A DNA stretch of 64,000 bases from assembly GCF_026586625.1 (NCBI RefSeq), contig NZ_JAODIW010000008.1, forward strand, positions 963,793 through 1,027,792, read 5' to 3'. This DNA comes from Halobium salinum (GTDB taxonomy: Archaea; Halobacteriota; Halobacteria; Halobacteriales; Haloferacaceae). How positions within the stretch are numbered: position 1 is the first letter of the stretch; each line of letters starts with the position of its first letter. Below, piece after piece: positions 1 to 64,000 of the stretch. A program made the position numbers and the translations under genes. The notes under the pieces were generated by a model, which ran no database searches, had not been told where the DNA came from, and saw only the letters and a program-made list of their open reading frames with translations.

Positions 1-613
1 CGGTCGAGAGCCGGGGGAGGCCAGCGGGGAACGGGCGGAGGGCCGGAAGCGTCGGCGTCGGAACGCCGGTCGCGGCGAGGGCGAGGACCCCACCGGCGCC
101 GAGGACGACCAGCGCGGCGGCGCGGCGGTGGCCGGCGACGGCGACGACGGTGACGAGGCAGGCGGCGGCGAGCGCGAGCGCCGGGTCGGCGACGCCCAGG
201 TCGAACCCGGCGCGGGCGAGCAGGAGTGCGACGGCCAACTGCACCCCCCGAACCACCGGCTCGCCGACGTAGCGCTCCAGCCGCGCGAGCGCGCCGGTCC
301 GGCCGGCGACGAGGAGGGCGGCGCCGGCGAGGAGGCCGGCGGCGGCGAGTTCGGCGTAGGAGATGGTGCCGGCGATGGCGAGACCGGCGAGCGCCTTCAT
401 CGGCTCGACCGAGAGCGGGAGGCCGTAGACCACGCCCCAGACGACCTGGAAGGCGCCGAACAGGAGGAGGACGTGCGGCAGCGAGGCGGACGTGAGGGCA
501 CCGAGGGCGACGACGACCGGGAGGACCGTAACCGAATCCCCCAACGCGCCGGTGAGCTCACCGCTCGTCACGGTGAGCGAACGACCGTCGCGTGGTTCGG
601 TCGAGAGCGCCAC
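1..613 (-). CDS. MOT1-type molybdate/sulfate transporter, C-terminus cut by window edge
   Basis: About 204 codons are visible, running leftward out of the window. The reading begins with a GTG at 613, just inside an in-frame stop; a second GTG lies at 571. The translation is strongly hydrophobic with at least five membrane segments. It contains ELTGALGDSVTVLPVVVALG followed by PLSVEPMKALAGLAIAG, the hallmark order of the MOT1/SulP-like molybdate transporter family. It lies 85 bases downstream of the ABC ATPase on the same strand, so it is probably the fourth gene of the uptake operon. Molybdate is inferred from context; sulfate is possible. Confidence 0.75.
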   Translation of the reverse strand, partial: MALSTEPRDGRSLTVTSGELTGALGDSVTVLPVVVALGALTSASLPHVLLLFGAFQVVWGVVYGLPLSVEPMKALAGLAIAGTISYAELAAAGLLAGAALLVAGRTGALARLERYVGEPVVRGVQLAVALLLARAGFDLGVADPALALAAACLVTVVAVAGHRRAAALVVLGAGGVLALAATGVPTPTLPALRPFPAGLPRLST

Positions 614-698
614 CGTACACCGATATCATCGACTCGGGGATGAATCTTGTCAGAAAAGACGACCGGCCACGGAGCAGCGCCGACGTAACCGTCCGAAG

Positions 699-1712
699 TT
701 ACTCGTCGAACCGCGCCAGTCGCTCCTCGGGGAGGGCGACGCCGACCCGGTCGCCGGGCGCCGGCGGGTCGACGGCGAACGCGTCGAGCGTCCGGTCGGC
801 GGCGAGCGCGTCGCCGTCTCGGCCGCTCCCGTCGGCGACCGCTCCGACCGGGCCGTCGAGCGCGACGGTCACGCGGAAGGCGGCATCTTCGCGGACGGCG
901 CGCTCGACGACTCCCTCCACGTCGCCGCGGCCCGGTGCGACGAGGGCGACGTGTTCGGGGCGAATCGCGACCGGGTCGCTTCCGCGTCCGGCGTCGGCGG
1001 CGTCGAACGCGACGACGTTCGAACCGGTGAAGCGCGCGACGAAGGGCGAAGCGGGGCGTTCGAACACGTCGTCGGGGGTGCCGTGCTGGACGACCTGCCC
1101 GTCGTGCATCACGGCGACGCGGTCGGCGAGCGCCCGCGCCGTCGTGCGGTCGTGGGTGACGTAGACGGCGGTCCGGTCGGCGAGGGTGTCGGCGAGGTCC
1201 CCGCGGAGGGCGGCGCGGGTGGGCGCGTCGAGCGCCGACAGGGGTTCGTCGAGGAGGAAGGCGTCGGGGGCGACCGCGAGCGACCGGGCGAGGGCGACGC
1301 GCTGACGCTCGCCTCCTGAAAGAGTAGGTGGATAGCGGTCGGCGAGGTCGGCGACCCCCAGCGAGTCCAGCAGCGAGCGGGCGTCGACCTCGGCGCCGTC
1401 GTCGAGGTAGCGCTCGCCGAAGCGTACGTTCTCGGCCACGGTCATGTGGGGGAACAGCGCGTAGTCCTGGAAGACGAAGCCGAAGTTCCGCGCCTCCGGG
1501 GGCAGGTCGCTCACGTCGCGGCCGTCGACGGCGACCCGGCCTTCACAGGAGTGGAACCCGGCGACCGCCTCCAAGAGGAGCGTCTTCCCGCTCCCGCTGG
1601 GACCGAGGACGACGAGCGTCTCGCCGGCGTCGGCGTCGAGAGCGGCGTCGACGACGAACGGTTCCGCACCCGGGGCGGTGAAGCGCGCCCGAATCTCGGC
1701 GTGGAGGCTCAC
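699..1712 (-). CDS. wtpC: Molybdate/tungstate ABC transporter ATP-binding protein (WtpC/ModC-like)
   Basis: ATPase that powers oxyanion import. From the GTG at 1712 it is 337 residues: Walker A GPSGSGKT near residue 37, Q-loop in FVFQDYALFP, signature LSGGERQRVALARS near 131, Walker B AFLLDEP, H-loop VTHD, then a C-terminal TOBE-like domain (IRPEHV onward). A TTG at 1748 would add 12 Arg-rich residues, but the conserved beginning SLHAEIRARF favours the GTG. It follows the permease by about 50 bases in a binding protein, permease, ATPase order. Tungstate, molybdate and sulfate ATPases are hard to tell apart by sequence. Confidence 0.85.
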   Translation of the reverse strand: MSLHAEIRARFTAPGAEPFVVDAALDADAGETLVVLGPSGSGKTLLLEAVAGFHSCEGRVAVDGRDVSDLPPEARNFGFVFQDYALFPHMTVAENVRFGERYLDDGAEVDARSLLDSLGVADLADRYPPTLSGGERQRVALARSLAVAPDAFLLDEPLSALDAPTRAALRGDLADTLADRTAVYVTHDRTTARALADRVAVMHDGQVVQHGTPDDVFERPASPFVARFTGSNVVAFDAADAGRGSDPVAIRPEHVALVAPGRGDVEGVVERAVREDAAFRVTVALDGPVGAVADGSGRDGDALAADRTLDAFAVDPPAPGDRVGVALPEERLARFDE

Positions 1713-1764
1713 GACGCGGCCCCCACGGCGGTCGCGTTCACGTCCCAATTCTCGGCGGTCCCGT

Positions 1765-2757
1765 TCACGAACCCACCCCCACGCTCGTGTCGCCGGCGAC
1801 CCACCGGACGAGGAGGAAGATGGCGACGCTCATCGTCAGGAGGATGAACCCGACGGCGCTGCTCTCCGGGAGTGACCCGGAGGTGTACGTGTTGAAGATG
1901 AACACGGGGGCGTGCTGGCCCGTGACGGTCTCGCCGGCGACTGGGTAGAAGAACTCCACGTTGTAGGCGACGACGGCGACGGCGCCGAACTCCGAGACGG
2001 AGCGCGCCCACGCCATCACGCCGCCGGTGAGCATCGCGCGCTTCACGAGCGGGAGGTCCACCCGTCTGAACGTCTCCCAGCGCGAGGCGCCGTGGATGCG
2101 GGCGGCGTACTCCAGCCGTCGGTCCACCGCGTCGAACCCCTCGCGGACGACGTTGACGGCGAAGGGAGCGCTGACGAAGGTGAGCGCGAGCACCATCCCC
2201 GGCACCGTCCCGAGGACGGGGAGGAACTCGAACGCCGCGCCTTGCCCGAAGCCGAACAGAATCAGGAGGCCGGCGACCGAGTGGGGGACGACGAGCGGGA
2301 GGTCAACGAGGCTCTGGACGAGCGAGTCGCCGGCGAACCCCCGCGAGAGGAGGTACGCGAGCGGCGTGCCGAAGACGAGCGTGACGAGCGCGGCCAGCAG
2401 CGGGGCGTAGACGGTGAGGTACAGCATCCGGTGGACCTCCGGGTCGAGCGCCTTCTCGGCGACGACGGACGGCTCCTGTCGGGCGACGAACGTCGCGAGC
2501 GGGAGGCCGACCGCGACGAGCAGGACGGCACCGAGCGCGGCGGCGGCCGCGCCGAAGGGGCCGTCGCTCGCGACGTAGCCGAGGGCGGCGGCGCTGGCGA
2601 GCGCGAAGACGGCGTACCACGTCGTCGCGTCCAAGAGCCACGCGACCGCGAACGCGACGGCGTGGAGCGTCAGGACGGCGAGCACGAGCGAACTACGCCC
2701 GAGCCAGCCGGCCGCGACCGACCGCGTCTCGCCGCCTCGGGCCTCACCCGTCCCCAT
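1765..2757 (-). CDS. wtpB: Molybdate/tungstate ABC transporter permease (WtpB/ModB-like)
   Basis: Integral membrane permease of 330 residues. The binding-protein-dependent transport domain covers roughly residues 95-320 and includes an EAA loop, EYAARIHGASRWETFRRVDLPLV, which contacts the ATPase. WARSVSEFGAVAVVAYN is typical of molybdate and sulfate permeases. The N-terminal 90 residues form extra hydrophobic segments beyond the usual size of about 250-280 residues. It lies 66 bases after the binding-protein gene on the same strand and is almost certainly co-transcribed with it. Confidence 0.88.
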   Translation of the reverse strand: MGTGEARGGETRSVAAGWLGRSSLVLAVLTLHAVAFAVAWLLDATTWYAVFALASAAALGYVASDGPFGAAAAALGAVLLVAVGLPLATFVARQEPSVVAEKALDPEVHRMLYLTVYAPLLAALVTLVFGTPLAYLLSRGFAGDSLVQSLVDLPLVVPHSVAGLLILFGFGQGAAFEFLPVLGTVPGMVLALTFVSAPFAVNVVREGFDAVDRRLEYAARIHGASRWETFRRVDLPLVKRAMLTGGVMAWARSVSEFGAVAVVAYNVEFFYPVAGETVTGQHAPVFIFNTYTSGSLPESSAVGFILLTMSVAIFLLVRWVAGDTSVGVGS

Positions 2758-2823
2758 CGTCCGTCCTCCGCGCCGGTGTGTGCTCGGTCATCCGGTGTTC
2801 GGGTGTCGAGTGGGCGATAGCGA

Positions 2824-3969
2824 TTAAAGTTCGAGCGGTCCGAGGCTGGACCGCGCCTCCGCGTTCTCCATGACCCGTTCGGGCACCGCGTCCTGTGCGC
2901 CCTCCGGGACGACCGCCGGCTGGACCGGCTCGAATCCGGCGTCTTTCAGAATCTGCTCGCCCGGCTCCGTGAGCATGAACTCCAGCCACTGCGCGCCGAG
3001 TTCGGGGTTCGGCGCGACCGACGGGACGGTCAGGCCGTAGGCGATGGGCGCGCCGGTGAACGTGCCGCTCTCGGTCTCGACCTCGGCCTGGGCGTAGTGG
3101 TCCGCGTACTGCTGCGTCGCCTGTGAGAGGTCGACCGCCGGCTGGAGGTCGATGGTCTGCACGTCGCGGGTCGCGCCCGCGGACTGGTACTGCCACGCGT
3201 AGTCGAGCTTCCCCGTCTGGAGTTGGGCGAGCAGCTCCGTCTCGGTGCCGGAGGGAATCCGTGCCTTCTCGACGAGCGCGTCCGCGGTGGACTCGTCGTA
3301 CAGCGTCTCGCCTTCGAACGCCATCGCCCCCAGCTTCATCGTCATCACCGAGCGGTAGCCGTTCGGGTCGACGGCGGGGTCGCTGTGCGCGAACGTCACG
3401 TCGTCGCGACCGAGGACCTCCCACCAGTTGTCGGGCCCGACCTCGTCGGCGCCGGTCGAGTTCTCCGTGTAGGTGATGGTCATCGCGTTCGTCGCGAACA
3501 CCGAGTACCAGTCCCCGTAGTCGGGCAGGAGCATGTCCCGCAGGAGCCGGAAGTCCGAGACGCCGAGCACCGACGCCCGCCGCCCCTCCTCGGTAATCTT
3601 CTTCGTCGAGCCGACCGACCCTTTGGCCTCCCGAGCCACCTGTGCGCCGAACTCCGCTTCGAACTGCGTCTCTGCGGCCTCGAACGGCGGCGCGAGGCTC
3701 CCGGCGTGGAAGACGGTGAGTTCGTTCGACCCGCTCCCGCCGGTGGTCTCGTCGGATGCCGTCGACCCGCCCGACTCCGTCGTCGCGGCCGACCCCGTCG
3801 TCGAGTCGGCATCCGACCCACCGTCCGTTCCTTGCTGGCCGGAGTTGTTCCCGTCGGCCGACCCGCCCGAGCCGGTACACCCGGCGAGACCGGTCACGCC
3901 CGCGAGGGCGGCGCCGCCGACCGCGAGGACCCGTCGTCGGCTCCGACCGCTCGACCGTTGTTCCGTCAT
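2824..3969 (-). CDS. wtpA: Molybdate/tungstate-binding lipoprotein (WtpA family)
   Basis: Extracytoplasmic substrate-binding protein of 381 residues. It starts with a twin-arginine signal (RSRRRVLAVGG) and a lipobox LAGC near residue 27, then a Ser/Gly/Asp linker. The mature part opens with ELTVFHAGSLAPPFEAAE, the WtpA signature, and continues with typical oxyanion-binding blocks such as GVSDFRLL. It is the first gene of the minus-strand operon. A TATA-like GGTTATC on the minus strand at 3994-4000 lies about 28 bases before the ATG. Some WtpA proteins prefer tungstate, so the metal is not settled. Confidence 0.9.
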   Translation of the reverse strand: MTEQRSSGRSRRRVLAVGGAALAGVTGLAGCTGSGGSADGNNSGQQGTDGGSDADSTTGSAATTESGGSTASDETTGGSGSNELTVFHAGSLAPPFEAAETQFEAEFGAQVAREAKGSVGSTKKITEEGRRASVLGVSDFRLLRDMLLPDYGDWYSVFATNAMTITYTENSTGADEVGPDNWWEVLGRDDVTFAHSDPAVDPNGYRSVMTMKLGAMAFEGETLYDESTADALVEKARIPSGTETELLAQLQTGKLDYAWQYQSAGATRDVQTIDLQPAVDLSQATQQYADHYAQAEVETESGTFTGAPIAYGLTVPSVAPNPELGAQWLEFMLTEPGEQILKDAGFEPVQPAVVPEGAQDAVPERVMENAEARSSLGPLEL

Positions 3970-4029
3970 AGAAACATCGGCGTGGGCGCAGGTGATAACC
4001 GTTTTGCCTTCGGCAGCGGGAGGGGAGGT
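3970..4029. promoter_or_regulatory. Divergent promoter between wtpA and the ModE-like regulator
   Basis: Only 60 bases separate the two start codons. GATAACC at 3994-4000 serves as a TATA-like box for wtpA on the minus strand, and the adjoining GTTTTGCC at 4001-4008 sits about 26 bases before the regulator ATG. The two promoters overlap, so one bound regulator could control both directions. No convincing ModE palindrome was seen. Confidence 0.5.
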
Positions 4030-4734
4030 ATGGACGCCGCGTTCGACGCCGGAATCCGAGCCGGCGAGATTACGTTCGACACCAGCGACGTGGCCCTCCT
4101 CCGGGCCGTCGACGACGCCGGCTCGGTCAGCGCGGCCGCCGAGACGCTCGGCCGGTCGCGCTCGCGGGCGCTCCGCCGACTCGAAACGCTGGAGGAGGTG
4201 TTCGGCCCGCTCGTCGAACGTCGGCGCGGCGGGGCCGACGGCGGCGGGAGCCGCCTCACCGAGGAGGCGCGAGCGCTCGTCGCCCGCTTCGAGCGGCTCC
4301 GGGCCGCGCTGTCGGGCACCGCCGGCGCCGACGAGGTCGTCTTCACCGGCACGCTCGTCGAGCGCGACGGGGAACTCGGCCGGGTCGAGACGCCGGCCGG
4401 GACGGTCCGGGCGCTGGTACCCGACGGGGTCGCGGAGGACGACCGCGTGCAGGTGAGCGTCCGCGCCGACGCGGTGACGCTCCACGAGCCAGGCGGGTCG
4501 CCCGCCGCGGGCGCGACGAGCGCGCGCAACCGCTTCGCGGGGACGGTGTCGCAGGTCCGCCGCGGGGAGTCCGTCGCCACCGTGAGCGTGAAGGTCGGCG
4601 TGAGCGACCCGCTGCTGGCGCTCGTCACCGTCGAGAGCGTCGAACGGCTGGGTCTCGTCCCCGGCGTCGGCGTCGTCGCGACGTTCAAGGCGACGGCGAC
4701 GCGGGCGACGCCGGTCGTCGAAGCGGGGGAGTAG
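4030..4734 (+). CDS. ModE-like transcriptional regulator with duplicated TOBE/MOP domains
   Basis: Predicted molybdate-responsive DNA-binding protein of 234 residues. Residues about 12-80 form a LysR/ModE-type winged helix (SVSAAAETLGRSRSRALRRLETLEE, then RLTEEARALVARFERL). Two TOBE/MOP modules follow, near residues 100-150 (FTGTLVERDGELGRVETPAG) and 160-230 (NRFAGTVSQVRRGES to GVVATFKATATRA), the fold that binds molybdate or tungstate. It is transcribed away from the uptake operon, fitting a metal-sensing repressor or activator of that operon. The ATG at 4030 is preferred to in-frame starts inside wtpA. Confidence 0.85.
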   Translation: MDAAFDAGIRAGEITFDTSDVALLRAVDDAGSVSAAAETLGRSRSRALRRLETLEEVFGPLVERRRGGADGGGSRLTEEARALVARFERLRAALSGTAGADEVVFTGTLVERDGELGRVETPAGTVRALVPDGVAEDDRVQVSVRADAVTLHEPGGSPAAGATSARNRFAGTVSQVRRGESVATVSVKVGVSDPLLALVTVESVERLGLVPGVGVVATFKATATRATPVVEAGE

Positions 4735-5269
4735 GAGGGTCTCAGCAGCCCGTCGACTGCCGCCGCCAGCGACGCGACCCGTTCCCGCGTGTCGCCGAGC
4801 GGTCGGTGGCGAACGACCCGCTCACGTCGTCGGCGGAGGGAGCGACCGGCCGTGGTCCGGTGCCGTCCGTGACGGGCCGCCGGTGGCCCGATACGTCGGC
4901 CTCCACACGAGACGAAACCGCCCGACTCCGGCGCCGTCCGTCGCCCGTCTGACGCGGATTTAAGTCGGGTGGTTCCATGGTCGTCGATGGGCGCGCACTG
5001 ACGGCCTCAGTTCCCATCCTCCCACCCGCGCGCCCGGAACACCCGAATCCCACGGCTTTCGTGGGACTCCCCCTCTCTTCGTCCCCGGTGGCGGACCGGC
5101 GAGACGGCCGCTGTACGGAACACAGTGAAAAGCCTCCGCTTTTTTGCCCGAACCAGGGGTGCGTCCAGACGTTCGCAGTAGTCGGCGTCGCGTTCGACGT
5201 GACACGGTCGTCGCTCACCCAGCGGCGGTGAACGGCACGAGCGACGCCGGCCCCGGCGCGAACTCTCCT
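4735..5269. other. Gene-free region between the ModE-like and HTH_10 regulators
   Basis: No convincing coding frame exists in 535 bases; open frames here are Arg/Pro-rich and lack family similarity. The notable element is the hairpin at 5048-5066. A TATA-like run CTTTTTTGCC at about 5135-5144 could drive the downstream regulator with a leader of roughly 100 bases. Confidence 0.5.
5048..5066. repeat. Perfect hairpin resembling an IS200/IS605-type element end
   Basis: TCCCACG, a GCTTT loop and CGTGGGA form a perfect 7-bp stem. Hairpins of this form (CCCACGGCTTT then GTGGG) commonly lie just after TnpB genes of IS1341-type elements in haloarchaea. No intact transposase is present here, so this would be a relic. 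The match is from memory of the pattern. Confidence 0.3.
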
Positions 5270-5959
5270 ATGTATCCGACACTCCGATTCGAGATTCCGA
5301 ACGAGAACGACCCCTTCCGTATCGGTACCGAGACGCTCGGGACGGCTTCGGTTCACGTCGAGCCGGACATCGCGGTGGGCGGCACGACGGAACACACGGT
5401 CTGGGTGTTCGACGACCCCGACCGGCGCGTCGCCGAGGGGTTCCGGAGCGCCGACGCGGCGGCCGCGGTGGAGGCGGTCGCGGTCGAGGACGACTCGGAT
5501 GCCGCCGTCTATCGGGTTCGTTGGACGGGCCGGCCCGGCGGGGTGTTCGACTGCGTCCGGGAAGCGGAGGGGACCCTGCTGGAGGCCGTCGGCACGGACG
5601 GGGCGTGGGCGTTCGTGGCCCGCCTCCCATCGAGGGGGTTCGAACCGTTCCAGTCGGCGTGTGCGCGGGTGGGTCTCGACACGGCCATCCGGTCCGTGAA
5701 CAGCGGGCCTCCGCGTTACCGGCGGGGGACTCCGCCCTCCGCGTGGGACAAACTCACGCGCGCGCAGGCGGAGACGCTGGCGCTGGCCATCGACGCCGGC
5801 TACTTCGAGGTGCCCCGAAAGGCGAGCCTCAGCGACCTCGCCACACAGCTGGGTATCTCGGATTCGGCGGTCTCACAGCGGCTCCGACGGGGGCTGTCGG
5901 CACTCCTGTCGTCGACCGACCTGCGGGGCCACGCGGCGACCCCGCGACCCCGCGACTGA
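5270..5959 (+). CDS. HTH_10 (bacterio-opsin activator-like) transcriptional regulator
   Basis: Regulator of 229 residues. The C-terminal part (about residues 160-215) is a clear HTH_10 domain: LTRAQAETLALAIDAGYFEVPRKASLSDLATQLGISDSAVSQRLRRG. The N-terminal 150 residues match the sensor-like region found before HTH_10 in Bat-type haloarchaeal regulators. The ATG at 5270 is chosen because the conserved beginning MYPTLRFEIP starts there; a GTG at 5229 would add 14 residues. The ligand and targets are unknown, and no neighbour gives a clear clue. Confidence 0.85.
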   Translation: MYPTLRFEIPNENDPFRIGTETLGTASVHVEPDIAVGGTTEHTVWVFDDPDRRVAEGFRSADAAAAVEAVAVEDDSDAAVYRVRWTGRPGGVFDCVREAEGTLLEAVGTDGAWAFVARLPSRGFEPFQSACARVGLDTAIRSVNSGPPRYRRGTPPSAWDKLTRAQAETLALAIDAGYFEVPRKASLSDLATQLGISDSAVSQRLRRGLSALLSSTDLRGHAATPRPRD

Positions 5960-5979
5960 GTCGGGTATCGGGACGCCCG

Positions 5980-6183
5980 TCAGTCGGGCTCGGTCGACCC
6001 CGAGACGTCGGGGTCCTCGTCGGCCGCGGGCTTCACCACCGGGAAAATCTCGACGGCGAAGTCGGGGGTGGTCCCGTCGATTCGACAGTCCCACCCGCCC
6101 TCGACGTCGACGCCGTTCTCCCGGGCGGCTCGGACGAGGCCGGTCAGCGCCTCGTGGAACTCGGCTGTTGAATCGGGGTCCAT
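5980..6183 (-). CDS. Small conserved haloarchaeal protein, 67 aa
   Basis: Short acidic protein with no membrane segment. It reads as a compact alpha/beta piece (FHEALTGLVRAARENGVDVEGGWDCRIDGTTPDFAVEIFPVVKP) with an acidic C-terminal tail. It is convergent with the HTH_10 regulator, with a 20-base gap. Upstream at 6222-6250 is an element that recurs before the TrmB gene at 7129. Function unknown. Confidence 0.6.
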   Translation of the reverse strand: MDPDSTAEFHEALTGLVRAARENGVDVEGGWDCRIDGTTPDFAVEIFPVVKPAADEDPDVSGSTEPD

Positions 6184-6221
6184 AGTCGGCTCCTCACGTC
6201 GACGAGATAGTCGGCGAGACA

Positions 6222-6250
6222 TCAAAACGATTGTGTGAGTTTTCGGGTGA
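6222..6250 (-). promoter_or_regulatory. Conserved promoter/operator element, copy 1
   Basis: ATCAAA, a short spacer, then TTGTGTGAGTTTTCGGGTGA at 6231-6250 (plus-strand view). The same arrangement recurs at 7232-7258 with 17 of 20 matches in the core. Both copies are upstream of minus-strand genes, 40-130 bases before their start codons. It could be the core promoter with an adjoining regulator site. Confidence 0.45.
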
Positions 6251-6331
6251 CATGAGAGTCGGGCGGCGTCCCGCGCCCATCCGACCGGTCCTACCCGCCG
6301 GGTCATATCCGCCCGACCCGTTCCGGCCGGT

Positions 6332-7129
6332 CTACTCCGACGGGTCGTACTCGCCGTTGTCCAGCCGCCAGGTGAAGATGGCCTTCAGGATGGCGACGAG
6401 GCTGTTCGCCTCGCCGGTCCCCCAGATGGCCGTCTCGGACACCTCGCCCGAGGGGTTTCCGTCGGTGATGGCGCTGGCGAGCGTCTTCGTCCCGTCGACC
6501 ATCATGACGCGACCGGAGGGGGTGTCCGCCCACGTCCAGAGGCTCTCGAAGGTCTCCGCCGCGGGGACCGCCTCGGTGACGGTCGTCTCCACCGAGGGCG
6601 AGAGCCCGGCGACCCTGACCGCGACCCCGCGGTCGCTCGCCCGACGGAGCGCCTCGAGGAGGTCGTCGTCGAGTAGCCGCTCGACGGTCATGTAGACGAC
6701 CTCCTCCTCGGCCTCCTCGACGAACTCGACGACCCGGTCGGTGACCGCCTCCCGGCCGTGGACGGTCCAGACGCCGCGCTGTTCCTCGCGCCGATAGACG
6801 GGCTCGACCTCGTCGAGCGCCTCGCGAAGCGTCTCGATTCGGTCGATGGACTCCCGCTCGAACTTGCGTCCGGTCGTCTCCGCCGAGGCGGGCCAGAAGC
6901 GCTGCGGCGAGGACTGCTGCACGTCGACCAGCCCCGACTCTTTGAGTTCCTCGACCGCGTCGTACACCCGCGTCCGCGGAACCTCGGACACCTCGCTCAC
7001 CTCCTTGGCCGTTCCCGACCCGAGACCCGCGAGGGCGACGTACGTCCGGGCGGCGTAGGCGCTCAGTCCGAACAGTTTCAGCGTCTCGACCGCGGTTCCT
7101 TCGGGGTCGGTGGGCGACTCGTCTGTCAT
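6332..7129 (-). CDS. TrmB-family transcriptional regulator
   Basis: Protein of 265 residues. Residues about 15-85 form the TrmB winged helix (LKLFGLSAYAARTYVALAGLGSGTAKEVSE, then VPRTRVYDAVEELKESGLVDVQ). A helical linker follows, then a C-terminal domain (about 120-250) resembling phospholipase-D-like effector domains of TrmB regulators (GREAVTDRVVEFVEEAEEEVVYMTVERLLDDDLLEALRRA). It is divergent from and paralogous to the TrmB gene at 7472. The ATG at 7129 is favoured over longer frames. The effector is unknown; no sugar-transport genes adjoin it. Confidence 0.85.
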   Translation of the reverse strand: MTDESPTDPEGTAVETLKLFGLSAYAARTYVALAGLGSGTAKEVSEVSEVPRTRVYDAVEELKESGLVDVQQSSPQRFWPASAETTGRKFERESIDRIETLREALDEVEPVYRREEQRGVWTVHGREAVTDRVVEFVEEAEEEVVYMTVERLLDDDLLEALRRASDRGVAVRVAGLSPSVETTVTEAVPAAETFESLWTWADTPSGRVMMVDGTKTLASAITDGNPSGEVSETAIWGTGEANSLVAILKAIFTWRLDNGEYDPSE

Positions 7130-7231
7130 TTCTGAGAGTGGTGACCGTGCTTCGGGGTCGGCCGGCCCGGAATCGGCCGACAGCTGGCCGACCGACCTCG
7201 CTTCTCGGCGGAGACTACGCAATACGGGGGA

Positions 7232-7258
7232 ATCAAACTTGTGTGATTATCCGGGTGA
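7232..7258 (-). promoter_or_regulatory. Conserved promoter/operator element, copy 2
   Basis: ATCAAACT overlapping TTGTGTGATTATCCGGGTGA (core 7239-7258), matching the copy at 6222-6250 at 17 of 20 core bases. It lies about 100-130 bases upstream of the minus-strand TrmB start at 7129. Confidence 0.45.
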
Positions 7259-7411
7259 AAAGCCGGCCGGCGACTACGGCGCCGCACAGGGACTGTCGAG
7301 AGTGTCATTAGTAGAATTACAAGCCGACGACGGGAGCTCTCTGAGCCAGGACGGTAACTCAAAAATTCCGAATAGTGTACCTGTACGAGTGAAACTGTGC
7401 CCACAGGTATA

Positions 7412-7425
7412 ACCGGGTACCCGGT
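7412..7425. promoter_or_regulatory. Perfect 14-bp palindrome, candidate operator
   Basis: ACCGGGT followed directly by ACCCGGT. It lies just after a TATA-like GGTATAACC and 47 bases before the ATG of the TrmB gene at 7472, where a bound dimer would block transcription. Autoregulation is inferred. Confidence 0.45.
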
Positions 7426-7471
7426 CTAAGGAAACCAGAGGCGACCGCCGACAGCGGCTGGACCGAGTAAC

Positions 7472-8296
7472 ATGGCCGGAGAGAACACCGACGACGCGAC
7501 GTTCGAACGTGCTGTCGACCTGCTTCAGGAGTTGGGACTGAAGGAGTACGAGGCGAAGTGTTTCTCGGTGCTCTCGGGGAGACCGAAGGGGACGGCCAAG
7601 GAGATCAGCGACCGGTCCGACGTGCCCCGTACCCGCGTCTACGACGCGATTCGTGTCTTGGAGGCGAAGGGACTGGTCGAGGTCCAGCACGGCAGTCCAC
7701 AGCAGTTCCGGGCGATTCCGGTCGAGGAGGCCGTCGAGACGCTCCGTCGACAGTACGATTCGCGGTTCGACGAGTTACAAACCCTTCTGAACGAGGTCGA
7801 GACGAACGACGAGCCCGGAGACGAGGTCCACGAGGTGTGGGCGCTCTCGGGACGCACGGCTATCGACAACCGGACCGAGAGCCTCGTCGCGGACGCCGAG
7901 AGTGAGGTGGTGTTGGTCGTCGGCAACGAATCGGTAGTGACGTCGGGGCTGGTGGAGCGCCTGAACGAACGTCAAGCCGACGGCGTGGCGGTCGTCCTCG
8001 GGGGCGTCTCGGAGGCAGTCGGCAACAGCCTCAAGGAGGCGGTCCCCGACGCCGAGACGTTCGTCTCCGGGCTCTCTTGGCTACACGGACCGGTGGACGA
8101 CGGCGAGTTCCCGGCCGAGGCTTCCATCAGCCGGCTTCTCCTCGTCGACCGGAACACGATTCTGGTGAGTACGGACGACGGCGGGGTGGAGCGGGGGGTG
8201 TTCGGTCGAGGGTTCACCAACGGGCTCGTCGTCATCATGCGGCGGCTGATGGCGACCGGACTCGCACCGGGCGACGACCCCGAGATGACCGAGTAG
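7472..8296 (+). CDS. TrmB-family transcriptional regulator, second paralogue
   Basis: Protein of 274 residues with the same plan as its divergent neighbour. The winged helix at residues about 15-90 (LLQELGLKEYEAKCFSVLSGRPKGTAKEISDRSDVPRTRVYDAI) contains the block PRTRVYDA, also found in the other paralogue. A helical linker leads to a C-terminal PLD-like domain (WALSGRTAIDNRTESLVADAESEVVLVVGNES to GFTNGLVVIMRRLMA). An old local duplication is likely. Targets are unknown; the palindrome in its promoter suggests autoregulation. Confidence 0.85.
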   Translation: MAGENTDDATFERAVDLLQELGLKEYEAKCFSVLSGRPKGTAKEISDRSDVPRTRVYDAIRVLEAKGLVEVQHGSPQQFRAIPVEEAVETLRRQYDSRFDELQTLLNEVETNDEPGDEVHEVWALSGRTAIDNRTESLVADAESEVVLVVGNESVVTSGLVERLNERQADGVAVVLGGVSEAVGNSLKEAVPDAETFVSGLSWLHGPVDDGEFPAEASISRLLLVDRNTILVSTDDGGVERGVFGRGFTNGLVVIMRRLMATGLAPGDDPEMTE

Positions 8297-8395
8297 GGGG
8301 CGCCCCGTCAGCGCGGACTATGCGTCGGCTCCGCCGTCGAGACGCTCCCGGCAGGGCGACCGCGGAACGCGCCGACTGTGACCGCCGCTCGCCGG

Positions 8396-8917
8396 CTACC
8401 GGATGTGCCGCGAGCAGGTACCACAGAGGTTCTCCTCTTTCACGTCGACCTCGCGGACGGTCGGAGAGAAGGACATGACGCACTTGTTGTTGTCGCAGTG
8501 TTCGAGGCCGAACGTGTGGCCGATTTCGTGGACGACCTCCTTGCGGACGCGGTCGGCGAACACCTCGCGGGCCGGCTTCGTGGTGATGCCGCCGTCGGAG
8601 GAGGTCTGGAGTCGGTACGTGGAGATGACTGACCCGTTGCCGTTGAGATACGCGAGTCCGAAGACGTAGTTGCGCCGTCGGTAGTAGAGGTCCTGCGCGG
8701 TGATGCCGATGTTCTTCTCCCCACCACCCACGCGGCTTGCGAGTTCGATGAACTCCTCGGCCCGGTATTGGTTTCGGCTCCGGTCGAACGCGCCCTCGGG
8801 GATGGACTGCTCGTCGTGTACGGTCACGTCGACGTCGTACACCGAGCGCAGCGCCGCCGACGCTTCCCGCTTGACCTGCGCGGGGATCTCCCCGATGGGC
8901 ACGATGTCGACGAGCAT
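8396..8917 (-). CDS. amzA: Archaemetzincin metalloprotease
   Basis: Zinc metallopeptidase of 173 residues. The motif HEIGHTFGLEHCDNNKCVM starts at residue 130: H130, H134 and H140 bind the catalytic zinc and E131 is the general base. C141 and C146 of this motif, with C165 and C168 in the tail CGTC, form the second, four-cysteine zinc site that defines archaemetzincins. The physiological substrate is unknown. The start at 8917 follows a minus-strand TATA box (8941-8950) by about 28 bases, so the message is probably leaderless. It is divergent from the UPF0146 gene. Confidence 0.93.
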   Translation of the reverse strand: MLVDIVPIGEIPAQVKREASAALRSVYDVDVTVHDEQSIPEGAFDRSRNQYRAEEFIELASRVGGGEKNIGITAQDLYYRRRNYVFGLAYLNGNGSVISTYRLQTSSDGGITTKPAREVFADRVRKEVVHEIGHTFGLEHCDNNKCVMSFSPTVREVDVKEENLCGTCSRHIR

Positions 8918-8956
8918 GGAAGGGGTTAAGCGGCGCCCTCTCATAAATATCCCGAC
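8918..8956. promoter_or_regulatory. Interleaved divergent leaderless promoters, 39 bases
   Basis: TCATAAATAT at 8941-8950 read on the minus strand gives a TATA box about 28 bases before the amzA ATG. GGGGTTAAG at about 8922-8930 lies about 29 bases before the GTG at 8957. Each TATA element lies next to the other gene's start codon. Confidence 0.5.
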
Positions 8957-9364
8957 GTGAGAAAGTCCGGACGCGACGCGCTCGTCGGCGTTCTGTCGGC
9001 GTACGACCGACTCGTCGAGGTCGGCGTCGGCAGGGAGCCGGCGGTCGCGGCCGCCCTCGCCGACCGCGGGAGGGCCGTCGTCACCACCGACGTGTACGCG
9101 TTCCCCGTCCCCGAGGGCGTCCGGTTCGTCCGCGACGACGTGGTCGAGGCGAGCGAGCGCGACCACCCCGGCGAACACTACCGCGCCGACTGCCTCTACG
9201 CCCGCAACCTCCCGCCCGAACTCCACCGGCCGCTCCGGGACGTCGCCCGCGCCGTCGACGCCGACTGCCTGTTCACCACCCTCGGCTACGACGAGCCGGC
9301 GATTCCCACCTCGCGCGAACCGCTCGAGGGGAGCCGGGAGACGCTGTTCGTCGTTCGGCGGTAG
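8957..9364 (+). CDS. UPF0146 family protein
   Basis: Small archaeal protein of 135 residues starting with GTG. The sequence [43 protein letters not shown] looks like a degenerate Rossmann-type methyltransferase core, and [38 protein letters not shown] is the conserved UPF0146 block. No function is established for the family; methyltransferase ancestry is an inference from the fold-like pattern. It shares a 39-base control region with amzA. Confidence 0.8.
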
Positions 9365-9455
9365 CGAGACGGCCGCATCGGGAGCGGGCACCACCTCCGT
9401 TTCTTGCCGGTGCCACCCGAAACATACATGCCGCGGACCGACGCACCCGCGAGAC

Positions 9456-10325
9456 ATGGAAGTCGACGCAGTCGTCCTCGACGTCGACGGGGTGCTGGTG
9501 GACGTGGCCGACTCGTACCGCCGAGCCATCGTCGAGTCGGTCGACCGGGTGTACGAGCGGACCATCGACGACGCGGACGTCCAGCGGTTCAAGGACGCCG
9601 GCGGGTTCAACAACGACTGGGAACTCACGTACGCCGCGGCCCTGTTCGTCCTCGCGCGCCGGGAGGGGTTGGAGGGGAGCGTCGCCGACTTCACCGACGC
9701 CATCGCCGAGCGCGGCGGCGGGCTGGCGGCCGCACAGGCCGTCGTCGCCGACATGCCCGGGGTCGCACAGGCCAGAGTCCGCGACCGCTGGGACCGAGAC
9801 CGCCTCCGGGAGACGTTCCAGGCGCTGTACCTCGGGAGCGACCTGTACCGCGAGTTCGAGGGCGGCGAGCCACCCTTCGAGGCCGAGGGGTACATCCACG
9901 ACGAGCCGGTCATCGTCACGCCCGAGACGGTCGAGACTCTGACCGACCGCTTCGACGTGGGCGTCCTCACCGGTCGTCCCGAGTCCGAAGCCGAGGTCGC
10001 CCTCGACCGGGCCGGTCTCCAACTCCCCGTCGAACACCGCTTCACGATGGACGACTGGGAGGAGGGGAAACCCCACCCGGCCGCGCTCGTCACCCTCGCC
10101 GAGCGCTTCGGCGCCGAGACGGTGGCGTTCGTCGGCGACACGCTCGACGACGTGAAGACGGCCCACAACGCGAACGAGGCCGACCCGACGCGGCGGTACT
10201 ACGGAATCGGCGTCCTGACCGGCGGCCTCACCGGTGAGGCCGGCCGGGAGACGTACGAGTCGGTCGACACCCACGCCGTCGTCGACAGCGTCAACGACCT
10301 CCCCGACCTCCTCACCAGCCGATAG
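9456..10325 (+). CDS. HAD superfamily IA hydrolase (TIGR01548-like)
   Basis: Predicted phosphatase of 289 residues. HAD motif I is [11 protein letters not shown] (nucleophile Asp about residue 8, acid/base Asp about 10), motif II lies in [11 protein letters not shown], the motif III Lys in [10 protein letters not shown], and motif IV is [14 protein letters not shown]. The helical cap occupies about residues 20-150. The sequence resembles the archaeal subgroup called TIGR01548. The substrate is unknown. It is followed after 4 bases by a small membrane protein gene, suggesting co-transcription. Confidence 0.85.
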
Positions 10326-10329
10326 CGCC

Positions 10330-10533
10330 ATGGCACGGAGCCGCTACCGGAGCTTCATCCTCGGCCTGCTCGCGCTCGATGTGGTCGCCGTCGGTGTCGG
10401 CACCGTCCTCTCGGCGGTGCTCGGCCTCGAGGCACTGGTCGCGTTCGGTCTCCCCCTGCTCGTCGCCCCCGTCGTCGCCTACTGGGTCGCGTACCGGACG
10501 GACCTACTCGTCGGCGGGTCGGGGATACAGTGA
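10330..10533 (+). CDS. Small two-helix membrane protein, 67 aa
   Basis: It has two hydrophobic segments, about residues 8-32 (FILGLLALDVVAVGVGTVLSA) and 36-54 (VAFGLPLLVAPVVAYWVAY), joined by a short loop, with a polar tail. It starts 4 bases after the HAD gene stop, so it is likely in the same operon. No family is recognised. Confidence 0.65.
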   Translation: MARSRYRSFILGLLALDVVAVGVGTVLSAVLGLEALVAFGLPLLVAPVVAYWVAYRTDLLVGGSGIQ

Positions 10534-10584
10534 GACCGACCGGACACCGCTCGAGGCGTTTCTGTGCTCGGCAGACGCGTTAAA

Positions 10585-10686
10585 ATATCTAGAGATATCG
10601 CTAGTTCATCGCGGTTCGGTTTCCGTACTGTCAGGCCCCGAAACCCTTATTTACGGTGTTTAGCAACGAAGTTGACAGACGCTAAA
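10585..10686 (+). promoter_or_regulatory. Promoter with two inverted repeats before a secreted protein gene
   Basis: ATATCT-AG-AGATAT at 10585-10598 is a 6-bp inverted repeat. CCTTATTTA at about 10645-10653 is a TATA-like box. TTTAGC at 10659-10664 and GCTAAA at 10681-10686 form a second inverted repeat around the presumed transcription start, its right arm touching the ATG at 10686. Confidence 0.45.
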
Positions 10687-11345
10687 TGAGTCGAATGGAG
10701 AGACTTTCACGGCGGAGAATGTTGGGATACGTCGGAACCGCGGGCGTGGTTCTCGGCACGGCGGGGGTCGGTGCGGTGATGTTCTCCGGCACCGGCGTCG
10801 CCATCGACGCGGACTCGCTTCGCGCCGATGCCGTCACGCTGACGAGCAACAACGGTGAGGTAGAGCGGCTGACGCTGCGGCCGGACCTCGTCTTCAGTTG
10901 GGACGGACTGGACGCCACCCCCGAGACGATGTCGTTCTCGGTGGACGTGCGGCTGGCCGGAACGGGGGAGGCGTTCACGTCGCTGACGACCGAGGAGACG
11001 AGCGTCGGCGCCGACGGGCTCGCCGGCGAGGAGCGTTATCGGTTCTCGCGGGCGTACGACCTGGTCGGCTCGGGACCGCTCGACGAGGCGGACTTCGAAC
11101 CCGAGAAGGGCGGCGGCCGGGAGGACCTGACCGCCGAGACCGAGGTCGGCGTCCGCGTGACCGGCCGGCTCACCGACGCGGCCGGGAACCAGTACGTCGA
11201 CGGCGGGTCGACGACCTACACGGTGTCGGTCACCAACGAGGGCGCCGGGAACCGGACCGGCGGGCGTGCGGGGACGGGCGGCAATGCGGCCGGGAAGGAC
11301 CCCGGAAGGGGGAGCGGCGGCGGAAACGGAAACGGTCGGAACTGA
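10686..11345 (+). CDS. Tat-exported protein with Gly/Asn-rich tail, function unknown
   Basis: Protein of 219 residues. The N-terminus has a twin-arginine motif (SRRRMLGYVGTAG) and a hydrophobic stretch without a lipobox Cys, so it is either released or N-terminally anchored. The middle (about residues 40-185) alternates in a beta-sheet-like pattern and contains DLVFSWDGLDATPETMSFSVDVRL. The last 30 residues are almost all Gly, Asn, Arg and Lys. No family recognised. It has its own promoter with two inverted repeats. Confidence 0.7.
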   Translation: MSRMERLSRRRMLGYVGTAGVVLGTAGVGAVMFSGTGVAIDADSLRADAVTLTSNNGEVERLTLRPDLVFSWDGLDATPETMSFSVDVRLAGTGEAFTSLTTEETSVGADGLAGEERYRFSRAYDLVGSGPLDEADFEPEKGGGREDLTAETEVGVRVTGRLTDAAGNQYVDGGSTTYTVSVTNEGAGNRTGGRAGTGGNAAGKDPGRGSGGGNGNGRN

Positions 11346-11438
11346 GCGAGAACCAGCCGTCGGGCCGGTCACTGCCCACCGAAGTCGAACACCTGTCCTA
11401 CGAGCAACACTTAGGGGCGTGGAGCGACGAACCTTCGT

Positions 11439-11624
11439 GTGCTCCGAACGCTACTCGTGCGGCTCCGTGAGTGGGTCGCGGTCGAGGACGCCGAGGACCG
11501 AGTCGAGGGCACCGGCGAGGCCGTCCTCGACCCGGCGTACAGCGGCCGGTACACCGCCGAGCGCGAACTCAGGCGTCTCTCGGACGCCGCCGACGCGGAG
11601 ACCGACCGGCACGACGAGCGCTGA
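11439..11624 (+). CDS. Small charged protein, 61 aa
   Basis: GTG-started frame with third positions almost always G or C, as in neighbouring genes. The product is soluble and charged (LREWVAVEDAEDRVEG, then GRYTAERELRRLSDAADAETD). It is convergent with the gene ending at 11633. No family recognised. Confidence 0.55.
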   Translation: MLRTLLVRLREWVAVEDAEDRVEGTGEAVLDPAYSGRYTAERELRRLSDAADAETDRHDER

Positions 11625-11632
11625 GACTGCCG

Positions 11633-12124
11633 TCACGACCCGCCGAGAGAGAGGAGTCGCGTCCGTCCGCCCGGGTCGAAGACGTCCGGCTCCGCGCCGG
11701 CTTCGCGCGCCCGGTCCCGGAGCGCCCGCGCGAGCGCTACGGTCTCCGCCCGCTCGTCGTTCGACCGGAAGGCGAGCCGGAGGCGGCCGTCGCGACCGGC
11801 GACCCGGAGGTGGAGTGCGAACCCGGTCGGGCGGGCGAACGGCGCGAGGCCGTCGAGGTCGGCGTACCGCACCCGAACCGCGTCGGGGTGGTGGGTCGCC
11901 TCGGTGCGGGAGACGGCGTGTGGGTCGTACAGCCCGAGTTCCTCCGGGAGACCGAGGAGGAGGCCCCCGAGCGCGTCGGCCGCGAGACGCGTCGAGAGCC
12001 CGTGTCGCGAGGGTGCGACGACGAACTCGCGGTCGTCGAGAAACAGACGGCCGGGACGAGCCCGCTCGTCGGGGTCGGTGCGGAGGAGTACGTCGTAGGT
12101 GTCGGGTTCGGCCTCGGGGGACAC
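11633..12124 (-). CDS. Uncharacterised haloarchaeal protein, 163 aa
   Basis: Soluble acidic protein. From the GTG at 12124 it reads SPEAEPDTYDVLLRTDPDER and continues with RLFLDDREFVVAPSRHGLSTRLAADALGGLL. No ATG is available in frame, so the exact start is uncertain; a TTG lies about 25 bases upstream. It has no signal peptide or membrane segment and no recognised motif. It is divergent from the F420-reductase gene, with about 110 bases between. Confidence 0.6.
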   Translation of the reverse strand: MSPEAEPDTYDVLLRTDPDERARPGRLFLDDREFVVAPSRHGLSTRLAADALGGLLLGLPEELGLYDPHAVSRTEATHHPDAVRVRYADLDGLAPFARPTGFALHLRVAGRDGRLRLAFRSNDERAETVALARALRDRAREAGAEPDVFDPGGRTRLLSLGGS

Positions 12125-12233
12125 GCGAGGGTCGTCGTGTCGAGCCGACAAAAGCCGACCGGCGAAGCCGCGTCGGCGGCCGCCGATGCCGACATACGAT
12201 GGCTTTACCTGCCAACCGTTCTCACCCCGAGGT

Positions 12234-12902
12234 ATGCGAATCGCGTTACTCGGCGGGACCGGCGACATCGGCGAGGGACTGGCGCTCCGGTGGGCGTTCC
12301 ACACCGACCACGAGGTGCTCGTCGGCTCGCGGGACCCCGAGCGCGCCCGGACGAAGGCCGAGGAGTACGAGACCGAACTCGACAGCCGCGGCGTCGAGGC
12401 GAAGGTGAAGGGGTTCGCCAACGCGATGGCGGCCGACCGCGCCGACGTGGTCGTGCTCGCGGTGCCGCCGTACCACGTCGCCGACACAGTCGAGAGCATC
12501 GAAGACGAGCTCGCGGACACGGACGTGCTCGTCTCCCCCGCGACGGGGATGAAACGCGACGAGGACGGGATGCACTACCACCGCCCGAGCGCCGGCAGCG
12601 TGACGAAACTCGCCGCCGACGCCGCCCCCGAGGGCGTCCCGGTCGTCGGCGCGTTCCACAACCTCGCCGCGGGCCGACTCGCGGACCTCACCGCCGACCT
12701 CGGCATCGACACCCTGCTCGTCGGCGACGACCCCGACGCGAAGGACATCGTCCGGATGCTCGCCGAGGAAATCGAGGGCCTGCGCGCGCTCGACGCCGGC
12801 GGCATCGCCAACGCACCCGAAGTGGAGAGCGTCACGCCCCTGCTCGTGAACGTCGCGATGAACAACGAGGGGATGCACGACCTGGGAATCCAGTTCCGCT
12901 GA
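12234..12902 (+). CDS. npdG: F420H2:NADP oxidoreductase (NADPH-dependent F420 reductase)
   Basis: Soluble enzyme of 222 residues that moves hydride between coenzyme F420 and NADP. The N-terminal Rossmann motif is MRIALLGGTGDIGEGLALRWA, followed by VLVGSRDPERA for NADP phosphate binding, the conserved DVVVLAVPPYHV, and the F420-side block VVGAFHNLAAGRLADL. Length fits the family. A TATA-like GGCTTTACC at about 12200-12208 lies 27 bases before the ATG, giving a leaderless message. Confidence 0.92.
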   Translation: MRIALLGGTGDIGEGLALRWAFHTDHEVLVGSRDPERARTKAEEYETELDSRGVEAKVKGFANAMAADRADVVVLAVPPYHVADTVESIEDELADTDVLVSPATGMKRDEDGMHYHRPSAGSVTKLAADAAPEGVPVVGAFHNLAAGRLADLTADLGIDTLLVGDDPDAKDIVRMLAEEIEGLRALDAGGIANAPEVESVTPLLVNVAMNNEGMHDLGIQFR

Positions 12903-12965
12903 GATGGACAGCGAGGGTCAAAGCGCGGTTTGACGTTACGCGAGGGTTTTACAGCCACCCGTCGG

Positions 12966-13622
12966 ATGACGAGTGTGAACCGACGCCGCCTGCTCTCCGG
13001 GCTGACGACCGGAACACTCCTTCCGTTCACCGCGGGCTGTCTCTCCAGTCTCGACGGTTCGTCTCCGGATAGCACGACGACGGAGGCGGACGACCCCTCG
13101 GACACCGACGACTTCCGACGGGCGGTCTCCGTCGTCGCCGTCGACGACGTACCGAACGAAGTCCCGGTCGCCCTCGACGTCAGGGTCGTCCAACCTCACG
13201 CCACCACAGAGCAGACCGCCCGTCTCGAAACGACCGTGACGAACGCCGGCGACGCCGACGACCGGTTTCCGCCGGCGTACTACAAGGGCGCGAGTTCCGA
13301 GGGCGGTCTCCTGCTCTACTCGACTCGTGCGCCGGACGGCCCCGACCCCGACTCCGGGCCCGACTGTGTCGGAACGAGCGGGAAGTCGGCCGACGAACTG
13401 GCGTGGACGACAGAGGGCGTCGGGCCGGTGCAGCTGGAACCGGACGAGTCGACGACGGAGGAGTTGCTCGTCGCCGACGACCCGACCACCGTCGGCTGCG
13501 TTCCGACGGGTCGATACCGCTTCGAGACGCGATACGCCGTCGGCGACCCGGAGGACGGGCGGACGTTCGACTGGGGGTTCACGCTGCGAGTCGAAGCGGG
13601 CGGTCGCGCGACGACTCGGTGA
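12966..13622 (+). CDS. Predicted Tat lipoprotein, function unknown
   Basis: Protein of 218 residues. The N-terminus NRRRLLSGLTTGTLLPFTAGC carries paired arginines and a lipobox with the modified Cys at about residue 24, followed by a Ser/Thr/Asp linker. The mature domain looks like an immunoglobulin-like or CARDB-like beta sandwich (ARLETTVTNAGDADDRFPP) and ends YRFETRYAVGDPEDGRTFDWGFTLRVE. It contains two Cys in the mature region that could pair. No enzyme motif is seen. Convergent with the methyltransferase gene. Confidence 0.75.
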   Translation: MTSVNRRRLLSGLTTGTLLPFTAGCLSSLDGSSPDSTTTEADDPSDTDDFRRAVSVVAVDDVPNEVPVALDVRVVQPHATTEQTARLETTVTNAGDADDRFPPAYYKGASSEGGLLLYSTRAPDGPDPDSGPDCVGTSGKSADELAWTTEGVGPVQLEPDESTTEELLVADDPTTVGCVPTGRYRFETRYAVGDPEDGRTFDWGFTLRVEAGGRATTR

Positions 13623-13630
13623 GAGTGCGC

Positions 13631-14521
13631 TCAGTCCCGCACCCGTGCCACCGCCAACAGATGCGTCGAGAGGTCCGCGACCGTCCGGTCCTCGCGGAGC
13701 AGGTCGGTCGTCTCCTCGACTGCCTCCCGCGCCGCCGAGTCCGCGTCTTCGAGGTCGGTATCGGCGACTCGGCGGGCCGAGGCGACCCCCTCCAGTCCCG
13801 CGACCGTCTCGACCGTCAGCCCGCCCGATTCCAGCAACCGTTCCAACTCCCCCACGCGGAAGAAGTGGGCGGCGAAACAGCCGGGGTCGAGACCGTGACG
13901 CGAGAGCAACTCGCGGTCGTAGTCGCCGGTCCGGGCGAACTCGGGCAGGACGACGGCCGCCGCGTCGGCGTCCGAGTCGCCGCCGACGGCCTGTACCATC
14001 GCCTGCACCATCGCGAGCCGACCCATCACGGAGACGAAGACGGGCGAACCGGTCCGGGTGACCCGGGCCAGTTCGGTGGCCGCCGTCTCCCGTTCGTCGG
14101 CGTCGAGGACGTGTGAGAGGGGGCCGCCGAGACAGAGCGTCGCGTCGAAACGGTTGGCCTCGAAGTCGAGGTCGCGGACGTCGCCGCGTTCGACCGTGAC
14201 GGCGTCTGCGAGGTCGCGCTCCTCGACCTTCTCGCGGGCGATTTGCAGTTGCTGTTCGCTCACGTCGACGAGCGTCACGTCGTAGCCGCGCTCGGCGAGC
14301 CACACCGAGTACCGGCCGGCCGCGCCGCCGGCGTCGAGGACGCGACCCGAGTCGGGGAGGTGCTCGTCGAGGTACTCGACGGTCCCGTCCCACTCCAGGC
14401 GGTGATACGCATCGCGGTCGAGTCGCTCCCACTCGCCGCGGCCGAGGTCGTCGTAGAACGCCTCGGCGCCGAGCGTCCCCCACGACCAGGTGTTGGGGCT
14501 CTCGGCGTCCTCGTCGGTCAT
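13631..14521 (-). CDS. Class I SAM-dependent methyltransferase
   Basis: Protein of 296 residues. The SAM-binding glycine motif is RVLDAGGAAGRYSVWLAERGYDVTLVDVSEQQL (about residues 57-90), with acidic motif II in VTLVDVS and ERGDVRDLDFEANRFDATLCLGGPLSHVLD as motifs III/IV. The C-terminal third (FFRVGELERLLESGGLTVETVAGLEGVAS) matches ubiE-like methyltransferases. The substrate is unknown. The ATG at 14521 is chosen; an upstream TTG would add Arg-rich residues. Confidence 0.85.
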   Translation of the reverse strand: MTDEDAESPNTWSWGTLGAEAFYDDLGRGEWERLDRDAYHRLEWDGTVEYLDEHLPDSGRVLDAGGAAGRYSVWLAERGYDVTLVDVSEQQLQIAREKVEERDLADAVTVERGDVRDLDFEANRFDATLCLGGPLSHVLDADERETAATELARVTRTGSPVFVSVMGRLAMVQAMVQAVGGDSDADAAAVVLPEFARTGDYDRELLSRHGLDPGCFAAHFFRVGELERLLESGGLTVETVAGLEGVASARRVADTDLEDADSAAREAVEETTDLLREDRTVADLSTHLLAVARVRD

Positions 14522-14625
14522 GGTGGGTCGCTGACGGCGGCGGGACAAAAGCGGTTCCATCGTGTGGGTTCCGTTACCACGACTCCGCGACGGTGGCGCC
14601 CGGTCGCCAGTCGGCTACTGCTCGG

Positions 14626-15597
14626 CTACTCCTTCGTGTCCGCCGACGCGGGTTCGTCGACCTCGACGGCGACCGGCTGGCGGACCAGATTACCCCACTC
14701 GGTCCACGAGCCGTCGTAGTTCGTCACGTCCCAGCCCAGCAGTTCGTGCAGTACGAACCAGGTGATGGAGGAACGCTCGCCGATGCGACAGTAGGTAATC
14801 ACCTCGTCGTCGCCGTGGATACCGTGCTCGGCGTACACCGAGCGCAGGTCGTCGCCACCCTTGAACCGGCCGTCGCCGTCGAGGTTCTCCTTCCAGGTGA
14901 CGTTGGTCGCACCGGGGATGTGCCCGGCACGACGAGCGGTCTCCTTCGACCCCTCCGGGGCGACGATTTCGCCGCGGTACTCCTCCGCGGAGCGCACGTC
15001 GACCATCGGAATCTCGGGGTCGTCGCCGAGTTCCGCGCGACCCTCGGCGGAGGACTCGCCCTCCACCGCCGCCACGTCCTCGACGCGGTCGAGGTAGGCA
15101 CGGAGCTCCTCGTTCGGTCCCGACGACTCGTACTCGCGGGTCGTGTACTCGGGCACCTCGTCGGTCGTCGGGTAGTCGTGCTCGACCCAGTAGGCCCGGC
15201 CGCCGTCGAGCAGGCGCACGTCGTCGTGGCCGTAGTATCTGAACTGCCAGTAGGTGTACGCCGCCCACTGGTTCGACTCGTCGCCGTAGAGGACGACCGT
15301 GGTGTCCTCGGTGATGCCGGCCTCGCCGAGCACCTGCTCGAACTCGGCTCGCTTCAGGATGTCGCGCTCGACGGAGTCCTGCAGGTGGGTGCCCCAGCGG
15401 AAGCCGACGGCGCCCGGAACGTGGCGCTCGGCGTACGACTCCTCGTACGCGATGTCGGCCTCGACGAGCCGGTAGTCGGGGTCGTCGGACTCGAACGCGT
15501 CGAGGCGCTCGCGGAGCCAGTCGGGGGAGACGAGGACGTCTTCGGCCGTCTGGTACTTCTCGTCGATTTCGGGGTCGGCGTGCTCGGCGTCGCTCAT
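14626..15597 (-). CDS. tssA: Thiosulfate sulfurtransferase (tandem rhodanese domains)
   Basis: Cytoplasmic enzyme of 323 residues with two rhodanese domains. The N-terminal, inactive domain spans about residues 15-150 (VSPDWLRERLDAFESDDPDYRLVEADI, HVPGAVGFRWGTHLQD). The catalytic one spans 165-310 and contains MVDVRSAEEYRGE, GHIPGATNVTWKENLD and the active-site Cys at about 270 in TYCRIGERSS. It transfers sulfane sulfur from thiosulfate to acceptors such as cyanide or thiols. The gene stands alone with about 100 bases on the 3' side. Confidence 0.92.
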   Translation of the reverse strand: MSDAEHADPEIDEKYQTAEDVLVSPDWLRERLDAFESDDPDYRLVEADIAYEESYAERHVPGAVGFRWGTHLQDSVERDILKRAEFEQVLGEAGITEDTTVVLYGDESNQWAAYTYWQFRYYGHDDVRLLDGGRAYWVEHDYPTTDEVPEYTTREYESSGPNEELRAYLDRVEDVAAVEGESSAEGRAELGDDPEIPMVDVRSAEEYRGEIVAPEGSKETARRAGHIPGATNVTWKENLDGDGRFKGGDDLRSVYAEHGIHGDDEVITYCRIGERSSITWFVLHELLGWDVTNYDGSWTEWGNLVRQPVAVEVDEPASADTKE

Positions 15598-15819
15598 GGG
15601 GTCGAGTCTGGGGGCGGGACGCGGGTACGTCCACGGGTTGTATATGTCGGGTTCGAGTTCCGGGGCGAGAACGGCCCCGCCGACGACGAGGAAGAGCCGC
15701 GGGGCCGCCCGCGACGACCCGACCAATCGCCACGGGTGGGGCTCCGGAAGGGGCCGGGGGCTTCCGAGGGTCGTCGTCGGGAACGCGTCACCGGCAACAC
15801 GACCGACCCTACCGAAAAC

Positions 15820-16395
15820 TCACTCCGTCAGTCGAAGCGACATCTCCAGTTCGAAGCTCTCGCTGTTGCTGGTCTCGAAGCCGACCTTCTCGTAGAGGCC
15901 GACGGCGGGGCGGTTCCAGCGCTCGACGGTGAGCCACACCTTCTCGACGCCGTTCTCCTGGCCGTATCCGAGCAGAGTCTCGATGAGGTTCGTGCCGATA
16001 CCGGCGCGCTGGTAGGGCTGGTAGACGAAGATGGCGAGTTCGTAGGCGTCCTCGTCGGGAACGAGCACGGCGTGGCCGGCGACCCCCTCGCCGTCCCACG
16101 CGACGACGTTGAGACAGTCCTCGCCGAGGATGGTGTCGAGCCAGTCGCGGATGCGCGACTCCCGGCCGGGCGGGATTCCCTGTGCGCGGTCGGAGGGGTC
16201 GAAGTCGTCGTACATCGCCACGAGCGCCTCGAACTCCTCGGCGCTTCGGTCGGTGCCGCCGTCGCCCGTCTCGTCCCGGTCCCGAGTGTCGTACGCACGG
16301 ACCTCGATGGTGCGTCCCTCGCGGTCCTCGAAGGAGACCGGCGGTCGGGGGAAGGGGCCGGCGACCTCGTCGGGGTAGATGCGTTCGCCCGCCAT
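15820..16395 (-). CDS. GNAT family N-acetyltransferase
   Basis: Protein of 191 residues. The acetyl-CoA-binding core is at about residues 95-185: GVAGHAVLVPDEDAYELAIFVYQPYQRAGIGTNLIETLLGYGQE has the Q/R-x-x-G-x-G/A pattern (QRAGIG), and RPAVGLYEKVGF is motif B. The N-terminal 80 residues contain SAEEFEALVAMYDDFDPSDRAQGIPP, seen in archaeal GNAT proteins. The gene begins one base after the UspA stop, so the two are translated from one message. The acceptor is unknown. Confidence 0.87.
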   Translation of the reverse strand: MAGERIYPDEVAGPFPRPPVSFEDREGRTIEVRAYDTRDRDETGDGGTDRSAEEFEALVAMYDDFDPSDRAQGIPPGRESRIRDWLDTILGEDCLNVVAWDGEGVAGHAVLVPDEDAYELAIFVYQPYQRAGIGTNLIETLLGYGQENGVEKVWLTVERWNRPAVGLYEKVGFETSNSESFELEMSLRLTE

Positions 16396-16396
16396 G

Positions 16397-16765
16397 TTAC
16401 CGCACCAGTTTGACCGTGACGTGGGAGTTGAGCAGGACGAACTCGGCGATGCCACCGATGTTTATCTTCCCCATCGGGCTGGTCTCGCCGCCGCCGAGAA
16501 CGATCTGGTCGAACCCCTCGTCCTCGGCCACGTCGACGATGCGACTCCCCGGGTCCCCCTCGAGGTGGCGCACCTCGGCGTCGAGGTCGGCCTCCGAGAG
16601 CACCTCGTGGACGCGGGCCTCTATCTCCTCGTACCGCAGTTCGGAGTCCGGGTTGTCGACGACGCCGACGGTGAGGTCGTCGCCGGCGGCCTTCGCGCGT
16701 TCGACCGTCTGCGAGAGCGCCCGGATGGAGTCCTCGCTCCCGCCGATGCCCAGCAGTACCTTCAT
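16397..16765 (-). CDS. Universal stress protein, UspA family
   Basis: Single-domain Usp of 122 residues: MKVLLGIGGSEDSIRAL at the start and IVLGGGETSPMGKINIGGIAEFVLLNSHVTV at the end, the latter a variant of the nucleotide-binding G-2X-G-9X-G-S/T loop in which the usual S/T is Ala. The second position of the usual DGS motif is Gly. It is the first gene of a two-gene unit with the acetyltransferase. A TATA box (CTATTTT on the minus strand at about 16792-16798) lies about 30 bases before the ATG. Confidence 0.9.
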   Translation of the reverse strand: MKVLLGIGGSEDSIRALSQTVERAKAAGDDLTVGVVDNPDSELRYEEIEARVHEVLSEADLDAEVRHLEGDPGSRIVDVAEDEGFDQIVLGGGETSPMGKINIGGIAEFVLLNSHVTVKLVR

Positions 16766-16943
16766 GCGCGTCACGTCGGTGGCGGGGGAGAAAATAGTTG
16801 GCTCGGGGGAAGACGGGGGCGGCCCACGCGGGGACGGCCCCGGCGCCCCCTGTCCGCCCTCTCGACACTGAAGCTCGAACCCCCGGGCGGGGCCTGAGAC
16901 CACCACGACAACCCTTTTAGACCCCGACAGGGAAGGGCGGGAC

Positions 16944-17723
16944 ATGACCGACGAGTCCGCGGCCTCCGAAGTGTCGGAGCCGACGGGAGACGACCGAGCG
17001 AGCGAGGGGGAATCGAAGGACGAGCGCGGAGTCGACGCGAACCGGGAGAACGCGACGGAGGCGGCGAACGGGTCGCCGACGGGAGAGCACGCCAACGCCG
17101 ACGCCGACGCTGGCGGAGACGCCGACGTCGCGGACGCCGGCGGCGGGACCGGTGCCGACACCGCCGACGCCACGACGGAGGAGCCGATGCCGGACGTGCC
17201 CGAGGACGTGCGCAAGTACGAGCGCTTCACGAAGATGGACGGCGCCCAGTACGACCGCGTCAACGAGTTCCTTCGCGAGCGCACCTACGTCACGGCCCGC
17301 GAGTGGGCCATCGCCCGCCTCTGTGCGGACTTCCGAACCGAGACCGGCGTCGAGATGACGAAAATCGGCGAGAACCTCCCCGAACTCGTGCCGTTCATGA
17401 CAGACACCTACACGCCGCAGGCGGTCAATCAGGCCCGCGCCGCCTTCGAGGAGAAGGTCCAGAAGTCGGGCGCGACGTTCCTCTACGGCGCGATGTCCGG
17501 CTTCTTCACGGCCGAGGAACTCGACGAGATGATGTACGAGGTGTCCGAAATCGCGAAGTTCCTGCTCGAAGTGGAGGGCGTCGACCTCGCCGTCGAGGAC
17601 GAACTCGCCGCCGAAGAACGCATCTCCACGGTGATGCGCGAGGTGCGCCAAGAGAGCGCGAAACTGCGCGGCGGCGAGGTGGAGTGTCCCGAGTGCGGAC
17701 ACGTTCACGAACCGGAGGAGTAG
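16944..17723 (+). CDS. DUF5806-like conserved haloarchaeal protein
   Basis: Protein of 259 residues. The first 80 residues are a disordered Ala/Asp/Glu/Gly-rich region. The conserved domain (about 85-250) starts PEDVRKYERFTKMDGAQYDRVNEFLRERTYVTAREWAIARLCADFRTETG and ends with CPECGH, half of a zinc-ribbon-like knuckle. It resembles the haloarchaeal DUF5806 group, assigned from memory. The function is unknown. A TATA-like CCCTTTTAG at 16912-16920 places the transcript start at or near the ATG. Confidence 0.75.
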   Translation: MTDESAASEVSEPTGDDRASEGESKDERGVDANRENATEAANGSPTGEHANADADAGGDADVADAGGGTGADTADATTEEPMPDVPEDVRKYERFTKMDGAQYDRVNEFLRERTYVTAREWAIARLCADFRTETGVEMTKIGENLPELVPFMTDTYTPQAVNQARAAFEEKVQKSGATFLYGAMSGFFTAEELDEMMYEVSEIAKFLLEVEGVDLAVEDELAAEERISTVMREVRQESAKLRGGEVECPECGHVHEPEE

Positions 17724-17800
17724 ACGAGCGACCCGCCTCCGGTGAACCCCGGGTCACCGGGCCGAACGTGTTTTTCGTCGTGACGGCGTAGCCACCCCTC

Positions 17801-18169
17801 ATGAGCACAGACTGGGGCGCCGTCGCCGTCGGGTTCGTCGTCCTCCTCGTCGTCGGCGCCATCGGCCTCACGGTACCGCTCCTCGGACAGGTCGGCGCGG
17901 GCCTCGTCGGCGGGTTCGCCGCGGGCTACCTCGCCGGCGGTGGGCTCGGTCGTGGGGCGTGGCACGGCCTCGTCGCCGGCTCCATCACGGGCGTGGTCAT
18001 CACCCTCGTCCTGGCCGTGTTCGGCGGGGCGCTCGGCCTCGCCGCGGGCGGGCCCCTCGGCGGCCTCGTCGGCGGCGGTATCGTCGTGGTCGGCGTCGTC
18101 ATCACGTTGCTGTTCGCCATCGACAGCGCCCTCGCCGGCGCGGTCGGCGGCTGGCTGAAGCGGGCCTGA
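17801..18169 (+). CDS. DUF5518-like Gly-rich membrane protein
   Basis: 122 residues with about four membrane helices covering most of the length. Gly-rich helices such as GLVGGFAAGYLAGGGLGRGAWHGLVAGSITGVV and GGPLGGLVGGGIVVVGVV are typical of haloarchaeal DUF5518 proteins. There is no catalytic motif. The function is unknown. A TATA-like GTTTTTCG about 30 bases upstream suggests a leaderless message. Confidence 0.75.
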   Translation: MSTDWGAVAVGFVVLLVVGAIGLTVPLLGQVGAGLVGGFAAGYLAGGGLGRGAWHGLVAGSITGVVITLVLAVFGGALGLAAGGPLGGLVGGGIVVVGVVITLLFAIDSALAGAVGGWLKRA

Positions 18170-18242
18170 GAGAGCGGCGCCGTCTCCCTCTCCCCGCCCC
18201 GACTCCGGTGGCTTTCTCACCCCCCGGCGCAAGTGTTGCCGT

Positions 18243-19073
18243 ATGCCCGGACGTTCGGTGCGCGAGTTCGCCCGCAAGAAGCGGGCGGGCGAGCCGATAA
18301 CGATGCTGACGACCTACGACGCCCCCACCGCGCGACTCGTCGACGAGGCCGACATCGACATCGCCCTCGTCGGCGACTCCATCGGCAACACACAGTTGGG
18401 GTACGACTCGTGGATGGACGTCTCCCTCGACGAGATAGCCATCCACACCGCCGCCGTGGCGCGCTCGATGGATGACACCTTCCTCGTCGCCGACCTGCCG
18501 TTCATGTCCTACGGCGCGACGCTGGAGCAGGGCGTCGAGAGCGCCGGCCGACTGGTGAAGGAGGCCGGCGCGGACGCCGTGAAGCTGGAGACGCCGCCCG
18601 GCGGCGAGGTGACGGTCGAGCTCGTCGACCGGCTGGTCGAACTCGGCATCCCCGTGCAGGGCCACATCGGCCTGAACTCCCAGCGCGAGAAGGCCGAGGG
18701 CGGCAACTTCGTGCAGGGGAGAGACAGGGAGGAGTCCGCGACCGCCGAGGAGCTCGTCGAGACCGCACAGCGACTCGAAGCCGCGGGCGCGTTCTCGCTC
18801 ATCCTCGAACTGACCGCCGAGGGCGCCGCGAAGCGCATCGCCGAGGCCGTCGACATCCCCGTCATCGGCATCGGCGCCGGCCGCTACGTCAACGGACAGG
18901 TGCTCGTCGTCAACGACGTGCTCGGCTTCGGCGGGAGCGACTACCGGCTGTCGAAGGAGTACGCCGACCTCGATTCGGTCGTCTCGGAGGCGATATCGGC
19001 GTACGCAGACGAGGTCCGGAAGGGCGAGTTCCCGGCGGTCGAGAACACGTTCGACCCGGTCGACGAGGAGTAG
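18243..19073 (+). CDS. panB: 3-methyl-2-oxobutanoate hydroxymethyltransferase (PanB)
   Basis: Transfers a hydroxymethyl group from methylene-tetrahydro(methano)pterin to 2-oxoisovalerate to give ketopantoate, toward pantothenate and coenzyme A. 276 residues, the normal length. Motifs seen: LTTYDAPTARLVDEADIDIALVGDSIGNTQLGYD (metal-binding Asp in VGDS), FLVADLPFMSYG, DAVKLE, VQGHIGLNSQ with the conserved Gly-His, LILELTAE with the catalytic Glu, and VIGIGAGRYVNGQVLVVNDVLG. The gene stands alone. Confidence 0.95.
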   Translation: MPGRSVREFARKKRAGEPITMLTTYDAPTARLVDEADIDIALVGDSIGNTQLGYDSWMDVSLDEIAIHTAAVARSMDDTFLVADLPFMSYGATLEQGVESAGRLVKEAGADAVKLETPPGGEVTVELVDRLVELGIPVQGHIGLNSQREKAEGGNFVQGRDREESATAEELVETAQRLEAAGAFSLILELTAEGAAKRIAEAVDIPVIGIGAGRYVNGQVLVVNDVLGFGGSDYRLSKEYADLDSVVSEAISAYADEVRKGEFPAVENTFDPVDEE

Positions 19074-19152
19074 GCGGCCCCCGTACCGCCGGGGTTCTGT
19101 CGGATACCGGTTCGACGAGAGACAACGAGAGCCGAGCGACCGACAGGCCCGC

Positions 19153-20217
19153 TCAGCCCAGGAGGAACCAGCGGGCGTAGACGAGGTAGCCGCCGACCAG
19201 CAACAGACCGTCGAACCGCGAGACGCGGCGCTTGTACGCCATCACGCCGACCGCGGCGGCGGTGAAGGCAAGTAGTGCGAGGAAGTCCGTCTCGTGAATC
19301 TCGAAGGGGACGAAGACGGTGCCCATCAGGGCGACGACGCCCATCACCGCGAGGATGTTGTACACGTTCGAGCCGACGACGTTGCCGACGCTGAAGTCCG
19401 TCTCGCCGCGGACCGCGCCGACCACCGAGGCCGCGAGTTCGGGGAGCGACGTCCCGAACGCGAGGACGACCAGCCCGATGAGGCGGTCGCCCATCCCGAG
19501 GTACGCCATCGTCCCGGAGCCGCCGTTGATGAGCTGCCGCGAGCCGACCAGCAGGAGCGCGAGCGCGAGCACGACCGCGCCGACGTAGAGTGCCGGCTCG
19601 ACCCGACGTTCGGCGACGACCCCGCCGTCGGTCGCGACCGGCTCCGAGACCGGTTCGGTGGCCGTCTCGGCGTCCGCCGCGTCGGCGCGGTCGCCGCGGA
19701 CCGAGCGCACGAGGACGACCGTGAAGACGACTAGACCTGCCAGCAGCACCGCGCCGTCGAAGGCGCCGTAGGTCCAGTCCCAGCCGAGGGCGACGAGCGC
19801 CACCGCGGCGAGCACCATCGCCGGCACGTCCCGGCGGAACACGGAGCCGTCGACCTCCAACGGCCGAATGAGCGCCGTGATGCCGAGCACCAGCCCGATG
19901 TTCGCGATGTTCGAGCCGACGATGGCCCCGAGGCCGAGTTTCGCCCGGTAGTCCGTACTGGAGATGACGCCGACGAACAGCTCCGGCGCCGTCGTCGCGA
20001 ACGCGATTATCGTCACGCCGGCGACGGCCGCCGGAACCCCGGCCTGCACCGAGAGGTTCTTCGCGCCCCAGACGAGCGCCTCGGCGCCGGCGTAGAGAAG
20101 GACGATTCCGAGCAGCAGCTTCGTGAGATACCCCATCTCGAAGAGGAGGACGAGTTCCGAGAGGGGGACACCGCCCACGGCGAGTGCCGCGGCGGACGTA
20201 CCCAGCGTTCCCTGCAT
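19153..20217 (-). CDS. Calcium/cation antiporter (CaCA superfamily, YrbG-like)
   Basis: Membrane exchanger of 354 residues with about ten helices in two inverted halves. The alpha-1 repeat contains VTIIAFATTAPELFVGVISS and GSNIANIGLVLG. The alpha-2 repeat contains LVVLAFGTSLPELAASVVGAVRG and GNVVGSNVYNILAVMG. The acidic residues in APEL/LPEL bind cation. A loop of about 50 Asp/Glu/Ala-rich residues joins the halves. An alternative ATG at 20136 (MGYLTKLLLG) would remove 27 residues and match most relatives better. The ion may be Na+/Ca2+ or H+/Ca2+. Confidence 0.9.
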   Translation of the reverse strand: MQGTLGTSAAALAVGGVPLSELVLLFEMGYLTKLLLGIVLLYAGAEALVWGAKNLSVQAGVPAAVAGVTIIAFATTAPELFVGVISSTDYRAKLGLGAIVGSNIANIGLVLGITALIRPLEVDGSVFRRDVPAMVLAAVALVALGWDWTYGAFDGAVLLAGLVVFTVVLVRSVRGDRADAADAETATEPVSEPVATDGGVVAERRVEPALYVGAVVLALALLLVGSRQLINGGSGTMAYLGMGDRLIGLVVLAFGTSLPELAASVVGAVRGETDFSVGNVVGSNVYNILAVMGVVALMGTVFVPFEIHETDFLALLAFTAAAVGVMAYKRRVSRFDGLLLVGGYLVYARWFLLG

Positions 20218-20479
20218 GTGCCGGTAGTCTCGGAAGGCCGTAATGAACGTACGCGTCGAGATATCAGCCGCGATATTCGGCGGGACGGCACCGACTCGAC
20301 GGGCAAAAACGACCCGGTTGACGGCGGGAGGTAGTGGATGGGACGCGGTGACGACGTCCGGGGTACACGGGCGCGACACCGGCGCCGGAGGCTCCGCGGC
20401 CCCGGCGGCGACGACGGGCCACCGGGGCGGTCTCGTCCGCCGCCGCGCCACTTTTGCCCCCGCACCGCCCAGACGCGGT

Positions 20480-21475
20480 ATGGAGTTCGCGTTCGAGTTG
20501 GCGCTGTGTGCCCACCTCGAAGCGACGGCCGACGCGGTCGTCGCTCGCCAACTCGGCGCGGCCGTCGCGGCCCCCGGCTCCCGCGTCGTCGACGTCTGCC
20601 TCGTCGAGCCCGGACCGAACTTCGGAGAGCGGACGCGCATCACCGACGCGACCGTCCCCCCGCTCGCCGTCGAGAGCGCCGTCGGCGTCGGCGAGTGGGT
20701 CCGGCCCCGCGACGCCTTCGAGAGCTACGGCGAGTACACGACGGCGGTCGTCGACGACGCCGTCGCCGCCGGCTTCTTCGAGCGCCGTCACCGCGGCGGG
20801 AGCGAGCAGATTCGGCAGGCGGTGCGCTACCCCGAGGGGTGGTTCGACCGCCTCGTCGCGGTGGAGAACAAGCCCGACCTCGGCACGCCCGGCGACCTCG
20901 AGCGCCAGTTACAGACCGACGCCAGCCTCGGGTTGTTCGACGAGGTCGTCCTCGCAACCGAGAGCTACGTCACCCGCGCGCACCTGAACCGCATCCCCGA
21001 AGCGGTCGGCGTCTGGCGCTTCCGGCCGGACTCGGGGGGAAGCGGCGCCGGCGGCGACGGTGCCGACACCGGCGACCTCGAAGTCGTCCGCGAACCGACG
21101 CCGCTCGACCCGACGGCCCTCGGCGTCGAGGCGACCGCCCGGCGCTCGCTCCGGACGGACGTTGCGTTCGTCTCCGGCGCCGAGAAGGCCCGCAAGCGCC
21201 GGCGAATCGCCGAGCGGTCCTACGGCAAGGGGTGGCGGACGTACGACCTCCCGCCGTGTGCCGCCGCCGCCCCGACCGCCGACGGCCGACCGCGCTGTGC
21301 GCACTACGGCCGGGTCGTCGACCCCGCGAGCGACTGCGGCGCCGACTGTCCGGGGTTCGACGCCGCCGACCCGCCCGCGGTCGACCTCGACGCGCTCCGT
21401 GCGACGCGGTCGCCGTGGGTGCGCGACCCGGGTGGCGTGGCCCGACGACAGTCGGGACTGGACCGGTTTCTCTGA
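20480..21475 (+). CDS. DUF5787 protein with PD-(D/E)xK nuclease features and a cysteine cluster
   Basis: 331 residues. D123, E129 and K131 in FDRLVAVENKPDL give the D-x(n)-E-x-K core of restriction-like nucleases. Q143 in RQLQTDASLGLFDEVVLAT matches the Q-containing helix of RecB/Cas4 nucleases. C10 near the N-terminus plus C260, C273, C286 and C290 near the C-terminus could hold an iron-sulfur cluster as in Cas4/AddB. The DUF assignment is from memory and the nuclease idea is an inference from motif order. Divergent from the antiporter; no cas genes are near. Confidence 0.75.
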   Translation: MEFAFELALCAHLEATADAVVARQLGAAVAAPGSRVVDVCLVEPGPNFGERTRITDATVPPLAVESAVGVGEWVRPRDAFESYGEYTTAVVDDAVAAGFFERRHRGGSEQIRQAVRYPEGWFDRLVAVENKPDLGTPGDLERQLQTDASLGLFDEVVLATESYVTRAHLNRIPEAVGVWRFRPDSGGSGAGGDGADTGDLEVVREPTPLDPTALGVEATARRSLRTDVAFVSGAEKARKRRRIAERSYGKGWRTYDLPPCAAAAPTADGRPRCAHYGRVVDPASDCGADCPGFDAADPPAVDLDALRATRSPWVRDPGGVARRQSGLDRFL

Positions 21476-21577
21476 GACGACAGGCGTTCGGAGCGACTCG
21501 CGACCGGTTCTCGCCCGTCGGGAACCGTCGACAGGGGTGGGTTCCGACGCGCCGTACTCGTCTCCGGAGGAATCAGT

Positions 21578-22036
21578 GTGACCGAGTTCACCGAAACCGG
21601 CGGACGTATCGACACCGAACGCTCGACGGGAGCCGTCCGACCCCGACTCCTCGCCTACGCAATCGCCGCGTGGGTCGGCATGGTCGTCGTGGCACTACTG
21701 AACGCCACGCTCCGAGAGCTGTTCGTCACCCCCGTCGCCGGCGACTACCCGGCGCACGTGGTGAGCACACTGACCCTGCTCGTCGCGCTCGGCGCCCTCG
21801 TCTACGTCTACTTCGGCCGGGTCCCGATGCACACGCGCGCAGAGCGGTGGCTGGTCGGCGCCCTCTGGGCCGGTCTGACGGTCGCCTTCGAACTCCTGTT
21901 CGGCCACTTCGTCGCCGGCGACTCCTGGGCGTCGCTTCTGGAACTGTACGACGTGACGGCGGGACGAATCTGGGTGCTCGTTCCGCTGTTCCTGCTCGTC
22001 GCGCCCGTGCTGGTCGGACGGCTCTCGAAGCGGTAG
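21578..22036 (+). CDS. Four-helix membrane protein, 152 aa
   Basis: GTG start with a good ribosome-binding site (TCCGGAGG at about 21563-21570). After a polar N-terminus of about 23 residues there are four hydrophobic helices: LLAYAIAAWVGMVVVALLNA, HVVSTLTLLVALGALVYVYF, WLVGALWAGLTVAFELLF and IWVLVPLFLLVAPVLVG. No residue pattern identifies a substrate. It appears unlinked to the DUF5787 gene. Family not recognised. Confidence 0.75.
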   Translation: MTEFTETGGRIDTERSTGAVRPRLLAYAIAAWVGMVVVALLNATLRELFVTPVAGDYPAHVVSTLTLLVALGALVYVYFGRVPMHTRAERWLVGALWAGLTVAFELLFGHFVAGDSWASLLELYDVTAGRIWVLVPLFLLVAPVLVGRLSKR

Positions 22037-22112
22037 CGACCCACGGTCTCGGTGCGAGGGGGCGACGCCCGCCGGCGGAAAAGATAAGCCGCCCACTCCG
22101 CAGGGGTGAGTC

Positions 22113-22397
22113 GTGCACGAACGGGTCGCCGCCGTCGGCGTCGCCTTGCTCCTCCTCACGGCGGCCACGCCGATGGGCGTCGGTAGCGCCGTCAGCGCCG
22201 GAGACGGGACCGTGACGGGGACGACGGCCGGCGGTTCGGAGACGGGGGTCGACACCGACGTGACCGGAGGCGACGACGGCACGACCGCCGGGCAGATGTC
22301 ACACGAGGGCGAGTATCCGGTGCTCTCGGCCCTCGTCGTTCTGGGCGCGCTCGTCCTCGGCTTCGCGGCGCTGGGTGTCCGGCAGTACCGCCGGTGA
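22113..22397 (+). CDS. Small surface protein with signal peptide and C-terminal helix, 94 aa
   Basis: GTG start. Residues 1-29 form a signal peptide (VAAVGVALLLLTAATPMGVGSAVSA). A Thr/Gly/Asp-rich linker follows, then a C-terminal membrane helix (LSALVVLGALVLGFAALGV) and a basic RQYRR end. The layout suggests a membrane-anchored extracellular stub. Convergent with the acyl-CoA dehydrogenase gene, 15 bases apart. Family not recognised. Confidence 0.65.
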   Translation: MHERVAAVGVALLLLTAATPMGVGSAVSAGDGTVTGTTAGGSETGVDTDVTGGDDGTTAGQMSHEGEYPVLSALVVLGALVLGFAALGVRQYRR

Positions 22398-22412
22398 CGG
22401 CCCGCGGCCCTC

Positions 22413-24335
22413 CTACCGCAACGCCGCCAACCGCTCGGGGTCGACCGGCGCGTGACGGACGACGGCGTCGAAACGCTCCCCGACGCGCTCGTCGAAGTCG
22501 GCGAGGGCCGCGGACCGGAACCGGTCGTCGACGAACGCGGCGGCGACGAGCGCGGTCCGAGCGTCGCCGTCGCCACCGTCGTCCCGCCCCTCCAGTTCGT
22601 CGCTCGCGCGGTCGAGCAGACACGCGGCGGCGACGACGTCGTAGATTCGGTCGGCGACCGCCTTCCCTCGGTACTGGGCGGCGTCCGGGTCGACCGTCGC
22701 GAGCCGCGCGAACGTCGCTTCGAGGTCGTCGACGGCGGCCTCGACGGCCGCCACGTCGTCGGCGAGGTGCGGGGAGTCGACCGCCGCGAGTCGGCTCCGG
22801 ACGCGCTCGAGGAGGGGGCCGGCCGCCCCTTCGCGGGCGAGCACCCGGAGCACGTCGAGCGCGAGCACGTTCGAGGCGCCCTCCCAGATGGGGAGCACCT
22901 GCGCGTCCCGGAGCAGGCGGTTCGTCACGAACTCGTCGACGTACCCGTTGCCGCCGAGCACCTCCATCGCGTAGGAGGCGGTGTCGACGGCGAGTCGAGC
23001 GGTGCGGTACTTGACGACCGGGACGAGCAGGCGCATCAGCGGGTAGGGGTCGGCGCCGCCGTCGTCGTCAGCTTCCTTCATCCGCCCTCGACCCTGCACC
23101 GCGTCGAACTGCCGGGCGGCCTCGAACGTCGCGGCCAGTCCGGCCTCGTGTTCGACCGTCATCTCGACGAGGTCGCGGCGCATCAGCGGGTGGGCGTCGA
23201 GCGACTCCCCGAACGCGTCGCGATTGCCGGCGTGGACGGTCGCCTCCAACAGGGCGCGCCCGACCAGTCCCATCGACCCCATCGCGTTCGCCAGTCGCTC
23301 CAGGTTGACCATCGACGCCATCTGCCGGAAGCCGGCCTCCGGGTCGCCGACGAGGTACGCCTCGGCCCCGCGGAGTTCGATTTCCCCCGTCGGGACCGAG
23401 CGCGTCCCGAGTTTATCCTTCAGCCGTCTGTAGAGGAAGTCGTTCGGCGCCCCGTCGCGGGTCTCGCGGGGGACGAGAAAGAGCCCGAGTCCGGACGTCC
23501 CGTCGCCGCCGTCGGGGCGGCGGGCCAGCGCCAGCGCGGCGCCGGCGTCGAGGTTCGAGCAGAACCACTTCTCGCCGGTGAGCCGCCACGCGCTCCCCGG
23601 TTCGCCGCGCTCTGCGGCCGAGTCGGCCGGCTCGGCGACCGTCTCCGTCGCCCCCACGTCGCTCCCGCCGGCCTTCTCGGTGAGAAACATCGCTCCCTGG
23701 AGCCAGTCGTCGTGGTCGCGCGCGACGACGCCGTCGTAGAACCGGTCGAGCGAGCCGTCGTCGAACTCGGAGAGGACGAGACCGACGCCGAGGGTCATCG
23801 CGACCGGGCAGGTTAGCCCCGTGTCGGCGTAGTTCAGCAGGTAGCAGGCGGCGAGCGAGTGGGTGAACGGGAGCGGCTCGTCCCGACCGTCTGGCGCCTC
23901 GAAGGCGTCCCGGACGACGCCGTGGTCGACGACGACGCGCTCGTTCTCGGCCTGCGCCGGATGGTAGTCGACGCGGTTGGCGACGCGCCCGTGCTTGTCG
24001 TACGTACGGAGGTCGGGGGGATGGCGGTCGAGCGTGTCGGCGTTGTCGGCGACGGTGGTCGCGACGGCGGCCCCGAGCGAGCCGAGTCGTTCCGTCGAGC
24101 GGTCGACCGCCGCCGCGGGAATCGACCGGCCGACTTCGGCACGGAGCGCCGGGTCGAGCGCCCAGTAGCTCGTCCCCCGGCCCTCCTCGAACCGGGAGAA
24201 GTCGAAGGGCCGGGTGAGGGTGGTGGTGTCCGTATCGGCGTGGGCGGGGGTATCGCCGTCGGAATCGGTGTCGGCGTCGGAAGCGGTGTCGGCGGCATCC
24301 GCGTCGTCACCGGAGCCGGGGTCGGTCGTGGTCAT
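22413..24335 (-). CDS. AidB-like acyl-CoA dehydrogenase
   Basis: Flavoprotein of 640 residues. A disordered Asp/Thr/Ala-rich N-terminus (about residues 1-45) precedes the catalytic domains. FAD-binding blocks include MFLTEKAGGSDVGAT and WRLTGEKWFCSN; the C-terminal helical domain contains VLGGNGYVDEFVTNRLLRDAQVLPIWEGASNVLALDVLRVL, the AidB/ACAD11-type signature where the usual catalytic Glu region is replaced by WEG. It lies 93 bases after the PEP-synthase-like gene on the same strand, so co-transcription is likely. The substrate is unknown; AidB itself binds DNA in E. coli. Confidence 0.88.
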   Translation of the reverse strand: MTTTDPGSGDDADAADTASDADTDSDGDTPAHADTDTTTLTRPFDFSRFEEGRGTSYWALDPALRAEVGRSIPAAAVDRSTERLGSLGAAVATTVADNADTLDRHPPDLRTYDKHGRVANRVDYHPAQAENERVVVDHGVVRDAFEAPDGRDEPLPFTHSLAACYLLNYADTGLTCPVAMTLGVGLVLSEFDDGSLDRFYDGVVARDHDDWLQGAMFLTEKAGGSDVGATETVAEPADSAAERGEPGSAWRLTGEKWFCSNLDAGAALALARRPDGGDGTSGLGLFLVPRETRDGAPNDFLYRRLKDKLGTRSVPTGEIELRGAEAYLVGDPEAGFRQMASMVNLERLANAMGSMGLVGRALLEATVHAGNRDAFGESLDAHPLMRRDLVEMTVEHEAGLAATFEAARQFDAVQGRGRMKEADDDGGADPYPLMRLLVPVVKYRTARLAVDTASYAMEVLGGNGYVDEFVTNRLLRDAQVLPIWEGASNVLALDVLRVLAREGAAGPLLERVRSRLAAVDSPHLADDVAAVEAAVDDLEATFARLATVDPDAAQYRGKAVADRIYDVVAAACLLDRASDELEGRDDGGDGDARTALVAAAFVDDRFRSAALADFDERVGERFDAVVRHAPVDPERLAALR

Positions 24336-24428
24336 GTGGGGTGATGACGCCCGACGCACATATCCGTCGGTGGTCCTCCGGCCGCGCCCGTTGTGTCGAG
24401 TTTGTTCGCGGCGGTCGGGCGGCGTCGG

Positions 24429-27290
24429 TCAGGCGGGCGTGGTCTCCGCGTCGCGGTCGGGGTCCGCACGCTCGTCGGAGTCCGAATCCCGTCCCGGCGC
24501 CGCCGACCGGCCGTCGCCGGCGACGCCGTCGTCCAGAACCTCGACGGTCCCGCGCGCCCCGTCGACCCGGACGCGCTGGCCGGTCCGAATCGAGTGGGTC
24601 GCCCCCCGCACCGAGACGACCGCCGGGAGGCCGTACTCGCGGGCGACGAGGGCGCCATGGCTCACCGGGCCGCCGACCTCGCTGACCAGCGCCGCCGCGT
24701 TCAGGAAGAGGGGTGTCCACCCCGGGTCGGTGGAGGGGGCGACGAGCACCTCTCCCGGCTGGACCGTGGCGACGCGGGGGTCGCGGACGACTCGCGCGAC
24801 CCCCTCGACGACGCCGACGGAGACGCCGGTGCCGACGAGCGTCCCCGCGGGCAGGTCGGAGTCGACCGGCGGACGCGGAGCCTCCCCCTCGCTCGTCAGG
24901 AGCGGCGGGGCGTCGACCGTCCGGAACCGCTCGAACGTCCGACGGCGGGCCTCGATTCGAGGCCGGAGTTCGGCGGCGTCGCCGTCGTCGCTCCCCCCGT
25001 CCGCGTCGCCGTCGAGTGCCGCGAGCAGTTCCTCGCGCCGGAGGAACCACACGTCGTCGGGGTCGTCGAGGCGGCCCGCCCGCGCCAGCGACTCGCCGGC
25101 GTCGGCGAGGACGTCGTGCCACGCGGCGAAGAGGTGCGCCACCCCCTGTTTCGGATACTCGCGGACGAGCACCGTTCCCCGGTAGATGCGAACGACGTGC
25201 CGGACGACCCGGCGGCGAAGCGGGCCGAGCGGCCCGATGTCGGCCCGGGATTCGAGCCGCCGAGCGGCCGCCTCGGCCTGTCGCTCGAGCCGGTGGAGTC
25301 GGTCACGGTGTGCGCCCGACTCGTTCCCGGCGAGGTTCGCACGAACCGCCCCGAGCAGGCCCGACGGGTCCTCGCACCAGCGCGGTCGGCTCACGTCTAT
25401 CTCGCCGGTCGCGCGGTGACCGAACTCGTCGAGGTAGGCGTCCAGCGCGGCGAGGAACGCGTCGCCGCCGTCGGTCGATTCGAGGTCGTCGAGCGTCGCC
25501 CTCGACCGGAGCGCGTCGGCGACGGCGGGGTGGTCGCGGGCCACGTCGGCGAGGTCGCCCAGTCCGAGGTTGATGCGCGTGACCAGCTCCTCGGGGAACC
25601 CTCGGCCCACGGCGTTCACGTCCTCCGCTTCGTCGGGGAACCGACGTTTCAGCCAGCCGCCGAGGGCGAAGGCGACGAACAGCGGCGCGATTCGCGGGTA
25701 CAGTTCGGTCAGAATTTCCGGGATGTCGAGCGACGCGAAGGCCGCCCGGGCGCGTGCTTCCGGCGTCTCCATTCCGCGGACGCGGTCGGCCTCCAGACGG
25801 CCGTACGTCACGAACCACGCCTCGACGTCGGCCGGGTCCGGCGGCGAGACGAGCGTCCGAGCGACGCTGGCGAGCGTCCGAGGCACCACGGCGGCCGAGA
25901 GCGACCCGACCGTCCACCCCATCCGAGCCAGCGCCGGGACGGTCGCGAGCGTCGGCCGGGCGGCGAACTCGTCGCCGCGGCGGGCGAGCAGGTCGCGCAG
26001 TCCCTCGGCGGCCGGCTCGTTGATGTTGGCGAAGGAGTCCGGGAGGTCCTCGCGGGCCGTCTTCAGCCGGAGCACGGGCGTCAGGTCGAAGTACACCCGC
26101 TCGCCGGCCTCCACGGCCGGGGTCGTCCAGAACGACTCCATGCCGAATGCGGGCGCCTCCGCCTCGACGTACCGTAGCCACACGTCGCGGACGAGCGGCG
26201 GCATCGCCTCGGGGAACGCCTGCATGTGACCGACGCTGACGTAGACGTGGAGTCGGTCGTCGGTCGGTTCGGGCGTCGGGACGGGAAAGAGCGAGGCGAC
26301 GGGGCGGGACTGGAGGAGCAGGAACGTGCCGTCGACGAGCGCCCATTCCACGTCCTGCGGGGTGTCGAACAGCGCCTCCGCGCGTTCGCCGAGGTCGACG
26401 AGCGTCCGCAGTTGCTGGTCCGAGAGGACGCGTTCGCCCCGGCGGTCCGAAGAGAGGGGGACCGTCTCGGTGCCGCCGGTTCCGGCGGGCGCGGCGGCGT
26501 CGGCCGCCGTCGAACGGGCGCGCGTCACGACGGCTTTCTCGCCCACCTCGTAGTCGAGGACGGCACCCGAGTCGCGGTCGACGCGGGCGCTGTCGGGAGT
26601 GGTCTCGCCGGCGACGAGCGCCTCGCCCAGCCCGAAGGTGGCGTCGACGGTCGCGACGCGGCGGTTGCCCGTCACCGGGTCGGCGGTGAACAGCACGCCC
26701 GCGGCGTCGGCGTCGACGGTCGGCTGGACGACGACCGCCATCGCCACGTCGCGGTTGGAAACCCCGTTCCGAGCACGGTACGCGACGGCGCGGTCGGTGA
26801 ACAGGCTGGCGGCACAGTCGCGGACGCGGCCGACGACGGCGTCGCGGGGGACGTGGAGGTACGTCTCGTGCTGGCCGGCGAAGGAGGCCTCGGGGAGGTC
26901 CTCGGCGGTCGCAGAGGAGCGGACGGCGAACGTTGTGTCCGCGTCGTCGGTGTCGGCGGCGAGTCCGGCGAGGGCTTCGTCGACCGTGCGGACGGTCGCC
27001 GGGGGGAGGTCGGCGGCCCGAATCACTGCGCGGACCGTCTCGGCCGCGTCGGCGAGGGCCGTCGTGTCGGCCGGGTCGACGGCGTCCAGCCGGTCGAGCG
27101 CCGCCTCGAAGTCGTCGCCCGCGACGTCGAACAGCGCGCTCGTCGCCGCGGTCGTCACGACGACCCCACCCGGGACCGGGAGGCCGGCGCCGACGAGGCG
27201 GGCGAGCGCCGACCCCTTCCCGCCGGTGAGCGCGAGGTCGGTCGCGTCGGCGTCGTCGAGGGTGAGGGCGAACTGCTGGTCGGAAGTCAT
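24429..27290 (-). CDS. PEP/pyruvate-binding ATP-grasp protein with rifampin-phosphotransferase-like layout
   Basis: 953 residues. The N-terminal PPDK/PEP-synthase ATP-grasp domain (about residues 15-330) includes TGGKGSALARLVGAGLPVPGG, FAVRSSATAEDLPEASFAGQHETYL and VEWALVDGTFLLLQSRPV. A long helical middle (about 350-800) replaces the PEP/pyruvate barrel. The C-terminal swivelling domain carries the phospho-accepting His at about 878 in GGPVSHGALVAREYGLPAVV. The absence of a barrel matches rifampin phosphotransferases, not true PEP synthases. The acceptor is unknown. Likely co-transcribed with the acyl-CoA dehydrogenase gene. Confidence 0.85.
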   Translation of the reverse strand: MTSDQQFALTLDDADATDLALTGGKGSALARLVGAGLPVPGGVVVTTAATSALFDVAGDDFEAALDRLDAVDPADTTALADAAETVRAVIRAADLPPATVRTVDEALAGLAADTDDADTTFAVRSSATAEDLPEASFAGQHETYLHVPRDAVVGRVRDCAASLFTDRAVAYRARNGVSNRDVAMAVVVQPTVDADAAGVLFTADPVTGNRRVATVDATFGLGEALVAGETTPDSARVDRDSGAVLDYEVGEKAVVTRARSTAADAAAPAGTGGTETVPLSSDRRGERVLSDQQLRTLVDLGERAEALFDTPQDVEWALVDGTFLLLQSRPVASLFPVPTPEPTDDRLHVYVSVGHMQAFPEAMPPLVRDVWLRYVEAEAPAFGMESFWTTPAVEAGERVYFDLTPVLRLKTAREDLPDSFANINEPAAEGLRDLLARRGDEFAARPTLATVPALARMGWTVGSLSAAVVPRTLASVARTLVSPPDPADVEAWFVTYGRLEADRVRGMETPEARARAAFASLDIPEILTELYPRIAPLFVAFALGGWLKRRFPDEAEDVNAVGRGFPEELVTRINLGLGDLADVARDHPAVADALRSRATLDDLESTDGGDAFLAALDAYLDEFGHRATGEIDVSRPRWCEDPSGLLGAVRANLAGNESGAHRDRLHRLERQAEAAARRLESRADIGPLGPLRRRVVRHVVRIYRGTVLVREYPKQGVAHLFAAWHDVLADAGESLARAGRLDDPDDVWFLRREELLAALDGDADGGSDDGDAAELRPRIEARRRTFERFRTVDAPPLLTSEGEAPRPPVDSDLPAGTLVGTGVSVGVVEGVARVVRDPRVATVQPGEVLVAPSTDPGWTPLFLNAAALVSEVGGPVSHGALVAREYGLPAVVSVRGATHSIRTGQRVRVDGARGTVEVLDDGVAGDGRSAAPGRDSDSDERADPDRDAETTPA

Positions 27291-27471
27291 GATGCTAGAG
27301 CTACGCGTCGGGGGAGCTAAACGAACGCGGTGCGCCGGGGTGCGCCGAGGTGCGCCGTCTCGCCGGTGAGGCGTCTCGTTGGTACGCTATCTCGCCGGCG
27401 CGCCGTCCGGTGCCCCCGACCAAGCGAGACCGGTCAGCGACTCCGCCGGCTCCCTCGGCGGCGTCCGGCCG

Positions 27472-28296
27472 TCACAACACGTACTCTTCGCCATCCACCG
27501 CGAGCGGCTCCTCGAACGCCTCCTCGACGGGGTAGAAGTGTGCGGTGTGGACCACCCGCGTCTCGTCGGCTCCGAGCTCCTCACCCAGCGCGATGGCCCC
27601 CTCGCGGGTCATGTGTTTGGTACCGAAGGTGCGCGGGACGCCCTCCGCGTCGTGGTGGTCGCCGCCCGCGGGGTGGTACTCACAGAGGGAGGCGGGGACG
27701 ATGCCGTCGGCGAGCAGGAGGTCCGGGTCGGCGAGGACCGCCCGGGAGTCCTCCGGGATGGCGAAGCTGGTGTCGCCCGACAGCGACAGTTTGGCGCCGG
27801 TCTCCGGGTCCTCGACGGCGAGCCCGTAGCAGTCGAGCGGCGGGTGGTCGACCGGGACGAGCGTCACGTCGAAACCACAGATTCGGACCGGCTCGAACGG
27901 CGTCACGTCGTGGACGGTCACGCGGTCGAGGTAGTCGTACTTCCGGCGGACGGTGTCGGCAACGCTCTCCTCGGTGTTGGGGTCGACGGCGTCCGCGGCG
28001 TGGACGGGCAGGTCGTCGAACACGCGGTAGGCGTTACCGAGCCCGTCGATGTGGTCGAAGTGGATGTGGGTGATGACGACCTCGGTCGGGAGCGGCACGT
28101 CCTGCGTGAGAAACTGGTGGCGGAAGTCCGGGCTGGCGTCGACCAGCAGTGACTCGCCCGTCCGCTCGTTCTCGACGTGCACCGAGAAGCGCGAGCGCTC
28201 GACGTCGCGCTCGCGGGCCTCGCGGCAGGTGTCGCAGTCACAGCCGACGGTCGGCGTCCCGGTCGTGTCGCCGGTGCCGAGGAGGGTGACCCGCAT
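27472..28296 (-). CDS. Metallo-beta-lactamase-fold hydrolase (PhnP-like)
   Basis: 274 residues. The metal-binding motif is THIHFDHIDGL, with further metal ligands in SLSGDTSF and VHTAHFYP. Near the N-terminus GCDCDTCREARERD holds three cysteines, as in PhnP-type cyclic phosphodiesterases where they bind a structural zinc. Several other MBL subfamilies hydrolyse phosphodiesters, so the substrate is open. It begins 3 bases after the AAA ATPase gene stop and must be co-transcribed with it. Confidence 0.88.
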   Translation of the reverse strand: MRVTLLGTGDTTGTPTVGCDCDTCREARERDVERSRFSVHVENERTGESLLVDASPDFRHQFLTQDVPLPTEVVITHIHFDHIDGLGNAYRVFDDLPVHAADAVDPNTEESVADTVRRKYDYLDRVTVHDVTPFEPVRICGFDVTLVPVDHPPLDCYGLAVEDPETGAKLSLSGDTSFAIPEDSRAVLADPDLLLADGIVPASLCEYHPAGGDHHDAEGVPRTFGTKHMTREGAIALGEELGADETRVVHTAHFYPVEEAFEEPLAVDGEEYVL

Positions 28297-28299
28297 CGG

Positions 28300-29706
28300 T
28301 CAGTCGTGACTCGCGTGGTCGTGGTCGGCGTGGTCGTGGTCGTGACTGTGGTCGTGGTCGTCCCCGTCGTCGTCCTCGCTCGAACTCGAGTCGCCCCCGC
28401 CGGCGACGAGCGACTCGTGGTCGCCGTCGATCATGTCCATATTCTTGAGGTTGTCGCGCTCCTCGAAGTCCTCGACGGCGTCGAGCACGTCCTCCTGTGT
28501 CAGGGTGCGCCGCCCCTCGGTGAGCGCCGAGAGGACGGCCTCCCGGAGCACCATCCGGAGGTCGCTCCCGGTGAGACCCTCCGTCAAGTCGGCGACGGCG
28601 TCCGGGTCGAAGTCGGCGATGTCCATCTCGCGGGTCACCACGCGGAGGATGTCGGAGCGCATCCCCCTGTCGGGCTTGGGGAAGTTGACGATTTCGTCGA
28701 AGCGGCGCCACGCGGCGGCGTCGAGCTGGTCGGGGTGGTTCGTCGCCCCGATGAGGAGCACCTCGTCGCGGACGAGCGAGATGTCGTCGATGCTCTTGAG
28801 CAGGGTGTTGACGGCGCGCTTGAGCGCGGCGTGCTCGTCGGAGCGGCGGGTCTTCGCCACCGAGTCGAACTCGTCGATGAAGAGGATGCAGGGCGAGAGC
28901 CGTTTGGCGACCTCGAAGGTCTTCTCGACGTTCTTCGCCGTCTCGCCGAGGTACTGGCTCGTAATCATCGAGAGCTTGACCTCGACGAACGGGAGGCCGA
29001 GTTCGTGGGCGAGCGCGCGCGAGACGGTCGTCTTCCCCGTCCCCGGCGGGCCGACGAACAGGAGTTTGCCGATTTCGCGCAGCCCGATGGAGGCGAGATA
29101 GTCGCGGTTCTCGATGGCGGTGACGATCTTCTGAATCTCGCCCTCCTGGTCCGTGGTGAGGACGAGGTCGTCGAGGGTCATCTCTATCTCCTCGGGCGCG
29201 CGGACGTGGACGAGGTCGAGCATCTCGGTGTCGCCCTCCCCGTCCTCGTCGTCGTCGTTACCGAAGTACTCCTCCAGCAGGGAGTCTATCCAGACGCGGT
29301 CGGCGCTGATGGGCCGGACGTTGTCGCGGGCGTCCTCGCGGGTGACGGTCACGCCGTCGCGGCCCTCGGCGGCGTCGGCGACCGTCGGGTTCGTGAGGAG
29401 TCGCTCCTCGTCGGCGCGTTCGAGAAACCAGTCGAGCGCCATGTCGGGTTGGGTCAGCGAGAGCTTCCCCGAGAACTCCGCGCGCTGGGTGAACAGGAGG
29501 TCGGAGACGGCCTCCCACGGGCGCTGGACGCTGGTCGCTTTCCGAGCGGTCTCCTCGGTGACGGTCAGGGGCCGTTCGATCTCTCCATCTTTGAAGAACG
29601 TCTCGCGGAACCGCGGCGGCAGGTCGTCGCCGTCGAGGTCCCGGTTCTCCGTGTAGAGGTGCGCAGTCAGGAGGAACTCGACGACGTCGAGAGCCGGGTC
29701 ACTCAT
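28300..29706 (-). CDS. AAA+ ATPase with His/Asp-rich C-terminal tail
   Basis: 468 residues. An N-terminal domain of about 160 residues has no recognised family. The AAA module follows: Walker A GPPGTGKT at 219-226, Walker B ILFIDEFD at 274-281, sensor 1 in VLLIGATNHPDQLD, arginine fingers near AAWRRFDEIVNFP, sensor 2 in LTGSDLRMVLREAV. The last 20 residues contain eight His alternating with Asp, a likely metal-binding tail. It is the first gene of a pair with the MBL hydrolase. A TATA-like CTTAAGG (minus strand, about 29731-29738) lies about 29 bases upstream. Confidence 0.87.
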   Translation of the reverse strand: MSDPALDVVEFLLTAHLYTENRDLDGDDLPPRFRETFFKDGEIERPLTVTEETARKATSVQRPWEAVSDLLFTQRAEFSGKLSLTQPDMALDWFLERADEERLLTNPTVADAAEGRDGVTVTREDARDNVRPISADRVWIDSLLEEYFGNDDDEDGEGDTEMLDLVHVRAPEEIEMTLDDLVLTTDQEGEIQKIVTAIENRDYLASIGLREIGKLLFVGPPGTGKTTVSRALAHELGLPFVEVKLSMITSQYLGETAKNVEKTFEVAKRLSPCILFIDEFDSVAKTRRSDEHAALKRAVNTLLKSIDDISLVRDEVLLIGATNHPDQLDAAAWRRFDEIVNFPKPDRGMRSDILRVVTREMDIADFDPDAVADLTEGLTGSDLRMVLREAVLSALTEGRRTLTQEDVLDAVEDFEERDNLKNMDMIDGDHESLVAGGGDSSSSEDDDGDDHDHSHDHDHADHDHASHD

Positions 29707-29917
29707 CCCGGAGAACTTGCCGACTCGGCACCTTAAGACCGTCGAAGCGGCCGAGTCTCGCCGGGGCCGAGGACGGTCGCGGCGGCGGCGGGTCCCGACG
29801 ACGCGACTCGACTACGCAGTTCCGAACGCCCGAAACTGGCTGGACGTGCGTCACGAAGTAGGGGCGAAAACTCCGAGAGAACGGACATTGACTCCTTAAA
29901 CAAGATTGAACATCGGA

Positions 29918-29934
29918 CGTTCGTCTGCCGAACG
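29918..29934 (+). promoter_or_regulatory. Inverted repeat upstream of the nas promoter
   Basis: CGTTCG-TCTGC-CGAACG is a perfect 6-bp inverted repeat with a 5-base spacer. It sits 16 bases before the shared nas element, a usual place for an archaeal activator site. No equivalent was seen before nasD. Confidence 0.4.
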
Positions 29935-29950
29935 AACCGATAATCGTGTA

Positions 29951-29984
29951 ATTTCAACGATTAGCGTTATACGCGTTCGTTCTG
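29951..29984 (+). promoter_or_regulatory. Shared nas promoter element, nasA copy
   Basis: Begins ATTTCAACGATTAGCGTTAT and ends GTTCGTTCTG. It matches the element at 34710-34743 before nasD at 29 of 34 positions. The CGATTAG..GTTAT part is the probable BRE/TATA region. Joint control of nitrate and nitrite reduction by nitrogen source is the likely reason for conservation. Confidence 0.65.
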
Positions 29985-30091
29985 TTCGCCCTACTCGTGA
30001 CCCGGACCCGATTCGAACAGGACTCGGAAGGAATCGTGGACGAGCATGGATATACCGAGCCGACACGCACGGGCAGCGCGGAGGCGCCGAC

Positions 30092-32287
30092 GTGACGGAC
30101 CCGGTGTCGACGACCTGCATGCGCTGTGCGGTCGGCTGTGGGCACGTCCACCGGGGTGCCGACCGCGGCTACGGCCTCGACACGGTCCGGGGCGACGCCG
30201 CCCACCCGGTCAACCGGGGACTCGCCTGCGGCCGGGGCATCCGCGAGAGCGTCGACCCCGCCGGCGAGTGGCTCACGCGGCCGCTCGTCCGGAAGGTCGG
30301 ACCCGATGGCGACGGCGACCTCGTCCGGGCGACGTGGTCCGACGCGCTCGACCGCGCCGCCGACGCGATCGGGGAGGCCGTCGCCGTCGACCCCGACGAG
30401 GTCGCGGTTCTGGGAAGCGGCCAGCAGACCAACGAGGCCGCCTACGCGCTCGGAAAGCTCGCGAGGGGCGGCGTCGGCACCCGCAACTACGACGCGAACA
30501 CGACGCTCTGCATGGCGAGCGCGGTGCGGGCGTACTACGACGCGTTCGGGAGCGACGCGCCGCCGCCGACGTACGACGACATCCCCGACGCTCGGTCACA
30601 CGTCGTCTGGGGGGCCAACCCGGCCGTGGCCCACCCCGTCATGTTCCGGTGGATAGCGGACTCGGCCGAGGACCCGAACTCGACGCTCCTCGTCGTCGAC
30701 CCCGTCGAGAGCGAGACGGCCGAAGTGGCGGACCTGCACGTCGCCCCCGACCCGGGCGGCGACCTCGCGCTGGCCCGCGCCGTGTTGGCCCAGTTGGTCG
30801 ACACCGGGCGCGTCGACGAGGCGTTCGTCGAGGCGCACACGGAGGGGTTCGGCGACCTCGCCGCGTCGCTGCCGGCCGTCGAGGACGCCGCGACCCGGGC
30901 GGGCGTCGGCGTCGAGACCGTCGAGGCGCTCGCCGGGGCGTTCGAGGCGCCGACGCTCGTCTACTGGGGGATGGGCGTCAACCAGAGCATCCGGGGCACC
31001 GCCACGGCGCGAGCGCTCATCGACTGCTGTCTCGCCTCCGGCAACCTCGGCCCGGGGAGCGGCCCGTTCTCGCTGACGGGGCAGGCGAACTCGATGGGCA
31101 CCCGCGTCTGTTCGTCGAAGGGGTCGTGGCCGGGCCACCGCGACTTCGACGACCCCGAGGAACGCCGGTTCGTCGCCGACGTGTGGGACGTCCCCGTCTC
31201 GCGGCTCCCCGACGACCCCGGTCCCGGCCCCGTCGGCGTCTTCGAGGCCCGCCCGTCGGTACTCTGGACGGTCGCCACCAACCCGGCGGCGGGGATGCCC
31301 GACGCCGGCCGTGTCAGGGAAATCCTCGACGACGCCTTCGTAATCGCGCAGGACGCCTTCCACACCGAGACCGTCGACTACGCCGACGTGGTGCTCCCGG
31401 CGGCGACGTGGGGTGAGTCTTCGGGCACCGCGATGAACATGGAGCGCACCGTCTCGCGGGTCCGGCCCGCGATCGACACGCCGGCGGGCGTGCGCTCGGA
31501 CCTCGACGTCGTCGCCGCGGTCGGCTCGCGAGTCGCGCCGGGCGTCTTCCCGCACGCCGAACTCGACCCCGAGGCCGTCTTCGACGAGTTCCGGGAGCTC
31601 ACCGCCGGCACCGACGCCGACTGTTCCGGCATCGACTACGACCGCCTCGACCGCGAACTCGCGGTGCGCTGGCCCGCCCCGGACGCCGAGACGAGCGGCG
31701 GCTACCGGTACTGCGAGCGGGAGGGCGGAGACGGAGCGAGTGACGGGGACGAGTCGGAACTGGGCGAGGCCGCCGACGGTCCCGTGGCGGGGTGGTCGTT
31801 TCCGACCCCGAGCGGGAAGGCGCACTTCTCCGGGGGCGTCGCCGACGTCGACGCCGAGTCGCTCCCCGAGCCGACCGGCGCCGACTACCCGCTCACCCTC
31901 ACGACGGGCCGGGAGCGGGACGGGTACAACACCGGCGTCCGCTCGCGGGAGGGCACCCCGGGGCCGGTTCGGGCGCGAATCAACCCCGAGACGTTCGCCG
32001 CGCTCGCCGAGCGGACGCGACTGGAGTCGGCGGGGCCGCGGACGGTCGTCGCCTCCCGCCGTGGGTCGGTCGACGCCGTCCTCGACCTCGACGAGTCGGT
32101 GCCGCCGGGACTGCTGTGGCTCCCCATCCACCATCCGACGACCAACCGGCTGACCCACCCCGCGACCGACCCGCTGTCGGCCGAGCCGAACCTCAAGCAG
32201 TGTGCGGTGCGGCTGGAGCGTCCCGAGGGGGAGGAGTCGGCGGGTCGGGACCTCGGCGAGGACCGGGAGGTGCCGGCCGATGACTAA
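30092..32287 (+). CDS. nasA: Assimilatory nitrate reductase (ferredoxin-dependent, molybdopterin)
   Basis: Reduces nitrate to nitrite with a bis-MGD molybdenum centre and one [4Fe-4S] cluster. From the GTG at 30092 it has 731 residues. C9, C12, C16 and C46 (CMRCAVGC, then LACGRG) hold the cluster. Molybdopterin domains follow, including YDANTTLCMASAV, YWGMGVNQSIRGTATARALID, QANSMGTRVC and DVVLPAATWGESSGTAMNMERTVSRVRPA; the C-terminal dinucleotide-binding domain contains LTTGRERDGYNTG. The order nasA-transporter-mobA-nasD matches the haloarchaeal (Haloferax mediterranei) nas cluster. Confidence 0.93.
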   Translation: MTDPVSTTCMRCAVGCGHVHRGADRGYGLDTVRGDAAHPVNRGLACGRGIRESVDPAGEWLTRPLVRKVGPDGDGDLVRATWSDALDRAADAIGEAVAVDPDEVAVLGSGQQTNEAAYALGKLARGGVGTRNYDANTTLCMASAVRAYYDAFGSDAPPPTYDDIPDARSHVVWGANPAVAHPVMFRWIADSAEDPNSTLLVVDPVESETAEVADLHVAPDPGGDLALARAVLAQLVDTGRVDEAFVEAHTEGFGDLAASLPAVEDAATRAGVGVETVEALAGAFEAPTLVYWGMGVNQSIRGTATARALIDCCLASGNLGPGSGPFSLTGQANSMGTRVCSSKGSWPGHRDFDDPEERRFVADVWDVPVSRLPDDPGPGPVGVFEARPSVLWTVATNPAAGMPDAGRVREILDDAFVIAQDAFHTETVDYADVVLPAATWGESSGTAMNMERTVSRVRPAIDTPAGVRSDLDVVAAVGSRVAPGVFPHAELDPEAVFDEFRELTAGTDADCSGIDYDRLDRELAVRWPAPDAETSGGYRYCEREGGDGASDGDESELGEAADGPVAGWSFPTPSGKAHFSGGVADVDAESLPEPTGADYPLTLTTGRERDGYNTGVRSREGTPGPVRARINPETFAALAERTRLESAGPRTVVASRRGSVDAVLDLDESVPPGLLWLPIHHPTTNRLTHPATDPLSAEPNLKQCAVRLERPEGEESAGRDLGEDREVPADD

Positions 32288-33656
32288 CAAGGTCGAACAG
32301 CTCGTCCTCGCGACGGTCGCGTTCTTCTGGGCGTTCCTCATGTGGTTCGCGACCGCGGCGTTCAGCCCGAGCATCGGCGACGCGTTCTCGCTGTCGACCG
32401 GGGAACTCGCCCTCCTCGCCAGTTCGGCCATCTGGTTGGCGCCCCCCGGACGCGTGGCCGCCGGCTGGGCCGCCGACAAGCTCGGCGCGCACAACACGTT
32501 CGCGATAATCCTCGCGTACTCCGGGGTCGTCAGCATCGCCTCGTCGTTCGCGACGAGCTACGAGGTGCTGTTTCTGGAGCGGCTGGTCGTCGCGAGCGCC
32601 GGCGTCGGCTTCGTCGTCGGCATCCAGCACGTCGCCCAGTGGTTCGACGAACACGAGATAGGCACGGCGGAGGGCCTCTACGCCGGCACGGGCAACGCCG
32701 GCGCCGGCGTCGGCGCGCTGGTGCTCCCCCGCCTCTACGGGACGGACTTCTCGGCCGCGTTCCTCCACCTCGGAATCGTCGCGCTGGTCATCGCCGCCGT
32801 CTACAAGTGGCGCGGCCAGCCCGCGAAGAGCGCCGAGCAGGCCGCGACGGCGAAGTCGAACACGTCGCTGCGGGACACGCTGTACGTCTGGACGCGCTAC
32901 ACGGCGGTCGCGCTGATGCTCGCCTACGGACTGACGTTCGGGCTCGAAATCGCCATGAACGCGTGGCTCCCCGGCTACTACGCCGAAGGGTTCGCCGCCG
33001 AACTCCGCGGATTGGGGTTCACCGACGCCGTGGCCATCCAGACCGCGGCGGGGACGTTCGCGGCCGTCCAGTCGTTCAACGCCTCGCTCTGGCGCCCCTT
33101 CTCGGGGTACATGTCCGACCTCTGGCAGCGCAAGGGGTGGACGCCGTACCCGTTTCTCGCGTCGGGACAGGACTACTCGCCGCGGGTCCACTGGGTGCTC
33201 ACGTCGCTGTTGCTCGTGGGCACCCTCCTCGTGGCGCTGTCGGCGGCGGGCGTCGCCGGCCTCCTCCCCGTCTCGGTGGTCGTCCTCGCGGGCTTCGGCG
33301 TCGCGGTGAGCTTCGGCACCGGTGGGGTGTTCGCGCTCGTCCCCCTCCTGTTCCCGGACCGGCCCGGCACCGCCGCCGGCTTCGTCGGCGGCATCTCGAC
33401 GACGGGCGGCATCCTCTACCCCATCCTGTTCGGCCTCCCAGCCGGCGTCCACCTGGGCTATGCGCTCGTCGCCGGCGTCGTCTTCGTCCCCTGTATCGCC
33501 TTCTTCGTGTGGGCGATGGCCCGCGCCGACGGCGCGGCCGGGGCGACGCCCGGACTCGGGAGCCGGGAGCGGTGGCTCGGTGCCGGGGCCGCCGGGGGCG
33601 CCGCGGGAGCCGGGACCGGAGCAGCCACCGACTCCGGGACGGGGGGTGACGACTGA
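32280..33656 (+). CDS. nasB: Nitrate/nitrite transporter, MFS NNP family (NarK/NasB)
   Basis: Membrane transporter of 458 residues with about 12 helices. NNP signatures are present: AGTGNAGAGVGALVLPRLYG in the first half and FGTGGVFALVPLLFPDRPGTAAGFVGGISTTGGILYPILFG in the second. The N-terminus FFWAFLMWFATAAFSPSIGDAF is typical of NarK. The C-terminal 45 residues are Gly/Ala-rich and probably cytoplasmic. Its ATG overlaps the nasA stop by 8 bases, indicating coupled translation. It would import the nitrate reduced by NasA. Confidence 0.93.
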   Translation: MTNKVEQLVLATVAFFWAFLMWFATAAFSPSIGDAFSLSTGELALLASSAIWLAPPGRVAAGWAADKLGAHNTFAIILAYSGVVSIASSFATSYEVLFLERLVVASAGVGFVVGIQHVAQWFDEHEIGTAEGLYAGTGNAGAGVGALVLPRLYGTDFSAAFLHLGIVALVIAAVYKWRGQPAKSAEQAATAKSNTSLRDTLYVWTRYTAVALMLAYGLTFGLEIAMNAWLPGYYAEGFAAELRGLGFTDAVAIQTAAGTFAAVQSFNASLWRPFSGYMSDLWQRKGWTPYPFLASGQDYSPRVHWVLTSLLLVGTLLVALSAAGVAGLLPVSVVVLAGFGVAVSFGTGGVFALVPLLFPDRPGTAAGFVGGISTTGGILYPILFGLPAGVHLGYALVAGVVFVPCIAFFVWAMARADGAAGATPGLGSRERWLGAGAAGGAAGAGTGAATDSGTGGDD

Positions 33657-33868
33657 TGGGTGGCCACGTCGACCCCGGGGACGACTCCCGGAGCGACGCC
33701 GACGACGGCTCGGACGCGGAACCCGTCGAGGACGCGGAACCCGTCGACCACGACCCCTGGTACCGGTGGGGCCGTCGCGTCCTCTACGGGGAGATGCTCC
33801 TCGCGGTGGTCGTGACGGTGTTCTCGCTGTACACCGCGCTGACCGGCTCCGCGGGGGTGCTGGTCTGA
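33656..33868 (+). CDS. Single-helix membrane protein of the nas operon, 70 aa
   Basis: Acidic N-terminal 33 residues, then DPWYRWGRRVLYGEMLLAVVVTVFSLYTALTG, one membrane helix with basic residues just before it. The start ATG shares its A with the stop of the transporter gene (TGATG), and its own stop overlaps the next small ORF in the same way. Position suggests a helper of the transporter or nitrate reductase; no family is recognised. Confidence 0.7.
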   Translation: MGGHVDPGDDSRSDADDGSDAEPVEDAEPVDHDPWYRWGRRVLYGEMLLAVVVTVFSLYTALTGSAGVLV

Positions 33869-33930
33869 TGACGGTGCCGGGGACGGGAGCAGGGCGCCCG
33901 ACCGGGGCGACGGCGCGGAGCGGGCGGTGA
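33868..33930 (+). CDS. 20-aa ORF coupled to mobA
   Basis: An ATG that overlaps the previous stop (TGATG) opens 20 codons with high GC third positions and ends at a TGA that overlaps the mobA GTG (GTGA). It either encodes a microprotein or serves as a translation relay to mobA. The product is Gly/Thr/Arg-rich and has no recognised motif. Confidence 0.4.
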   Translation: MTVPGTGAGRPTGATARSGR

Positions 33931-34541
33931 ACGCCGACACGGGTCGGACGGGGGTCGTCGTCGCCGGCGGGCGCTCGTCGCGGTTCGCCGGCGCCGACAA
34001 GGCGCTCGCCCGGCTCGAGGGCACCCCGCTGATTCGGCACGTCGTCGACGACCTCGCGCCGGCCGTAGACGAGGTCGTCGTCAACTGTCGAGGCGCTCAG
34101 CGCGACGCCCTCGAGGCGGCGCTGTCGGGGTTCGAGGTGCGGTTCGCCGAGGACCGCATCCACGACCGCGGCCCGCTCGCCGGGGTCAGGTCCGGCCTCC
34201 GGGCCGCGCGGGGAAAGTACGCCGCGCTCGTCGCCTGCGACATGCCGCACGTCCCCGCGTCGCTTCTCTCGGCCCTCTTCGAGCACGCTCGCCACCGGAC
34301 CGGCGCGGCACCGCGCGTCGACGAAGTGCTCCAGCCGTTCCCCGCCGTCGTCCACGTCCGCGCGGGCCTCGACGCGTGTCGGGAGGCGTTCACCCGTCAC
34401 CCGCGGTCGATGCGGGAGTTCCTCGACAGTCTCGACCCGGTGGCCGTCCCCGAGCGCGTCGTCGGCGCGTTCGTCACCCCCGACGCGTTCGCGAACGTGA
34501 ACACGCGGGCCGACCTGCGCGCGGCGACGGAGCGCCGCTGA
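33927..34541 (+). CDS. mobA: Molybdenum cofactor guanylyltransferase (MobA/NasC)
   Basis: Attaches GMP to molybdopterin to make the guanine dinucleotide cofactor used by NasA. 204 residues from a GTG at 33927. The nucleotide-binding N-terminus is GVVVAGGRSSRFAGADKALARLEGTPLIRHV, followed by EDRIHDRGPLAGVRSGLRAARGKYAALVACDMPHVP with the metal-binding Asp, and the C-terminal FANVNTRADL. It is the last gene of the coupled nas operon, as in other haloarchaeal nas clusters. Confidence 0.9.
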   Translation: MNADTGRTGVVVAGGRSSRFAGADKALARLEGTPLIRHVVDDLAPAVDEVVVNCRGAQRDALEAALSGFEVRFAEDRIHDRGPLAGVRSGLRAARGKYAALVACDMPHVPASLLSALFEHARHRTGAAPRVDEVLQPFPAVVHVRAGLDACREAFTRHPRSMREFLDSLDPVAVPERVVGAFVTPDAFANVNTRADLRAATERR

Positions 34542-34824
34542 ACCGGTCGGTCCCCGCTCCGCCCCCGGGTACGAAGTTTCGTATTCGGGTTGTGTCGTTG
34601 GACACCCGTCCGGGAACCCGTCCAGTTCTCGTCCGTCTTACGTCCTTATACGGATTCGATTCCATTGCATACCGACCGACCGCCCACCGAGACGGAGTAT
34701 TTTCTGAGTATTTCAACGATTAGAGTTATGAGTGTTCGTGCTGGAGGCTCGTTCCGAGAGAAGCACATGAGTCAGTCAGAATACGCGGACAAACCGCACG
34801 AACGTCCACACGGGGTGAGCCGAG
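34542..34824. other. Intergenic region with the nasD promoter
   Basis: 283 bases, AT-richer than the surroundings. It contains a TATA-like CCTTATACGG at about 34639-34648 and the nas element at 34710-34743. A 22-codon ORF begins at 34767 and runs into nasD. Confidence 0.5.
34710..34743 (+). promoter_or_regulatory. Shared nas promoter element, nasD copy
   Basis: Begins ATTTCAACGATTAGAGTTAT and ends GTTCGTGCTG; 29 of 34 bases match the copy before nasA (29951-29984). It ends 81 bases before the nasD ATG, implying a leader of several tens of bases. Confidence 0.65.
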
Positions 34825-34835
34825 ATGGCGCATGA
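34767..34835 (+). CDS. 22-aa upstream ORF overlapping the nasD start
   Basis: ATG at 34767, stop at 34833-34835, overlapping the first 11 bases of nasD in another frame. It follows the promoter element by 23 bases. Its third positions are only moderately GC, weaker than in real genes here. It may affect nasD translation or be chance. Confidence 0.25.
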   Translation: MSQSEYADKPHERPHGVSRDGA

Positions 34836-36594
34836 GAAGGAGGACTGGAAGGAGGCGTGTTACGGCGACGAGGTGCGCGAGAAGCTCCTCGAGTTCGCCG
34901 AGAAGGGGTGGGAGTCCATCCCCGAGGACGAGCGCGAGAAGTGGTTCACGCGGTTCAAGTTCTGGGGGGTGTTCCACCAGCGCACCGGGCAGGAGTCGTA
35001 CTTCATGCTGCGGCTGACGAACGCGAGCGGCGTGCTCGAACCCGGCCAACTGCGTACCATCGGGGAGGTCGCTCGCGACTACGCGACCGGCCCGGTCCAG
35101 AACCCCGAGTTCGGCGACGGGTGGCTCGACCTGACGACCCGCCAGTCCGTCCAACTCCACTGGATAAAGCTCGAGGACGTCCCCGCCGTCTGGGAGCAAC
35201 TGGAGGCGGCGGGCGTGTCGACGCGCTCCTCCGGGGGCGACACGATGCGCAACATCTCGGGCTGTCCCGTCGCCGGGAAGGACGAGCACGAGCTCGTCGA
35301 AGCCCGGCCCCTGCTGGAGCGTTTTCAGACCGAACTCCGGGCCGACGACGACCTCGCGAACATGCCCCGGAAGTTCAACATCTCCGTGACGGGCTGTCGC
35401 GAGGGGTGTGCACAGGACAGCATCAACGACGTGGGCATCGAGCCGGCGCGGAAGGAAGTCGCGGGTGAGAAGACCCTCGGTTTCAACGTCCGCGTCGGTG
35501 GCGGCCTCGGGGGACGCAAGCCCCGAAAAGCCCGGTCACTCGACGTGTTCGTCACGCCCGAGGAGGCCTACGAAGTCGTCCACGGCTTCGTCGAACTGTA
35601 CCACGACTACGGCGACCGCGACGTGCGCTCGAAGAACCGGGCGCGCTTCTTCGTCGACGACTGGGGGACGGAGAGGATACGCGAGACCCTGCAGGAGGAG
35701 TACGTCGACGTCGACCTCCGAACGGCCGGCGAGGACGTCCGCGACGAGTACACGTACAACGCCGGGAAACCGCCCGCGGCGGGGAAGGCAGACCACGTCG
35801 GGGTCCACGAGCAGGCCGACGGTCGGTACTACGTCGGTCTCTCGGTCGCGGTGGGACGGCTCTCCGCCGACGACGCCCTCGAACTGGCCGACCTCGCCGA
35901 CGAGTACGGCTCCGGCGAGGTACGTCTGACCCGCCGGCAGAACCCGCTTCTGATGGACGTTTCCGGGGACGACCTCGACGCCCTGCTCGACGAGCCGCTG
36001 CTGTCGAAACACACCCCCGAGCCGAACCCGTTCGCCCGCGGCGCGGTCGCCTGCACGGGGACGGAGTTCTGCTCGCTCGCGCTGACGGAGACGAAGGCCC
36101 GGACCGCCCGGATGCTGCGCTGGTTCCGCGACAACGTCGACCTGCCGGAGGACGTCGAACAGTTGAAACTCCACTACTCCGGCTGCACCGCCGACTGCGG
36201 GCAGGCCAACACCGCCGACATCGGCCTGCTCGGGATGCGCGCCCGAAAGGACGGGGAGATGTGCGAGGCGATGGACGTCGGCGTCGGCGGCGGAATCGGC
36301 GAGGAGCCGAGTTTCGTCGAGTGGGTCCGTCAACGCGTCCCCGCCGACGAGGTACCCGGCGCGGTGAGGAACCTCGTGGAGGCGTTCGCGGCCCATCGCG
36401 AACCGGGCCAGCCGTTCCGCGAGTGGGTCGCGGAGACCGGGACCGAGGCGGTCGTCGACCTCTGTGAACCCGAGGAGACGAGCTACGAGGACCCGTGGCT
36501 CCACGACGCGAAACAGTCCTGGTACCCGTTCGCGGAGGGGGAGAGCCCGGCGCCGACGGCCGCCGACGGGACGCCGCTGTCGGCCGATGACTGA
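34825..36594 (+). CDS. nasD: Ferredoxin-dependent assimilatory nitrite reductase
   Basis: Six-electron reduction of nitrite to ammonium. 589 residues with two ferredoxin-like half-domains (about 55-130, 335-400) and two siroheme/[4Fe-4S] domains. The cluster cysteines are C410 and C416 (ACTGTEFC) and C454 and C458 (SGCTADC), with C458 bridging to siroheme. The N-terminal half has PRKFNISVTGCREGCAQDSINDVG and RVGGGLGG. The ATG at 34825 fits the conserved start (KEDWKEACYGDEVREKL). It has its own promoter, sharing an element with nasA. Confidence 0.95.
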   Translation: MAHEKEDWKEACYGDEVREKLLEFAEKGWESIPEDEREKWFTRFKFWGVFHQRTGQESYFMLRLTNASGVLEPGQLRTIGEVARDYATGPVQNPEFGDGWLDLTTRQSVQLHWIKLEDVPAVWEQLEAAGVSTRSSGGDTMRNISGCPVAGKDEHELVEARPLLERFQTELRADDDLANMPRKFNISVTGCREGCAQDSINDVGIEPARKEVAGEKTLGFNVRVGGGLGGRKPRKARSLDVFVTPEEAYEVVHGFVELYHDYGDRDVRSKNRARFFVDDWGTERIRETLQEEYVDVDLRTAGEDVRDEYTYNAGKPPAAGKADHVGVHEQADGRYYVGLSVAVGRLSADDALELADLADEYGSGEVRLTRRQNPLLMDVSGDDLDALLDEPLLSKHTPEPNPFARGAVACTGTEFCSLALTETKARTARMLRWFRDNVDLPEDVEQLKLHYSGCTADCGQANTADIGLLGMRARKDGEMCEAMDVGVGGGIGEEPSFVEWVRQRVPADEVPGAVRNLVEAFAAHREPGQPFREWVAETGTEAVVDLCEPEETSYEDPWLHDAKQSWYPFAEGESPAPTAADGTPLSADD

Positions 36595-36721
36595 GGGGAG
36601 CGAGGTCGGCGCCGAAGCGCGCGGGCCGTCAGCGCGTCACGGTGTCGACGACCGCGAGCACGTCTCCGCGGACGTCGCGCCCGAGCTGTTCGAGCCGCGC
36701 CCCGGCCGGGACCCCGAGTAA
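36587..36721 (+). CDS. Small ORF coupled to nasD, 44 aa
   Basis: ATG overlaps the nasD stop by 8 bases, the same arrangement as nasA/nasB. Third positions are almost all G or C. The product is acidic and hydrophilic (GPSARHGVDDREHVSADVAPELFEP). No family recognised. The coupling and codon pattern support a real gene. Confidence 0.5.
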   Translation: MTEGSEVGAEARGPSARHGVDDREHVSADVAPELFEPRPGRDPE

Positions 36722-36783
36722 ACGCCGGGCCACGGGCGGGGGGTTCTCCCGGGTTTATCAGGATGGACCTCCGAAGAGGTGGT

Positions 36784-37917
36784 ATGTCCACACCAGTCAT
36801 CGCGAAGGCCTACCGGACGCCACAGGGCAAAGAGGGCGGCGTCTTCGCCGACGTGCGGAGCGAGGACCTCTCCATCGCGCTCATCAACGAGATTCTCGCC
36901 GAGACCGGTCTCGGGGACGAGGACGTCGACGACCTCATGTGGGGCTGTGCTCAGCAGCGCCGCGAGCAGGACAACAACATGGCGCGCGTCATCGCGCTGC
37001 TGTCGGACCTCGGGGAGTCGGTGCCGGCGACGACCATCAACCGCTGGTGTGCCTCCTCGATGCAGGCCGTCATCAGCGCGAGCGACGCCATCGCCGCGGG
37101 CAACCGCGACTGCATCATCGCCGGCGGGGTCGAGAACATGTCCATCGTCTCGATGCAGGACGACTCCTACTCCTACCTCCACCCGCGTCTCGCCGACGAG
37201 TACAACGTCGGCCAGCTCCAGATGGGGATGACCGCCGAGGAGGTCGCAGAGCGCTACGACGTCTCCCGGGAAGCACAGGACGAGTACGCCCTGCGCAGCC
37301 AGCAGCGCGCCGCCGCCGCCACGGACGAGGGTCGCTTCGCCGACCAGATCGTCCCCGTCGACAACGGCGAGGGGCTGGTGGAGGAGGACGAAGGCATCCG
37401 CCGTGACACCTCGATGGAGGCGCTCTCCGGGCTCCCGACCGTGTTCAAAGGAGACGGCACCGTCACGCCCGGCAACGCCTCCCAGATTTCGGACGGCGCC
37501 GCGGCCCTGCTCGTCACGAGCCGCGAGTTCGCCGAGGAGCACGACCTCGACGTGATGGCCGAGGTCGGCACGAACAACGTCGCCGGCGTCGACCCCACCG
37601 TGATGGGCATCGGCCCGGTGCCCGCGACGCGCGGCCTGCTCGAACGCGCCGGCCGCGACATCGACGACTACGACCTCGTCGAGCTGAACGAGGCGTTCGC
37701 CTCGCAGGCGCTGTACTCCCAGCGCGAACTCGGCATCGACGACGAGAAGTTCAACGTCAACGGCGGCGCCATCGCCATCGGCCACCCGCTGGGTGCGAGC
37801 GGCGCACGCCTGCCGGTCACGCTCGTCCACGAGATGATAGAGCGCGACGCCGAGCGCGGCCTCGCGACGCTCTGTGTCGGCTTCGGGCAGGGCGCGGCCA
37901 TCGAGTTCTCGCGGTAG
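36784..37917 (+). CDS. Acetyl-CoA C-acyltransferase (thiolase)
   Basis: Condensing or degradative thiolase of 377 residues. The nucleophilic Cys is about residue 89 in [39 protein letters not shown] (catalytic His) and [15 protein letters not shown] (second Cys) complete the active site; the last has Phe where most thiolases have Gly. It may act in fatty-acid beta-oxidation or in acetoacetyl-CoA formation. The ATG at 36784 begins the conserved sequence. No other beta-oxidation gene adjoins it. Confidence 0.93.
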
Positions 37918-37994
37918 GCCGCCCTCGCACGTCGGCTTCGTCGAACGGCCACGTCGTATTTGTCTCGTCCGGACCACGTTCTGCGTGAGAACCG

Positions 37995-38687
37995 ATGACT
38001 GACGAGCCAACGACCACCACGAGCGGTGCGACCGGTGACGTGGACAGCTCCCGGCGCGACCTCCTCCGGGCGAGCGCGGGGGCCGTCGCCGCCGGCGGCC
38101 TCTTCGGCGGCGCCGGAGCCGGCCTCGCGGGCGCACAGGAGAACGACAGCGGAGGCAACGAGTCGGGCGACCAGGCCGGCGACGAGGGGACGGACACGGT
38201 CCTCGCTCAGGGGGCCATCCCCGAGACGACGACGACGTTCGGGCGGGACACCTACGAGGGACTGTTCCTGCAGGTGGAGTCGCCGACGGACACCTCGGAC
38301 GAACCGAACGCCTCCGGGTGTGGCTTCGTCGACGGCGACCAGCCGGTCGCGACGTTCCTCGTCCACCTCATCACGCGTATCGACGGCGCGAGCCGTTCGA
38401 ACCAGGCAATCCTCTACGCGAACGCCGACACCACGGAGATAACGTCCGGTCGGCTGTTCGTCGTCAACAGCACGCAGAGCTGCGGCTCGGGCAACAGCCT
38501 CGTACAGCTCGAGCTCGAGTCCATCGGTGCGAGCCGAATCGACGGCGTCGTCGACGACCAGAACGAGCCCGGCGAGGACGAGACGAACAACCCCATCCCC
38601 GGCTTCGGCCCGGTGACGGCTGTCGGTGGCCTCGCCGCGGCCGGGGCGGCGGCGCTCGGGATGCGAGGGCAGGACGGGGACGACTGA
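37995..38687 (+). CDS. Tat-exported protein with PGF-CTERM anchor signal
   Basis: 230 residues. The N-terminus has [31 protein letters not shown], a twin-arginine signal with an Ala-x-Ala-type cut site. The C-terminus is [28 protein letters not shown]: the PGF motif, a hydrophobic helix and a polar end, the archaeosortase A recognition tail. The mature domain (about 60-190) is beta-rich with two Cys (SGCGF, QSCGSG) that may pair. It is therefore a surface protein anchored by lipid after processing. Its biological role is unknown. Confidence 0.82.
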
Positions 38688-38714
38688 GGCCGACCACGCC
38701 CCGCCGGAGGGCGT

Positions 38715-38948
38715 CTACTCCTCCTCGCTACCCGGCAGGGACGCGAGGTAGCTCAGCAGCTTCGTCACCGCCCAGATGATGAGGACGAACGGGAGCAGCG
38801 GGACGAGCAGTATCAGGAGGATAGCCACGTACGCCAGCCCGACGGCGTGCATCTCCGTATCCGGCCGGCTCCGGTAGCCGGGGGTCACGGTACGATACGC
38901 CCTCGTCAGGAGGCCGGGGTCCTGCGATTCCGAGGAGTCGGTGCTCAT
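38715..38948 (-). CDS. Small membrane protein, 77 aa (DUF7535-like)
   Basis: Polar N-terminus with a PGYRSRPDTEMHAVGLAY segment, then one long hydrophobic stretch (VAILLILLVPLLPFVLIIWAVTKLLSYL) that could form a hairpin or one helix, and an acidic end. It resembles a conserved haloarchaeal family, recalled as DUF7535. Convergent with the PGF-CTERM protein gene. Confidence 0.65.
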   Translation of the reverse strand: MSTDSSESQDPGLLTRAYRTVTPGYRSRPDTEMHAVGLAYVAILLILLVPLLPFVLIIWAVTKLLSYLASLPGSEEE

Positions 38949-39064
38949 GTGAGCGACTACGGCCGGGTGGGAAATAAAGTCATCAGGCCGACAGGGCCGC
39001 CGTCGGTCCGTGTGTCCCGTCACCACCCCGACACGCCTTTCGCCTCGCCGGACGAGGGTTCGGT

Positions 39065-39922
39065 ATGGCGACGCACTCGGACGCCGGGTCCCTCCGGGGC
39101 GGAGCAGAACGCCCCGACGCCCCGTACGCGCTCGTCGCCGGCCTGTACGTCGCCGCGCTCCTCGCGCCGACCGCCGTGGGCGCGGTATCGACCGTCGTCG
39201 CCGGGGGCGCGGCCCGCTACGTCGCGCTCCTCCTCGCGGCGACGTGCGTCACGACCGGAGCGGGTTGGTACGTCTCGCGCGTCCCCGGACTCGCAGTCGC
39301 CCTCGGCCGGCGGGACGCGACCTGGCTGCTCGCGGTCGTTCCCCTCCCCTGGCAGGTCGGGGCGTTCGTCGCGCTGGCCGCGGCCGGCGTCGACGTGCCG
39401 ACGGCTGTCGCGCTCCTCGGGCTCTTCGCCGGAGCGGCGGCGTCGCTGCTCGGCGTCGCGCTGGTCGCGATGAGCCGAACTCGGCACGCGGACGCCGTCC
39501 TGGACGGCGTCGACGACCTCGCCCGGTGGGAGGCGCGCTGGCCGCCACGCTGGCGACGCGTCGGGAAGGTGACTGCAGTAGTGGGCGGGTTGGCAGCGAT
39601 TCTCGGTCTGGCGGCACGGTTCGTACTCGGCTGGGAGTGGGCTGGCTCGCTCTACGTCTTCCTGCTCCTGTCGACGCCGTTCGCGGGGATGACGAACGCG
39701 CGGACGTTCCGCGCGACGGGAGCCGGGCTCGCCGTCGAGCAGCCGCTCCAGCGAACGCTCCGGCCGTGGTCGGCGTTCGAGAGCTACACGCTCACGGACG
39801 AGGCGCTCGTCGTTCGGACGGCCGAACCGTGGCGACCCGCCCACCGCTGTGACCGGACGGACGTCGAAGACGTGGACGCCGTGGGCACCGCGCTCGGGTG
39901 CCACCTCCCGCGACGCGACTGA
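39065..39922 (+). CDS. Haloarchaeal membrane protein, 285 aa
   Basis: Five or six hydrophobic helices fill residues about 20-215 (YALVAGLYVAALLAPTAVGAVSTVV, YVALLLAATCVTTGAGWYV, WLLAVVPLPWQVGAFVALAA, LLGLFAGAAASLLGVALVAMS). The last 70 residues look like a small soluble PH-like beta domain (ARTFRATGAGLAVEQPLQRTLRPWSAFESYTLTDEALVV). No catalytic motif or named family is recognised. Divergent from the gene at 38948. Confidence 0.75.
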   Translation: MATHSDAGSLRGGAERPDAPYALVAGLYVAALLAPTAVGAVSTVVAGGAARYVALLLAATCVTTGAGWYVSRVPGLAVALGRRDATWLLAVVPLPWQVGAFVALAAAGVDVPTAVALLGLFAGAAASLLGVALVAMSRTRHADAVLDGVDDLARWEARWPPRWRRVGKVTAVVGGLAAILGLAARFVLGWEWAGSLYVFLLLSTPFAGMTNARTFRATGAGLAVEQPLQRTLRPWSAFESYTLTDEALVVRTAEPWRPAHRCDRTDVEDVDAVGTALGCHLPRRD

Positions 39923-40079
39923 GACGAGTGGAAGACGGACACAGAGCTGAGACCGAGCAGGGAGTGAAGGGCGAGTAGAGAGTCGGGAACGAGCAGAGAG
40001 TCGAGGACGAACGGAGGGACGGAGACGAACGGGACGACGACCGCGTGGCGCTCGGCAGTCCGACGCTTCGCGGGCGACG

Positions 40080-43004
40080 TTACTCCAGGTGGACCGCCGG
40101 GCGGAACGGAACGGCCTGCTTGGCCCGGTCGGCCGGGTCGTGGGCGTCCTCGCCCTCGACGTACACCTCGACTTCGGCGTCGAACTCGCGGCCGAGGAAC
40201 GGGGCGGCGTCCTCGTAGATGGCCGCCTCGTCGGCCTCGCGCATCGCCTCGACGGTCTCCTCGTCGAGTCCGCGCAGGTCCTCGACCAGCTCCCCGACGA
40301 GGTCGTTCACGTCGTTGCCGCGCTCGCGCAGGTCGGGGTTCTGCATGACTTCGCCCATCACCTGTCCGACGTTGGCGCCGGGGCCGGCGTCGGCCACGGT
40401 ATCGAACACCTCGCGCTTCCAGTCGGCGGCGACGTACACTCGTAGGGTCTCGGGGTCGGTGTCGGTCACGTCGACGATGTCGCGCACGTCCTCGGTGAGG
40501 CGCTCGACGCCGCGCTCCGCGACCTCGACGGCGACCGACTCGTAGGACTCGTCCGGTTCGGGCCACGGCGCATCCTCGGCGGGCGTCCCGGTCAGCGTCT
40601 CGTGGAGTTCGTTCGTCATGAACGGGACGAACGGAGCGAGCAGACGCAGGCGCGTCTCCAGGACGTACCGGAGCGTCCACTGCGCCGCCGGACGGTCGAG
40701 GTCGGCGCGCCGGCGGTACCAGCGTAGTTCCTCCTCGAAGCCGTAGAAGGCGGCTTGGCTCGCGGTGCGCGTCTCGGCGCGGTCGAGCGCGTCGGTCGCC
40801 TCGCGGACGGTCCCCTGGAGCTTCGACAGGAGCCAGCGGTCGACCTGCTGTAGCTTCTCGGGTGGGTCGCCGGCGTCGCTGTCGCCGTCGCCGTCCAGTA
40901 CCGACTCCTGCTCGTCGGCGGCGTCGACGACCTCGCTCGCCCGGTTCCAGAACCGGTCCAGCTGGTCGCGGACGCTGCCGACTTGGTCGGCGCGCCAGTC
41001 GAAGTCCTGCCACGGCTCGGCGGAGTTGAGCAGGAAGAACCGGGCGGTGTCGGCGCCGTAGCGGTCGATGGCCTCGCCCGGCAGGACGACGTGCCCCTTC
41101 GAGGAGGACATCTTCTCGCCCTCCAGCAGGCCCATCCCCATGATGACGATGCCCTGGGGCCACTGTGCCTCGTCGAACAGTTCGGCGTGGTGGAACTGAT
41201 AGAACGTCAGGTGGTTCGTGATGAGGTCGTTCGCGGAGAACCGGTAGTCCACCGGGTACCAGTGGTCCCACTCCGCGCGCAGGTCGAGCGCGCGCTCGTC
41301 GGGGTCGGAGACGGCGTCGGCGCCGTAGAACAGCGCGTCGAAGAACTCGCGGTCTAAGTCCTCGACCGGAATCTCCTGCAGGCGGTGGGCGACCGTGTAG
41401 TACGCCATGTAGATGGTCGAGTCCGACAGCGGCTCGATGACGAAGTCCCGGTCCCACGGGAGGCGCGTGCCCAGCCCGTAGTTGCGGATGCAGGGCCACT
41501 CGTTCAGCCAGTCGACGGTGTGGTGGTACTCGTCGCGCGTGCTCTCGGGGATGGCGTCCAGCCCGTCGACCAGCTCGTGGGTCGCCGCCTTCCAGTCGTC
41601 GGCCTTGTAGTCGAGGAACCAGGTGTCCTGTTCGGCGACGACCACGTCCCCGCCACAGCGGCAGACGACCTCCTCGCTGAACTCCTGCATGGCGTCGAAG
41701 GCGCCCGTGTCCATATTGGCCGCCTTGAACTCGTCGCGAGCGTCCTTCACCAGTTCGCCCGCGAACTCGCCGTACACGTCGGCGAGATGGCCGGCGTGGA
41801 ACTCCTTGTTGTACAGGTCCTTCGTGGCCTCCGCGAGCGCCGGGTCCGAGGAGGACTCGATGCCGCGGGACTCGACGGCGTGTCGGGCCGGAACCTCCCC
41901 CCAGTTCTCGTCGTCGTCCTCGATGGAGAGGATGGGGATGGGTTCGATTTCGGCGACTTCGGCCGGGTCGATTCCGTACTCTTCCAGCCGCTCGGTGTCC
42001 GCCTTCGCCTCCCGCAGTGCGACGTAGTCGTCGGGCGAGTGCGCCGGGACGGACATCACGACCCCCGTCGCGTTGTCGGCGTCGACGAAGCCGGCCGGCA
42101 GGACGAGCACGTCGTCGCCCGTGACGGGGTTCTCGACGCGCTGGCCGACCAGGTCGGTGCCCTCGTGCTCGGAGAGGACCTCCACGTCGTGGGCCTGCAG
42201 ACGCAGCTTCTCGGCGGCCTGCGCGGAAACGAACCACCGCTCTCCGTCGACGTCGGCGACGACGTAGTCGGCTTCGGGGTCGATGTACGCGTTCGTCACG
42301 CCGTAGACGGTCTCGGGGCGCAGGGTCGCCATCGGGACGGTGACGGCTTCACCCTCCGACTCCCACCCGAATCGCACGAGCGTGTACTCTTGGAACTCCG
42401 CATCCTCACCCTCCAGCAGGTCGTGCGTGGTTACGGGTTGTTCCTCGTCGGTGCAGTACTTCACTGGGTGGAGGCCCTTCTCCAGGCGGCCTCGCTCCTT
42501 GAGCGTCTCGTACTGCCACGTGATGAACTTCGAGTAGCGCTCGTCGTTCGTGGTGAACTCGCGGCGCCAGTCGACGGAGAGGCCCAGCGAGTTCATCCCG
42601 CGCTTGTAGTGTTCCTCGATGAAGTAGCGGGCGAACCCCATCGGCGTCTCCAGGTCGGCGAGGGTGTCCTCGGGGACGTTGTAGGTGTCTTTCAGCACCG
42701 ACAGCTGCTTCTCTTCGCCCTTCTTGAGGCGCTCGACGGCGCCGATGATGGGCGTGCCGGTGACGTGCCAGCCGATGGGAAAGAGGACGTTGTCGCCCTG
42801 TTGGCGGCGGTAGCGAGCGTACACGTCCGGTACGGTGTAGGTGCGGGCGTGGCCGATGTGCATCCCACCGCTCGGGTACGGGTACGGGACGGTGACGAAG
42901 GTGGCGTCCTCGTCGGCGTCACCCGGGTCGGCCTCGTACCGGCCCGACTCGGCCCAGCGCTCCCGCCAGCGCTCTTCTAGCTCCTGCGGGTCGTAGTCGT
43001 CCAT
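40080..43004 (-). CDS. leuS: Leucyl-tRNA synthetase
   Basis: Class I aminoacyl-tRNA synthetase of 974 residues, the archaeal/eukaryal size. The ATP-binding HIGH motif is at 49-52 (PSGGMHIGHARTY). The second signature appears as EGEKMSSSKGH near residue 635. The CP1 editing domain (about 175-420) includes TLRPETVYGVTNAYI and SVPAHSPDDY. The zinc-ribbon-like VCRCGGDVVVAEQDTWFLDYKADDWK and the C-terminal anticodon-binding region are present. The gene is isolated, with an unusual stem-loop region upstream. Confidence 0.97.
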   Translation of the reverse strand: MDDYDPQELEERWRERWAESGRYEADPGDADEDATFVTVPYPYPSGGMHIGHARTYTVPDVYARYRRQQGDNVLFPIGWHVTGTPIIGAVERLKKGEEKQLSVLKDTYNVPEDTLADLETPMGFARYFIEEHYKRGMNSLGLSVDWRREFTTNDERYSKFITWQYETLKERGRLEKGLHPVKYCTDEEQPVTTHDLLEGEDAEFQEYTLVRFGWESEGEAVTVPMATLRPETVYGVTNAYIDPEADYVVADVDGERWFVSAQAAEKLRLQAHDVEVLSEHEGTDLVGQRVENPVTGDDVLVLPAGFVDADNATGVVMSVPAHSPDDYVALREAKADTERLEEYGIDPAEVAEIEPIPILSIEDDDENWGEVPARHAVESRGIESSSDPALAEATKDLYNKEFHAGHLADVYGEFAGELVKDARDEFKAANMDTGAFDAMQEFSEEVVCRCGGDVVVAEQDTWFLDYKADDWKAATHELVDGLDAIPESTRDEYHHTVDWLNEWPCIRNYGLGTRLPWDRDFVIEPLSDSTIYMAYYTVAHRLQEIPVEDLDREFFDALFYGADAVSDPDERALDLRAEWDHWYPVDYRFSANDLITNHLTFYQFHHAELFDEAQWPQGIVIMGMGLLEGEKMSSSKGHVVLPGEAIDRYGADTARFFLLNSAEPWQDFDWRADQVGSVRDQLDRFWNRASEVVDAADEQESVLDGDGDSDAGDPPEKLQQVDRWLLSKLQGTVREATDALDRAETRTASQAAFYGFEEELRWYRRRADLDRPAAQWTLRYVLETRLRLLAPFVPFMTNELHETLTGTPAEDAPWPEPDESYESVAVEVAERGVERLTEDVRDIVDVTDTDPETLRVYVAADWKREVFDTVADAGPGANVGQVMGEVMQNPDLRERGNDVNDLVGELVEDLRGLDEETVEAMREADEAAIYEDAAPFLGREFDAEVEVYVEGEDAHDPADRAKQAVPFRPAVHLE

Positions 43005-43692
43005 GTCACCTGCGAGACGGGCCTGGGTAAAGAACCGTGTGCTTACGCCTCGGCGGCTGTCCGATGGCGTGGGTTTAGATGGGAGAACGGTCGTTTGTGA
43101 GTGTGTGTTACGGCATTGAATCGACCGGGGACTGTCGGTACATTACGAACCGAGAGTAGCCCAGCAAAGCCCTCGCGCCCTCGACTCGTCTCACTCGCTG
43201 TCGTTCGAAAGGCCGGCCCTGCCGGCCTTTCGTGATGACGAGAGACGCGCAGCGTCTCTCGAACCACGCGCCTCACCCTCGCTCCACTCGGGTTGCGGTG
43301 CTTGCGTCGTGAGACTCCCCGACGGCGCTCGCCCTTTGCAAGTCCGCCAGGGCCGCAACAGCACAGCACCTCACACCTCCCCAGCCTCCGAACGGCCGAC
43401 ACGGAGGTCGGCCGCGGTCCCTCGCACGGGTGCGACGGCCGACGGAGCGGCCGTCGGCGCGCGCCGGCCGCCATTCTATGGGCGGCCGAGACGTGCGAGG
43501 GATGAGCGACCGGAGGGAGCGAATCGGCCGGGGAGGGTGTGGTGCGGGGTGGTGGGTGGGGCCCCTTTCGAAACTCATCACTGCACCTACTGTCGAAACC
43601 GAAACTCCTCAATCGAGATTCACCACGACACCAACTCCCAATGCCGAAACACCCCAAAGACACCCGAAAGCGAAAACAGCGACATCAAACCC
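43005..43692. other. 688-base intergenic region with stem-loops and a T-rich terminator zone
   Basis: No gene is supported. Bases about 43090-43180 carry degenerate CTCGCGCCCTCGACTCG-like sequence. Bases 43206-43487 hold the hairpin cluster. Bases about 43580-43690, read on the minus strand, are G/T-rich with T runs (TTTTCGCTTTCG), a likely terminator for the alanine-dehydrogenase-like gene. Confidence 0.55.
43206..43487. repeat. Cluster of six perfect GC-rich stem-loops
   Basis: 43206-43232: CGAAAGGCCGG/CCGGCCTTTCG, 11-bp stem. 43240-43260: GAGAGACGC/GCGTCTCTC, 9-bp stem, 3-base loop. 43393-43414: CGGCCGAC/GTCGGCCG. 43422-43435: TCGCAC/GTGCGA. 43438-43458: GCCGACGG/CCGTCGGC. 43466-43487: GGCCGCC/GGCGGCC with an AT-rich loop. 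Such density is beyond what GC content alone would give. It could be a structured RNA, a REP/BIME-like repeat or multiple terminators. Confidence 0.6.
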
Positions 43693-44685
43693 TTACTCAG
43701 CCAATCCGAGCAGGTCGAACGGGTAGCCGTTGTCGTTCTCGTCCGCGTGCTCGTAGACGACGTGCGCGGCCGCCACGTCCTGAATCGCCAGGCCGGTCGA
43801 GTCGAACACCGAGATGCCGTCCTCCGAAGTGCGCCCCGCCTTCTCGCCGACGACGATCTCGCCGATCTGCCCGTAGATGTCGTCGTCGTCGAGGACGCCC
43901 TCGTGCCACGGGACGTTGATTTCGCCCGAGTGAGTCGTCTGGTCGTAGTCGTCGATGACGAGCTTCGCATCCAAGAGCACCTCGTCGGCGAGTTCGTGCT
44001 TCCCCTCGGCGTCGGCGCCCATGGCGTTGACGTGGGTGTGCTCGCCGAGGTCCTCGCGGGAGACGATGGGGTCTTCGACGGGCGTCACCGTCGAGAGCAC
44101 GTCACACGAGGCGGCCTCCGCGATGGAGCCGGCGCGCACGTCGAACTGGTCGCCGAAGCGGTCGACGAACGCGGCGACGCGCTCCTCGTCGAGGTCCGAC
44201 ACCACGACCGTCTCGATGGGCCGGACCTCCGAGATGGCCTCCAACTGGGTGTAGGACTGAACGCCGGCGCCGACGATGCCGAGCGAGGTGGCGTTCTCGA
44301 CCGCGAGGTGGTCGGTGGCGACCGCCGCGGCGGCACCGGTGCGCTTCATCGTGAGTTCGGTGCCGTCGAGGACGGCGAGCGGGTAGGCCGTCTCGGGGTC
44401 GGAGTATATCATCGTCCCCATCACCGTGGGGAGGTCGAACTTGTCGTTGTTGTCGGGGTGGACGTTCACCCACTTGATGCCGGCGGCGTCCCAGTCCTCC
44501 GCTTCGAGATAGGCCGGCATCGACCGGAAGTCCCCGTTGTACTGGGGCAGGTCGATGTAGGACTTCGGCGGCATCTGGGCGTCCCCGCGCTGGTAGGCGG
44601 CGAAGGCGTCCTCGATGGCTCCCACCAGTTCGCCCATTGGGGCGTTCTCGTGGACGTCGTCGCCGTTGAGCAGCAGCGTCTGCAT
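43693..44685 (-). CDS. ala: Ornithine cyclodeaminase/alanine dehydrogenase family enzyme
   Basis: NAD(P)-dependent enzyme of 330 residues of the OCD/mu-crystallin family. Substrate-side residues lie in QMPPKSYIDLPQYNGDFRSMPAYLEAEDWDAAGIKWVNVHPDN, with the conserved Lys in GIKWVN. The Rossmann motif is LGIVGAGVQSYTQLEAI. VNAMGADAEGKHELADEVL is the family's conserved C-terminal block. It may be an Archaeoglobus-type alanine dehydrogenase rather than an ornithine cyclodeaminase; sequence alone does not decide. A TATA-like CTAAATA on the minus strand (about 44708-44714) is 26 bases upstream. Confidence 0.88.
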   Translation of the reverse strand: MQTLLLNGDDVHENAPMGELVGAIEDAFAAYQRGDAQMPPKSYIDLPQYNGDFRSMPAYLEAEDWDAAGIKWVNVHPDNNDKFDLPTVMGTMIYSDPETAYPLAVLDGTELTMKRTGAAAAVATDHLAVENATSLGIVGAGVQSYTQLEAISEVRPIETVVVSDLDEERVAAFVDRFGDQFDVRAGSIAEAASCDVLSTVTPVEDPIVSREDLGEHTHVNAMGADAEGKHELADEVLLDAKLVIDDYDQTTHSGEINVPWHEGVLDDDDIYGQIGEIVVGEKAGRTSEDGISVFDSTGLAIQDVAAAHVVYEHADENDNGYPFDLLGLAE

Positions 44686-44767
44686 GCTCGCGAATATTGC
44701 CGGCCGGTATTTAGTTCATGCCGAAGCGTCCCCGACGCGCTTGGCGTCGGGGCCGGGCCCCGGTGGG

Positions 44768-44932
44768 CTACCCGCCGGCCGCCGAGCAGTCCGGACAGAC
44801 CCCCGTCGCCTCGGTCCCCCACGGACCGGAGACTCCCATCTCGTCCACCTCGGTCCACCCCGCCGACGAGGCCGCCGCCTTCGTCTCCGTCCGAGCGGCG
44901 TCCCCGCAGTCGTCGCAGTAGAGGTCTATCAC
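44768..44932 (-). CDS. Small CxxC zinc-ribbon-like protein, 54 aa
   Basis: Contains YCDDCG near the start and CPDCSA at the end, two CxxC knuckles 40 residues apart, so a single zinc site is likely. The GTG at 44932 is favoured because a TATA-like CTTTTGG (minus strand, about 44956-44963) lies 28 bases before it; the longer frame would need a TTG. Function unknown. Confidence 0.6.
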   Translation of the reverse strand: MIDLYCDDCGDAARTETKAAASSAGWTEVDEMGVSGPWGTEATGVCPDCSAAGG

Positions 44933-45138
44933 GCCGAGCGAGACGGGCGGACCGCCCAAAAGTGTGTCTATTGGTGACAGTCAGCAGTATCGGTGTCGGG
45001 CGGGCCCGTGGAGGTCAGCCGAGGAGGACAATGGAACCCCCCTGTCCCGAAATCCTCCGTTGGGGCAGACGTGTCAACAGTTATCGTGCCAGTAAGTATG
45101 GTCCTCCCAGCGGACCCGACGGTCGGTGACCCCACCGC

Positions 45139-46008
45139 ATGCGTGACACCCCAGCAACCGAAACCGACGACGACGACACCGACCGCTCCCGAATCGACAG
45201 CGCCCGACGGAACGTCCTCCGAGCCCTCGGTGCCGGCACGGCCGTCGCCGCCACCAGCGGCGTCGCGAGCGCGGGCGTCGGGGGCGGCGGCCGACTGTTC
45301 TCCGCGGACGACGACACCGCCGACGCCGAAATCGACCCGCAGTTCGGCTTCGCGGCCGCCTCGGGCGACGTCGAACCGCCCGTCGAGCCCGACCACGAGA
45401 TTCGGGTGCTCATCCAGCCGCGCGAAGGCGCCCCGATTCCCGAGTTCTTCTTCGACCCGGTCGGCCTGTTCGTCGAACCCGGCGACACGGTGAAGTGGAA
45501 CTTCGTCACCGGCCACCACTCCGTCACAGCGTACCACCCCGGGTTCGGCTACCAGCAGCGCGTCCCGGACGGCGTCCCGCCGTACTCCTCACCCCTGATG
45601 CCACAGGGCGGCTACTGGCTCTACACCTTCCAGCAGGAGGGCGTGTACGACTACCACTGTGCGCCCCACGAGATATTCGGCCACGTCGGCCGCATCGTCT
45701 GCGGGTCGGCGAAGGGGTTCCAGCCGATTCCGGACCTGTGTGCGGCCCCGCCGAGCGAGGGCGGCGAGGGCGAAGGTGGAGCGGACGGCGAGGGTGGCGA
45801 CGGTGAGAACGGCGAGAACGGCGAGGGCGGTGGCGGCGAACCCGAACTCCGCCTCCCCGCGTTCACCGGCTACACCGTCCTCCGCGACGACTCGCTGACA
45901 CCGGAGTGTATCGTCGAGAAGGGCGCCCAGCCGTGGACGAAAATCGACCCCGAGAACAAGCGGCTGTTCCTCCGCGTCGAGGGGTTCCCGCCCTGCGGCG
46001 AGGAGTAG
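45139..46008 (+). CDS. Plastocyanin/halocyanin-like cupredoxin, Tat-exported
   Basis: 289 residues. The N-terminus carries SARRNVLRALGAG, a twin-arginine signal. The cupredoxin domain spans about 85-190: TGHHSVTAYH provides the first copper His (126 or 127) and YDYHCAPHEIFGH provides C174 and H177. The usual axial Met is replaced by His182. Then comes a Gly/Glu/Asn-rich stretch (about 205-235) and a C-terminal part, LPAFTGYTVLRDDSLTPECIVEKGAQPWTKIDP, with two Cys. It is probably an external electron carrier; the partner is unknown. Confidence 0.82.
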   Translation: MRDTPATETDDDDTDRSRIDSARRNVLRALGAGTAVAATSGVASAGVGGGGRLFSADDDTADAEIDPQFGFAAASGDVEPPVEPDHEIRVLIQPREGAPIPEFFFDPVGLFVEPGDTVKWNFVTGHHSVTAYHPGFGYQQRVPDGVPPYSSPLMPQGGYWLYTFQQEGVYDYHCAPHEIFGHVGRIVCGSAKGFQPIPDLCAAPPSEGGEGEGGADGEGGDGENGENGEGGGGEPELRLPAFTGYTVLRDDSLTPECIVEKGAQPWTKIDPENKRLFLRVEGFPPCGEE

Positions 46009-46186
46009 GCCGGCCGCGACCCGGACGCAGTTTTTTGGCCCGCTCGACGGCGACGGGGCGTTCGTCCGTTCCTCGTGCCGAATGCCGCGGCTACGCGGTC
46101 GAAAAAGTGACAGAGTTCGGTCGAAGAGCGGTGCGGCGGTCGGTCGAAACGGGATGTGAGTGTGTCCTATTCGGACTTCACGTCTC

Positions 46187-46230
46187 GCGGGCTTCGCCCG
46201 CTCGACATTCGAGGTTCGTTCCGAACCTCG
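46187..46230 (-). terminator. Tandem hairpins directly after the thermosome gene
   Basis: CGAGGTTCG-TTC-CGAACCTCG (46210-46230) is a perfect 9-bp stem one base past the thermosome stop codon. GCGGGC-TTC-GCCCGC (46187-46201) is a second 6-bp stem. No long T run follows, so they may stabilise the 3' end as much as terminate. Confidence 0.5.
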
Positions 46231-46231
46231 C

Positions 46232-47899
46232 TTACATCGCGCCGCCCATACCGCCCATGCCGCCCATGCCACCCATGCCGCCGCCGGGGGCGCCGCCCTC
46301 GTCGTCGTCGCCGGCGGTGCTCAGGTCGCCCGCGGCGATGATGTCGTCGATTTTGAGGACGAGGTTCGCGGCCTCGGTGGCGCTGGAGAGCGCCTGCTCC
46401 TTCGAGTGGGCCGGCTCGACGACGCCCGCGTCGAACGTGTCGACGACGTCGCCGCTGAAGACGTTCAGACCGGCACGGGAGTCGCCGTCCTCGTGGGCCG
46501 CACGGAGGTCGACGAGCGTGTCGATGGAGTCGAGCCCGGCGTTCTCGGCGAGGACGCGCGGGACGAGTTCGAGCGCGTCGGCGAACGCCTCGACCGCGAG
46601 CTGCTCGCGACCGGAGACGGAGTCGGCGTAGTCCCGGAGTCGGGAGGCGAGTTCGACCTCGATGGCACCGCCGCCGGCGACGACGCGACCGTCGGAGACG
46701 GTGGTCGCGACGACGTCCAGGGCGTCCTGGACACCGCGCTCGAGCTCGTCGACGACGTGGTCGGTCGAACCACGGAGGAGCATCGTGACGCCGTGGGCGT
46801 CCTCACCCTCGACGTAGAACAGCTCGTCCTCGTCGTCGCGGCTCACGGAGCCGAAGCCGAGGTCCGAGTCCGTGACGCTGTCGAGGTCCGTGACGATGGA
46901 GCCGCCGACGACGTTCTTGAGGAACTTCATGTCGGACTTCTTCACGCGGCGCACCGCGAGGATGCCCTTCTTCGCGAGGTAGTGCTGGGCCATGTCGTCG
47001 ATGCCCTTCTGACAGAAGACGACGTCGGCACCCGACTCCTCGATCTGCTCGACCTTCTTCTTCAGCTGGGCCTCCTCCTGGTCGAGGAACTGCTGGAGCT
47101 GGTCCGGGCTGTCGATGCTAACCTGCGTGTCGACGCTGGACTCCTCGATTTCGACGGCCTCGTTCAGCAGGAGAACCTTCCCGTCCTCGACGCTCGAGGG
47201 CATGTCGTCGTGGACCGGGTCCTTGTCGACGACGGCGCCGGTGAGCAGTTCGGACTCGCCGGCGGAGCGGCCGGTCTGGGTCTCGATTTTGACGTTCTCG
47301 AGGTCGACGACGTGGGAGCCGTCCTCGGCCTCGACGGTGACCTGCTGGACCGCGCGGACGATGAGGTCGGCGAGAACCTCCTTGTTGAGGTCCGCGCTCT
47401 TGCCCGTCATGGAGGTCTCGGCGACCTTTCTGATGAGCTCCTCGTCGTCGGGGTCGACGCGCTCCGCGATGTTGTCGACCTCCTCGCGAGCCTTCTCGCT
47501 GGCGAGGTTGTACCCCTTGATGACCGCCGTCGGGTGGATGTCCTGCTCGAGCAGGTCCTCGGCGTTCTTCAAGAGCTCGCCGGCGATGGCGACGGCCGTC
47601 GTGGTGCCGTCACCGGCCTCGTCCTCCTGGGTCTCGGCGACCTCGATGATCATCTCGGCCGTCGGGTTGTCGATGTCCATCTCTTTCAGGATGGTGACCC
47701 CGTCGTTGGTGATGGTCACGTCACCCATCGAGTCGACAAGCATCTTGTCCATCCCCTTCGGGCCGAGTGTCGAGCGTACCGCCTCGGCGACCGCACGGGC
47801 GGCGCGAATGTTGTACTCCTGCGCGTCACGGTCCTTGACGCGCTGGGAATCGTCTCCGAGAATGATCATCGGCTGACCCTGCTGCATTCGCTGGCTCAT
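46232..47899 (-). CDS. ths: Thermosome subunit (group II chaperonin)
   Basis: ATP-driven cytosolic protein-folding chaperonin of 555 residues. Group II motifs seen: [54 protein letters not shown] at 96-101 for ATP hydrolysis, and [20 protein letters not shown] in the second equatorial segment. The C-terminus is a GGM-repeat tail. The ATG at 47899 follows TATA box TTTATAG (minus strand, 47925-47931) by about 27 bases, so it is leaderless. Haloarchaea usually have several subunits; which paralogue this is cannot be told. Confidence 0.96.
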
Positions 47900-47924
47900 A
47901 GACACCTCGGGATTGATTGTGATT

Positions 47925-47931
47925 CTATAAA
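47925..47931 (-). promoter_or_regulatory. TATA box of the thermosome gene
   Basis: TTTATAG on the minus strand within GCTTTTATAGAATC, centred 29 bases before the ATG. It sets a transcription start almost at the start codon and supports the chosen start. Confidence 0.7.
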
Positions 47932-48096
47932 AGCCATTCGCTTCCGTACTCGGCGTGCGAACTGATGTCATTCACCTCGTCCGGGGAAAACCACCCGACT
48001 GCGAGCGCTTTCTCGGACGCGAGTTCGGAAGGTCCGTCCGAGACCGTCGACCCCGAACCGGCCCTCAGAGGAACTCTTTATACGTGTCGCGTCGGT

Positions 48097-48486
48097 TCAC
48101 TCGACCGACTCTTTCCACTGGAGCGTGAGCGTCCCGACCGCGAAGGCATCGTCGGAGTCGGTGTCGCGGGCGATTTTGACGGTGTTCGTCCCTTCTCGAA
48201 GGGACGCCCCGGTGACGGTGTCGACCCAGTACTGCCAGCCCTCGTTCGGCGGCACGTCGAACCCGGAGAGCGACTCGCCGTTGACGAGAATCTCGTGGCC
48301 GTACTCGCCGACGTCGAACGCTTGGATGCCGACGAGCGGCTCCTGCGGGTCGGCGACGGGCACCTCGAACTCGAAGGCGTCGGTCTCGTCGCCGGCGTCG
48401 GTCGCCCAGTCGAGGTCGAGTTGGCCGTCGGCCGGCGCGAGCTGGGCTCCGACGTACACCGTCACGTAGTTCGCACGGGAGTGCAC
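48097..48486 (-). CDS. Conserved haloarchaeal protein, 129 aa (DUF7383-like)
   Basis: GTG start at 48486, supported by a TATA-like GTTTTTC on the minus strand (about 48511-48518), 28 bases upstream. The product is beta-rich: RANYVTVYVGAQLAPADGQLDLDW, FEFEVPVADPQEPLVGIQAFDVGEYGHEILVNGE, DVPPNEGWQYWVDTVTGASLREGTNTVKI, resembling a carbohydrate-binding-like jelly roll. It looks like a family recalled as DUF7383; function unknown. No export signal. Confidence 0.7.
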   Translation of the reverse strand: MHSRANYVTVYVGAQLAPADGQLDLDWATDAGDETDAFEFEVPVADPQEPLVGIQAFDVGEYGHEILVNGESLSGFDVPPNEGWQYWVDTVTGASLREGTNTVKIARDTDSDDAFAVGTLTLQWKESVE

Positions 48487-48598
48487 GCTCCGTGGTACTC
48501 GGTTGGGATTGAAAAACACGGCGACACCGGCGGAGACGGTCGGAACGACCGTCCGCCCCGGTCGTCGGTTCGTCGTTCGGTCGTCCGTCAGTCGGTTC

Positions 48599-48772
48599 TC
48601 AGTCGTCGCCCTCGACCGGCTCCACGAGGAGCTCACCCTCCACGTCCTCGTAGAGGTCGGGTTCGTCGTCTTCGGCACCCATCGTGTCGACCTCCCGTTC
48701 GGCCAGGTGGTGCTCGAGCTGCGCTTCCTTGTTGAGCCCCTTCCGTTCGCGGCCGTTTTTCGTGTCAGGCAT
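48599..48772 (-). CDS. Small acidic conserved protein, 57 aa
   Basis: Starts MPDTKNGRERKGLNKEAQLEHHLAEREVD and ends in an acidic stretch (EDDEPDLYEDVEGELLVEPVEGDD). The charge pattern and length match a widespread small haloarchaeal protein of unknown function. The ATG at 48772 is chosen over a longer frame. Confidence 0.65.
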   Translation of the reverse strand: MPDTKNGRERKGLNKEAQLEHHLAEREVDTMGAEDDEPDLYEDVEGELLVEPVEGDD

Positions 48773-48949
48773 TACCAGTCGTGGTAACGGTGGCCACACT
48801 TATGAACGTTTGGCAGCGTCGCTGACAGTGCGCGCGCTCGTCGGCACTTCGCGGCCCAATGTGTGGTGTGTGAGCACACACCGTATACGTTCTGCCGACC
48901 AACGTACGGACGGGGACGTCCACGACGGGCGTCGTCAGGGAGGACCGAG

Positions 48950-49837
48950 ATGGACAGAAGTGGGGTGGTCAGACGCGGACGGAACCGAGGTGATACGGAC
49001 GGGACCAGCCCGAGGACGGGTCGGCACAGTGTCGCTCGACGGACGGCTCTCGTGGTCGCCGTCGCGGTGGTCGTCCTCAGCGCGGGCGGCACCGCCCAGA
49101 CCGATACGCGACCGGCGTGGGCAGACGAGGTGTACGCCGACCTCGTCGTCGCGGCGTCGGCGTACAACGCCGCGCCGCCGGACCCGACACTCGCCGGACT
49201 CGTGTTCGCGGACGAGCGCGTGAACCTCCACGTCCACGGCGACGGGGACGAACTCGCAGCGTACTCGTTCCGTACCGACGCCGACCTGCGGGTCGTCGAG
49301 CTCGACCGCGGGGAGCGAGCCGACGCGACGACCCTCGTGACGACGGGCCGGGAGACCGTCGCGACTGTCGCGGACGCGCCCTCACCGCCGAGTGCGCTCG
49401 TCGGCGCCGTCGAAGCCGGCGACGTTCGAATCCGCGGAATCGGTCCTCTCGCCGGCGTGAAGTGGGCGCTCGTCGGACTCGGAGTCGCGCTCATAGACCT
49501 CGGAGCCGTCGGCGTCGGCCTCGCCGTCGCGGGCGTCGTCGGCGGACTCCTCGTTCTCTACCTGTTCACCCAGGCCGTCGCAGTGCCCTCGCTCGCCAGC
49601 GTCGGCAACGCGCTGGCGTGGCTCTGGAGTCGGGTGGAGTGGGGGCTCAAACAACTCGCGGAGAAACTCGGGATGGTCGGCGCGGCGAAGTGGCTCCTGG
49701 GGAAACTCGGACTGCTCGGGTCGACCGACGACGAGGAGGACGAGTCGGAGCGTCGTCAGTCCAGACCGACGGTCCGGGAGCAGGGCGACTCCCGACTCCC
49801 ACGGCGGCGCCGGCGGACCGGTCGCCGCGGGTCGTGA
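48950..49837 (+). CDS. Membrane protein with extracytoplasmic domain, 295 aa
   Basis: A basic N-terminus (RTGRHSVARR) precedes a signal anchor (TALVVAVAVVVLSAGGTAQ). Residues about 60-160 are soluble and look like an SCP2-type lipid-binding fold (VNLHVHGDGDELAAYSFRTDADLRVVELDRGERADATTLVTTG), an inference only. Two further helices follow (KWALVGLGVALIDLGAVGVGLAVAGVVGGLLVLYLF), then amphipathic helices and a very basic C-terminal tail. No family is certain. Confidence 0.7.
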   Translation: MDRSGVVRRGRNRGDTDGTSPRTGRHSVARRTALVVAVAVVVLSAGGTAQTDTRPAWADEVYADLVVAASAYNAAPPDPTLAGLVFADERVNLHVHGDGDELAAYSFRTDADLRVVELDRGERADATTLVTTGRETVATVADAPSPPSALVGAVEAGDVRIRGIGPLAGVKWALVGLGVALIDLGAVGVGLAVAGVVGGLLVLYLFTQAVAVPSLASVGNALAWLWSRVEWGLKQLAEKLGMVGAAKWLLGKLGLLGSTDDEEDESERRQSRPTVREQGDSRLPRRRRRTGRRGS

Positions 49838-49943
49838 GCGGTGCGACGAGACGCACCGCTCGTCGGTCGGCCGCGACTGTTCAGTCGTGTGGTTGGCGAG
49901 CAATACCAGAACGCACTTCGGGCAGTCGCTCCCAGTGGCGAGT

Positions 49944-50102
49944 ATGGAACGAAGTCCGCTCGAGCTGCTCGGTCTGCTCGCCATCTGTTACGCGGTTGTG
50001 TACGTGTCGGTTCACTACCGCCTCTTCGGAGAACGCCCGTCGGGAACGCCTCGCTGGCCCACCGACGCGTGGCGGATGATGGGGCCCTCCGACTCGTCCT
50101 GA
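49944..50102 (+). CDS. Small one-helix membrane protein, 52 aa
   Basis: MERSPLELLGLLAICYAVVYVSVHY gives one membrane helix; the tail RLFGERPSGTPRWPTDAWRMM is polar. The frame continues upstream, but the ATG at 49944 begins the sensible sequence. Family not recognised. Confidence 0.5.
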   Translation: MERSPLELLGLLAICYAVVYVSVHYRLFGERPSGTPRWPTDAWRMMGPSDSS

Positions 50103-50239
50103 GGGCGAGGGACACCGTCCCTGTGACGAGCCACTTCGCTCGTCACGTCGTCCGGTCTCGGTCTACCGAACGTCGTTCCGCTCACCGGCACGACGCGACG
50201 CGATGAAACGCGTCGCTCGTCGTGTAAGGTCGACAGAAA

Positions 50240-50320
50240 CGCCGGGACAGGGATTTGAACCCTGGATCCCAGAGGGAACACGCTTTCCAGGCGTGCGCTT
50301 TACCACTCAGCCATCCCGGC
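50240..50320 (-). tRNA. tRNA-Ser (anticodon GGA)
   Basis: The minus strand reads GCCGGGA for the 5' acceptor arm and TCCCGGC plus discriminator G at the 3' end. The D arm is GCTGAGTGGTAAAGC, the anticodon loop CTGGAAA within stem CACGC/GCGTG, with the GGA anticodon complementary to 50286-50288. A long variable arm of about 14 bases and TTCAAAT in the T loop identify a serine tRNA. No intron; no encoded CCA. Confidence 0.95.
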
Positions 50321-50348
50321 TCGGGTCGAAAGTACCGCGGTCGGACGT

Positions 50349-50558
50349 TTAAGTTCTTCCTTTCCGCACGAGACGATGTTCGGTAGCGTACGCCACACCG
50401 GCGACGACGACGCCGAGGACGGCCGCGACGCCGAGACGCGCGAGAAAACCGAGCGGGAGCGGCCCGACGACGAGGACGTACCCCTGTGCCAGCGCGAGGA
50501 ACGCCAGCGCGCCGACCGCCCCCCAGAGCAGTCCCGACTTCGTGCGCGGCCGCGTCAT
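50349..50558 (-). CDS. Small two-helix membrane protein, 69 aa
   Basis: Two hydrophobic helices (LLWGAVGALAFLALAQGYVLVV and FLARLGVAAVLGVVVAGVAYA) between basic ends. The ATG follows the ridA stop by one base, so the genes are co-transcribed and probably translationally coupled. No function is recognised. Confidence 0.7.
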   Translation of the reverse strand: MTRPRTKSGLLWGAVGALAFLALAQGYVLVVGPLPLGFLARLGVAAVLGVVVAGVAYATEHRLVRKGRT

Positions 50559-50559
50559 G

Positions 50560-50982
50560 TTACTCGTCGCTGACGCCCGACTCCGACGGCTGTGCATCGC
50601 CGTCTCTGACGCTCGCGATGGCTTCGATTTCGACGCCGACGCCCTTCGGGAGCGCCCCGACCTCGACCGCCGAGCGGGCGGGCGGCTCCTCGCCGAAGTA
50701 CCCCTCGTAGGTCTCGTTCATCTCGTCGAAGTCGGCGATGTCGTCCATGAAGACGGACATCTTCAGCACGTCGTCGGCACTCGCGCCGGCCTCCTCGAGG
50801 ATGGCCATCACGTTGTCCAGCGACTGTGCAGTCTGTGTGGCGATATCCTCGCCGTCGAGCAGGTCGCCGTCGGGCGTCAGCGGAATCTGGCCCGCCGTGA
50901 AGAGGATGTCGCCGTCGGTCGTCGCCTGGCTGTACGCGCCCACCGCCGCAGGGGCGTCGTCCGTGCTGATGACGCGCTTCAT
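50560..50982 (-). CDS. ridA: RidA family reactive imine/enamine deaminase
   Basis: Small trimeric enzyme of 140 residues that hydrolyses reactive enamine/imine intermediates, for example those released by threonine dehydratase. Conserved blocks: DDAPAAVGAYSQATTDGDILFTAGQIPLTPDG, TQTAQSLDNVMAILEEAGASADDVLKMSVFM and PPARSAVEVGALPKGVGVEIEAIA, including the Arg and Glu of the active site. An acidic tail extends the usual length of about 125. The ilvA gene, source of its classic substrate, lies about 1.5 kb away. Confidence 0.93.
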   Translation of the reverse strand: MKRVISTDDAPAAVGAYSQATTDGDILFTAGQIPLTPDGDLLDGEDIATQTAQSLDNVMAILEEAGASADDVLKMSVFMDDIADFDEMNETYEGYFGEEPPARSAVEVGALPKGVGVEIEAIASVRDGDAQPSESGVSDE

Positions 50983-51080
50983 GTCGACGGCGTCGACCGG
51001 CGGTGGCTTATAGTCGTGGGACCTGCGCCGAACCGATGTCGGGCCGACGACGTTGTGAGGGGCCGGACCGACGTGGCGGC

Positions 51081-51950
51081 ATGGACTGTCGCCGTGTCGT
51101 CACCCTCGCGTCCTTCGGGGTCGCTTTGGTCTGCTTCGTCCTCGCCCGCGCCGGTCGACGCGCCGCCGACGTTCCGCTCAGCCCGCTCATCGCCGGCCGG
51201 TACGTGGGCGCCGACTGGGTCGAGCGTGCGGGTGTCGGCACCGACGAACGCCCCGTCGGCGAGATGGACGACTTCACTCGACTCGCCCGCCCCGACTTCG
51301 ACCCCGGCCGCGTCGACGACGAGGTCCGGCGGTTCTACGAGCGCACGAGCGAGTACGACCTGCAGTATCGGGTCCGATGGGAGCGCGGCTTTCGTCTCGG
51401 CGCCGCGCTGGCGACGCGACTCACGAGTCGTATCGAGCAGTTGAACCTGCCGGCCCCCGGTGAACACGGGGAGACGGGCCTGCCGGAGTCGGAGACGGGG
51501 GGTAGGTGGCGCCGGCTCCGAAGCCGGTTCGTCGGGGTCGACCCCGCCGCCGACCCGCGCGAGGAGGCGCGGGTCTGGACCCGAACCGACCCCGACACCG
51601 ACGAGGCGGTGTTCGTCGCCGTCTACGGCGCCCACGACCGCGACGGGGAGCGGTTCGTCAACATCGCCGTCCCGCTGCCGGGGACGAACCTAAGTACGGT
51701 CCTCCGGGTCGAGCACGACGACCGACCGGGTGGCGTCCGGCTGACGACGAGCGGTAACGGCAGGGACGACGACCCCGGCCTCTACCTCCTCACGCCCGCG
51801 GGAGCGGTTTCACTGCCGATGGAACAACGGTTCCGGGTGTGGCCGACGGGGAAGGGAGTGACCGAGTCACTTCGTGCGACCCACGAGATGTGGCTCCTCG
51901 GCCGGCGCTTCCTCGCCGTCGAGTACCGTATCGACCGGCGGGCGGAGTGA
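51081..51950 (+). CDS. Uncharacterised haloarchaeal protein with N-terminal helix, 289 aa
   Basis: The N-terminus has one hydrophobic segment (VVTLASFGVALVCFVLA) after two arginines, so it is membrane-anchored or exported. The rest is soluble: DDFTRLARPDFDPGRVDDEVRRFYERTSEYDLQYRVRWERGFRLGAALATRLTSRIEQLNLP, then a beta-rich part (EAVFVAVYGAHDRDGERFVNIAVPLPGTNLSTVLRVEH). No motif or family is recognised. Divergent from ridA. Confidence 0.7.
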   Translation: MDCRRVVTLASFGVALVCFVLARAGRRAADVPLSPLIAGRYVGADWVERAGVGTDERPVGEMDDFTRLARPDFDPGRVDDEVRRFYERTSEYDLQYRVRWERGFRLGAALATRLTSRIEQLNLPAPGEHGETGLPESETGGRWRRLRSRFVGVDPAADPREEARVWTRTDPDTDEAVFVAVYGAHDRDGERFVNIAVPLPGTNLSTVLRVEHDDRPGGVRLTTSGNGRDDDPGLYLLTPAGAVSLPMEQRFRVWPTGKGVTESLRATHEMWLLGRRFLAVEYRIDRRAE

Positions 51951-51971
51951 GCTCGACCGGCCCCGAGACCC

Positions 51972-52421
51972 TCAGCGCGGCGCGAACGTCCCCGTCAGTT
52001 CGGTCTCGGCGACGACGTGGTCGGCCATCGCCGCCTGCAGTTCGGCCTTCGTCGACCCCCGGTCCAAGGCGAGTTCGGTGTCGAGCGCGTACAGCCGGAA
52101 CCGGTAGGTGTGCTCGCGGTCCGGGGGCTTCGGCCCCCCGTAGGCCGCGGCGCCGTAGCTGTTCTGTCCGACGACCGCGCCGTCCGGCGTCTCGCCCGCT
52201 TCGATGTCGCCGGTCGCGGGGTCGACGTTCCAGACGACCCAGTGGTCCCACACCTTTCCGGCGGACTCCCTCGCGTCCGGGTCGTCCACGACGAGCGCCA
52301 GCGAGGTGGCGTCCGCCGGGACCTCCTCGACCGCGAGCGGCGGGTTCACGTTCTCGAAGTCGTAGCCGTACCGGTCGGGGATGGGCTCGCCGTCCGCGAA
52401 CGCTGGGCTGGTGAGTCGCAT
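51972..52421 (-). CDS. YbhB/YbcL (PEBP) family protein
   Basis: 149 residues of the phosphatidylethanolamine-binding/Raf kinase inhibitor-like family. Conserved anion-pocket blocks are ADATSLALVVDDPDARE and WDHWVVWNVDP, with GQNSYGAAAYGGPKPPDREHTYRFRLYALD after them, the usual prokaryotic YbhB pattern. No signal peptide is present, so it is cytoplasmic. The bacterial relatives have no firm function. Confidence 0.9.
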   Translation of the reverse strand: MRLTSPAFADGEPIPDRYGYDFENVNPPLAVEEVPADATSLALVVDDPDARESAGKVWDHWVVWNVDPATGDIEAGETPDGAVVGQNSYGAAAYGGPKPPDREHTYRFRLYALDTELALDRGSTKAELQAAMADHVVAETELTGTFAPR

Positions 52422-52515
52422 GGAGGAGATACGTCGTCCGAGGACGGGTCCGTTTTGGTCGGCGAGGCGACAGTCGTCTCGACGGCCGTCGTCGGAACCG
52501 CCCCGCCGCGACCGC

Positions 52516-53727
52516 CTAGACCAGCACCTCGACCTCGTACCCCTGCTCGCGAATCGCGCCGAGTAGCTCCTCGACGTGGTCCTCGCCCCTGGTTTCGAGG
52601 TCGAGTTCGACCTCGGTGGCGTTCATGCCGATTTCGCGGGAGGTACGGTCGTGACGGATAGCGTAGATGTTCGCCTGCTGGGTGGCGATGACGTGCAGCA
52701 GGTCTTCGAGGGCGCCCGGGCGGTCCTTGAGGACGGTCTTGAGTTTCACGTAGCGGCCGGTCTCGACCAGCCCGCGCATGATGACCGTCGTCAGCGTGTT
52801 CATGTCGATGTTGCCGCCACAGAGGGCCGGGACGACCGTCTCGTTCGCCTTGTAGGTGAACGTGTCCGCGAGCAGGGCGGCGAGGGCGACGGCGCCCGCC
52901 CCTTCGACGACGGTCTTCGTCCGTTCGAGCAGGAACATCAGCGCGACGGCGATCTGCTCGTCGGAGACGGTGACGACCTCGTCGACGCGCTCGTTGATGA
53001 CCTCGAAAGGTTTCTCGCCGATACCCCGGACGGCAATGCCGTCGGCGATGGTGTCGACGCTGTCGAGCGTCTGGATGGACCCCTTCTTCAGCGAGTCGGC
53101 GACGCTGGAGGCGCCCTCCGCCTGCACGCCGATGACCCGTACGTCGTCCAGCTGCTCCTTGACGGCGGTGGAGATGCCCGAGATGAGCCCGCCGCCGCCG
53201 ATGGGGACGACGACGGTGTCGAGGTCGGGACACTCCTCGACGATTTCGAGGCCGATGGTCCCCTGCCCAGCCATGACGAACTCGTCGTCGAAGGCGTGGA
53301 CGTAGGTGCGACCCTCCTCGGCCTCCAGCTCGTGGGCCTTCGCCTGCGACTCGTCGTAGTCGGCGCCGTGGAGGACAACCTCGCCGCCGTAGCGCTTCGT
53401 CGCCTTCACCTTCGAGATGGGGGCGTGCTCGGGCATGACGATCTTCGAGTCGACGCCCGCCCGCGTGGCCGCGAGCGCGACGCCCTGTGCGTGGTTGCCG
53501 GCGCTGGCGGTGACGACGCCCGCGGCCTGCTCCTCGTCGGAGAGCGTCGCGATTCGGCTCATCGCGCCGCGAATCTTGAACGACCCCGTTCGCTGTTGGT
53601 TCTCCAGCTTCAGGTGAACGTCCGCGCCGGACATCTCCGAGAAGGTGTGTGAGTACTCGAGCGGTGTCCGACGCGCGACCTCCTCCACCCGGTCGCGGGC
53701 CGCAAGAACGTCCTCTAACGAAAGCAT
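52516..53727 (-). CDS. ilvA: Threonine ammonia-lyase (threonine deaminase) with ACT domain
   Basis: PLP enzyme converting threonine to 2-oxobutanoate, first step toward isoleucine. 403 residues. The PLP lysine is K51 in RTGSFKIRGA. SAGNHAQGVALAA binds the substrate, and GGGGLISGIS binds PLP phosphate. The C-terminal part (about 325-403) is a single ACT domain starting LKDRPGALEDLLHVIATQQANIYAI, suggesting allosteric control. RidA nearby removes the reactive intermediates. A TATA-like GATAAACG lies about 30 bases before the ATG. Confidence 0.95.
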   Translation of the reverse strand: MLSLEDVLAARDRVEEVARRTPLEYSHTFSEMSGADVHLKLENQQRTGSFKIRGAMSRIATLSDEEQAAGVVTASAGNHAQGVALAATRAGVDSKIVMPEHAPISKVKATKRYGGEVVLHGADYDESQAKAHELEAEEGRTYVHAFDDEFVMAGQGTIGLEIVEECPDLDTVVVPIGGGGLISGISTAVKEQLDDVRVIGVQAEGASSVADSLKKGSIQTLDSVDTIADGIAVRGIGEKPFEVINERVDEVVTVSDEQIAVALMFLLERTKTVVEGAGAVALAALLADTFTYKANETVVPALCGGNIDMNTLTTVIMRGLVETGRYVKLKTVLKDRPGALEDLLHVIATQQANIYAIRHDRTSREIGMNATEVELDLETRGEDHVEELLGAIREQGYEVEVLV

Positions 53728-53752
53728 GGTCGGACCTTCCCCGCGCCGGTTG

Positions 53753-53875
53753 TTAATCGTTTATCCACGGGGTCGACTCGGCGGACGTCGGCGGACTGCC
53801 GGGTGGGAGCCGAACGCCGTCGCTCCGGAGTGCGAAGGGGGAAAGGGGGAAACGCACGTCGCGTGTGACGCGCAT
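53753..53875 (-). CDS. Candidate 40-aa leader ORF upstream of ilvA
   Basis: An ATG at 53875 lies 26 bases after a strong minus-strand TATA box (ATTTATATA, centred about 53901), the exact spacing for a leaderless gene. The 40-codon frame ends 25 bases before the ilvA ATG. Third positions are about 70% GC, weaker than in full genes, so it may simply be the ilvA leader RNA. Confidence 0.3.
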   Translation of the reverse strand: MRVTRDVRFPLSPFALRSDGVRLPPGSPPTSAESTPWIND

Positions 53876-53895
53876 TCCTCGATAGGGCGGCATCG

Positions 53896-53906
53896 TATAT
53901 AAATAT
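53896..53906 (-). promoter_or_regulatory. Strong TATA box upstream of ilvA
   Basis: TATATAAATAT on the plus strand, nearly symmetric. Read leftward it would start RNA at about 53875, giving ilvA a leader of about 150 bases. Read rightward there is no gene within reach, so leftward use is favoured. Confidence 0.5.
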
Positions 53907-53991
53907 CTGGCACGCGCGGTGAAAGTGAAATCGCACGACTGCGCCGACTTCGAATCGGCGTCTGACGTCCGTCCGCCAGCCGTCTCGCGCT

Positions 53992-54408
53992 TCAATCTAC
54001 CGGCCGGATGGAGACCGCGGCGTCGGCCAGGTGATGCTCGACTCGGTCCCGGAGCGACCCCTCGCCGGGCCAGTCGACGGCTTCCTCGACGCCGAGTCGG
54101 GCCGGGTCACCGACGTACACCGCGACGCCCTCCCCGGCGGCCCCGGCCGGCGGTCCCGGCGGGTCGGCCCACGGGACGGTGACTCGGACGTAGAGCCCGG
54201 CGTCGACGCCCTCGTAGCGGTCGAGCGCGTCCACGTCGTCGGTGCGGAGGACCCGGCCCGCCACCTCGCCGCCGGGTGCGAGCGTGGGGTACCGTCCCTC
54301 GACCGGGTGGAGCCCGGAGACGACCGCGCCGCCGACGAAGGCGTAGGAGTCGACGACGCGGGCGACCTGTTCCGGGTCCGTGAGCGTACCGTAGACGAAC
54401 GTGTCCAT
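53992..54408 (-). CDS. Gamma-glutamylcyclotransferase-like (AIG2/BtrG fold) protein
   Basis: 138 residues. The N-terminal signature TFVYGTLTDPEQ matches the YGSL-type substrate loop, and ALDRYEGVDAGLYVRVTV contains the catalytic Glu in the D-x-x-E-G motif. The intervening VVSGLHPVEGRYPTLAPGGEVAGRVL is typical. It may act on gamma-glutamylamine bonds, relevant to gamma-glutamylcysteine, the main haloarchaeal thiol. The start at 54408 begins the conserved motif. Confidence 0.85.
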   Translation of the reverse strand: MDTFVYGTLTDPEQVARVVDSYAFVGGAVVSGLHPVEGRYPTLAPGGEVAGRVLRTDDVDALDRYEGVDAGLYVRVTVPWADPPGPPAGAAGEGVAVYVGDPARLGVEEAVDWPGEGSLRDRVEHHLADAAVSIRPVD

Positions 54409-54520
54409 ACCCCACACCAGAGCCGGCGGGCACTTTCCCCTTCCGGCGCGGTCGGATGTCGGCAGTCCCGTTCGCTTTCCGGCACGTTGAGGTGCCGGCC
54501 GACCTGGCGTACTCACACGT

Positions 54521-55897
54521 ATGTCCCTCCTCCCCGCGCGCCTCCGTGCCGTCTGGCGGCGGGTGCTCTCGCTCGCCTGGCCGGTGATGGCCGAGCAGAC
54601 CTTCCGCACCCTGATGCGGACGACCGACGTCATCGTCACCGCGACGTTCTCGCCGGCGGCCGTCGTCGCCATCGGCCTCGCCGACCTCTACGCCCGCTTC
54701 CCCCTGCGCATCGGGCTCGGCCTCGGCGCCGGCGCCATCGCCCTCTCCAGTCAGGACACCGGTCGCGGCGCCGACGCCACCCGCGACGAGGCAATCAGCG
54801 TCGCAGTCCTCCTCGGCGCTCTGCTGGGGGTGCCGTTCGCCCTCGGCGGCTGGCTCCTCGGCGACGACCTCATCGCCCTGCTAGGTGCCGGCTCCCGCGC
54901 CGTCGAACTCGGCGGGCTCTACCTCGCGGTCGTCTTCGCGACCGCACCGGCTCGCCACGTCGTCCTCGTCGCCGCCCGCTCCCTGCAGGGGACCGGCGAC
55001 ACTCGGACGCCGATGTACGTCAACGTCCTCGCGAACATGCTGAACGTGACCTTCACCGTCGGTCTCGGACTGGGCTACTTCGGCCTCCCGCGACTCGGCG
55101 TCTTTGGGGTCGGTCTCGCAACCGCCGGCGCGAACGTCCTCACCGCCCTCCTGCTCGTCGGCGCCATCGCCTCCAGCCGGACGCAGGCCGGGTTCGTCCG
55201 ACCACGGGACCCGGTCATCGCCCGTCAACTCGTCGTCGTGAGTCTCCCCCGCATCGGCGAGGGGTTCGCCGCGACGCTCGCGGAGTTCCCGTTCAACGCC
55301 CTCCTGCTCGGCTTCGGGACGGCGGTCAACGCCGGCTTCCAGATCGGGCGGCGGATGTACCAGCAGGTGACCGGCCCCCTGTCCCGGGGGTACAGCGTCG
55401 CCGCCAGCGTCGTCGTCGGACAGTCACTCGGGGACGGGGACCCCGGGAGCGCCCGGTACCAGGGGTGGGCCGTCGCCGCACTCGGCGTACTCACCGTCGG
55501 CAGCGTCGGCTTCGCGCTCGCGTTCGGCGCCGAGTGGTTCGTCCGCCTGTTCACCGACGACGCCGCGACCGTCGAGTACGCCGTCGCGTTCGCCCGTACC
55601 TACGGCGTCGCGGCGCCCGCGCTCGTGACGTTCGTCGCGCTGTCGGGTGCCCTCTCCGGCGCGAGCGAGACGCGGGTTCCCTTCGTCGCACGGGTGACCG
55701 GTCTCGCCGGCTTCCTGCTCGGAGCGTCGTACCTGCTCGGGGTCGTGCTGGGGTACGGCCCGCTCGGCGCCTACGTCGGCATCGCCGGCTCGTACGTCTG
55801 GATGGCGCTCGTCGTCGGCTGGCGCTTTCGGGCCGGGAACTGGGCGCGGCGGGCCGCCGACATGATGGCCGAACGGGGGCGGGCGGCGGAGGCGTGA
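54521..55897 (+). CDS. MATE family efflux transporter
   Basis: Multidrug/toxin exporter of 458 residues with 12 hydrophobic helices in two halves. AWPVMAEQTFRTLMRTTDVIVTATFSPAAVVAIGLAD at the start and ARSLQGTGDTRTPMYVNVLANMLNVTF are MATE-typical; the second half repeats this plan (LPRIGEGFAATLAEFPFNALLLGFG, SGALSGASETRVPFVARVTG). It would use Na+ or H+ gradient energy. Substrates are unknown. Divergent from the cyclotransferase-like gene. Confidence 0.93.
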   Translation: MSLLPARLRAVWRRVLSLAWPVMAEQTFRTLMRTTDVIVTATFSPAAVVAIGLADLYARFPLRIGLGLGAGAIALSSQDTGRGADATRDEAISVAVLLGALLGVPFALGGWLLGDDLIALLGAGSRAVELGGLYLAVVFATAPARHVVLVAARSLQGTGDTRTPMYVNVLANMLNVTFTVGLGLGYFGLPRLGVFGVGLATAGANVLTALLLVGAIASSRTQAGFVRPRDPVIARQLVVVSLPRIGEGFAATLAEFPFNALLLGFGTAVNAGFQIGRRMYQQVTGPLSRGYSVAASVVVGQSLGDGDPGSARYQGWAVAALGVLTVGSVGFALAFGAEWFVRLFTDDAATVEYAVAFARTYGVAAPALVTFVALSGALSGASETRVPFVARVTGLAGFLLGASYLLGVVLGYGPLGAYVGIAGSYVWMALVVGWRFRAGNWARRAADMMAERGRAAEA

Positions 55898-55942
55898 ACG
55901 CGGGGGCGGGAGCCGGGTCGAAACGCGGGACGCGAGACGAAA

Positions 55943-56557
55943 CTACTCCTCGGTCCGCTCGGGTTCGGTCTCCCCGTCCGCGACGGGCACGTCGTCCTCG
56001 CTCGGCGCCGCCTCGCGGGCCTCCGGGAGCAGCGGCTCGGGGTCGGCCTGCGTGAACACGACCTGCTCGTCGTCGGAGAGCGGGCGGACGACCACGCGCA
56101 TCTCGCCGGCCTCGCGGGCGCGGCGGGCCATCGCGGTCGCGTCGCCCGTCGCGTAGTAGAGCGGGAGGAGCACCGCCCGGTCGGCGTCGGGCGCCAGCAT
56201 GGCGAGTACGAGGAAGACGACGCCGCCCGAGTCGGCGCGGAACACCTCGAACTCGTCGAACGTCGCCGACTCGATGGCCTCGGAGACGGCCTCGAACTCG
56301 TCGCCCGGAAGGAGCGCGTCGAGGCCGAACGTGTCCTCAGGGAGGTCGACGGCCTCGCCGCCTGCGGCGTCCTCGCCGGGGGCGGTCGGAGGCTGGTCGC
56401 GCGTCCCCGGAATCGGCGTCACGTCGCCGGGGTGGAGTTCGAGCGTCTCCCAGCCGTCCTCGCGGTACTCGGCCGCGGTGGCTTCCATGTCGTCGACGAC
56501 CCGCTCCCACACGTCGAGCACGCCCGAGAGAGGGTGGGCGGTGTCTTCGGGGTTCAT
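55943..56557 (-). CDS. Conserved haloarchaeal protein, 204 aa (DUF7529-like)
   Basis: Acidic soluble protein. It begins HPLSGVLDVWERVVDDMEATAAEYREDGWETLELHPGDVTP and contains VVFLVLAMLAPDADRAVLLPLYYATGDATAMARRAREAGEMRVVVRPLSDDEQVVFTQADPEPLLPE. A disordered acidic tail follows. I recall this as DUF7529, without certainty. The function is unknown. Confidence 0.7.
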   Translation of the reverse strand: MNPEDTAHPLSGVLDVWERVVDDMEATAAEYREDGWETLELHPGDVTPIPGTRDQPPTAPGEDAAGGEAVDLPEDTFGLDALLPGDEFEAVSEAIESATFDEFEVFRADSGGVVFLVLAMLAPDADRAVLLPLYYATGDATAMARRAREAGEMRVVVRPLSDDEQVVFTQADPEPLLPEAREAAPSEDDVPVADGETEPERTEE

Positions 56558-56933
56558 CGTTCTCGTCCGTGGTGTGGGTTCTCGGGGCGGGAAAAGCGTT
56601 CGTGTCTGTGGTTCTCCGGTGGGTCCGGTGGCGTTTCTGAAGACTTGTCAGCCGAATTGATGGACGAGACGACCCGCGAAAGGGGCCGCGCGGTCGCCGA
56701 AGCACGGCGATGCAAGCACTGGAGCGAGTGACCGAAGAGAGCGAGTGAAGGGCGCAGCAAGTCGCGCGAGGCGAGCGTGCGGGGGCTTTCGGGAGTCCCC
56801 TCGGAAGCTAGACCGTCGGCAACCGAACCCGACTCACCGAATCAAAACCACTCACGAAATCCGAGTAAATCACCCGACGCCGAGAGGAACAGGTGAAAAG
56901 CTATTTGCGCCACCGTCTACCACGATAGGCGTA
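56558..56933. other. Intergenic region before the peptide ABC operon
   Basis: 376 bases without a supported gene. Bases about 56690-56800 have the GAGCGAGTGA.CGA-type sequence that loosely resembles, in reverse, part of the region around 43150-43310. A TATA-like GCTATTTGC at about 56900-56908 lies 26-34 bases before the ATG at 56934. Confidence 0.5.
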
Positions 56934-59573
56934 ATGACCGGCGATCCGCTGCTCTCGATTTCGGACCTCCGGACCCAGTTCGCCACCGACCGCGGCCGCG
57001 TGAAGGCCGTCGACGGGGTCGACCTCACCGTCCGCGAGGGCGAGACGGTCGGCCTCGTCGGCGAGTCGGGGTCCGGCAAGTCCGTCACCGCCCTCTCCGC
57101 GATGGGCCTCGTCGACGACCCCGGCGAAATCGTCTCCGGCGAGGTGAAACTCCGCTCGCCCGAACTCGCCGAGGAGTTCCGCTCCCGGCGCAAGAACCCG
57201 GGCTTCGTCGACGGCGACGTGGTCGACCTCACCGCCGCGCCCGAGGAGTCACTGCGCGCCGTCCGCGGCGGCGAGATGTCCATGGTGTTCCAGGACCCGA
57301 TGACCTCGCTCAACCCGGCGCTGACGGTCGGCGAGCAGGTCGGCGAGTCCCTGCGCCTCCACCAGTACGGCGGGCGCAAGAAGGATAACTGGCTCAACGC
57401 CGTCCGCGAGATTCTCCCGAAGATGGGGAACGACCTCGACGAGCAGGTCGTCGAGCGCGCCGTCGAGGTGCTCTCGGAGGTGGGTATCCCCGAACCGACC
57501 ACCCGCGTCGACGAGTACCCCCACGAGTTCTCCGGCGGGATGCGCCAGCGCGTGCTCATCGCCATCGCGCTCGCCTGCCGGCCCGGCCTCCTCGTCGCCG
57601 ACGAACCCACCACGGCGCTCGACGTGACCATCCAGGCCCAGATTCTCGACCTCATCAACGACCTGCAGGACGAGCTGGGGATGTCCGTGCTGATGATCAC
57701 CCACGACCTCGGCGTCGTCGCCGAGACCTGCGACCGCGTCGCCGTCATGTACGCCGGCGAAATCGTCGAAGAGGGGCCGGTCGAGGAGATATTCGGCAAC
57801 CCCTCGCACCCCTACACCTACACCCTGCTCGAATCCATCCCGACCGAGGAGAAAGAGCGCCTGACGCCCATCGAGGGGAACGTCCCCGACCTCATCGACA
57901 TGCCCGACGGGTGTAACTTCGCGCCGCGCTGCCCGTGGGCCAAGCCGGAGTGCACGGAGGGGGATATCCCCTACCTCCAGCACGGTCCCGAAGGGGTGGA
58001 CCACCGTTCGAAGTGCGTCCTCGACGACTTCGACACGAACGAGTACGGCGAGGACGACGCGCTCGCCGCGGCCGACCACGACGTGGGCGAACCACTCCTC
58101 GAGACCGAGGGGCTGAAGAAGCACTTCTCGCGGGCGGACGGCCTGCTCGACGAGTGGCTCGGCCTCGACGGGGCGAGCGTCAAGGCCGTCGACGGGGTCG
58201 ACCTCACCGTCTACGACGGTGAAACGTTGGGGCTGGTCGGCGAGTCCGGCTGTGGCAAGTCGACGACCGGTCGCACCCTCCTGCGCCTCCTCGAACCGAC
58301 GGAGGGGCGCGTAGTGTTCGCCGGCGACGACCTCACCGACCTCGGGAAGGACGACCTGCGCAAGAAGCGCCGCGACATGCAGATGATCTTCCAGGACCCG
58401 ATGTCGAGTCTGGACCCCCGGATGACCGTCGGGCAGATCGTCACGGAGCCGCTGAAGATTCACGACCTGCCCGCCGAGGGGTCGGGAGACCGGTCCGCCC
58501 GCGAACAGCGTCGCGAGCGCGTCACCGAACTCTTGGAGGCTGTCGGCCTCGACCCGAACCAGCGCGCGCGCTACCCTCACGAACTCTCCGGGGGCCAGCG
58601 CCAGCGCGTCGGCATCGCCCGCGCGCTCGCGGTCGACCCCGACTTCATCGTCGCCGACGAGCCCGTCTCCGCGCTCGACGTGTCGGTGCAGGCCCAGATT
58701 CTCAACCTCATGGAGGACCTCCAGGAGGAGTTCGGGCTCACGTACCTCTTCATCGCCCACGACCTCTCCGTCGTCCGGCACATCTGTGACCGCATCGCCG
58801 TGATGTACCTCGGCGAGGTCGTCGAAGTCGCCGACACCGACGAACTGTTCGCCGACCCGAAACACCCCTACACGCAGGCCCTCCTGTCGGCCATCCCCGA
58901 ACCGGACCCGACCGCCGACACCGACGACCGGGTCATCCTCGAAGGGGACGTGCCCTCACCCATCAACCCCCCTTCGGGCTGTCACTTCCGGACGCGCTGT
59001 CCGCAGGTCATCCCGCCGACGGACGTCGACATCGACCAGGAGGCGTACCGCGAGGTGATGAACCTCCGCCAGCGCGTCGAGAGCCGCAACATCGACGTCG
59101 AGGCCGTCCGTGCGGAGGCCGCCGCCGGCCCCGAGTCGGGGGCGAACACGAAGGCGGCGACAGACGGTGGAGCGCCCGAGGACCGGCGCGGAACTGAAGA
59201 CGGTGGAGCGCCCGAGGACCGGCGCGGAACTGAAGACGGTGGAGCGCCCGAGGACCGGCGCGAAGCGACTGACGGCGGGGCGGCCGATAGCGCCGCCGAC
59301 ACCGGCGTCTCCTCGGCGACGACCGACACCTCCGGACCGACGAACGCCGACGACGACACCGTCGCGACGCTCCGCGAGCGGTACTTCGAACACGACCTGC
59401 GCGGCGAGAACCGTCGGGTCGTCGACGCGGCGCTGGCGGCGCTGGTCGAGGGCGACTGGGAGACGGCCGAATCGACGCTCCGGGAGCGCTTCGAGAGCGT
59501 CTGTGAGCGTGAGGACCCCGAACTCGGCGACGAGGCCCACCCCGCCGCCTGCCACCTCTACGACGCGAACTGA
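56934..59573 (+). CDS. dppDF: Fused double ATPase of a peptide/nickel-type ABC importer (DppD-DppF)
   Basis: 879 residues uniting two ATPases normally made separately. First half: Walker A GESGSGKS at 43-50, [17 protein letters not shown] signature, [13 protein letters not shown]. Second half: Walker A GESGCGKS at 436-443, [28 protein letters not shown]. Each half ends with the oligopeptide-transporter zinc-like block ([22 protein letters not shown]). A linker with three 12-residue repeats leads to an extra helical domain at about 800-879. It is the first gene of the operon with the binding protein and two permeases. Confidence 0.93.
59163..59270 (+). repeat. Three tandem 36-bp coding repeats
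   Basis: Units at 59163-59198, 59199-59234 and 59235-59270. The first two are identical and the third diverges in its last ten bases. They encode [12 protein letters not shown] three times (the third ends REAT) in the linker of the fused ATPase. Copy-number change by slippage would keep the frame. Confidence 0.85.
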
Positions 59574-59761
59574 GCGGGGGGCGGGCGAGTGCTCGCGCCC
59601 CCGACGTCGACGGCGGGTGCGCTCGGCTTCGGTTCGCCGCCGATTGCGGGCGGTCGTGTTTTCTCGACCGCGAGTAAACTGCGGGACGGCGTCCACCTGT
59701 AGGGTAAAATCGTGGATTTCGTTTCCGGTAATTTTACGGCCCCCTCTCCTGATGTCCACCC

Positions 59762-61501
59762 ATGCCACGTGACGACACAGTAAACCGTCGAACGTTCCTG
59801 AAAGCCGCCGGCGGGGCCGCGGCCGGCGCGGCACTGGCCGGCTGTGCCGCCGACCCCGACGAGACGACCACCGGCTCCGGTGGCGCAAACGGGAGCGGTG
59901 GGGAGGAGACCACGACTGGTGGCGAGGGCGAGACGACCACCGGCAGCGAGGACGGCGGCTCCGGCGGGAGCGGTCAGGTGCTCACCTGGGCTCGCGGCAA
60001 CGACTCCGGCACGCTCGACCCGCAGAACACCACCAGCGGGGAGGACGTGAAGGTCACGAACCAGATGTACGAGCAGCTGGTGATGTTCGAGCCGGGCAAG
60101 ACGTCGCTCCGTGCGGGTCTGGCGAAGGACTACACCCTCGAGGGCCAGCAGACGACCGTCACGCTCCGCGAGGGCGTCACGTTCCACAACGGTGAGGAGT
60201 TCACGGCGGAGGACGTCGTCGCGACGTACCGACGATTCGTCGACGAGGACTACGAGTACTACCCCGGCGACAGCTACGTCTCCGCGTACGGCCCGTTCAC
60301 GCTGGGCAACTGGATCGAGAACGTCGAGACGAACGGGGACTACGAGCTGACGATGCAGATGACCCAGAAGTACGCGCCGTTCCTGCGCAACCTCGCCATG
60401 TTCGCGGCGAGCATCCTCTCGAAGAAGGCGATTCAGGAGAAGGGTCAGGACCTCTCGAAGGAGCCCGTCGGGACCGGGCCGTTCGCGTTCGACTCGTGGG
60501 ACACCTCGAACCAGCGCATCCGCCTCACGAGGAACGAGGAGTACTGGGGTGAGGGCGCCAGCGTCGGACAAGTCGTGTTCACCGCCATCGGCTCGAACAC
60601 GACGCGCGCCCAGACGCTCGACTCCGGCGACGCCGACATCATCGACGGTATCGGCGCGCAGGCGTCGAAGATCATCGAGAACTCCTCGAGCGCCCGCCTC
60701 AACCAGGCCGACGGCATCAACGTCGGTTACATGGCGTTCAACATGGCGAAGGTCGAGGAGTTCCGCGACAAGAAGGTCCGACAGGCGGTCTCCTACGCCA
60801 TCAACACGAAGGCCATCGTCGACACCATCTTCAAGGGCATCGCGAAGCAGGCGAGTCAGCCCATCCCCTCGAACGTGATGGGGTACAACGACAGCCTCTC
60901 GCCGTATCCACACGACCCGGAGAAGGCGCAGTCGCTCCTCGACGAGGCCGGCGTCAGCGACTTCTCCTTCGAACTCGCGACGTTCAAGAACCCGCGCACG
61001 TACAACCCGTCGCCGCTGCAGGCCGCCCAGACGGTCAAGTCGAACCTCAGCGAGGTCGGCATCGAGGTCACCATCAACCAACAGTCGTTCAACCCGTTCC
61101 TCGACTACACGAGCGCGGGCAAGCACGACGCCTGTTTCCTCGGCTGGATGACCGACAACGCCGACCCGGACAACTTCTTCTACGCCCTGCTCCACCCGCA
61201 GGTCGACGTTCCCGACGGCCAGGACTGGGTCAGCTTCGACACGGACGGGTACAACACCCTGAACTCCGCCGGGTGGGCGAACGCCGACTACATGAGCCTC
61301 GTCGAGGAGGCCCAGACCACCTACGAGGAGGGTGCCCGCCGGTCGAACTACGAGGAGGCCGCGAAGATCGCCCACGACGAGGCGCCGTGGGTGTTCATGG
61401 ACCACGCCCGCGAACTGCGCGGCGTCCACAGCCGCGTCGAGGGGTTCACCCTCGCACCTATCGGCGGCCCGTTCCTCGCGAACGTCGGCCTCTCGAACTG
61501 A
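59762..61501 (+). CDS. dppA: Peptide/nickel-type ABC substrate-binding lipoprotein (DppA-like)
   Basis: 579 residues. The N-terminus TVNRRTFLKAAGGAAAGAALAGC is a classic Tat signal with lipobox LAGC (Cys about 28), then a long Thr/Gly/Ser/Glu-rich linker. The SBP_bac_5 domain follows: LTWARGNDSGTLDPQNTTSGEDVKVTNQMYEQLVMFEPG, LREGVTFHNGEEFTAEDVVATYRRFVDE, PVGTGPFAFDSWD and RQAVSYAINTKAIVDTIFKG. It delivers peptides or similar solutes to the permeases. Promoter TATA-like GGTAATTTTACGG lies at about 59726-59738. Confidence 0.93.
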   Translation: MPRDDTVNRRTFLKAAGGAAAGAALAGCAADPDETTTGSGGANGSGGEETTTGGEGETTTGSEDGGSGGSGQVLTWARGNDSGTLDPQNTTSGEDVKVTNQMYEQLVMFEPGKTSLRAGLAKDYTLEGQQTTVTLREGVTFHNGEEFTAEDVVATYRRFVDEDYEYYPGDSYVSAYGPFTLGNWIENVETNGDYELTMQMTQKYAPFLRNLAMFAASILSKKAIQEKGQDLSKEPVGTGPFAFDSWDTSNQRIRLTRNEEYWGEGASVGQVVFTAIGSNTTRAQTLDSGDADIIDGIGAQASKIIENSSSARLNQADGINVGYMAFNMAKVEEFRDKKVRQAVSYAINTKAIVDTIFKGIAKQASQPIPSNVMGYNDSLSPYPHDPEKAQSLLDEAGVSDFSFELATFKNPRTYNPSPLQAAQTVKSNLSEVGIEVTINQQSFNPFLDYTSAGKHDACFLGWMTDNADPDNFFYALLHPQVDVPDGQDWVSFDTDGYNTLNSAGWANADYMSLVEEAQTTYEEGARRSNYEEAAKIAHDEAPWVFMDHARELRGVHSRVEGFTLAPIGGPFLANVGLSN

Positions 61502-61551
61502 GCGACCCGGAACCGGTAGCCCCTTAGCGGCACTCCTTCACACATCCTTCC

Positions 61552-62577
61552 ATGGTCTCGAAGCGTTTCGTCCTCAAACGACTCCTGCTGCTCGTTCCGG
61601 TGCTGTTCGGAGTGGCGACGCTCGTGTTCGCCATCCTGCACCTCAGCCCGGGCGACCCGGCGAAGGTAATCGCCGGTCAGCGGGCCTCGCAGGCACAGGT
61701 CGAGGCCGTCCGGCAGGACCTCGGGCTCACGCGACCCATCTGGGTCCAGTATCTCGATTTCCTGACGGACGTCCTCGTGTTGAATCTCGGCGAGTCCTAC
61801 ATCGTCCAGCGCGGCGTCCCCGTGCTGACGGTGCTCCGAGCGCGCCTCCCCGTGACGCTCGAACTCGCCATCTTCGGTCAGCTCATCGGCATCCTCGTCG
61901 GCATCCCGCTGGGCGTCATCAGCGCGGTCAAGCAGGACACCGCCACCGACCACTTCGCCCGCGTCGGCGCGCTGACGGGCATCAGCATGCCCATCTACTG
62001 GTCGGGGCCGCTGCTCATCCTGCTGTTCGCGCAGTTCCTCGGCGTACTCCCCGCCAGCGGTCGCATCGGCTCGGCGTTCGACGTGCCGGTGTACACCGGC
62101 CTCATCACGCTCGACAGCTTCGTCTACGGGCTGACCACCGGCGGCTGGGACGCGTTCGCCTCCGCGGCGAGTCACATGCTCCTGCCGGCGGCCGTCATCG
62201 GCATCTACGGGACCGCGCTCATCTCGCGGATGATGCGCTCGTCGATGCTCGAAGTCATCAGACAGGACTACATGCGAACCGCCCGTGCGAAGGGCCAGGG
62301 CGCGAAGATTACCGTGATGAAACACGGGTTCCAGAACGCGCTCATCCCCGTCATCACCGTCATCGGCATCCAGTTCGGGACGCTGCTCGGCGGCGCCGTC
62401 CTCACCGAGACGGTCTTCGGTATCGGCGGCATCGGCACCCTGCTCGTGCAGGCCATCGAGGTCGGCGACTACCCGCTCGTCCAGGGGACCGTGCTCGTGT
62501 TCGCGTTCCTGTTCACGCTGGTGAACCTCGGCGTCGACCTGACCTACTCCTACCTGGACCCGCGCATCGACCAATGA
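61552..62577 (+). CDS. dppB: ABC peptide transporter permease (DppB-like)
   Basis: 341 residues, six helices. The N-terminus KRFVLKRLLLLVPVLFGVATLVFAILHLSPGDPA is the family signature, and the EAA loop is DYMRTARAKGQGAKITVMKHGFQNALIPVITVIGIQFGTLLGGAVLTETVF. Gene order and spacing (51 bases after the binding protein) indicate co-transcription. It pairs with the next permease to form the channel. Confidence 0.94.
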   Translation: MVSKRFVLKRLLLLVPVLFGVATLVFAILHLSPGDPAKVIAGQRASQAQVEAVRQDLGLTRPIWVQYLDFLTDVLVLNLGESYIVQRGVPVLTVLRARLPVTLELAIFGQLIGILVGIPLGVISAVKQDTATDHFARVGALTGISMPIYWSGPLLILLFAQFLGVLPASGRIGSAFDVPVYTGLITLDSFVYGLTTGGWDAFASAASHMLLPAAVIGIYGTALISRMMRSSMLEVIRQDYMRTARAKGQGAKITVMKHGFQNALIPVITVIGIQFGTLLGGAVLTETVFGIGGIGTLLVQAIEVGDYPLVQGTVLVFAFLFTLVNLGVDLTYSYLDPRIDQ

Positions 62578-62611
62578 ATCCACCGAACGCCTCACACCCC
62601 CAGCACACACC

Positions 62612-63553
62612 ATGAGCGTCGAAACGGAATCCGCGGAACGGACGACTCAGCGGGGCTTCCTCGCCCGACTTCGAGCGTCGCCGTTCCTCTCCGACCTGCT
62701 GTCGAACCGCCTCGCCGTGGCCGGTATCGCCCTCATCCTGGGCATGGTCGCCATCGCGCTGTACGCCCGCCTCGGGGCCGTTTTCGGCATCGCTCCCGAC
62801 CTCGCCGCGCTGAAGCAGACGAAGATCGGGACGAACCCGAGCCTCGCCGGGCCGAGCCTCGCTCACCCCTTCGGCACCGACCTGCAGGCGCGAGACATCT
62901 TCGCGCGCTCGCTGTACGGCGCGTGGATCGCGATGAAGTTCGGCACCATCACCGTCGGCATCTCGACGGTCGCCGGCGTGGGACTCGGCATCATCGCCGC
63001 TTACTACGGCGACATCACGGACAACGTCATCATGCGGACGATGGACGTGCTGCTCGCGTTCCCGTCGCTCCTGCTCGCGCTGGCGCTGGTCGCCATCTTC
63101 CCCGACGAACTGGGCCTCTGGCGCGCCGTGACCGCGCTGACGCTCGTCTACACGCCGCGGTTCGCCCGCGTCGTCCGTGGGGCCGCGCTGAAGGTGCTCG
63201 AAGACGAGTACATCGACGCGACGGTCGCCCTCGGCGCCGCCGACCCGCGCGTGCTCGTTCGGCACGTGATGCCGAACTGCCTCGCACCCATCACCGTCCA
63301 GTCGACGCTGAACTTCGGGCTGGCCATCATCGACCTCGCCGCGCTCTCGTTTCTCGGGTTCGGCGCCGGCGCGGGCACCCCCTCGTGGGGTCTGATGCTC
63401 GCCAACGGCGTCGACCAGGGGCTCCTCACGGGGGAGTGGTGGTGGTCGTTCTTCCCCGGCCTGATGCTCGCCATCACCGTCCTCGGGTTCAACCTCCTCG
63501 GCGACGGGATGCGCGACGCGCTCGACCCGCGGATGCGCGAGGCGGTCGACTAG
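62612..63553 (+). CDS. dppC: ABC peptide transporter permease (DppC-like)
   Basis: 313 residues, six helices. LSNRLAVAGIALILGMVAIALYA is the first helix; LAHPFGTDLQARDIFARSLYGAWIAMKFGTITVGISTVAGVGLGIIAAYYG is the DppC-typical block. The EAA loop is EYIDATVALGAADPRVLVRHVMPNCLAPITVQSTLNFGLAIIDLAALSFLGFG. It follows dppB by 34 bases and completes the importer. Confidence 0.94.
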   Translation: MSVETESAERTTQRGFLARLRASPFLSDLLSNRLAVAGIALILGMVAIALYARLGAVFGIAPDLAALKQTKIGTNPSLAGPSLAHPFGTDLQARDIFARSLYGAWIAMKFGTITVGISTVAGVGLGIIAAYYGDITDNVIMRTMDVLLAFPSLLLALALVAIFPDELGLWRAVTALTLVYTPRFARVVRGAALKVLEDEYIDATVALGAADPRVLVRHVMPNCLAPITVQSTLNFGLAIIDLAALSFLGFGAGAGTPSWGLMLANGVDQGLLTGEWWWSFFPGLMLAITVLGFNLLGDGMRDALDPRMREAVD

Positions 63554-63554
63554 C

Positions 63555-63998
63555 GTGACTGGGCGGCGCGACGGGGAGCCGACCCGGTCGGCGTCGGACC
63601 AGAGTGGGGCGGCGGCTTCGGCCGGCTCCGACGGCGCCGACGAGGTCGAGATCGTCGGCGTCCTGACCGCCCGCACCCGCCTCGTCGGCACCGCCGCTCT
63701 CGTCGGCCTCGTCGCCGGCGTCGTCGGGTTCATCGTCTCGCTTCTCTACTTCGACTCCGTGCGTGCCGCGAGCGACCTCGTCTTCGTCCTCGGCAGCGTC
63801 GCCTTCGGCTTCGGTCTGCTCGGCTGGGCCGGCTCGATGCTCGTGAGCAACTCCGTCGGCGCGATGCAGGAGCACCTCGGGACCGCCGAGGGGTGGACCG
63901 AGCGCGGCTCGCGGCGGGCGATGGCCCGCATCACCGGCTTCGGCGCCGGCGCGATGGTCGGGGTCGTGGTGGCGACGGTGGCCGCAGGCGGCGTCTGA
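63555..63998 (+). CDS. Haloarchaeal membrane protein trailing the dpp operon, 147 aa
   Basis: GTG start one base after the dppC stop, so it is co-transcribed. About 35 polar Ser/Ala/Asp/Gly-rich residues precede at least three hydrophobic helices (LVGTAALVGLVAGVVGFIVSLLYF, DLVFVLGSVAFGFGLLGWAGSML, GFGAGAMVGVVVATVAAGG). It resembles a conserved haloarchaeal membrane family (recalled as DUF7268, not certain). The role in transport is unknown. The stop lies two bases before the window end. Confidence 0.75.
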   Translation: MTGRRDGEPTRSASDQSGAAASAGSDGADEVEIVGVLTARTRLVGTAALVGLVAGVVGFIVSLLYFDSVRAASDLVFVLGSVAFGFGLLGWAGSMLVSNSVGAMQEHLGTAEGWTERGSRRAMARITGFGAGAMVGVVVATVAAGGV

Positions 63999-64000
63999 CG

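Follow-up and report, generated by a model that had tools for sequence, protein, structure and literature searches.

Closest described systems

The best described relatives of the locus analysed here are in Haloferax mediterranei, according to the portions of two reports available to us. The nasABC cluster of this species has the same genes and a divergent gene for an ATP-binding protein; its transcripts are off in ammonium, nitrate no longer induced the promoter after a five-base change (TAGAT) at an upstream site, and a pull-down with this promoter recovered an Lrp/AsnC protein (PMC8143581). Transcripts of amtB, which is among the genes that carry the promoter described below, are high without ammonium and undetected with it, and the authors of that work on amtB-glnK control suggest a novel mechanism (PMC3831643). 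Both papers state that the mechanism of the ammonium shut-off of nas and amtB is unknown. By comparison with the present locus, the available portions of PMC8143581 mention neither an element common to several promoters nor paired dyads, a set spacing or an ORF in the leader, and those of PMC3831643 give no site.

The window, i.e. the 64,000-nt stretch of Halobium salinum DNA that was analysed, contains on its + strand nasA, a molybdopterin assimilatory nitrate reductase gene (30092..32287; Pfam PF00384, PF01568 and PF04879), and nasD, a ferredoxin nitrite reductase gene (34825..36594; PF01077 and PF03460). In methanogens, the archaeal NrpR regulon uses palindromic operators, sometimes paired, at nitrogen genes. 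The operator sequence of the haloarchaeal promoter differs from these, and NrpR was discarded as the regulator because PF01995 is absent from this genome; 133 of 142 haloarchaea had no match to this family and 9 had one. The operator of Ptr2, a protein of the Lrp/AsnC (FFRP) family, is GGACG-N5-CGTCC. The haloarchaeal dyads, as putative operators, have the same half-sites (GGACG/CGTCC) but a spacer of 2 instead of 5.

The repeated element of the nas region

A first-pass annotation had reported near-identical stretches of 34 bp before nasA (29951-29984) and nasD (34710-34743), with 29 bases alike, and this was borne out: the best ungapped 34-mer alignment of the two upstream regions gave 29/34, exactly at 29951 and 34710, as compared with a maximum of 22 and a mean of 19.5 in 60 shuffles. 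Exact copies of ATTTCAACGATTAG were found only at both nas sites when the 4.46-Mb genome was searched, and a blastn-type query with the nasA region returned the nasD copy (E=2.9e-4) and nothing comparable elsewhere in the genome. The surrounding intergenic DNA had been described as unmatched, which held base by base but overlooked conserved blocks with fixed spacing outside the 34 bp, namely CCTTAAA at 29894, CCTTATA at 34644 and dyads at 29915, 30038, 34674 and 34796. As for the proposal of a shared factor-binding site plus core promoter, the stretch appears to be mostly core promoter, with further conserved promoter parts around it; the factor site was probably misplaced, with regulon-specific palindromic sites lying outside the 34 bp. 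The downstream end, GTTCGT.CTG, proposed as a shared feature, was not generally conserved across haloarchaeal promoters.

The boxes and ORFs given below are on the + strand and the dyads are unstranded. Upstream of nasA, the distal box CCTTAAA (29894..29900) has an offset of -58 relative to the proximal box; the usual value is -67/-68, and the two boxes are thus nearer here by one helical turn. The upstream dyad O1 (GGACGTTCGTCT, 29915..29926), with one mismatch to GGACGNNCGTCC, occupies a position common to nasA, nasD and amtB promoters. The proximal box (ATTTCAACGATTA, 29951..29963), which is the first part of the 34-bp match, adjoins the predicted TATA box TTAT (29967..29970; haloarchaeal consensus TTWT, PMC4983044), and the downstream dyad O2 (GGACGAGCATGG, 30038..30049) has three mismatches. 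The nasD promoter has the same order of parts: the distal box CCTTATA (34644..34650) at an offset of -67, O1 (GACCGACCGCCC, 34674..34685) with three mismatches, the proximal box (again ATTTCAACGATTA, 34710..34722, and again the first part of the match), the predicted TATA box TTAT (34726..34729) and O2 (GCACGAACGTCC, 34796..34807) with one mismatch. Transcription was predicted to start at about 29997 for nasA and about 34756 for nasD.

Distribution of the composite promoter

Conservation before other haloarchaeal nas genes, on which the idea of a shared element hung, was found in both nasA and nasD promoters. The promoter consists of a distal box CCTTAWA, dyad O1 (GGACGNNCGTCC) and a proximal box TCAACGATTA that adjoins the TATA box; dyad O2 is often present as well, following O1 at about 123 bp. 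In 119 non-redundant haloarchaeal nasA/nasD promoters, which are related by descent and do not count as independent events, the core scored above 9 and its distance to the main start was near-constant. The distal-to-proximal offset was -67/-68 in nasA, nasD and amtB promoters, with -58 as the alternative, and both promoters of the window follow this fixed spacing (nasA -58, nasD -67). The core was present in 41 of 78 sampled amtB promoters, as compared with 1 of 78 shuffled ones. Among the sampled haloarchaea, a proximal box could not be recognised in roughly half of the amtB promoters and in fewer than half of the nas promoters; the nasA promoters of four Haloferax genomes (G009-G011 and G016) lacked it.

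Regulon members were sought by patterns and gene families. The composite pattern gave 50 matches in 392 genomes and none in reversed controls, and its relaxed form gave 82 in the same 392 genomes and none in controls, with one or two per genome. All the assignable matches preceded nasA, nasD, amtB or a nitrate transporter gene, and the 26 relaxed matches for which mapped genes allowed a check, with coordinates compared by hand, all preceded nasD or amtB. In the H. salinum genome itself, a distal box and a coupled ORF were recognised by eye at amtB (L341). These results indicate that this is a conserved haloarchaeal nitrogen-regulon promoter common to nasA, nasD, amtB and some nitrate transporter genes, which would place the ammonium transporter of haloarchaea under the same control region as the nitrate and nitrite reductase genes. 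The composite is specific enough to list core regulon members in many haloarchaeal genomes. The short core alone was rejected as a regulon probe, being too unspecific when mismatches were allowed, and AAAGACTAART (PMC6801745) is a different motif. Because nas and amtB are ammonium-repressed in Haloferax mediterranei, as reported in the available portions of PMC8143581 and PMC3831643, and given that amtB and nitrate transporter genes are among the members, the nitrogen-source control suggested by the first-pass annotation is the natural reading for this set of promoters.

Dyads and proposed mode of regulation

Both the dyads and the small ORF of the leader came to light post hoc, when the sequences were looked at. 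The modal positions of the dyads were -37 (38/64) and +86 (42/64) in amtB promoters, -37 (30/75) and +86 (22/75) in nasD promoters and, as weaker modes, -37 (9/44) and +86 (11/44) in nasA promoters. The modal distance between O1 and O2 was 123-124 in all three, and when permuted half-sites were compared only GGACG had -37/+86 as its best pair. In the window, where each promoter has one dyad with three mismatches (nasA O2 and nasD O1), the distances were 123 bp for nasA and 122 bp for nasD. O2 sits within the small ORF, and part of its conservation could reflect codons.

Taken as a whole, we read this region as a conserved nitrogen-regulon promoter with a dimeric regulator on O1 and O2 and a coupled leader ORF, with a probability of roughly two in three. 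Relative to the predicted start, the distal box would lie at about -112, O1 at about -82, the proximal box at about -45 to -34, abutting a TTWT box at about -30, and O2 at about +42, within the leader. The regulator would most likely bind O1 and O2, whose separation of 123-124 bp is close to 12 helical turns. It would shut the promoter when ammonium is plentiful, and under nitrogen limitation the promoter would be released or the regulator would switch to activation via the proximal box. The small ORF, starting at or near the predicted 5' end of the mRNA and ending across the main start codon, would lead to termination-reinitiation on the main gene. The conservation, the fixed spacing, the membership of the regulon and the coupled frame are observations, from which the start sites, repression, looping and translation of the small ORF are inferred. 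Looping repression would be the most economical account of a dyad on either side, and activation from O1 would also be possible. The full form of this proposal is doubtful: a so far undescribed haloarchaeal nitrogen switch, in which a single dimeric regulator would span the nas and amt promoters by binding two GGACGNNCGTCC operators separated by 123-124 bp; one of these operators would lie within an ORF that begins at the start site and also brings ribosomes to the main gene, so that transcriptional and translational control meet in the same leader. The composite supplies exact DNA baits and mutation positions, which makes the nitrogen switch directly testable.

An Lrp/AsnC protein may tentatively be named as the leading candidate for the regulator. 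It could also act as an activator: when nitrogen is limiting, such a protein, or one of the Bat-type HTH class, might bind both boxes, distal and proximal, and recruit TFB/TBP to a weak core, the dyads being accessory. This differs from the preferred explanation in the sign of control and involves the same regulon. Activation is a serious possibility, though on balance we do not expect it. It agrees with the loss of nitrate induction and the Lrp/AsnC pull-down described above for Hfx. mediterranei and with a distal-to-proximal spacing that varies between groups by one helical turn; in about 15 of the sampled loci an Lrp gene neighbours nas or amtB, and the closest Lrp gene of this genome adjoins glnA, as HFX_0246 does. 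However, a search near the genome's own glnA/lrp pair gave no dyad of one mismatch or fewer, and there are many Lrp genes in each genome.

It is improbable that the element amounts to no more than a strong core promoter (variant BRE plus TATA), shared by neighbours through ancestry or convergence and with no nitrogen-specific factor. The proximal box does stand at the BRE position and abuts TTWT, and a similar AACGATAACGCTTTT occurs in four genera, preceding citrate synthase at both loci that were read. Nevertheless, the composite with its distal box stands, where assignable, only before nas, amt and nitrate transporter genes, and the fixed spacings extend well past the core.

A small ORF in the leader

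A small ORF running from the predicted start site and ending over the main start codon was found in 44 of 44 nasA, 55 of 75 nasD and 57 of 64 amtB leaders; in one family the nasD ORF is broken (GTGAATTAG). In the window, that of nasA (29997..30095) has 32 codons, with a GTG at the predicted start site and a TGA that overlaps the nasA GTG by 4 nt (GTGA), and that of nasD (34767..34835) has 22 codons from an ATG and extends 11 nt into nasD, out of frame with it. We consider it unlikely that these are chance open frames in GC-rich DNA, or that they serve to make a functional peptide instead of coupling translation, because shuffling gave only 8.6 +/- 2.7 for nasA and 12.6 +/- 3.2 for nasD, frameshift insertion left 8-19, and a similar test on neighbouring genes gave 11 of 89. 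The codon positions change equally in the nasA and nasD small ORFs and there is therefore no general coding signal, which would fit chance frames. Third-position changes are more numerous in an amtB subgroup (NSRPDD), as would fit a functional peptide there; with constraint hinted at only in this subgroup, a functional leader peptide in general was rejected. The frame is kept while the peptide is mostly not conserved, suggesting a role of the ORF in supplying the main gene with ribosomes through termination-reinitiation.

That the leader acts as an RNA (riboswitch, hairpin or attenuator) under an unregulated promoter is very unlikely, since, despite a conserved leader length and a small hairpin (GTGTGATTGTAAATCACAC) conserved in the nasA leaders of one clade, no consensus structure was found in the nasD sets or the whole nasA set, no Rfam match was found up to E=1, and the dyad of the leader has a counterpart upstream of the promoter, in DNA that this promoter does not transcribe.

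Haloarchaeal mRNAs are mostly leaderless. Coupled start-site ORFs, if true, would amount to conserved leader translation over three gene classes in such organisms. Stop/start overlaps of -4, -8 and -1 nt, which couple translation by termination-reinitiation in Haloferax volcanii (PMC10666635), are common in the nasA and amtB leaders, with the difference that ordinary gene pairs are involved there and a conserved short leader ORF with a mostly unconserved peptide here. At nasD the overlap is usually 11 nt, larger than those known to couple best; with a coupling range in Haloferax of -8 to +6, the 11-nt overlap of nasD in the window falls just outside and the -4 nt of nasA falls inside.

Core promoter shared by nasA and nasD

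A near-identical 34-bp element had been proposed in the first-pass annotation upstream of both the assimilatory nitrate reductase (nasA, 30092-32287) and ferredoxin nitrite reductase (nasD, 34825-36594) genes, and this match was borne out. The top ungapped 34-base match between the two upstream regions, identical at 29 of 34 positions, was found exactly at 29951 and 34710 (the maximum in 60 shuffles was 22), and the two copies of an exact 14-mer in the 4.46-Mb genome were both in these promoters. The genes encoding an MFS transporter, a 70-residue ORF (33656-33868) with no Pfam match and a MobA-like protein lie, in this order, between nasA and nasD, and the locus also carries a divergent AAA ATPase gene; a similar arrangement is described for Hfx. 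mediterranei (PMC8143581).

From 75 named loci encoding a NasD relative and 80 more regions, the latter in genomes of the same order, 205 non-redundant leaders were obtained. An iterated profile gave the core consensus TGTAAACGATTAGCGTTATA (or TTTCAACGATTA), which scored above 9 in 44 nasA and 75 nasD leaders and whose distance to the main start codon hardly varied (mostly 104-122 for nasD and 130-142 for nasA). The tail GTTCGT.CTG, initially taken as part of the element, was generally unconserved among the leaders, showing that the shared element proper stops at the TATA box. The nasA promoters of four Haloferax genomes (L167-L170) lacked the element, which suggests a different nas lineage or control. 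No earlier description of the shared promoter was found in the open-access literature searched, which is no proof that there is none.

Two other upstream sequences were observed. An exact 15-mer, AACGATAACGCTTTT, occurred in four genera (L096, L150, G002:C8:419290 and G003:C29:110537) and directly preceded a citrate-synthase-like gene in both loci that were read. A second nitrite/sulfite-reductase-like paralogue, 55-59% identical, had another strongly conserved block, about AGCACCGGGAAGGGTTGACGG, in the 200 bp before the match (L062, L063, L064, L065, L075, L080 and L084).

Distal box and amtB promoters

A distal box, CCTTAWA, preceded the core by about 67-68 bases, with offsets that were sharp at -67/-68 across the full set and a nasA subgroup at -58; the window contains both arrangements (nasA, -58; nasD, -67). 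The composite pattern CCTTAWA-N55..72-AACGRWYANNNTTWT gave 50 matches in 392 genomes, in which the reversed pattern gave none, and in Halobium salinum it matched only nasA and nasD. When 12 matches away from nasD were read singly, 10 preceded the ammonium transporter gene amtB and two a nitrate-transporter-like MFS gene. Relaxing the pattern yielded 82 matches (controls, 0), and all 26 in genomes with mapped genes preceded nasD or amtB, as judged by comparing coordinates by hand.

The core was present in 41 of 78 sampled amtB promoters versus 1 of 78 after shuffling, a few members of this sample having come from the composite search itself. Its spacing from the distal box equalled that of the nas promoters, and the proximal box (the conserved block beside the TATA box) scored low in half of the amtB promoters. 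In Halobium salinum amtB (L341) the distal box was recognisable and the proximal box weaker by eye.

Dyads flanking the core promoter

Reading of the leaders revealed a recurrent GGACGNNCGTCC which, counted by position relative to the proximal box, peaked near -40 and +85 in nasA, nasD and amtB, with modal exact dyads at -37 (O1) and +86 (O2) and a modal separation of 123-124. Counts at these modes were high in amtB (38/64 and 42/64), moderate in nasD (30/75 and 22/75) and low in nasA (9/44 and 11/44). When all permutations of the same composition were tried, GGACG was the sole half-site having -37 and +86 as its best two positions; three others reached similar joint scores, but were located on the proximal box itself. 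In the window the separations were 123 (nasA) and 122 (nasD), and each promoter had one good and one poor copy. Because the dyads were noticed post hoc, on inspection, in sequences related by descent, they are evidence of a pattern and no proof of binding. At the position expected for the downstream dyad, six nasA leaders (L052, L226, L250, L265, L271 and L272) had a palindrome, GTGTGATTGTAAATCACAC, that folds into a small hairpin.

Candidate regulator

The core promoter flanked by dyads, their constant spacing of about 12 helical turns and the fact that nas and amtB genes are off in ammonium (PMC8143581, PMC3831643) would be most simply explained by a dimeric regulator that responds to ammonium and occupies both O1 and O2; repression, activation or both would be compatible with the sequence. 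NrpR, the nitrogen repressor of methanogens, was rejected for this role, being absent from Halobium salinum and from 133 of 142 haloarchaea. The best candidate is an Lrp/AsnC protein, because one was pulled down with the Hfx. mediterranei nasABC promoter (PMC8143581), its closest Halobium salinum homologue adjoins, as in Hfx. mediterranei, the glutamine synthetase gene glnA (identified by eye from the sequence), and about 15 of the sampled loci have an Lrp gene adjoining nas or amtB. No dyad with one mismatch or fewer was found near the Halobium salinum glnA/lrp pair.

Leader ORF

The transcriptional start was set about 30 nt downstream of the first T in TTWT, the haloarchaeal TATA consensus (PMC4983044). 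A short leader ORF with a GTG or ATG start and a stop overlapping the main start was then found in 44/44 nasA and 55/75 nasD leaders, the numbers by chance being 8.6 +/- 2.7 and 12.6 +/- 3.2 (200 dinucleotide shuffles). Only 8-19 remained after a 1- or 2-base insertion, and in a similar test 11 of 89 neighbouring genes with intergenic upstream DNA had a comparable ORF. The amtB leaders had it in 57/64, a count favoured by picking the main start among several candidates, and in 48 its start codon was exactly 30 nt past the TATA T. The leader ORF is predicted to begin at the mRNA end and to be translated. The commonest stop overlaps in nasA and amtB were -4, -8 and -1, and an 11-nt overlap prevailed in nasD; termination-reinitiation in H. 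volcanii is best at -4, -1 and -8 (PMC10666635).

Substitutions in the nasA and nasD leader ORFs were equal across the three codon positions, indicating conservation of the frame but not of the peptide. An amtB subgroup with an NSRPDD motif is perhaps an exception. In this family (L281, L283, L284, L285, L365, L373, L376, L377, L379, L382 and L397) an NSRPDD-like leader peptide was conserved and third-position changes were commoner than elsewhere. In five nasD leaders (L253, L264, L273, L278 and L280) the start-site frame closed after two codons (GTGAATTAG), with the leader length kept.
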